Positions 1 to 26,083 of a DNA stretch of 26,083 bases are shown piece after piece. Position 1 is the first letter of the stretch. Every line of letters starts with the position of its first letter. The stretch is from IMG/VR virus record IMGVR_UViG_3300032246_000733, positions 1 to 26,083 of that record; one strand, 5' to 3'. The position numbers and the translations under genes were made by a program. The notes under the pieces were generated by a model. That model had not been told where the DNA came from, did not search any database, and was given only the letters and a program-made list of their open reading frames with translations. The DNA is from a virus.

Positions 1-738
1 GGAGTTGGTTACACAGGTTCAACAGGATTTACAGGATCGGCCGGAGTTGATGGATATTCAGGTTCAAAAGGAGATTTAGGTTATACAGGATCTTTAGGTT
101 ACACAGGATCAGCAGGTGATGGATACACAGGTTCAGTTGGTTATACAGGTTCAAAAGGACAATTACAAATTACAACAGCATTAACTCCTCCAGGAAGTCC
201 TAACTATGGAGATATTTGGATTGATTCTGCAACAGGTATTGAATACTCTTGGATTAATGATGGAGATTCAGACCAATGGGTAGAACTTTCAAACGTAGGA
301 TTACCAGGATATGCAGGATCAAAAGGTGATATTGGTTACGTTGGTTCAAGAGGTGAAATAGGATATACAGGCTCAATCGGTTACACAGGCTCAGTAGGAA
401 ATATTGGTTTTACAGGATCAGTCGGAGTTGGTTACACAGGCTCAATTGGTTATACTGGCTCAGTAGGAAATATTGGTTACACAGGATCAACAGGTAATAT
501 TGGTTACACAGGATCAATTGGTTACACAGGCTCAGTAGGAAATATTGGTTACACAGGATCAGCTGGTGTTGGTTATACAGGATCAGCTGGAGTTGGTTAC
601 ACAGGTTCATTAGGAAATATTGGATTTACAGGATCAGCTGGAGTTGGTTATACAGGTTCAGTTGGTTATACAGGTTCACTAGGAAATATAGGTTACGTTG
701 GTTCACAAGGTTCTGTAGGATTTACAGGCTCGGCCGGA
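1..738 (+). repeat. GYTGS collagen-coding repeat tract
   Basis: The DNA repeats units encoding GYTGS with variable third triplets (GNI, GSV, GDL). Glycine falls every third residue except where GVGYT breaks the phase. The tract is interrupted at about 160-300 by a non-collagen domain. Such DNA can expand or contract by recombination. Confidence 0.85.
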
Positions 739-2151
739 ACATCAGGACCATTTGCTACTTGTAATACATCAAATATAGTTTCAACAGGTGCTGGTATAGG
801 AACAGGTACAGGCGGAACAGGTTTACATAATTTTTTTGCTGGCCAATGTGCTGGAGCTGCTAACACGACAGGTTGTTATAATACTTTTATAGGCATTGGT
901 GCTGGCCGTTGTACTACAACAGGAAAATATAATACTTTTATAGGTAGGTGTGCTGGATGGAAAAATACAGATGGAGTATTAAATACTTTTATAGGTGCTG
1001 ATGCTGGAATTTGTAACACCACAGGGTCTAGTAATATTTTTGTAGGATTGTTTAGTGGAAGATCCAATACAACAGCTGATAATAATATTTTTTTAGGAAA
1101 ATATTCTGGTAGATTTAATACAACAGGTATTAATAATATATTTTTAGGTTCCAATAGTGGTAGATGTACTACTACAGGTTCTAATAATTTTAATGCAGGA
1201 AGTGAGGCAGGAACATATTCTAGTACTGGATGTAATAATACTTTTATAGGACCACAATCAGGTTATAAAACATCCGGTTCCGATAATACTTTTATAGGTT
1301 ATAGAACAGGTTTTTGTAGTACAACAGCTAGTGATAATATTTTTATAGGATGTAATTCAGGTAAATATAATACAACAGGTGGTGGCAACACTTTCTTAGG
1401 TAAATATTCAGGATCTTCTAATACAACAGGTATTAATAATATTTTAATAGGTTGTGGCGTAACTGGTGATGGTGCGACTTGTTCAAATCAAATTGTATTA
1501 AAAGCGGGCACCAATACTCTTAAAGTTGATTCATCAGGTGCTTTTACACTTAACGGAACTACAGTAGGTTCTGGTGGAAGTGGATATACAGGTTCAGCAG
1601 GAGCTACAGGTTATACAGGCAGTTTAGGTTACACAGGTTCAGCAGGTGTAGGTTACACTGGTTCTTCTGGTGCTTATGCCGCAATTGGTTACACAGGTTC
1701 ACAAGGACCAATTGGTTACACAGGTTCAGGTTCAGGTCTGACAGGTTATACAGGATCAGCAGGAAGTGGATTGTCTGGTAGAACAACATCTACAGGAACA
1801 ACTTCAAGTTTAGCAAATAATGCTTCAGAAAATTTAGATATTACAGGATTTAAATGTTATCAATTATTAAAAATACAAACTTCAGCTGCGGCTTGGGTAA
1901 CATTATATACAGATAGTACTAATAGAACATCTGATAGTAGTAGATCACAAACGACAGATCCTTTACCAGGTTCAGGAGTAATAGCTGAGGTTATTACAAC
2001 AGGTGCTCAAACTATTTTAATGACGCCATCATCTTTAGGATTCAATAATGAAAGTCCTGTTACAACTACAATACCTGTTAAAGTTGTAAATTTAAGTGGA
2101 GGCACAACAACAATTACCGTTACACTGACATTAACACAATTAGAAATATAA
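1..2151 (+). CDS. Collagen-like and beta-repeat tail fibre, 5'-truncated
   Basis: The frame is open from the first base, so the N-terminus lies outside the window; 716 codons are visible. Order seen: collagen-like Gly-X-Y repeats built on GYTGS (codons 1-55 and 100-245), interrupted by a small domain with a GDIWIDSATG...DQWVEL signature (codons 59-97). Then about 13 copies of a 17-residue repeat of the type NNIFLGKYSGRFNTTG (codons 275-490), a closing segment (QIVLKAG...LTLNGTTV), a second short GYTGS stretch, and a C-terminal beta-rich domain from about codon 590. Such modular fibres are known from marine T4-like phages and act in host recognition; which receptor is bound cannot be read here. 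The next gene, a protease, starts one base after the stop, so the two are probably co-translated. No methionine at the true start is visible. Confidence 0.85.
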   Translation, partial: GVGYTGSTGFTGSAGVDGYSGSKGDLGYTGSLGYTGSAGDGYTGSVGYTGSKGQLQITTALTPPGSPNYGDIWIDSATGIEYSWINDGDSDQWVELSNVGLPGYAGSKGDIGYVGSRGEIGYTGSIGYTGSVGNIGFTGSVGVGYTGSIGYTGSVGNIGYTGSTGNIGYTGSIGYTGSVGNIGYTGSAGVGYTGSAGVGYTGSLGNIGFTGSAGVGYTGSVGYTGSLGNIGYVGSQGSVGFTGSAGTSGPFATCNTSNIVSTGAGIGTGTGGTGLHNFFAGQCAGAANTTGCYNTFIGIGAGRCTTTGKYNTFIGRCAGWKNTDGVLNTFIGADAGICNTTGSSNIFVGLFSGRSNTTADNNIFLGKYSGRFNTTGINNIFLGSNSGRCTTTGSNNFNAGSEAGTYSSTGCNNTFIGPQSGYKTSGSDNTFIGYRTGFCSTTASDNIFIGCNSGKYNTTGGGNTFLGKYSGSSNTTGINNILIGCGVTGDGATCSNQIVLKAGTNTLKVDSSGAFTLNGTTVGSGGSGYTGSAGATGYTGSLGYTGSAGVGYTGSSGAYAAIGYTGSQGPIGYTGSGSGLTGYTGSAGSGLSGRTTSTGTTSSLANNASENLDITGFKCYQLLKIQTSAAAWVTLYTDSTNRTSDSSRSQTTDPLPGSGVIAEVITTGAQTILMTPSSLGFNNESPVTTTIPVKVVNLSGGTTTITVTLTLTQLEI
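823..1470 (+). repeat. Beta-repeat module, about 13 x 17 residues
   Basis: Each unit follows N-x-F-x-G-x-x-(A/S)-G-x-x-N-T-T-G-x-x. The regular spacing of Asn, Phe/Ile and Gly suggests a stacked beta-roll or beta-helix, probably trimeric as in phage fibres and bacterial adhesin heads (inference). Several units carry Cys at equivalent positions. Confidence 0.8.
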
Positions 2152-2152
2152 A

Positions 2153-3892
2153 ATGTCTGATTTTAAAGAGTACGTAGTTACCGTAAAAAATAAATCGGAT
2201 GTAGATTCTTTTTATGATGACATGGATTCTGAAAATGGTACAGATTATATTCCTAACAGAAAAGTTCAAATTGCTCAACTAAGAGAAATTAGCCGAAGCA
2301 CACATTATCTTCTTACAGAAGAAGAATCGCAAAAATTAAAAAATGATAATAGAGTTTTAGCTGTAGAACAATTGCCTAGTGCTCTTGGTGTTACTCCAGG
2401 AATAATTCCGGTAGGGCCAGGAAAGTTATGGAGTCAAACAGCAAATTTTGAAAAACATCCTACAATAGACACGAATGATAAAAATTGGGGATTAGAAAGA
2501 GTTACAAGAGGATCTCAATTATCTGGATGGGGAAATTCTACAACAGATTATTGGAATGGAACTGCTTATGCTGACTTTACTCAAACAAATCAAACTGTAA
2601 TTACAACAAGTTCAGGAAAAAATGTAGATATAGTAATTGTTGATGATCATCTTAATGCAAATCATCCTGAGTTTGCTGTTAACGTTGATGGTACAGGAGG
2701 TTCAAGAGTTGTTTTATACGATTGGTTACAACACAGCGCTTCATTAGGAATTTCAACAACAGGAAGTTATGAATATAATTTTGATGGTGCTCACGGAACA
2801 CATGTAGCAAGTACTGCTGCCGGTAACACACAAGGCTGGGCAAGAGACGCAAACATTTATAATATAAATTTTAATTATTCAGCAGACAATAAACCAGCAG
2901 GAGATTGGGCTCTTTATATATACGATTACATTAGAGCCTTTCACGCAAGCAAACCTATTAATTCTGCTACAGGTAGAAAAAATCCTACAATTGTAAATAA
3001 TAGTTGGGGATTTCAATCATATCTTTTTGTATCAGGTATGAGTTCTGTAAATTATAGAGGAACAACAATTGATTTAACAGGAAAAACTGTTGCTGAGAAA
3101 AAAACTATTTTAGAACAACAATGTGGTTGTAATGTAGTATTACAATTATTTGGTTCAAATTATGTGGTAGATGTTGGTACTATAGTTTCAGGAATGGAAA
3201 CAGATATTACTGATCTTATTAATGATGGTATAATTATAACAGCAGCTGCTGGAAATAGTTATGCTAAAATGGTTAAATCTTCAGATTCAGATTATAATAA
3301 TACATTAAATTCTAGTCCTAGTTATTATTTTTGTAGAGGAGCTTCTCCTGCGGCAAACAGTGGTGTAATAACAGTAGGTTCTACTAACGCAACAAGATGG
3401 GATATGAAATCGTCTTTTAGTAATTATGGAAGTAGAGTTGACATATATGCTCCAGGTTTTAATATTGTGGGGGCCGTTTATGATACAAATGCTGCCACAG
3501 AATTTGGTGTTACATTAGTAAATGATCCGAGAGATAGTAATTATAAATTAGCTTCTATATCAGGAACAAGTATGGCGTGTCCTCAGGTAACAGGAATTTT
3601 AGCATGTTTACTTGAACAATGGCCTTCTACAACACAGTCTGAAGCATTACAATATTTAATAGATAATTGTACAACGAATCAAATTATAGATCCTGGTGTA
3701 ATGTATCCGAATACTACCTATGTTCCTAGTCCTTATAATAGTCTAGGAGAATCAGGAACTAACTCAAATAATAGATATTTGTTCTATAAAAAAGAAAGAC
3801 AAACGAGTGGAAATGTATCTAAAAGTACATTTAAACGTAGACCTACAAGTAATAATTGTTATCCTAGACAACGAATAAAAACATATGGTTAA
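2153..3892 (+). CDS. Subtilisin-like serine protease (S8 family)
   Basis: A 579-residue protein with a complete S8 active-site set. Asp164 is in VIVDDHLN (seven residues before HPEF, the normal spacing, although the usual DTG/DSG is DDH here). His214 is in AHGTHVAS, Asn368 (oxyanion hole) in AAAGNS, and Ser473 in SGTSMACP. The first ~75 residues resemble a short propeptide. No signal peptide is visible, so it probably stays with the virion or acts inside the cell rather than being exported by Sec. An unusual insert lies between residues 285 and 345, and the Lys/Arg-rich tail (545-579) is extra. The start ATG follows the upstream fibre stop by one base (TAA-A-ATG), pointing to coupled translation and a shared role. 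It might process a fibre, or digest host surface proteins during entry; neither is shown by the sequence. Confidence 0.9.
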   Translation: MSDFKEYVVTVKNKSDVDSFYDDMDSENGTDYIPNRKVQIAQLREISRSTHYLLTEEESQKLKNDNRVLAVEQLPSALGVTPGIIPVGPGKLWSQTANFEKHPTIDTNDKNWGLERVTRGSQLSGWGNSTTDYWNGTAYADFTQTNQTVITTSSGKNVDIVIVDDHLNANHPEFAVNVDGTGGSRVVLYDWLQHSASLGISTTGSYEYNFDGAHGTHVASTAAGNTQGWARDANIYNINFNYSADNKPAGDWALYIYDYIRAFHASKPINSATGRKNPTIVNNSWGFQSYLFVSGMSSVNYRGTTIDLTGKTVAEKKTILEQQCGCNVVLQLFGSNYVVDVGTIVSGMETDITDLINDGIIITAAAGNSYAKMVKSSDSDYNNTLNSSPSYYFCRGASPAANSGVITVGSTNATRWDMKSSFSNYGSRVDIYAPGFNIVGAVYDTNAATEFGVTLVNDPRDSNYKLASISGTSMACPQVTGILACLLEQWPSTTQSEALQYLIDNCTTNQIIDPGVMYPNTTYVPSPYNSLGESGTNSNNRYLFYKKERQTSGNVSKSTFKRRPTSNNCYPRQRIKTYG

Positions 3893-3903
3893 GGAAAAAA
3901 TAT

Positions 3904-3911
3904 TATAAATA
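3904..3911 (+). promoter_or_regulatory. T4-type late promoter box (TATAAATA), distal
   Basis: Exact TATAAATA, the element recognised by the gp55 late sigma of T4-like phages. It lies 118 bases before the 4030 fibre start and 12 bases after the protease stop. Confidence 0.7.
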
Positions 3912-3973
3912 ATTTCTTTAAAATATGATTAAAAAAATATTTTTAAAAAAACCATTTCTGAACATTTTTTTTA

Positions 3974-3981
3974 TATAAATA
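3974..3981 (+). promoter_or_regulatory. T4-type late promoter box (TATAAATA), proximal
   Basis: A second exact TATAAATA, giving an expected leader of about 43 bases before the ATG at 4030. The intergenic stretch 3893-4029 is otherwise AT-rich with no gene. Two tandem boxes suggest strong late expression of this fibre. Confidence 0.75.
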
Positions 3982-4029
3982 ATTATACTAAAATAACTTA
4001 ACTAAACTAAAAAGGTTAAAAGAACAAAC

Positions 4030-7000
4030 ATGGCAATAAATTTTCCTTCAAGTCCAGCACCAAATTCAACTTATACATTAGGCAACCGTACATGGAAATT
4101 TAATGGAACTGCTTGGGAATTAGTACCTCTTACAGCCGGTTATACAGGCTCAAAAGGTGATATAGGTTATTCAGGATCAAAAGGCGATACAGGTTATGTT
4201 GGTTCAAAAGGAGATTTAGGTTACACTGGTTCAAAAGGCGATATCGGTTATACTGGTTCAAAAGGCGATCAAGGTATTCAAGGAAATGATGGTTACACTG
4301 GTTCTCAAGGTAATATAGGTTACACTGGTTCTAAAGGTGATATCGGTTACACAGGTTCAAAAGGTGATCAAGGTAATCAAGGAAATTTAGGTTACACAGG
4401 ATCAAAAGGTGATACTGGTTACGCTGGTTCAAAAGGCGATCAAGGTAATCAAGGAAATGATGGTTACACTGGTTCACAAGGTACTCAAGGTAATATTGGT
4501 TACACTGGTTCTAAAGGTGATATAGGTTACACAGGTTCAAAAGGTTTTACCGGTTCACAAGGTGATATCGGTTACACAGGTTCAAAAGGTGATATAGGAT
4601 ATACTGGTTCAAAAGGTGATATCGGTTACACAGGTTCAAAAGGTGATATCGGTTACACAGGATCAAAAGGCGATCAAGGTAATTCAGGTTTAGGATTTAA
4701 CATTGCTAAAATTTATTCTTCAGTAGCTGCTTTAACAGCAGATACTTCACCAACAGGAATTGTTGCTGGTGAATTTGCTATTATTACTACAGTTGATGTT
4801 AATGATGCTGATAATTCAAAATTATATTTATGGAATGGTTCAACATACAGTTTTGTTTCTGATTTATCAGGAACAACAGGATTTACTGGATCAAAAGGTG
4901 ATATTGGTTACACAGGATCTAAAGGCGATACAGGTTACGTAGGATCAAAAGGTGATATTGGTTACACAGGATCAAAAGGTGATATCGGTTACACTGGTTC
5001 TAAAGGTAATCAAGGAGATACAGGATTTACAGGTTCAAAAGGTGATCAAGGTTATCAAGGAAATGATGGTTACACTGGTTCACAAGGTACTCAAGGTAAT
5101 GACGGTTACACAGGATCAAAAGGTTACACAGGATCAAAAGGTGATATTGGGTACACAGGTTCAAAAGGTGATATTGGTTATACAGGATCATTAGGTTACA
5201 CAGGATCAAAAGGTGATATTGGGTACACAGGTTCAAAAGGCGATACTGGCTACGTTGGTTCAAAAGGTGATACTGGTTTCGTAGGTTCACAAGGATACAC
5301 AGGTTCAAAAGGTGATATCGGATATACAGGTTCAAAAGGAGATACAGGTTACGTAGGATCAGAAGGTAATTTAACAGTTACAACTTCAGCTACTCCTCCT
5401 TCAGGCGCTCAATACGGAGATATTTGGATTGATGAAGCATCAGGTATTCAATATTTCTGGTACAATGATGGAAATTCAGATCAGTGGGTAGAATTTGCTA
5501 ACCAAGGTTTAGTAGGTTTCACAGGATCACAAGGTGCTATAGGTTACACAGGTTCGGCCGCTGCTGGTGGTTCTGGCCCATTTGCTGTCTGTGGTACAGC
5601 AAACCTAGTTTCAACAGGTGCTAGTTATGGTACAGGCACAGGTGGAACAGGTAATGATAACTTTTTTGCCGGTTCATGTGCTGGTGCTTGTAACACTTCA
5701 GGTTATTATAATACGTTTATAGGATTTCAAAGTGGATTTAGAAATACAACAGGTATTAATAACGTTTCTATAGGTCGTCATTCTGGTATATTTAATTGTA
5801 CCGGTTCTGGAAACGTTTCTTTAGGAAAAGATTCTGGTAGATTTAACACAGGCAATAATAACGTATTTTTAGGTTGTTATTCAGGTAGATTAAATACTTC
5901 GGGTAGTAGTAACGTATTTTTAGGTCAATACGCAGGTCAAACTAATACAACAGGTTCATGTAACATATTTTTAGGTAAATACGCAGCAGGTGATGCGGCT
6001 GGTTGTTCAAACCAAATCGTATTAAAAGCAGGTAGTAACGAACTTAAAGTAAGTTCAGCTGGATCTTTAACACTTAACGGTACTGCCGTTGGTGGTGGTT
6101 CTAGTCTATTTGCTAAGTGTGGTACAAATAACATAGTTTCAACAGGTGCTAGTATAGGTACAGGTACAGGTGGATCAGGTGCGAATAACTTTTTTGCAGG
6201 GCTATATGCTGGAGCTAATAACGATACAGGTGTAGTTAATACTTTTATAGGTCCAAGAGCTGGTCAAGCTAACGAAACAGGTAGTTATAATTTCTATGTA
6301 GGCTGTTATGCTGGTCAATATGCTACGAGTGGTTCTTTTCGTACAGTTATAGGCTACAGAAGTGGAAGAAGAAATACAGGTAGTTATAATACTTTTATAG
6401 GTAAAGACGTAGCTAGTTTTGGAACCGGCGCTGGAAATAATAATATAATTATGGGTAGAATAGCTGGTGCGTATTTAACGTCAGGCACTCATAATACAAT
6501 TTTTGGTGAAAATGCTGGTCAATACCTAACAACAGGCAGTCATAACGTGTTTTCAGGTTGTCAATCTGGATATAAAAACTCAACAGGTAGTAATAACATA
6601 TTTTTAGGTAATTCTGCTGGATTTTGTAACACAACAGGAAGTAATAATATTTTTATGGGTCAATGTTCTGGTGGCCGTTATAGCTCTTCTTCAGCTCATA
6701 ATCAATTTTTTGGTAAATATTCAGGAAAAAGAATAACAACTGGTAGATTTAACTTTATTGGTGGTTATTCGGCTGGGGAAAATTTAAGTACTGGTTGTGA
6801 TAATATTTTTATTGGTTGTTCAGCTGCTAAATATGTAACTACTGGATCGCAGAATATTTTTCTTGGTAATTATGCTGGAGCATTTACATGTACAGGAGGT
6901 TATAACATTGCTATTGGTTCAGCTACTGGAGCATGTAATAGGGTCGGTAATTTAAATGTTTACGTAGGTTATAATGCTGCTAGAAATGCGGTATCAGGTA

Positions 7001-7509
7001 AAAATGTAATGATAGGTACAAATGCCGGTTATTGTGTTACAACAGGTTGTAACCTTTTATTGATAGGTACTTACACCGGTTGTGGTTCTGATCCTGGTTT
7101 AGTAAACATAACAACTGAAAATGATAGAATTGTATTAGGTAATAATGCTCACACTTGTGCTCAAATACAAGTTGCTTGGACAGCAGTATCAGATGTTAGA
7201 GATAAATGTATATATGGTGCTGTAAATAAAGGATTAGGCTTCTTAAAAGATGTAAATCCTATTGAGTTCGCATTTAAAGACAGAGCAACTAATGAATTAA
7301 TTGGTAATGGTAAGAAACGATATGGATTTAGCGCTCAAGAAATACTATCTTTAGAAGGCGATAAACCAGTAATTGTTTCTAATGAAAATCCTGATAAGTT
7401 ATTCTTAACGAATGATTATCTAGTTCCGGTCTTAGTAAACGCTATTAAAGAGTTAAACGCTAAAGTTGAAACACTTGAAAGCAAAGTAAGAGACTTAGAA
7501 AACAAATAG
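4030..7509 (+). CDS. Large collagen-like fibre with S74 self-cleaving chaperone
   Basis: 1159 residues. N-terminal module (1-36, INFP...TYTLG..TWKFNG.AWE) is shared with the 11786 and 14105 genes and probably attaches the fibre to the virion. Then: collagen-like tract (37-220, GYTGSKGDI units), a small domain (221-285), a second collagen-like tract (to about 447), a GDIWIDEASG...DQWVEF domain, and two beta-repeat modules (about 7 and 18 units) separated by a cap segment. The C-terminus is a peptidase S74 (endosialidase-type) intramolecular chaperone: Ser1054-Asp in AVSDVRDK, GFSAQE at 1099-1104, and a heptad-like helix at the end. In this family the chaperone trimerises the fibre and then cuts itself off before the conserved Ser; here about 106 residues would be released. 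The start is supported by the shared N-terminal module and two upstream late promoters; the RBS is weak (AAAGG). Confidence 0.92.
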   Translation: MAINFPSSPAPNSTYTLGNRTWKFNGTAWELVPLTAGYTGSKGDIGYSGSKGDTGYVGSKGDLGYTGSKGDIGYTGSKGDQGIQGNDGYTGSQGNIGYTGSKGDIGYTGSKGDQGNQGNLGYTGSKGDTGYAGSKGDQGNQGNDGYTGSQGTQGNIGYTGSKGDIGYTGSKGFTGSQGDIGYTGSKGDIGYTGSKGDIGYTGSKGDIGYTGSKGDQGNSGLGFNIAKIYSSVAALTADTSPTGIVAGEFAIITTVDVNDADNSKLYLWNGSTYSFVSDLSGTTGFTGSKGDIGYTGSKGDTGYVGSKGDIGYTGSKGDIGYTGSKGNQGDTGFTGSKGDQGYQGNDGYTGSQGTQGNDGYTGSKGYTGSKGDIGYTGSKGDIGYTGSLGYTGSKGDIGYTGSKGDTGYVGSKGDTGFVGSQGYTGSKGDIGYTGSKGDTGYVGSEGNLTVTTSATPPSGAQYGDIWIDEASGIQYFWYNDGNSDQWVEFANQGLVGFTGSQGAIGYTGSAAAGGSGPFAVCGTANLVSTGASYGTGTGGTGNDNFFAGSCAGACNTSGYYNTFIGFQSGFRNTTGINNVSIGRHSGIFNCTGSGNVSLGKDSGRFNTGNNNVFLGCYSGRLNTSGSSNVFLGQYAGQTNTTGSCNIFLGKYAAGDAAGCSNQIVLKAGSNELKVSSAGSLTLNGTAVGGGSSLFAKCGTNNIVSTGASIGTGTGGSGANNFFAGLYAGANNDTGVVNTFIGPRAGQANETGSYNFYVGCYAGQYATSGSFRTVIGYRSGRRNTGSYNTFIGKDVASFGTGAGNNNIIMGRIAGAYLTSGTHNTIFGENAGQYLTTGSHNVFSGCQSGYKNSTGSNNIFLGNSAGFCNTTGSNNIFMGQCSGGRYSSSSAHNQFFGKYSGKRITTGRFNFIGGYSAGENLSTGCDNIFIGCSAAKYVTTGSQNIFLGNYAGAFTCTGGYNIAIGSATGACNRVGNLNVYVGYNAARNAVSGKNVMIGTNAGYCVTTGCNLLLIGTYTGCGSDPGLVNITTENDRIVLGNNAHTCAQIQVAWTAVSDVRDKCIYGAVNKGLGFLKDVNPIEFAFKDRATNELIGNGKKRYGFSAQEILSLEGDKPVIVSNENPDKLFLTNDYLVPVLVNAIKELNAKVETLESKVRDLENK
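4138..4689 (+). repeat. Collagen-coding tract 1 (GYTGSKGD)
   Basis: About 180 residues with Gly at every third position, dominated by GYT-GSK-GDI triplets. The charged KGD triplets are typical of stable bacterial collagen-like triple helices. DNA units are almost identical to each other. Confidence 0.88.
4879..5370 (+). repeat. Collagen-coding tract 2 (GYTGSKGD)
   Basis: A second Gly-X-Y tract of the same unit type, separated from the first by a 65-residue globular domain (4690-4878). The stray reading frames on both strands here are by-products of the repeat. Confidence 0.87.
5653..5997 (+). repeat. Beta-repeat module A, about 7 x 17 residues
   Basis: Units such as NNVFLGCYSGRLNTSG, followed by a cap (QIVLKAGSNELKVSSAG) found again in the 14105 fibre. 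Confidence 0.78.
6181..7083 (+). repeat. Beta-repeat module B, about 18 x 17 residues
   Basis: The longest run in the window of the N-x-F-x-G-x-x-A-G-x-x-N-T-T-G unit, leading straight into the S74 domain. This arrangement, repeats followed by S74, is common in phage and bacterial fibres. Confidence 0.78.
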
Positions 7510-7512
7510 TAC

Positions 7513-7541
7513 TTGACAATTAGTTAAATATTTGATATATT
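7513..7541 (+). promoter_or_regulatory. Host sigma70-type promoter (-35 TTGACA, -10 TATATT)
   Basis: A perfect TTGACA (7513-7518) and TATATT (7536-7541, five of six matches to TATAAT) are separated by exactly 17 bases, directly after the fibre stop and about 25 bases upstream of the ATG at 7572. No TATAAATA box is present in this gap. This predicts early or constitutive transcription of the sugar genes by host polymerase. Confidence 0.7.
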
Positions 7542-7571
7542 AGATATATTATTATTTCGTTTGAATAAATT

Positions 7572-8597
7572 ATGGCTAAAAAAGTATTAATAACTGGTGG
7601 TGCCGGTTTCATAGCACATCATTTAATTGAAGTATTATTAGAAAAAACAGATTGGGAAATCATCTCAATTGATAGACTAGACTTTTCAGGAAATTTAAAT
7701 CGTTTACATGAAGTCGTTTCAGTATTACCTAAATCAACACAAAAACGTGTAACAGTAGTTTATCACGATCTTAAAGCAGAATTAAATTCACAAATAGTAA
7801 ATCGTATAGGTGATGTAAATATTATTTTACATTTAGCAGCAGGTTCTCATGTAGATCGTTCTATTGAATATCCTATGGAATTTGTTTTAGATAATGTCGT
7901 AGGCACAACAAATTTATTAAACTATGCTCGTAATCTTTCCAATTTAGAACGATTTGTTTATTTTTCAACTGATGAAGTATTTGGCCCAGCTCCTGAAGGA
8001 GTAGATTATAAAGAACGTGATAGATATAATGCTACAAATCCTTATTCAGCTTCTAAAGCAGCTGCTGAAGAAATGTGTGTGGCCTTTGAAAACACTTATA
8101 ATTTACCATTATACATAACTCATACAATGAACGTATTTGGCGAAAGACAACATCCTGAAAAGTATATACCAATGTGTATTCGTAAAATGCGTGATAATTT
8201 ACCTATTACAGTTCATTCAGATCCTTCAAAAACAAAGGCCGGTTCACGTCATTATATACATGCTAAAGATGTTGCCGAAGGAATATTACATATTTTAAAT
8301 TTAAAAGGCCCTTTTGAAAATGATTTTGGTAATGCTAAATGTCCAAAGTTTAATCTTGTAGGTGCTGAAGAAATAGATAATTTAACATTAGCAAGAAAGA
8401 TTGCTGATGTAATGAAAGCAACTCATGCCAAATATGAAATGGTAGATTTTCATTCAGCAAGACCTGGACATGATTTACGTTATTCTTTAAGTGGTGAATA
8501 TATGAAATCTTTAGGTTGGCAACCACGCATAACATTAAGCGAAAGAATAGAACAGGTTGTAAACTGGACTTTAGAAAACGATAGGTGGTTAAAGTAA
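7572..8597 (+). CDS. NAD-dependent sugar epimerase/4,6-dehydratase (extended SDR)
   Basis: 341 residues, usual length for the RmlB/GalE-type extended short-chain dehydrogenase family. Seen: Rossmann NAD-binding motif TGGAGFIA (8-15), LHLAAGSHVDRS (87-97), the STDEVFG segment (132-138) whose Thr-Asp-Glu is the catalytic set of nucleotide-sugar 4,6-dehydratases such as dTDP-glucose 4,6-dehydratase, and catalytic Tyr158-x-x-x-Lys162 in NPYSASKAAAEE. It therefore probably makes a 4-keto-6-deoxy nucleotide sugar in the cytoplasm; the exact substrate is not readable. It heads a four-gene sugar cluster and follows a sigma70-like promoter. The next gene begins directly at its stop in the same frame (TAA-ATG). 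The RBS is weak. Confidence 0.88.
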   Translation: MAKKVLITGGAGFIAHHLIEVLLEKTDWEIISIDRLDFSGNLNRLHEVVSVLPKSTQKRVTVVYHDLKAELNSQIVNRIGDVNIILHLAAGSHVDRSIEYPMEFVLDNVVGTTNLLNYARNLSNLERFVYFSTDEVFGPAPEGVDYKERDRYNATNPYSASKAAAEEMCVAFENTYNLPLYITHTMNVFGERQHPEKYIPMCIRKMRDNLPITVHSDPSKTKAGSRHYIHAKDVAEGILHILNLKGPFENDFGNAKCPKFNLVGAEEIDNLTLARKIADVMKATHAKYEMVDFHSARPGHDLRYSLSGEYMKSLGWQPRITLSERIEQVVNWTLENDRWLK

Positions 8598-9887
8598 ATG
8601 TACATAGATGTAATTATACCCACAATGTGGTATGTAAAAAACTTTGATCTAGTATTAACGTCATACGTTTTAAATCCAAAGATAAACAAAATTATATTAA
8701 TAGATAATAACGTTTTAAATAGGCCAGAATATGATATTCTAAAAGATTCTAAAATAGAATTGGTTTGTTTTAATAAAAACATATACGTAAATCCTGCGTG
8801 GAATGAAGGTTATAGAAGATCAACTTCAAAAATAATTGCTATCATAAATGACGACATAAACGTAGATTCTTCCGTATTTGATATGGTTCATAATTTCAAT
8901 TTAAAAAAAGGTGATCTAATAGGTGTAAGTTTAGCTGGCCGTAAAAATAACTTTATCATAGATGACTTTATACCTACAGAAGAAAAGATAGTTAAACTAG
9001 AATTTAATAATACACAACCTATTGGTGGACAAGCTTGGGCATTTGGTACTTGTATGTTTATGTTAAAAGAATCTTATAATATAATACCAGACCTATATCA
9101 GTTATGGTATGGTGATGATTATTACGCACAAAATTCCCAAAATGTTTATGTTATAAAGTCTAATAAAATTAAAGGTTTAATTTCAGAAACTATAGGCTAC
9201 CTAGATTTTGATGATCCTGAAAGTGATATTGCTCAAAGAGTTAAATTAGATTCTGAAAATCTATTAAAAAATAATCATTTTAAGAATGGTGTTAATTGGG
9301 ATTTACCCATTCAAACAATACGAAAATATGAAAGTATTAAAGTAGATTTTTTTGAAAATGAATATTTAAAAGCAAAAAATACACCTAGTGATATAAATGA
9401 AAATGTACATATACTATATGAACTATGTAAAGACTGTAAAACGGTAGTTGAAATGGGTGTAAGAACAGGTGTAAGTACTAGAGCTTTTTTAAACGCCAAC
9501 GTGGATTTAATTTCTTTTGATGTGGTATTAGATAAAACAGTACAAAAGCTCTTTGATAAAGCTAAGTCAAAAGGTAAGAATGTTCAGTACATAAAAGATG
9601 ATGTGTTGAATATTGAAATAGAAGAAACAGATTTATTGTTTATTGATACAATACACAATTATGAACAATTAAAAAAAGAATTAAAACTACATGGAAATAA
9701 AGCACAGAAATATATTGCTTTCCATGACACGTACACTTATGGTTTAAGAGGTGAGAATGTTTTAGGTTTTGACAATAAAGGCCTTTTAACGGCCGTTATA
9801 GAGTTTCTAATTGAAAATCCTCATTGGAAATTTAAGATATTTAAGACTAATAACAATGGACTGACTGTTTTGGAAAGGTATAAATAA
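8598..9887 (+). CDS. Glycosyltransferase-methyltransferase fusion
   Basis: 429 residues in two parts. Residues 1-~215 look like a GT-A glycosyltransferase (family 2-like): IIPTMWY at the start, LIDNN (34-38), NPAWNEGY (65-72), a DXD-like NDD (84-86) and YGDDYY (171-176). Residues ~265-429 look like a class I SAM-dependent methyltransferase: VVEMGVRTGVST (283-294) as the SAM motif I, an acidic SFDV step (306-309), LLFIDTIHNYEQL (346-358) and AFHDTYTYG (374-382), close to the Methyltransf_24/cephalosporin-hydroxylase-like group. The fusion could add a sugar and methylate it, or methylate the acceptor glycan. The gene starts immediately after the epimerase stop with no gap. Acceptor and sugar are unknown. 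Confidence 0.8.
   Translation: MYIDVIIPTMWYVKNFDLVLTSYVLNPKINKIILIDNNVLNRPEYDILKDSKIELVCFNKNIYVNPAWNEGYRRSTSKIIAIINDDINVDSSVFDMVHNFNLKKGDLIGVSLAGRKNNFIIDDFIPTEEKIVKLEFNNTQPIGGQAWAFGTCMFMLKESYNIIPDLYQLWYGDDYYAQNSQNVYVIKSNKIKGLISETIGYLDFDDPESDIAQRVKLDSENLLKNNHFKNGVNWDLPIQTIRKYESIKVDFFENEYLKAKNTPSDINENVHILYELCKDCKTVVEMGVRTGVSTRAFLNANVDLISFDVVLDKTVQKLFDKAKSKGKNVQYIKDDVLNIEIEETDLLFIDTIHNYEQLKKELKLHGNKAQKYIAFHDTYTYGLRGENVLGFDNKGLLTAVIEFLIENPHWKFKIFKTNNNGLTVLERYK
9879..9886 (+). promoter_or_regulatory. T4-type late promoter box (TATAAATA)
   Basis: Exact box overlapping the stop codon of the glycosyltransferase fusion, with the next ATG at 9918. It would give the GT9-like and sulfotransferase genes a late transcript in addition to read-through from the sigma70-like promoter. 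Confidence 0.68.
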
Positions 9888-9917
9888 ACATATACAAAAT
9901 GTTTATATAAGGTAACT

Positions 9918-10826
9918 ATGACTAATGATTTAAAATATTCTATATTTCACGTACAAGGTGGCATGGGAAAACACGTGGCTGCCACAGCAGTAGCAAAAGC
10001 AATTAAAAATAACCATCCAGATAGAAAATTAATAGTAGCGTGTGCTTTTCCTGATATCTTTTTAAATTTAAGTTATGTGGATAGAGTTTATCAATTAGGT
10101 GCTACAAAATATTTTTATCAAGAATATGTACACGATAAAGATTCTATAATTTTTCATCACGAACCTTATTTTACAACCAATCATATACATAAGAAAAAGA
10201 AATTAATACAAAACTGGATTGATCTATATAATTTAAAATATAGTGGTGAGACACCAGAAGTTAAATTTAATAGACTTCAAATTGAAGCTGCTATGGGTTA
10301 TTGGAAAAGAGAAAAACCAGTTATGGTAATTCATACAAATGGTGGTATGATGACAACTGATGCTAAACCTTATGCTTGGACAAGAGACATGCCTATGGAT
10401 CTAGCACAAGACATAGTAGATCATTACAAGAATGATTATCATATATTTCAAATTACAAAAATGAACTCTATGAAATTAAAAGATGTTGAACATATATTTG
10501 CTACTCCTCAAAAAGCATTATCAATTATGGAGTTTTTTAGTATATTGTTGGTGAGTCAGAAAAGAATTTTTATAGATTCGTGTTTACAACACGCTGCGGC
10601 CGCATTAAATTTAAAATCAACAGTTTTATGGAATGGTACTTCGCCTAAAGTATTTGGTTATAATTTACATGATAATATATGTACTGAAGTTCCTTATGAT
10701 TTTAAATTACCAGGAAGTTATCTATTTGATTTTGACTTTAATGGAAATGAAATAGAGTTTCCTTTTACAGAAAATACAAAACTCTTTAATCTAAAAACAA
10801 TAATCAAATCAGTGGATAAACAATAA
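9918..10826 (+). CDS. Glycosyltransferase family 9-like (heptosyltransferase-like)
   Basis: 302 residues. The N-terminal HVQGGMGKHVAATAVAKAI (11-29) resembles the Gly-rich loop of GT-B enzymes of the ADP-heptose:LPS heptosyltransferase family. The C-terminal FIDSCLQHAAAALN...VLWNGTSP (218-243) matches that family's donor-binding DSG..H.AAAL segment, with Ser-Cys in place of Ser-Gly. It probably transfers a sugar from a nucleotide donor. It follows a late promoter and has a modest RBS (AAGG, 9910-9913). The sulfotransferase starts one base after its stop. Assignment to the fold is fairly safe; the substrate is not. Confidence 0.65.
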   Translation: MTNDLKYSIFHVQGGMGKHVAATAVAKAIKNNHPDRKLIVACAFPDIFLNLSYVDRVYQLGATKYFYQEYVHDKDSIIFHHEPYFTTNHIHKKKKLIQNWIDLYNLKYSGETPEVKFNRLQIEAAMGYWKREKPVMVIHTNGGMMTTDAKPYAWTRDMPMDLAQDIVDHYKNDYHIFQITKMNSMKLKDVEHIFATPQKALSIMEFFSILLVSQKRIFIDSCLQHAAAALNLKSTVLWNGTSPKVFGYNLHDNICTEVPYDFKLPGSYLFDFDFNGNEIEFPFTENTKLFNLKTIIKSVDKQ

Positions 10827-10827
10827 T

Positions 10828-11676
10828 ATGGAAAACAAAAAAACACTTTACTTTATGGCAGGCCTACCAAGAGCTGGTAGTACAATGTTATCGGCAATAT
10901 TAAATCAAAACCCTCGTTTCTATTCAGGACCAAGTTCTCCTGTAGTGGGCGGAATGTTAGCATTAGAACAAAATTTTAATCAAGATGAGTTGTATTTTGC
11001 TTATCCTAAAAAACAACAAGTAGAAGATTATATTAAGAATTTAATTTTTTACTATTATAGTGATGTAAAACAACCTGTAGTTTTTGATAAGAACAGATCG
11101 TGGACAAACAGGCCTGCTTTTATAGAATCATATTTCAATATTGAACCTAAAATATTATGTCCTGTAAGAAGTATATTAGATATACTAACATCATTTATAG
11201 ATATGCACCGTAGAAATCCATATCAAGTGGGTGGTAAATTAAACTTTTTAGATGACATGTTAGTTAAAACTGGCCAACCTTTAACTGATGAAAATCGTTG
11301 TGATACATTATGTGGCCCTATGGGTATAATAGGTCAGAGTGCTCAAGGTATTAAAGAGATGTTAATGAATAACAGAGAGAAACAATTACATCTAATCGAG
11401 TATGATGATTTGGTTAATGATCCTGAAACCACTATGAAAAAAGTATATGATTACTTAGGTGAAGAATACTATAAAAAACATGACTTTAAAAATCTTATAA
11501 ATTTACATCAAGAGAATGATGCTGGTGTTTATGGATTTGCAGACATGCACCAAGTAAGAAAAGAGTTAAAAAAGGTGTCTAAAAAACCATCTGAGTTGTT
11601 ACCTGAAAGTATAGTAACCAAATATAAAAATCAAGAGTTCTGGAGAAATTTAGATACTGTTGTTGAAGTAAAGTAA
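10828..11676 (+). CDS. PAPS-dependent sulfotransferase
   Basis: 282 residues, usual size for the family. The 5'-phosphosulfate loop is GLPRAGSTML (12-21; core PRAGST 14-19). The 3'-phosphate-binding segment is CPVRSILDILTSF (111-123; Arg114, Ser122). A family-typical LIEYDDLVNDPETTM...YLG follows in the C-terminal half. It would transfer sulfate from PAPS to a hydroxyl on a sugar or a protein side chain. Sulfotransferase-like genes occur in marine T4-like phages. It is the last gene of the sugar cluster, one base after the GT9-like gene, so the sulfate acceptor may be the glycan made by its neighbours (inference). Confidence 0.85.
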   Translation: MENKKTLYFMAGLPRAGSTMLSAILNQNPRFYSGPSSPVVGGMLALEQNFNQDELYFAYPKKQQVEDYIKNLIFYYYSDVKQPVVFDKNRSWTNRPAFIESYFNIEPKILCPVRSILDILTSFIDMHRRNPYQVGGKLNFLDDMLVKTGQPLTDENRCDTLCGPMGIIGQSAQGIKEMLMNNREKQLHLIEYDDLVNDPETTMKKVYDYLGEEYYKKHDFKNLINLHQENDAGVYGFADMHQVRKELKKVSKKPSELLPESIVTKYKNQEFWRNLDTVVEVK

Positions 11677-11736
11677 AAACCTTTATATTTGTTGTTAAAT
11701 ATACGTTTAATTTATCAGTAATTAGTATATTATTTT

Positions 11737-11744
11737 TATAAATA
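11737..11744 (+). promoter_or_regulatory. T4-type late promoter box (TATAAATA)
   Basis: Exact box in the 109-base AT-rich gap before the 11786 fibre; expected leader about 36 bases. No other gene is seen in the gap. Confidence 0.72.
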
Positions 11745-11785
11745 TATACAATAATTAAAATTACAGGTTTTCAAATTAAACTAAA

Positions 11786-13576
11786 ATGGCCATAAATTTT
11801 CCAAGTCCAGCCAATACAAACGATACCTATACATTAGGCAGTAAAACATGGAAATTTAATGGTGATGCTTGGGAGTTAGTACCTCTTACAGCTGGCTATA
11901 CAGGTTCAATAGGTTATACTGGATCTGCCGGCATTGGTTACACAGGGTCTATAGGTTACACTGGTTCTCAAGGAGACATTGGTTACACAGGTTCTCAAGG
12001 CGATAATGGTTCTCCAGGTGCTTCTGCTCCTACATTAGATTTTATAGGTGTTTGGGATTTTCAAGATCATTCTGGTTATACATATAAAGTTGCTATTTCG
12101 ACAGTTGATGGTAATACGTATGTTAGCAAAACTACACTTCTTCTTGGAAATTATTTAGATCCAGCAAATAATCCAGCTATATGGACTCTTTATGCTATTA
12201 AACCTTCAAATGGTTATACAGGTTCACAAGGTTACACTGGTTCTCAAGGTTACACTGGTTCACAAGGTTATACAGGTTCACAAGGTTACACAGGTTCACA
12301 AGGTTACACAGGTTCACAAGGTTACACAGGTTCTAAAGGTGATACTGGTGCTCAAGGAACTTCAAATAGTATTTTTTATTTTCAAGCAAGTAATAATACA
12401 CCAAGTAGTGGAACATACATTGGTGATGGTAAAATACTATGGCAATATTTTAATTCACAATTAACTTCACCTCAAAATATTTGGATTTCACACAAAACTA
12501 ATGCTGCCGGCGGATTAGCAACAGATATAGATGTTTATATTTCACTTTTAGAAATTAATGAAAGTTTTGTAATTCAAGATGCTAATGTAAGTAATAATTT
12601 TCAAAAATGGAAAATTACTGGAACACCAATAAATTATACAAGTGGTGTAGATAGTTGGTGGGATATACCAGCTACATTAATTTCAAGTGGAGGATCTTCA
12701 TCTTTTACAAACAATCAACAATTATTTGTAGGACTTGTATCAGGTCGTGATGGTTATACAGGTTCTGTAGGTTATACAGGATCAGCAGGCGTTGGTTACA
12801 CAGGTTCTAAAGGTGATATTGGTTATTCAGGATCTTTAGGTTACACAGGATCAACAGGTGCTGGATACACAGGTTCTAAAGGTGATATAGGTTACACAGG
12901 AAGTTTAGGTTATACAGGCAGTTTAGGTTATACCGGCTCAAAAGGAGTTTTACAATTCACACAAAGTACAAGTGCTCCTGTTTCTCCAAATGTAGGAGAT
13001 ATTTGGGTAGATTCATATACAGGAAAACAATATTCTTATTATAACGATGGAGATTCTTCTCAATGGGTTGAATTAGGAAGTGTAGGAGCTTTGGGTTATA
13101 CAGGTTCAGCAGGTTATACAGGTTCAGCAGGTTACACAGGTTCGGCCGGTACAAATGGTACAAATGGTACAAATGGTTTTACAGGTTCAACAGGTTACAC
13201 AGGTTCTTTTCCATCTACAATTGATGCTGCCACAACATCAACGGCAACTTCAGGCCCAGGATATATGGGATTGCCTCAAAATTCTCAATCATCAGCTTAT
13301 CAACTTTTAATAGGTGATGCTGGTAAACATATCTATGTAACAACAACTGCTACTATTACAATTCCAGCAAATGGTACTGTTGCTTATCCTATTGGCACTG
13401 TTATAAATTTAATTGCTGGTAGTGGAGTAACAATCACTGTAGCTATTACAACTGATACATTATATCTAGGTGGTTCGGGAAGTACTGGTTCAAGAACTGT
13501 TGCGGCTTTTGGTATGGCAACTTTGGTTAAACTTACTAGTACAACTTGGATTATAGGTGGTACAGGAGTAACATAA
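11786..13576 (+). CDS. Collagen-like tail fibre with carbohydrate-binding-like insert
   Basis: 596 residues. N-terminal module INFP..TYTLGSKTWKFNGDAWE (1-35) is shared with two other fibres. It is followed by a short GYTGS tract, a 65-residue domain (about 72-140; FIGVWDF...YKVAISTVDGNTYVSK...PAIWTLY) that resembles the small aromatic-rich chitin/carbohydrate-binding modules found in phage fibres, then seven tandem GYTGSQ/K units. A globular domain (about 190-320), more GYTGS repeats, a GDIWVDSYTG...SQWVEL domain, and a C-terminal beta domain (from about 475; LLIGDAGKHIYV...FPIGT-like region) complete it. It has no beta-repeat module and no S74 domain, unlike its neighbours. The next gene follows by one base. 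Confidence 0.87.
   Translation: MAINFPSPANTNDTYTLGSKTWKFNGDAWELVPLTAGYTGSIGYTGSAGIGYTGSIGYTGSQGDIGYTGSQGDNGSPGASAPTLDFIGVWDFQDHSGYTYKVAISTVDGNTYVSKTTLLLGNYLDPANNPAIWTLYAIKPSNGYTGSQGYTGSQGYTGSQGYTGSQGYTGSQGYTGSQGYTGSKGDTGAQGTSNSIFYFQASNNTPSSGTYIGDGKILWQYFNSQLTSPQNIWISHKTNAAGGLATDIDVYISLLEINESFVIQDANVSNNFQKWKITGTPINYTSGVDSWWDIPATLISSGGSSSFTNNQQLFVGLVSGRDGYTGSVGYTGSAGVGYTGSKGDIGYSGSLGYTGSTGAGYTGSKGDIGYTGSLGYTGSLGYTGSKGVLQFTQSTSAPVSPNVGDIWVDSYTGKQYSYYNDGDSSQWVELGSVGALGYTGSAGYTGSAGYTGSAGTNGTNGTNGFTGSTGYTGSFPSTIDAATTSTATSGPGYMGLPQNSQSSAYQLLIGDAGKHIYVTTTATITIPANGTVAYPIGTVINLIAGSGVTITVAITTDTLYLGGSGSTGSRTVAAFGMATLVKLTSTTWIIGGTGVT
12212..12337 (+). repeat. 18-base tandem repeat, 7 units (GYTGSQ)
   Basis: Seven consecutive 18-base units, six encoding GYTGSQ and the last GYTGSK; the last few units are almost identical in DNA. 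This is the most regular tandem repeat of the window and the likeliest to vary in copy number. Confidence 0.88.
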
Positions 13577-13577
13577 A

Positions 13578-14057
13578 ATGGTTGCTGTTGTTTTTAAACC
13601 AACAGGTTCTTCTTATACTTATTGGAAATGGAATATTACTGGTGCTACAGGCCCCACTACAATGATTCAAGTTGCTGATTTTACATTTCAAAAAAGTGGC
13701 GTATCTGATGCCATGACAGGAGTAACAATTACAAATCCCGGTGGTAACAATCCTGGTGGAGAAGGAATTACTAATTTAAGCGATGGTAATATTTATAATA
13801 AATGGTTAGATTTTAATTTTTCAGGTAATAATGCTACACCTTCGACTGGTAATTCTACAGTTATATGGCAATTTTCTACAGCAAAATCATTTAATGGTTA
13901 TATTTGGTATACAGCAAATGACGCATCAAGTAGAGATCCTATAACTTGGACTATTTCAGGTTCAAATAATGGTACCACTTATACTGTTTTACATACTGTA
14001 ACGGGTGCTACTATAACTTCTAATAGATATGCTTTAGCTGGAACCTTTACTTTTTAA
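13578..14057 (+). CDS. Small discoidin (F5/8 type C)-like binding protein
   Basis: 159 residues. The pattern YWKWNIT...IQVADFTFQ...WLDFNF...VIWQFSTAKSFNGYIWYTAND...PITWTISGSNNGTTYTVLHT matches the beta-sandwich discoidin/F5-8C fold: a position for a Trp-rich first strand, then the P.sW.l.gS.dg..W.vl-type strand pair near the C-terminus. Proteins of this fold bind carbohydrates or lipids. No signal peptide or membrane segment is seen. The ATG lies one base after the upstream fibre stop (TAA-A-ATG), the same junction as fibre/protease at 2151-2153, so it is likely a fibre partner or tip. No family name beyond the fold can be given. Confidence 0.6.
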   Translation: MVAVVFKPTGSSYTYWKWNITGATGPTTMIQVADFTFQKSGVSDAMTGVTITNPGGNNPGGEGITNLSDGNIYNKWLDFNFSGNNATPSTGNSTVIWQFSTAKSFNGYIWYTANDASSRDPITWTISGSNNGTTYTVLHTVTGATITSNRYALAGTFTF

Positions 14058-14091
14058 CATTTAAATGAATTTATATAAACTAAAATAATCT

Positions 14092-14099
14092 TATAAATA
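14092..14099 (+). promoter_or_regulatory. T4-type late promoter box, 5 bases before ATG
   Basis: Exact TATAAATA, then TAGAT, then the ATG at 14105. With the start site about six bases past the box, transcription would begin at the start codon itself. A weaker variant (TATAAACT, 14074-14081) lies upstream and could supply a leader. Confidence 0.7.
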
Positions 14100-14104
14100 T
14101 AGAT

Positions 14105-15862
14105 ATGCCAAGTACAGTTAATTTTCCAACAACAGGTTTAACAGCTAATGTAACAACTTATACATTAGGTACTCGTACATGGTTGTGGAATGGTGCTGGC
14201 TGGGAAATAGTTACTCAAACAATTACAGGATATACAGGTTCAGCCGGTGTTGGTTATACAGGTTCGGCCGGTACAAATGGATACACAGGATCGGCAGGCA
14301 CAAATGGTTACACCGGCTCTGCTTCAACAGTTGTAGGTTATACAGGTTCAGCCGGTTCAATAGGATATACAGGTTCATCTATAGCAGGCCCATTTGCTAC
14401 TTGTAATACATCAAATATAGTTTCAACAGGTGCCGGTATATGTACAGGTACAGGCGGAACAGGTACAAATAATTTCTTTGCTGGTGCATGTGCTGGTGCT
14501 GCTAACACAACCGGTACTCATAATATTTTTATAGGTTGTGAAGCTGGTCGTTGTAACACTACTGGTTCTAATAACTTTTTTGCTGGCAATTGTGCTGGAC
14601 GTTTTAACACTACTGGCTCTGGTAACTTTTTTGCTGGCAATTGTGCTGGTCGTTGTAACACTACTGGTTCTAATAATGTTGCTATAGGTCTTTGTGCTTA
14701 TTTCCGTGGCGTGTGTGATTCTTCTGATAATATATTTATAGGACTATGCGCTGGATGGAATTTAGGCAGATATACTGCTGATAATGGAAATGTTTTTATA
14801 GGACAATGCTCTGGATTAGTTGCAGGAACCAATGTATGTGAAAATATTTTTGTAGGTTATAAAACTGCCTATTGCTCCTCAGGTGGTAGTCGTAATATTT
14901 ATCTTGGAAGTCAAACCGGAAGATATGGAGGCGGTTGTTATAATCTTTTTTTAGGTTATGAAGCTGGTTGTAGAAAAAATGGAAAAGATAATGTTTTTTT
15001 GGGTCGTTCTAGTGGTATTGCTTTTGGTTCTGGGTGTTATAACTTTTTTGTCGGCCCTCTTTCTGGATGTAATCATTCAGATGGATGCCATAATACTATA
15101 TTAGGTAAATGTGCAGGTTATAACATTACAACTGGTAATAGTAACACCTTTATAGGTAATGAAGCGGGCTTTTGCCTCTCTACTGCTTCTAATAACTTTT
15201 TTGCTGGACAGTGTGCAGGCCGTTTCAACACTGCTTCAAATAATATTTTTGCTGGTCAATGTGCTGGTTATTGTAACACAACAGGCACTAACAATATATT
15301 TTTAGGACAGAATGCTGGTAACGATCTTACTGCAACAGCTTCATGTCAAATCGTATTAAAAGCAGGTTCTAACGAACTTAAAGTAAGTACAGCTGGATCT
15401 TTAACACTTAATGGTTCTGTCGTTAATGCTGGCCCAGCGTTTAGTGCTTATGCAAACAATTCCGCACAAACAATTACTAGTGGTTCACAACAAAAGGTTT
15501 TATTCCAAGTTGAAGAATTTGATACTAACAACAACTATGCAAGTTCAACATTTACTCCTACTGTAGCAGGCTACTATCAATTAAATGCTGAAGTTCGTTT
15601 AGATGGAGCATCTGGCACTGGTGAAATGATGATTGTAATTTGGAAAAACGGAGCAGAATACAAGCGTGGCACAAATCAAAGCGGAACACAAATCGCCGCA
15701 AACTTCTGGGCTATGCAAGTTAGTTCGTTAGTATATGCTAACGGATCTACTGATTATTTTGAAATATATGTTCAACAAAGCTCTGGGTCAAGTGTAACTG
15801 TTACTGCTGTTAATAGTGCAAACATTACTTGGTTTAATGGTAGTATGGTTCGAGGAGTTTAA
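14105..15862 (+). CDS. Collagen + beta-repeat + C1q-like fibre at the wac position
   Basis: 585 residues. N-terminal module (VNFPTTG...TYTLGTRTWLWNGAGWE), a short collagen-like GYTGS tract (about 38-95), about 17 beta-repeat units (119-410) with more than twenty Cys, a cap (QIVLKAGSNELKVSTAG), and a C-terminal domain of about 140 residues (FSAYANNSAQTITSG...VLFQVEEFDTNNNY...FTPTVAGYYQLNAEVRL) that fits the C1q/TNF-like jelly roll. Collagen plus C1q-like head is a trimeric recognition architecture. The gene directly precedes the gene 13 homologue, where T4 has wac (fibritin), so a neck-whisker role is possible; a receptor-binding fibre is the alternative. The shared N-terminal module confirms the start even though no RBS is visible. 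Confidence 0.85.
   Translation: MPSTVNFPTTGLTANVTTYTLGTRTWLWNGAGWEIVTQTITGYTGSAGVGYTGSAGTNGYTGSAGTNGYTGSASTVVGYTGSAGSIGYTGSSIAGPFATCNTSNIVSTGAGICTGTGGTGTNNFFAGACAGAANTTGTHNIFIGCEAGRCNTTGSNNFFAGNCAGRFNTTGSGNFFAGNCAGRCNTTGSNNVAIGLCAYFRGVCDSSDNIFIGLCAGWNLGRYTADNGNVFIGQCSGLVAGTNVCENIFVGYKTAYCSSGGSRNIYLGSQTGRYGGGCYNLFLGYEAGCRKNGKDNVFLGRSSGIAFGSGCYNFFVGPLSGCNHSDGCHNTILGKCAGYNITTGNSNTFIGNEAGFCLSTASNNFFAGQCAGRFNTASNNIFAGQCAGYCNTTGTNNIFLGQNAGNDLTATASCQIVLKAGSNELKVSTAGSLTLNGSVVNAGPAFSAYANNSAQTITSGSQQKVLFQVEEFDTNNNYASSTFTPTVAGYYQLNAEVRLDGASGTGEMMIVIWKNGAEYKRGTNQSGTQIAANFWAMQVSSLVYANGSTDYFEIYVQQSSGSSVTVTAVNSANITWFNGSMVRGV
14465..15330 (+). repeat. Cys-rich beta-repeat module, about 17 units
   Basis: Units such as SNNFFAGNCAGRFNTTG. 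Cys recurs at the residue before Ala-Gly and at the residue before Asn-Thr-Thr, so stacked units would align the thiols in columns (inference). Confidence 0.78.
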
Positions 15863-15894
15863 TACAAAATTAAACAATTAAATTAACTATTTTA

Positions 15895-15902
15895 TATAAA
15901 TA
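15895..15902 (+). promoter_or_regulatory. T4-type late promoter box before gene 13
   Basis: Exact TATAAATA, nine bases before the ATG at 15912; predicted leader only about four bases. It probably drives genes 13-14-15. Confidence 0.72.
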
Positions 15903-15911
15903 GTATAGATT

Positions 15912-16724
15912 ATGGCCACTCCAGCAACAAGAGAAACATTAAAACAATACGCTTTACGATCATTGGGTAAACCAGTTATAGAAATTAACGTGGATAATGA
16001 CCAATTAGAAGATCGTATAGATGAGGCATTGCAATTCTATGCTCAACATCATTATGATGGAATAAGAAGAACATACCTTAAATACAAATTAACAGAAACA
16101 GATAAACAAAGATTACAAGCTTCTACTCCAACTACAGAGACGGCCACTAAAAATGGAGTTTCATCAACTTGGTACGAAGCAAATAATTATATTGTGGTTC
16201 CTGAATCTGTAATTTCTGTTATCAACATATTGCCTTTTTCTGATAAAGCAAATCTAAACATGTTTGACGTAAGATATCAATTACGTTTAAATGACCTTTA
16301 TGACTTTGCCTCAACATCAATTATCAACTATGATATGGTGTTAAGACATTTAGATTTCTTAGATCAAATATTAGTAGGTCAAAAACCTATAAGATTTCAA
16401 CAACACGATAACAGATTGTATATTGATATGGCTTGGGATTACGATTTACAAGTAAATGAATATCTTGTTATTGAATGTTATAGAAAATTAGATCCAAATA
16501 CTTACACAGATGTTTATAACGATATTTGGTTAAAAAGATATATAACGGCTCAATTTAAAAGACAATGGGGAAGTAATCTAAGTAAATTTAATGGTGTAAC
16601 TATGTTGGGAGGAGTTACATTGAATGGTGAAAAAATTTATACAGAAGCTCAAACTGAAATAGAAAAACTAGAAAAAGAAATAAGAGACTCTTACGAAATT
16701 GCTCCAACATTTATGATAGGATAA
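15912..16724 (+). CDS. 13: Neck protein gp13
   Basis: 270 residues (T4 gp13 is 309). The N-terminal region with KQYALRSLGKPVIEINVD and QLEDRIDEALQFYAQHHYDG is typical of gp13 in marine T4-like phages, and it is followed by the gp14 homologue as in T4. In T4, gp13 and gp14 form the neck that closes the filled head and receives the tail. The C-terminal part ends in a Glu/Lys-rich helix (TEIEKLEKEIRDSYEIAP). First gene of a compact 13-14-15 unit under its own late promoter. Confidence 0.9.
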   Translation: MATPATRETLKQYALRSLGKPVIEINVDNDQLEDRIDEALQFYAQHHYDGIRRTYLKYKLTETDKQRLQASTPTTETATKNGVSSTWYEANNYIVVPESVISVINILPFSDKANLNMFDVRYQLRLNDLYDFASTSIINYDMVLRHLDFLDQILVGQKPIRFQQHDNRLYIDMAWDYDLQVNEYLVIECYRKLDPNTYTDVYNDIWLKRYITAQFKRQWGSNLSKFNGVTMLGGVTLNGEKIYTEAQTEIEKLEKEIRDSYEIAPTFMIG

Positions 16725-16727
16725 TGT

Positions 16728-17519
16728 ATGGTTGTAATGAATCCATATTTTCAATCTGGAAATGGAATAGGTAATCTTGCTGAACAAAGACTCCACGAAG
16801 ATTTAATCATAGAAGGACTAAAGATATATGGTAATATGGTTTACTATATGCCTAGAACTTTAGTTAACAAAGATATTATTTTAGGTGAAGATGTGGTTAG
16901 TAAATTTAAAAATGCTTTACCTGTTGAAATGTATTTTGAAACTAGTGAAGGATTTTTAGGACAACAAGAAATAATTAATAAATTTGGTTTAGAAATACGT
17001 GAAGATACTACGTTCATGGTTTCTAAAAGAAGATTTGAAGAATTGGTAAGTTCACGATCAACTATGATTGCTGAAGGCCGACCAAATGAGGGCGATATAA
17101 TTTACATGCCTTTAATGAACAGTTTTTTTGAAATACTGTTTGTAGAAGATCAACAACCTTTCTTTCAATTAGGAAATTTACCGGTTTATAAATTAAGAGT
17201 AACTCGTTGGGAATACTCAAGCGAAAATTTGGAAACAGGTGTGCAGGCTATTGATGAAAAAGAAGCTTTATTTACTCTAAATCAACTAGACCAACATTTT
17301 TCTTTAGAAGATGCGAGTGGTTCTTTATTATTAGAAAACGATACTGTAAATGATGATGTTAATTATTTCTTATTAGAAACATTTGACGAAAAAGTTAATT
17401 CAACATATGCTAATAATAATGATTTAGATAATGAAGCGGGATTTGATACTGCTTCAACAGCTGACGATATATTAGACTTTTCGGAAACAAATCCGTTTGG
17501 TGATCCAGGAGGATATTAA
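16728..17519 (+). CDS. 14: Neck protein gp14
   Basis: 263 residues (T4 gp14 is 256). The N-terminal MNPYFQSGNGIGN...EQRLHEDLIIEGLKIYG with MVYYMPRTLVNKD is the characteristic gp14 opening, and the position between 13 and 15 agrees. It joins gp13 at the head-tail connector. Starts three bases after the gene 13 stop; an in-frame ATG at 16737 (giving MNPYF) is an equally plausible start. The C-terminus is acidic and low in complexity (NNNDLDNEAGFD). Its stop overlaps the gene 15 start (TAATG). Confidence 0.9.
   Translation: MVVMNPYFQSGNGIGNLAEQRLHEDLIIEGLKIYGNMVYYMPRTLVNKDIILGEDVVSKFKNALPVEMYFETSEGFLGQQEIINKFGLEIREDTTFMVSKRRFEELVSSRSTMIAEGRPNEGDIIYMPLMNSFFEILFVEDQQPFFQLGNLPVYKLRVTRWEYSSENLETGVQAIDEKEALFTLNQLDQHFSLEDASGSLLLENDTVNDDVNYFLLETFDEKVNSTYANNNDLDNEAGFDTASTADDILDFSETNPFGDPGGY
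17507..17512 (+). promoter_or_regulatory. Strong Shine-Dalgarno (AGGAGG) for gene 15
   Basis: Perfect AGGAGG inside the end of gene 14, six bases before the ATG at 17519. It supports this start and translational coupling of 14 and 15. Confidence 0.8.
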
Positions 17520-18322
17520 TGTTTAATAATTTTTTTTATAATGAAGGTCTAAGAAGATTAACAGTAGCTTTTGGAACAATCTTTAATAAGATACAAGTTA
17601 AAAAATCTGATACTACGGGTAAACAAATTCAAAGTATAACTGTACCATTAGCCTATGGACCAAAAGAAAAATTTTTAGTTCGTTTGGATCAACAAAAGGA
17701 TTTACAAGATAGAGAATTTGCTGTTGTATTGCCTCGTATGAGTTTTGAAATAACAGGTATTGTTTATGATGCTGGCAGAAAATTAACAAGAGTTCAAAAA
17801 TTAAGAACACCAAAAACATCTACAAATACAGGTGTTAATTTTAATTATACTCCGGTGCCTTACAATATTAACTATACTTTAAACGTATTTACAGCAACTG
17901 CCGAAAATGGCTTACAAATTGTAGAACAAATATTACCTTATTTTCAACCAGACTATACTGTTACTTTAAATTTATTACCTGAATTAGATATTAAAAGAGA
18001 TGTACCTATAGTTTTAAATAATGTAAATTATGAAGATAGTTACACCGGTGATTTTGTTACTAGAAGAGCTGTCATTTATACATTAAACTTTACCGCTAAA
18101 ACATATCTATTTGGGCCAGCTTCTACACAAGAAATTATACTTTCTACTCAATCAGACATTTATAGTAATACAAATACAGTAGATAAGGCCAGAGAAGAAA
18201 GAATTACAGTAGTACCTAATCCTACTAACGCAGATCCTAATGATGACTTTGGATTTACAACTACTATTGAGACATTTTCTGATGGTAAGAAATATAACAA
18301 AACTACGGATACAGACGAATAA
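17519..18322 (+). CDS. 15: Tail sheath stabiliser/terminator gp15
   Basis: 267 residues (T4 gp15 is 272). The N-terminal MFNNFFYNEGLRRLTVAFGTIFN and VPLAYGPKEKFLVRL...LPRMSFEITGI are typical of gp15, which caps the finished tail and connects it to the neck. Gene order 14-15-16 is that of T4. It overlaps gene 14 by one base. The C-terminus is polar and acidic (TDTDE). Confidence 0.92.
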   Translation: MFNNFFYNEGLRRLTVAFGTIFNKIQVKKSDTTGKQIQSITVPLAYGPKEKFLVRLDQQKDLQDREFAVVLPRMSFEITGIVYDAGRKLTRVQKLRTPKTSTNTGVNFNYTPVPYNINYTLNVFTATAENGLQIVEQILPYFQPDYTVTLNLLPELDIKRDVPIVLNNVNYEDSYTGDFVTRRAVIYTLNFTAKTYLFGPASTQEIILSTQSDIYSNTNTVDKAREERITVVPNPTNADPNDDFGFTTTIETFSDGKKYNKTTDTDE

Positions 18323-18329
18323 AATAAGT

Positions 18330-18337
18330 AATAAATA
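18330..18337 (+). promoter_or_regulatory. Possible late promoter variant (AATAAATA)
   Basis: One mismatch (first T to A) from TATAAATA, with GTATT between it and the gene 16 ATG at 18343. The position, five bases before ATG, equals that of the exact box at 14092. Confidence 0.45.
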
Positions 18338-18342
18338 GTATT

Positions 18343-18816
18343 ATGAGTAAACTTGATGATAAAGTAAATGAAATATTAGGTATTGAATCTACAGAAAAAC
18401 CTACATTAGAGTCTATTATTAAAGTAGATAATCCTCCTGTACCTAGAATTACTGATACTACTAAAGCGGATATAGATAACGACTACGAATATAGTAGAGA
18501 GAATTATTATAATCTAATTGAAAAAGGCCAACAAGCTATTGAAGGTATTTTAGAGATTGCTAAAGAAGGACAACATCCACGTGCTTACGAAGTTGCCGGC
18601 CAACTTATATCAAATGTGGCCAGTACAGTAGATAAGTTACAAGATTTACAAAAAAAATTAAAAGATTTAAAAGATTTGCCTAAGACTGCTTCTCCACAAA
18701 TTAAAAATGCTTTGTTCGTAGGGAGTACAAAAGAGTTACAACAAATGTTGAAATCAAATGAAGATATTAAAAGCAACAAAAAGTTACCTGAACAAACAGA
18801 CGTTTCAGATAAGTGA
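18343..18816 (+). CDS. 16: Small terminase subunit gp16
   Basis: 157 residues (T4 gp16 is 164). The central helical part (residues 45-115; YYNLIEKGQQAIEGILEIA...PRAYEVAGQLI and a Lys/Leu-rich coiled-coil segment LQDLQKKLKDLKDLP) is typical of the gp16 DNA-packaging family, which forms an oligomer and regulates gp17. It follows gene 15 and precedes gene 17 as in T4, although here a small ParB-like gene separates 16 and 17. No clear RBS precedes the ATG, in line with a leaderless start. Confidence 0.88.
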   Translation: MSKLDDKVNEILGIESTEKPTLESIIKVDNPPVPRITDTTKADIDNDYEYSRENYYNLIEKGQQAIEGILEIAKEGQHPRAYEVAGQLISNVASTVDKLQDLQKKLKDLKDLPKTASPQIKNALFVGSTKELQQMLKSNEDIKSNKKLPEQTDVSDK

Positions 18817-18835
18817 TTTAACCTTTATAAGTACA

Positions 18836-19045
18836 ATGACTCCTTTACAAGAGTTATTAAACGGAGAAGATATGAATGAACCTATACAAGTAATTAAACA
18901 TACGATCAATAATATATCACGTGTAGGTGCTAATGGTATGCCATATATTGAAAAACAATATAGTGTTTTTAAAGGCAGTCAAAGAATAAAAGCTGCTTTA
19001 GAATTAGGTTATACACATATAGAAGGAATTATAGTTAATGAGTGA
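18836..19045 (+). CDS. Small ParB/sulfiredoxin-fold-like protein
   Basis: 69 residues from the ATG at 18836. The C-terminal half, VFKGSQRIKAALELGYTHIE followed by GIIV, fits the end of the ParB N-terminal domain (G-x-x-R-x-x-A-A-x-x-L-G...I...I/V). That domain binds nucleotide in ParB and is nuclease-like in relatives. The frame stays open upstream to 18758, but that part overlaps gene 16 and is not convincing. A start at 18872 has a better Shine-Dalgarno (GGAGA at 18863) and would give 57 residues. It overlaps the gene 17 start by eight bases (ATGAGTGA), so it is probably co-translated with the terminase. Role unknown; a packaging regulator is a guess. Confidence 0.65.
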   Translation: MTPLQELLNGEDMNEPIQVIKHTINNISRVGANGMPYIEKQYSVFKGSQRIKAALELGYTHIEGIIVNE

Positions 19046-20681
19046 AGTATATCTAGGTAATCCAAATTTAAAAAAGGTAAATGTTACTGTAGAATTTACA
19101 CAAGAACAAATTGAAGAATTTGCTAAGTGTTCTAAAGACCCTTTATATTTTATTCAGAACTATGTAAAGATTGTTTCTTTAGACGAAGGTTTGGTACCTT
19201 TTAAAATGTATGACTTTCAAAAAGAAATAGTAGGCACAATACACAATAATCGTTTTACTATATGTAAACTACCTAGACAATCAGGTAAATCAACAACTAT
19301 TGTATCTTATTTACTTCACTATGCTTTGTTTAATCCAAACTGTAACATTGCCATATTGGCCAACAAATCCTCTACAGCTAGAGATATATTAGGTCGTTTA
19401 CAATTAGCTTATGAAAATATACCAAAGTTTTTACAACAAGGTGTATTAAACTGGAATAAAGGTAGTATTGAATTAGAAAATGGTAGTAAGATAGTGGCCG
19501 CTGCTACATCTTCAAGTGCCATTCGAGGAGGTTCTTATAACATAATATTTTTAGACGAGTTTGCTTTCGTACCAGCAACTATTGCTGAACAATTTTTTAG
19601 TTCGGTGTTTCCTACTATATCTTCTGGTAAGAATACTAAAATGGTTATAGTATCAACTCCTCACGGAATGAATATGTACTATAAATTGTGGACTGATTCT
19701 ATAAACAAATTAAATGATTATATTCCGGTAGACGTTCATTGGTCAGAAGTTCCAGGCCGTGATGAAAAATGGAAAGAAGAAACAATACGTAATACAAGTA
19801 AAGAACAGTTTGCTAGTGAGTTTGAGTGTGAATTTTTAGGATCTATTGATACTCTTATATCTCCAGCTAAAATTAAAACAATGCCTTATGTTCCACCATT
19901 AGAGTCAAGAGGCGGCTTAGATATATTTGAAAGGCCAGATAAAAACAAAATTTATGTTTGTACTGTTGACGTAGCAAGAGGTATTACAAAAGACTATTCT
20001 GCTTTTGTTATATTTGATGTTACACAGATGCCATATAAAGTTGTGGCCAAATATCGTAACAATGAAATTAAACCTTTAGTGTTTCCTAATATTATAGAAC
20101 AAACATGTAAGGCCTTTAATAGAGCCCACGTATTAGTAGAAGTAAATGATTTAGGTGGACAAATATCTGATGCTATACATTTTGATTTAGAATATGACAA
20201 CGTATTAATGACTACTCAAAGAGGTAGAGCTGGCCAAGTATTAGGTACAGGATTTAGTGGTAGAGGAAGTCAATTAGGTATTCGTATGACCAAACAGATT
20301 AAAAAAATTGGTTGTTCTAATTTAAAAACAATTGTGGAATCAGACAAGATTATTATTAATGATTTTAATATTATAGGAGAGATGTCAACGTTTGCTAGAC
20401 GACACAACTCTTGGATGGCCGAAGAAGGTTGTAATGATGATTTAATGACTTGTCTTATTATATTTGGTTGGTTATCAAACCAGACGTATTTCAAAGAATT
20501 AAGTAATTCTGATGTTCGTTCTAAATTATATGAAGAACAGTCTAATATCATAGAACAAGATATGGCACCATTTGGATTTATTGATGATGGTATTGATCCA
20601 CCAGAATCTCAATCTTTTAAAGATGAATATGGAGAAGTATGGCATCCTGTTCATATAAGAAAAGGTGAAGATTATCAGTAA
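19038..20681 (+). CDS. 17: Large terminase subunit gp17 (packaging ATPase and nuclease)
   Basis: 547 residues (T4 gp17 is 610). The ATPase has Walker A LPRQSGKST (78-86; Lys84), Walker B NIIFLDEF (168-175; Asp173, catalytic Glu174) and coupling motif VIVSTPHG (203-210). The RNase H-like nuclease has acidic residues Asp311 (TVDVARG), Glu368 (VEVND) and Asp467/Asp468 (GCNDDLM). It packages DNA into the prohead through the gp20 portal and cuts concatemers. All catalytic positions seem intact. Its start lies within the end of the ParB-like gene. Confidence 0.97.
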   Translation: MSEVYLGNPNLKKVNVTVEFTQEQIEEFAKCSKDPLYFIQNYVKIVSLDEGLVPFKMYDFQKEIVGTIHNNRFTICKLPRQSGKSTTIVSYLLHYALFNPNCNIAILANKSSTARDILGRLQLAYENIPKFLQQGVLNWNKGSIELENGSKIVAAATSSSAIRGGSYNIIFLDEFAFVPATIAEQFFSSVFPTISSGKNTKMVIVSTPHGMNMYYKLWTDSINKLNDYIPVDVHWSEVPGRDEKWKEETIRNTSKEQFASEFECEFLGSIDTLISPAKIKTMPYVPPLESRGGLDIFERPDKNKIYVCTVDVARGITKDYSAFVIFDVTQMPYKVVAKYRNNEIKPLVFPNIIEQTCKAFNRAHVLVEVNDLGGQISDAIHFDLEYDNVLMTTQRGRAGQVLGTGFSGRGSQLGIRMTKQIKKIGCSNLKTIVESDKIIINDFNIIGEMSTFARRHNSWMAEEGCNDDLMTCLIIFGWLSNQTYFKELSNSDVRSKLYEEQSNIIEQDMAPFGFIDDGIDPPESQSFKDEYGEVWHPVHIRKGEDYQ

Positions 20682-20692
20682 ATAGTGAAAAT

Positions 20693-20719
20693 TACGTGTT
20701 TTATAAATAGATACACGTA
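20693..20719 (+). repeat. Inverted repeat flanking the gene 18 late promoter
   Basis: TACGTGT (20693-20699) and ACACGTA (20713-20719) are exact complements separated by 13 bases that hold the TATAAATA box. It might be an operator or chance. Confidence 0.5.
20702..20709 (+). promoter_or_regulatory. T4-type late promoter box before gene 18
   Basis: Exact TATAAATA, 97 bases before the gene 18 ATG, giving one of the longest leaders of the window. The box lies in the loop of a 7-bp inverted repeat. Confidence 0.75.
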
Positions 20720-20742
20720 TGATAACTTTTGACTATGGGCGT

Positions 20743-20790
20743 ATGAATAATACGAGTTTTGAATTATATATGTTAAAATTAGCTAATTAA
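20743..20790 (+). CDS. Possible 15-codon leader ORF upstream of gene 18
   Basis: ATG (20743) to TAA (20788-20790) encodes MNNTSFELYMLKLAN. It ends two bases before the gene 18 Shine-Dalgarno. The RBS is weak and no homologue is recognised, so it may be chance. Confidence 0.2.
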   Translation: MNNTSFELYMLKLAN

Positions 20791-20792
20791 AT

Positions 20793-20798
20793 AAGGAG
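20793..20798 (+). promoter_or_regulatory. Strong Shine-Dalgarno (AAGGAG) for gene 18
   Basis: AAGGAG eight bases before the ATG at 20807, among the best ribosome binding sites in the window, as expected for the most abundant tail protein. Confidence 0.8.
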
Positions 20799-20806
20799 AA
20801 AACCTA

Positions 20807-22729
20807 ATGGCATTTCAAGTATCACCAGGTGTTCTCGTACAGGAAAGAGACTTAACAAGAATTATTCCTGCTGTATCAACTAGTGTTGGTGCTATAGCAG
20901 CTCAATTCTCTAAAGGTCCACTTGATGAAATCGTAACGGTTTCTAGCGAGCAAGAATTAGTAGATACGTTTGGCAAACCAAATTCAACTAACTTTGAAGA
21001 TTGGTTTAGCGCAGCAAACTTTCTACAATACTCTAACGCATTAAGAGTAGTACGAGCAACTAATACAAGTCTTAAAAACGCTACCTCAAATGGTAGTGGT
21101 ATTTTAGTAAAAAATAGTTCAGACTATACTAACAACTATTCCACTGGACAAGCTTCGGTAGGAACTTTCGCTGCTAAAACAGCAGGTTCTTGGGGTAATA
21201 GTTTAACAGTAGCAACTTGTCCAAGCGCAACAGCTTATCAACAAGGTGAAAAAACTACAGTAAATGACGCAGCAACAGCTGTAGGCGACACAACGATAAC
21301 ATTATCTTCAACTATAGGTATTAACACAGGAGACATATTAGAATTTACTGATACGGCCTCTGGTACTGATTACAATGGTTACAAATATAGAGTAACTTCT
21401 GTTTCTTCACCAAGCGTTAATATTGTTAGAGCTGATACAGGTACAGGTGGATTATATACAACTGTAACTAACGGCGCTAACGTAAAAAGACGTTGGAGAT
21501 ATTATGATCAAGTAGCTGGCGCTCCAGGAACTTCACCATACGTAAATGATAGAGGTGGAGTTAATGATGAAATACACGTAATTGTTATAGACACAAACGG
21601 TGTTATTTCAGGAACTCCAGGGGCACTTTTAGAAACTTATTCTAAATTGTCAAAAGCTTCTGACGCAAAAACTCCACAAGGTGATTCTAATTATTACGTG
21701 GATGTTTTATTTGGTAAATCTCAATACGTATATTGGATGGACCATAATGCTTCAGGATCTAATTGGGGATCTGCAGCAGCAGGCGTAACTTACACAGCAG
21801 TAACTACACCAACATCTGAAGCACTTTCAGGTGGTAATGATGGTTCAACTGTATCTACAGGACAAAGATACACAGCGTATCAAAAGTTTTTAGACGCTGA
21901 AACAGTAGATGTAGGTTTAATTATCGCAGGTTCATGTGATACAACTCACATTGATAATATGATTACACTAGCGGAAAATAGAAAAGACGCTATAGCGTTT
22001 GTATCTCCTTTGAGATCGGACGTTGTTAATGTAACATCTAATAACACTCAAACTCTTAATGTCATCAATACTTACTCTGGTATCAGATCATCTTCTTATG
22101 TTGTATTTGATAGTGGATATAAGTATCAATATGATAGATATAGTGATGTTTATAGATACGTTCCATTAAATGGCGACTTGGCTGGCCTTGCGGCTAGAAC
22201 TGATTTAGTTGCTGATTCTTGGTATTCACCAGCAGGTTACAACCGTGGTAATATTAGAGGAGCAGTTAAGTTAGCATTCAATCCTAATAAAACTCAAAGA
22301 GATGATCTATACAGAAGCAGAATTAATCCAGTGGTAACTTTCCCTGGTCAAGGTACTGTACTGTTTGGAGATAAAACAGGATTAAGTGCTCCATCTGCAT
22401 TTGATAGAATAAACGTTAGAAGATTGTTTATCACTTTAGAAAAAGCAATCTCTACAGCTGCTAAGTTCCAATTGTTTGAATTTAACGACGAGTTTACTAG
22501 AGCAAACTTTAGAAATATCGTTGAACCATTCTTACGAGAAGTACAAGGTAGACGTGGTCTTACAGACTTTTTAGTAGTCTGTGATGAAACGAATAATACA
22601 GGCGACGTAATTGATAGAAATGAATTTATAGCAGAAATATATGTTAAACCTGCTAGAAGTATCAACTTTATCACATTATCGTTTATAGCAACCAGAACTG
22701 GTGTTTCTTTTTCAGAAATAGCAGGGTAA
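20807..22729 (+). CDS. 18: Tail sheath protein gp18
   Basis: 640 residues (T4 gp18 is 659). N-terminus FQVSPGVLVQERDLTRIIP...VGAIAAQFSKGPLDE and the conserved C-terminal region with RTDLVADSWYSPAG, RGNIRGAVKLAFNP, INVRRLFITLEKAI and FVVEPFL-like RNIVEPFLREVQGRRGL identify the contractile sheath family. The middle (about 140-350) is the variable outer domain. The subunit forms the contractile sheath around the gp19 tube. Context: own late promoter, strong RBS and gene 19 directly downstream, ending in a terminator. Confidence 0.96.
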   Translation: MAFQVSPGVLVQERDLTRIIPAVSTSVGAIAAQFSKGPLDEIVTVSSEQELVDTFGKPNSTNFEDWFSAANFLQYSNALRVVRATNTSLKNATSNGSGILVKNSSDYTNNYSTGQASVGTFAAKTAGSWGNSLTVATCPSATAYQQGEKTTVNDAATAVGDTTITLSSTIGINTGDILEFTDTASGTDYNGYKYRVTSVSSPSVNIVRADTGTGGLYTTVTNGANVKRRWRYYDQVAGAPGTSPYVNDRGGVNDEIHVIVIDTNGVISGTPGALLETYSKLSKASDAKTPQGDSNYYVDVLFGKSQYVYWMDHNASGSNWGSAAAGVTYTAVTTPTSEALSGGNDGSTVSTGQRYTAYQKFLDAETVDVGLIIAGSCDTTHIDNMITLAENRKDAIAFVSPLRSDVVNVTSNNTQTLNVINTYSGIRSSSYVVFDSGYKYQYDRYSDVYRYVPLNGDLAGLAARTDLVADSWYSPAGYNRGNIRGAVKLAFNPNKTQRDDLYRSRINPVVTFPGQGTVLFGDKTGLSAPSAFDRINVRRLFITLEKAISTAAKFQLFEFNDEFTRANFRNIVEPFLREVQGRRGLTDFLVVCDETNNTGDVIDRNEFIAEIYVKPARSINFITLSFIATRTGVSFSEIAG

Positions 22730-22750
22730 TTTAGAATAGGAGAATAAAAA

Positions 22751-23278
22751 ATGGCAAACATTAATGACTTCAAAGCTAAACTTTCTGGCGGCGGCGCTCG
22801 TGCTAACCAGTTTAAGGTAGTAATGCCTTTTCCAGGTTATGCTCAAGTTGGTGGAGAAATAGAAGATCTTGCTTTCTTATGTAGAGCAACAACTATACCT
22901 GCTATGACACTTGGTGAGGTTGACGTTAAGTTTAGAGGTCGATCAATTAAAATCGCAGGAGATAGATCATTTGCGGATTGGACTGTTACAGTTTATAACG
23001 ATTCAAACTTCAAATTGAGAAATGCTTTTGAAAGATGGCAAAATGGTATCAACAATATGACTGATAACGAAGGATTAACAAATCCAGCTGATTATCAAGT
23101 AGATTCGTTTGTAGATCATTTAGATCGTAACGGAAACGTTATTAAATCATACACACTTAGAGGTCTTTTTCCAAAAGATATCGGTGCTATTGATTTAACG
23201 TATGATGAACAAACAGCAATCGAACAGTTTGTTGTTACATTTGCTTACCAATACTTTGAAACAAATACAACTACATAG
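22751..23278 (+). CDS. 19: Tail tube protein gp19
   Basis: 175 residues (T4 gp19 is 163). The N-terminal DFKAKLSGGGARANQFKVVMPFP, then FLCRATTIPAMTLGEVDVKFRGRSIKIAGDR-like segments and WTVTVYND are typical of the gp19 tube family. Its rings stack to form the inner tube through which DNA passes. AGGAG (22738-22742) lies eight bases before the ATG. It is the last gene before an intrinsic terminator. Confidence 0.96.
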   Translation: MANINDFKAKLSGGGARANQFKVVMPFPGYAQVGGEIEDLAFLCRATTIPAMTLGEVDVKFRGRSIKIAGDRSFADWTVTVYNDSNFKLRNAFERWQNGINNMTDNEGLTNPADYQVDSFVDHLDRNGNVIKSYTLRGLFPKDIGAIDLTYDEQTAIEQFVVTFAYQYFETNTTT

Positions 23279-23292
23279 TAGTTAATATTAAG

Positions 23293-23320
23293 AAGAGCCG
23301 CCTAAAAAGCGGCTCTTTTT
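23293..23320 (+). terminator. Intrinsic terminator after gene 19
   Basis: A 9-bp perfect stem (AAGAGCCGC/GCGGCTCTT) with a 7-base loop is followed by a T run. It is one of the few GC-rich spots in this AT-rich window and sits 14 bases after the gene 19 stop. Confidence 0.92.
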
Positions 23321-23325
23321 AGACT

Positions 23326-23333
23326 TATAAATA
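23326..23333 (+). promoter_or_regulatory. T4-type late promoter box before gene 20
   Basis: Exact TATAAATA directly after the terminator, restarting transcription for the portal and prohead genes. An ATG (small ORF) begins exactly six bases past the box. Confidence 0.75.
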
Positions 23334-23338
23334 ATATT

Positions 23339-23395
23339 ATGAAACAAACACATCACTCAATTCTCAAACATATCGGTGATGTAAAAAGGATATAA
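23339..23395 (+). CDS. Possible 18-codon leader ORF of gene 20
   Basis: Encodes MKQTHHSILKHIGDVKRI and stops three bases before the portal ATG, in the same frame. The gene 20 RBS (AAGG, 23386-23389) lies inside it. The start codon would be at the predicted 5' end of the mRNA. No homologue recognised; function speculative. Confidence 0.35.
   Translation: MKQTHHSILKHIGDVKRI
23350..23382 (+). repeat. Inverted repeat in the gene 20 leader
   Basis: ACATCAC (23350-23356) and GTGATGT (23376-23382) are exact complements separated by 19 bases, just upstream of the gene 20 RBS. The RNA could form a hairpin affecting translation. Confidence 0.45.
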
Positions 23396-23398
23396 ATT

Positions 23399-24946
23399 AT
23401 GGCCGATCTATTTGGATTTTCGATCACACGTAAAAAACGAGAACAAGACCCCAAACAAAGTTTTAGTATACCTGCTGCTGACGATGGCGCAACAACCGTC
23501 TCTGCTGTTGGTGGTGCTTTTGGACAATTTTTAGATTTAGAAGGTACATCTAAGAACGAGGCGGACTTAGTAAGACGTTATAGAGAAATTTCATTACATC
23601 CAGAGTGCGACACAGCGATAGATGATATTGTTAATGAAGCAATTGTTGTAAATGAAAATAAAGATTCGGTTACTCCTGATTTATCAAATTTACCATTTGG
23701 TCCAGAAGTAAGAAGAAGAATAGAAGATGAATTTAAAACCATTTTACGTTTAATGGATTTTAATACAAAAGGCCACGACATCTTTAGAAGATGGTACGTT
23801 GATGGTCGTATGTATTATCAAAAAGTTATAGATAGAGAAAATCCTAGAAATGGTATTGTAGAATTAAAATACATTGATCCTAGAAAAATTAAAAAAGTAA
23901 GAGAAGTTAGAAAGTCAAGAACGTCATCAAGTTTAGATATGGTAACTGAATTTGAAGAATATTTTTTATTTAATGAAAGAGGTATTTCTGGCGGAACATC
24001 CGGTTCAGGTGTAAGAATTTCAGCAGATACTATTTCTTATGCTAACTCAGGATTGGTAGATCAAAATAGAAATCAAGTGTTATCTTATTTACATAAAGCA
24101 ATTAAATCAGTTAATCAATTAAGAATGATTGAAGATGCGATGGTTATCTATCGTATTGCTCGTGCTCCCGAAAGAAGAATATTTTATATTGATGTGGGCA
24201 ATTTGCCTAAGATTAAAGCGGAACAATATTTAAGAGATGTGATGGCACGTTATAGAAATAAACTTGTCTATGATGCTAATACTGGTGAAATTAGAGACGA
24301 TAGAAATTATATGAACATGTTAGAAGATTATTGGTTACCACGTAGAGAAGGTGGTCGAGGAACAGAAATTACTACATTACCAGGTGGACAAAATTTAGGA
24401 GAAATTGCTGATATAGAATATTTCCAAAAGAAATTATATCGTTCTCTTAACGTTCCAATCAGTAGATTAGAAACATCTTCTGGTTTTAATATGGGAAGAG
24501 CTGCTGAAATTAGTAGAGACGAATTAAAATTTACTAAATTTGTAGGTAGATTGAGAAAAAAATTTACTGAACTGTTTAGTGATATATTAAGAACTCAGTT
24601 AATATTAAAAGGTATTATTGCTGATGAAGATTGGGCTACAATACATTCGGGACTTAGTTACGATTTCTTAACTGATGGTCATTTTTCTGAGTTAAAAGAA
24701 AGTGAAATGTTAAAAGATCGTATTGCTTTGGCTGATAGTATGGTCAATTATGTTGGTAAGTATTTCTCACACAAATACATTCGTAAGAATATATTAAAAC
24801 AAAGCGATAGAGATATGGAAGAAATAGATAAACAGATTAAAAAAGAAGGTATTGAATCTGCTATAGATCAAATAGGATCTGATAAAGAGGTTGTAGATAA
24901 TGTTAATAATATAGATAACAAAACTACAAAAAAACCAACAATATAG
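23399..24946 (+). CDS. 20: Portal vertex protein gp20
   Basis: 515 residues (T4 gp20 is 524). Segments such as RYREISLHPECDTAIDDIVNEAIV, VELKYIDPRKI, IYRIARAPERRIFYIDVGNLPK, PRREGGRGTEITTLPGG and YRSLNVPISRL are hallmark parts of the T4-type portal. It forms the dodecameric ring at one vertex, starts prohead assembly and is the docking site of gp17. The RBS is moderate (AAGG at nine bases). Below-average RBS and its own promoter after a terminator agree with a low copy number compared with gp18/gp19. Confidence 0.97.
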   Translation: MADLFGFSITRKKREQDPKQSFSIPAADDGATTVSAVGGAFGQFLDLEGTSKNEADLVRRYREISLHPECDTAIDDIVNEAIVVNENKDSVTPDLSNLPFGPEVRRRIEDEFKTILRLMDFNTKGHDIFRRWYVDGRMYYQKVIDRENPRNGIVELKYIDPRKIKKVREVRKSRTSSSLDMVTEFEEYFLFNERGISGGTSGSGVRISADTISYANSGLVDQNRNQVLSYLHKAIKSVNQLRMIEDAMVIYRIARAPERRIFYIDVGNLPKIKAEQYLRDVMARYRNKLVYDANTGEIRDDRNYMNMLEDYWLPRREGGRGTEITTLPGGQNLGEIADIEYFQKKLYRSLNVPISRLETSSGFNMGRAAEISRDELKFTKFVGRLRKKFTELFSDILRTQLILKGIIADEDWATIHSGLSYDFLTDGHFSELKESEMLKDRIALADSMVNYVGKYFSHKYIRKNILKQSDRDMEEIDKQIKKEGIESAIDQIGSDKEVVDNVNNIDNKTTKKPTI

Positions 24947-24954
24947 TATAAATA
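24947..24954 (+). promoter_or_regulatory. T4-type late promoter box before the prohead core gene
   Basis: Exact TATAAATA directly after the gene 20 stop, 17 bases before the ATG at 24972, with AGGAG (24961-24965) between. Confidence 0.75.
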
Positions 24955-24971
24955 TAGTATAGGAGAAAAAA

Positions 24972-25196
24972 ATGAGTGAACAAGTTAAAAATTTTATTGA
25001 TAAATTGTCATTAGGACAAGCGGCTGAAGCTGGCGAGGCTTTCAAAGACGCTTTAAGAGATAAGGTCGGTGATGCTTTAGAAACAAAAAGAAAAGAATTA
25101 GCTAGTGTGTTATTTCAAGCACAACCACATAGTGATGCTAAACCTGAAGTTTTAAATCCTTCTGTTAAAACGGAAATTGTTACTGATGAAAAATAA
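24972..25196 (+). CDS. 67: Small prohead core (scaffold) protein, gp67-like
   Basis: 74 residues (T4 gp67 is about 80). The helical N-terminal part FIDKLSLGQAAEAGEAFKDAL with DKVGDALETKRKELASVLF resembles the segment shared by small prohead core proteins of T4-like phages. The position after gene 20 is that of gp67 in T4. It would help form the internal scaffold that is later digested by gp21. Strong RBS and own late promoter. The match rests on this pattern and synteny, so the exact T4 counterpart (67 or 68) is uncertain. The C-terminus overlaps the next gene by 11 bases. Confidence 0.62.
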   Translation: MSEQVKNFIDKLSLGQAAEAGEAFKDALRDKVGDALETKRKELASVLFQAQPHSDAKPEVLNPSVKTEIVTDEK

Positions 25197-25434
25197 GTTA
25201 AGTAGTATAGTTAGAGAGACTAGAGTTATTAATTCAAATTCATTTAATGAGTTAACTCCTGTTATGAAACAAGCTATACAAGATGTTTTTTCTATTTTAG
25301 AAAAAAATCAAAAATTAACTTTAGAAAATTTTGAAGGAGCTATAGAAAAAGTTGGGGCTTCTCGTAATATTAATAAAGAAGATTTATATAATTATTTTAA
25401 TAAAGAAGTAAACGAACAATTAGGAGTAAAATAA
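25186..25434 (+). CDS. Small helical protein at the gp68 position
   Basis: 82 residues from the ATG at 25186; an upstream TTG at 25177 in the same frame is possible but less likely. Predicted to be mostly helical (LTPVMKQAIQDVFSILEKNQ, LENFEGAIEKVG) with Lys/Glu bias. It overlaps the prohead core gene by 11 bases and is one base from the next gene. By order it lies where T4 has gene 68 (prohead core, 141 residues), but it is shorter and I do not recognise sequence similarity. Confidence 0.6.
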   Translation: MKNKLSSIVRETRVINSNSFNELTPVMKQAIQDVFSILEKNQKLTLENFEGAIEKVGASRNINKEDLYNYFNKEVNEQLGVK

Positions 25435-25435
25435 A

Positions 25436-25687
25436 ATGGCAACAATAATTGCTAAAGGATTAGTAGTAACTAATCCAAACGGTAGTAATATAGATAGAGC
25501 ACAATTTGTTTATTGTGTTGCTACATCAGCTGCACAGACTGTTCTAGTAAAAGATGTTGACACTAGTACACTAGGAGAAATTTATTTAGCATTAGCAGGG
25601 GATTCTATTATTATAGAAAAAGCACCAACTGATACTATTACATTAACTGCTGGTAAAGTTAGTGCTGTTGGTTCTCCAAGAAGCTAG
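25436..25687 (+). CDS. Unidentified small beta-rich structural-type protein
   Basis: 83 residues. Alternating hydrophobic strands (IIAKGLVVTNPNG, QFVYCVATSAAQTVLVK, EIYLALAGDSIIIEKAP, TITLTAGKVSAVG) suggest a small beta domain. No signal peptide or catalytic motif is seen. The ATG is one base after the previous stop, with TAGGAG nearby (25421-25426). Position between the prohead core genes and gene 21 suggests a head component or decoration; the family is not recognised. Confidence 0.7.
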   Translation: MATIIAKGLVVTNPNGSNIDRAQFVYCVATSAAQTVLVKDVDTSTLGEIYLALAGDSIIIEKAPTDTITLTAGKVSAVGSPRS

Positions 25688-25692
25688 TAATT

Positions 25693-25700
25693 TATAAATA
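25693..25700 (+). promoter_or_regulatory. T4-type late promoter box before gene 21
   Basis: Exact TATAAATA, 20 bases before the ATG at 25721, followed by a GAGGG ribosome binding site (25713-25717). Confidence 0.75.
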
Positions 25701-25720
25701 GTAAGTAACTAAGAGGGAAA

Positions 25721-26083
25721 ATGAAACTTATAAGAGAAGAAATAAACGACGCTCAATATATTATAGAAGAAGTTGATGGCGGTAAGAAAAACTATTCAAT
25801 CAAAGGTATCTTTTTACAAGGAGATATTAAAAACCGTAACGGTAGAATATATCCTACTAATGTTCTTCATAAAGAAGCTACTAGATACAATAAAGAATTT
25901 ATCAATAAAAATAGAGCATTCGGCGAACTAGGTCATCCAGAAGGACCAACTGTTAATTTAGAGAGAGTATCTCACATGATTAAAAAGTTGTATCCAGAAG
26001 GAAAAAACTATATCGGTGAAGCAAAAATTATGGATACTCCATACGGTAAGATCGTAAAAAGTCTTATTGATGAGGGTGCTAAA
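25721..26083 (+). CDS. 21: Prohead maturation protease gp21, 3'-truncated
   Basis: 121 codons are visible and the frame is open to the window end. MKLIREEINDAQYIIEE, YSIKGIFLQGDIKNRNGRIYP and the AFGELGHPEGP segment (66-75; probable catalytic His72) followed by VNLERVSHMI are diagnostic of T4-type prohead protease (herpesvirus protease-like S77 fold). It digests the scaffold and trims capsid proteins during head maturation. The catalytic Ser would lie beyond the window. Position after gene 20 and the small core genes agrees with T4. Confidence 0.93.
   Translation, partial: MKLIREEINDAQYIIEEVDGGKKNYSIKGIFLQGDIKNRNGRIYPTNVLHKEATRYNKEFINKNRAFGELGHPEGPTVNLERVSHMIKKLYPEGKNYIGEAKIMDTPYGKIVKSLIDEGAK

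Follow-up and report, generated by a model that had tools for sequence, protein, structure and literature searches.

A cysteine-loaded variant of a common 17-residue repeat in phage tail fibres, with cysteines that avoid one another

In a group of aquatic phages, a long fibre carries more cysteine on its surface than any other residue, and the cysteines are spaced out. Judged from their sequences, the arrays that carry them are a cysteine-loaded variant of a common repeat, the variant itself being restricted to viruses and, among these, to one group. The cysteines occupy particular columns of the repeat, are moderately conserved and avoid one another. We tentatively favour, at somewhat less than an even chance, the reading that they act as outward-facing, mutually insulated free thiols for intermolecular contacts, be these with the host surface, with a metal or through a modification.

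The fibre gene and its setting

The window, i.e. the whole stretch of DNA analysed here, is an entire viral record of 26,083 bases, from a marine phage. Its neck, terminase, sheath and tube genes resemble those of T4-like pelagiphages in a comparison of structural genes, and the sheath shows 70% identity to that of Pelagibacter phage Mosig EXVC030M, which suggests SAR11 as a possible host. The fibre genes sit upstream of the neck genes, the same place as that of the host recognition cluster of pelagimyophages (PMC7029224). Both this location among neck, terminase, sheath and tube genes and the structural PHROG matches mark a phage tail fibre or spike: the open reading frame at 14105-15862 matches tail spike and virion structural families at 3e-10 and 5e-12. 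The features of this gene and of the other arrays of the window are as follows:

14105..15862, + strand: fibre gene with the cysteine-rich array, 585 aa (ORF and translation; PHROG matches)
14105..14221, + strand: N-terminal segment NFP...TYTLG.RTW.WNG..WE, common to the fibre genes at 4030 and 11786 (translations)
14225..14380, + strand: collagen-like GYTGS repeats (weak Pfam Collagen match; tandem repeats)
14381..14467, + strand: cap preceding the array, FATCNTSNIVSTGAG... (translations)
14468..15340, + strand: array with the cysteine columns, comprising about 17 coils, most of them 17 residues long (range 16-20; repeat parsing)
15341..15859, + strand: C-terminal domain, with similarity to phage tail proteins (phrog_13286) and to one protein that bears a C1q-like annotation
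823..1470, + strand: second array, with 4.6% Cys, part of the fibre ORF 1-2151 (repeat and Cys count)
5653..7083, + strand: third array region, 3.8% Cys, in the ORF 4030-7509 (Cys count, Pfam)

The shared N-terminal segment is probably the attachment end of the fibre, whereas the ORF 4030-7509 terminates in an S74-like chaperone domain. Cysteines also occur outside the coils: the array cap carries them, as do other caps in the window and those of the related loci L001, L028 and L035, with a motif F-x-x-C-[NG]-T (14390-14425 in the window); a further instance is HTCAQ...RDKC in the S74-like domains at the ends of the ORF 4030-7509 and of L001. Two other elements are found close by. A cassette at 8598-11676 comprises GT2/methyltransferase-like, glycosyltransferase-like and sulfotransferase-family genes. 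A subtilase (Peptidase_S8) gene at 2153-3892 lies between two fibre genes; such a gene is near eight cysteine-rich loci and no cysteine-poor ones, and in P-SSM2 a PF00082 protein likewise adjoins the proximal tail fibre gene.

Cysteine columns in viral and cellular arrays

The coils of the array follow the consensus N-N-h-F-h-G-x-x-A-G-x-x-N-T-T-G-x. As originally predicted from the DNA, cysteine is abundant at 14465-15330: there are 22 in 289 residues, or 7.6% (binomial P 4e-13 against a 1% background), and the ORFs of the window that lack arrays have 0-1.65%. The weaker tendency foreseen for the modules at 823-1470 and 5653-7083 is also borne out (4.6% and 3.8%). All ten cysteines in columns 1-10 of the window array fall at exposed columns, nine of them at column 8 (exposed versus core, Fisher P 3e-6). 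The two repeat positions that the prediction singled out hold up as column 8 and column 12, the latter being just before N-T-T-G; its placing of the former at the x of G-x-C-A-G is slightly off, the main cysteine being the C itself.

For comparison, 466 arrays from viral contigs, isolate phages and cellular genomes were parsed with a cysteine-neutral pattern. A genome scan with a cysteine-containing query recovered no cellular relatives, and one with a cysteine-free query recovered 78 loci. Across about 2,090 coils of cysteine-rich viral arrays, cysteine is almost confined to columns 1, 7, 8, 11, 12 and 17, all of which are variable and apparently surface-facing. At these six it is the commonest residue (15%), as against 0.1% in cysteine-poor viral and 0.2% in cellular arrays. 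Proteins of Bacteroidota, and other phages and giant viruses, also have NTTG repeats of 17 residues, with the same consensus and the same length; however, the cellular ones (188 arrays; 1,830 coils) contain 0.21% cysteine with no preference for exposed columns. Among viral arrays of at least six coils found with the cysteine-free query, 51 of 66 have no cysteine and six exceed 3%; arrays retrieved with cysteine-containing queries average 5.2%, in a sample biased by its seeds. The expectation that such columns are unusual is in line with these counts, the same repeat being devoid of cysteine in most phages and nearly all bacteria.

The coil type FFAGxCAG has cysteine at column 8 in 137 of 173 cases (79%), and occurs three times in the controls. 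HTVC111P and HTVC112P, which are SAR11 podophages, have cysteines at the same exposed columns, and in Methylophilales phage Venkman they sit at column 9, which is also where cellular arrays tend to have them. Histidine, too, is distributed unevenly: it makes up 13% of column 1 in cysteine-rich coils and about 3% or less in controls, and it often follows the cysteine of column 17 (65 versus 38 expected). We found nothing on point in the literature on cysteine-rich phage fibres.

The cysteine columns recur in related arrays, and conservation of the individual residues appears moderate, somewhat better than that of their neighbours. Between the window array and its close relative L001, 79% of cysteines are kept against 58% of the other residues at the same columns; between the second array of the window (823-1470) and L137, L147, L148 and L149 the figures are 78-91% and 56-72%. 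Overall retention of cysteine is 76%, about equal to that of Arg, Tyr, Thr and Lys. Comparison of all pairs at 50% identity is uninformative on this point, as the repeats align out of register.

Two other possibilities were considered and set aside. Base composition is one: the GC content of the cysteine-rich arrays is 39%, but cellular arrays are almost free of cysteine, even though one in four of them is at 37% GC or below. The other is diversity-generating mutagenesis, which the variable columns had brought to mind: these columns hold Gln, Lys and Glu, residues that NNY codons do not encode.

Fold and placement of the columns

Searches of PDB sequences with phmmer and profiles gave no significant match. 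An AlphaFold model of the window array itself (pLDDT 72) had no useful Foldseek match and a best VIA-align Z of 9.6, to UspA1; hence, the fold was read from a model of a related regular array (m8cab347bb27f; pLDDT 73, pTM 0.74), which shows one short strand per coil. While Foldseek returned no match below E 0.06 for this model, VIA-align gave Z 14.9 to YadA (1p9h; rmsd 2.9 over 135), 14.5 to CbpF and 13.8 to BoaA. The GlmU and LpxD rolls score equally high, so that the match shows fold and not descent; fold matches were also obtained in giant-virus proteins. Direct coupling analysis adds that identical columns of successive coils are coupled, that column 4 is coupled to columns 10 and 13, which we read as packing inside the roll, and that columns 1 and 7 are coupled, which fits a contact at the seam. 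Taken with published structures, the models indicate that the array is a stack of coils forming a YadA-like left-handed parallel beta-roll with the cysteines at its surface; the fibre would be a homotrimer.

The resemblance to the YadA-like heads (YadA, BpaC, BoaA, CbpF) extends to several particulars. Besides the stacked coils and a Z of about 14, they share an invariant glycine after the inner strand, G6 being present in 99% of the coils here. When G6 is set equal to the invariant G@8 of the published rolls, columns 3 and 5 match trimer-core positions, and the extra three residues fit the insertion point known between positions 14 and 1 (PMC9543794). Columns 3 and 5 are indeed mostly hydrophobic, column 3 being also Asn or Thr. 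This mapping indicates that columns 7, 8, 17 and 1 lie at the outer face and seam (PMC9543794), with columns 3 and 5 pointing toward the trimer axis and column 1 next to columns 7 and 8 of the adjacent chain. For columns 10-15 the mapping is uncertain, the YadA repeat being three residues shorter. Against these likenesses, the coil is mostly of 17 residues and not 14 or 15, the inside of the roll has mostly Phe rather than Ala, the surface columns carry cysteine and the protein is from a phage. The Phe at column 4 is typical of the cysteine-rich group; cysteine-poor viral arrays have Ala. In the ORF 14105-15862 no membrane-anchor beta-barrel of the trimeric autotransporter kind was found, Pfam (E up to 1) giving collagen only.

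Spacing of the cysteines and its possible meaning

Spacing was analysed in 48 cysteine-rich contigs (1,685 coils) by permuting columns within arrays and bootstrapping contigs; the z-scores rest on related arrays, with the contig bootstrap giving 2.4 to 4. Two sets of pairs follow from the proposal of disulfide ladders itself. Stacked pairs, with the same column in the next coil, number 210 versus 253 expected (0.83x, z -3.1), and inter-chain seam pairs of the same layer number 25 versus 32 (z -2.4) and are not enriched. Pairs at adjacent residues are halved (40 versus 82, z -4.0) and staggered pairs of columns 8 and 12 in the next coil are enriched (234 versus 180, z 3.6); as these two sets were defined with the results of an exploratory scan of 159 pairs already in view, their z-scores are optimistic. 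Pairs of the same column two coils away are enriched as well (271 versus 229, z 2.7), and the number of cysteines per coil is under-dispersed (0.68 versus 0.80 expected). The near-pair set was likewise chosen after the exploratory scan, and a cleaner test is that of the ten strongest contacts derived from cysteine-free arrays: there cysteine gives a ratio of 0.78, and 36 of the 48 contigs fall below expectation. Avoidance on this set is not unique to cysteine, Leu giving 0.60 and Phe 0.76 on small counts, and a broad set of 28 contact pairs shows a weak deficit only (757 versus 792). Tyr and Asn show none of the pair avoidance; Ser, Asn and Tyr do not share the avoidance of near pairs, which is seen in Arg (16 versus 39), as like charges would produce. 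The avoidance is also partial: many near pairs are left, and the window itself has five column-8 cysteines in a row. Together, these counts suggest that the related fibres keep their thiols apart from one another; such spacing fits isolated thiols at the surface and tells against a main role in ladders or metal clusters.

The original prediction had held that stacking would line up the thiols, which might then form disulfide ladders or bind metal. Its first half stands, in that coupling and fold match both point to stacking of identical columns; a line-up of the thiols is not supported by their spacing. A ladder, in which same-column thiols of successive coils or across the trimer seam would oxidise after lysis and rivet the fibre, is accordingly unlikely, even though the coil rise of such rolls is 4.8 A (PMC9543794), coils 3-7 of the window carry five consecutive column-8 cysteines and column 17 is slightly over expectation in stacked pairs (61 versus 47). 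With nine cysteines in 17 coils a run as long as five is nothing unusual, arising in 18% of shuffles (P 0.18), and column 12 has just 67 stacked pairs against 103 expected. Binding of zinc, copper or iron by the thiols together with the column-1 histidines is the least probable of the alternatives. It finds some encouragement in the enrichment of those histidines, often after the cysteine of column 17, and in the HxH iron sites published for phage fibres (PMC11705849); T4 gp37 and marine phage fibres with such sites are alike in being phage fibres proposed to carry metal ligands. Yet those have paired histidines and the fibre here isolated surface cysteines, the array sequence of the ORF 14105-15862 has no His-x-His pair, and chelation needs close thiols, the very pairs that are avoided.

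A further proposal is that phage enzymes from neighbouring genes (glycosyltransferase-like, sulfotransferase) attach a bulky group to each cysteine, and the spacing would suit this. Genes of the three kinds in the cassette (GT2/methyltransferase-like, glycosyltransferase-like and sulfotransferase-family) are near 12, 15 and 16 of the 40 cysteine-rich loci and almost none of the 60 cysteine-poor ones, with 16/40 versus 0/60 for the sulfotransferase family and 15 versus 1 for relatives of the window gene 9918-10826; in the isolate pelagipodophages HTVC111P and HTVC112P (L154, L161) a glycosyltransferase gene directly follows the fibre gene. The neighbouring genes give a lead toward thiol modification, but we consider the proposal rather improbable: the cysteine-rich loci share ancestry, so the gene link may be one of lineage, six different column contexts speak against a single enzyme, and according to the published view glycosyltransferases of this sort modify the LPS of the host (PMC7029224). 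Somewhat more credible, though still not likely, is that nothing has been selected, cysteine being tolerated at variable surface positions of a fibre that folds in the cytoplasm and spread by duplication of repeats. Fast turnover, the equal retention of Arg, Tyr and Thr and the fact that phage fibres avoid the oxidising periplasm are all compatible with this; the 51 of 66 phage arrays that have the same repeat and no cysteine, the first rank that cysteine takes among residues at the exposed columns in cysteine-rich arrays and an avoidance of neighbours that Ser, Asn and Tyr lack are not easily accommodated.

The preferred reading of insulated free thiols can be put as a sequence of steps, in which the free state of the thiols, the trimer and the function are all inferred. 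The array would serve as a shaft or an adhesin module, its beta-roll coils stacked as in a YadA head, with cysteine filling its outward-facing variable positions in this phage group. Synthesis of the fibre presumably takes place in the host cytoplasm, a reducing setting in which cysteine is tolerated, and the spacing would prevent internal disulfides and leave isolated thiols; that they are kept apart suggests reactive thiols at the surface and not cross-links within the fibre. After release these might enter intermolecular contacts, either at the host surface, through thiol-disulfide exchange or adhesion mediated by soft metals, or from fibre to fibre. A stronger form, as doubtful as the ladder, is that the dense thiols make the fibre a covalent adhesive, joined to the host envelope by disulfide exchange or a metal bridge, which would afford many-point capture in dilute water.

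Unpaired cysteines are usually avoided by extracellular proteins. Moreover, SAR11 is unable to reduce sulfate (PMC5069961), and if it is the host the sulfur cost of these cysteines is notable. The arrays offer a testable case of thiol chemistry during the adsorption of phages and, being well sampled, a repeat system in which selection on a protein surface can be studied. Arrays of the 17-residue repeat can also be very long: at one locus (L097, 239-13168), they extend over about 13 kb.
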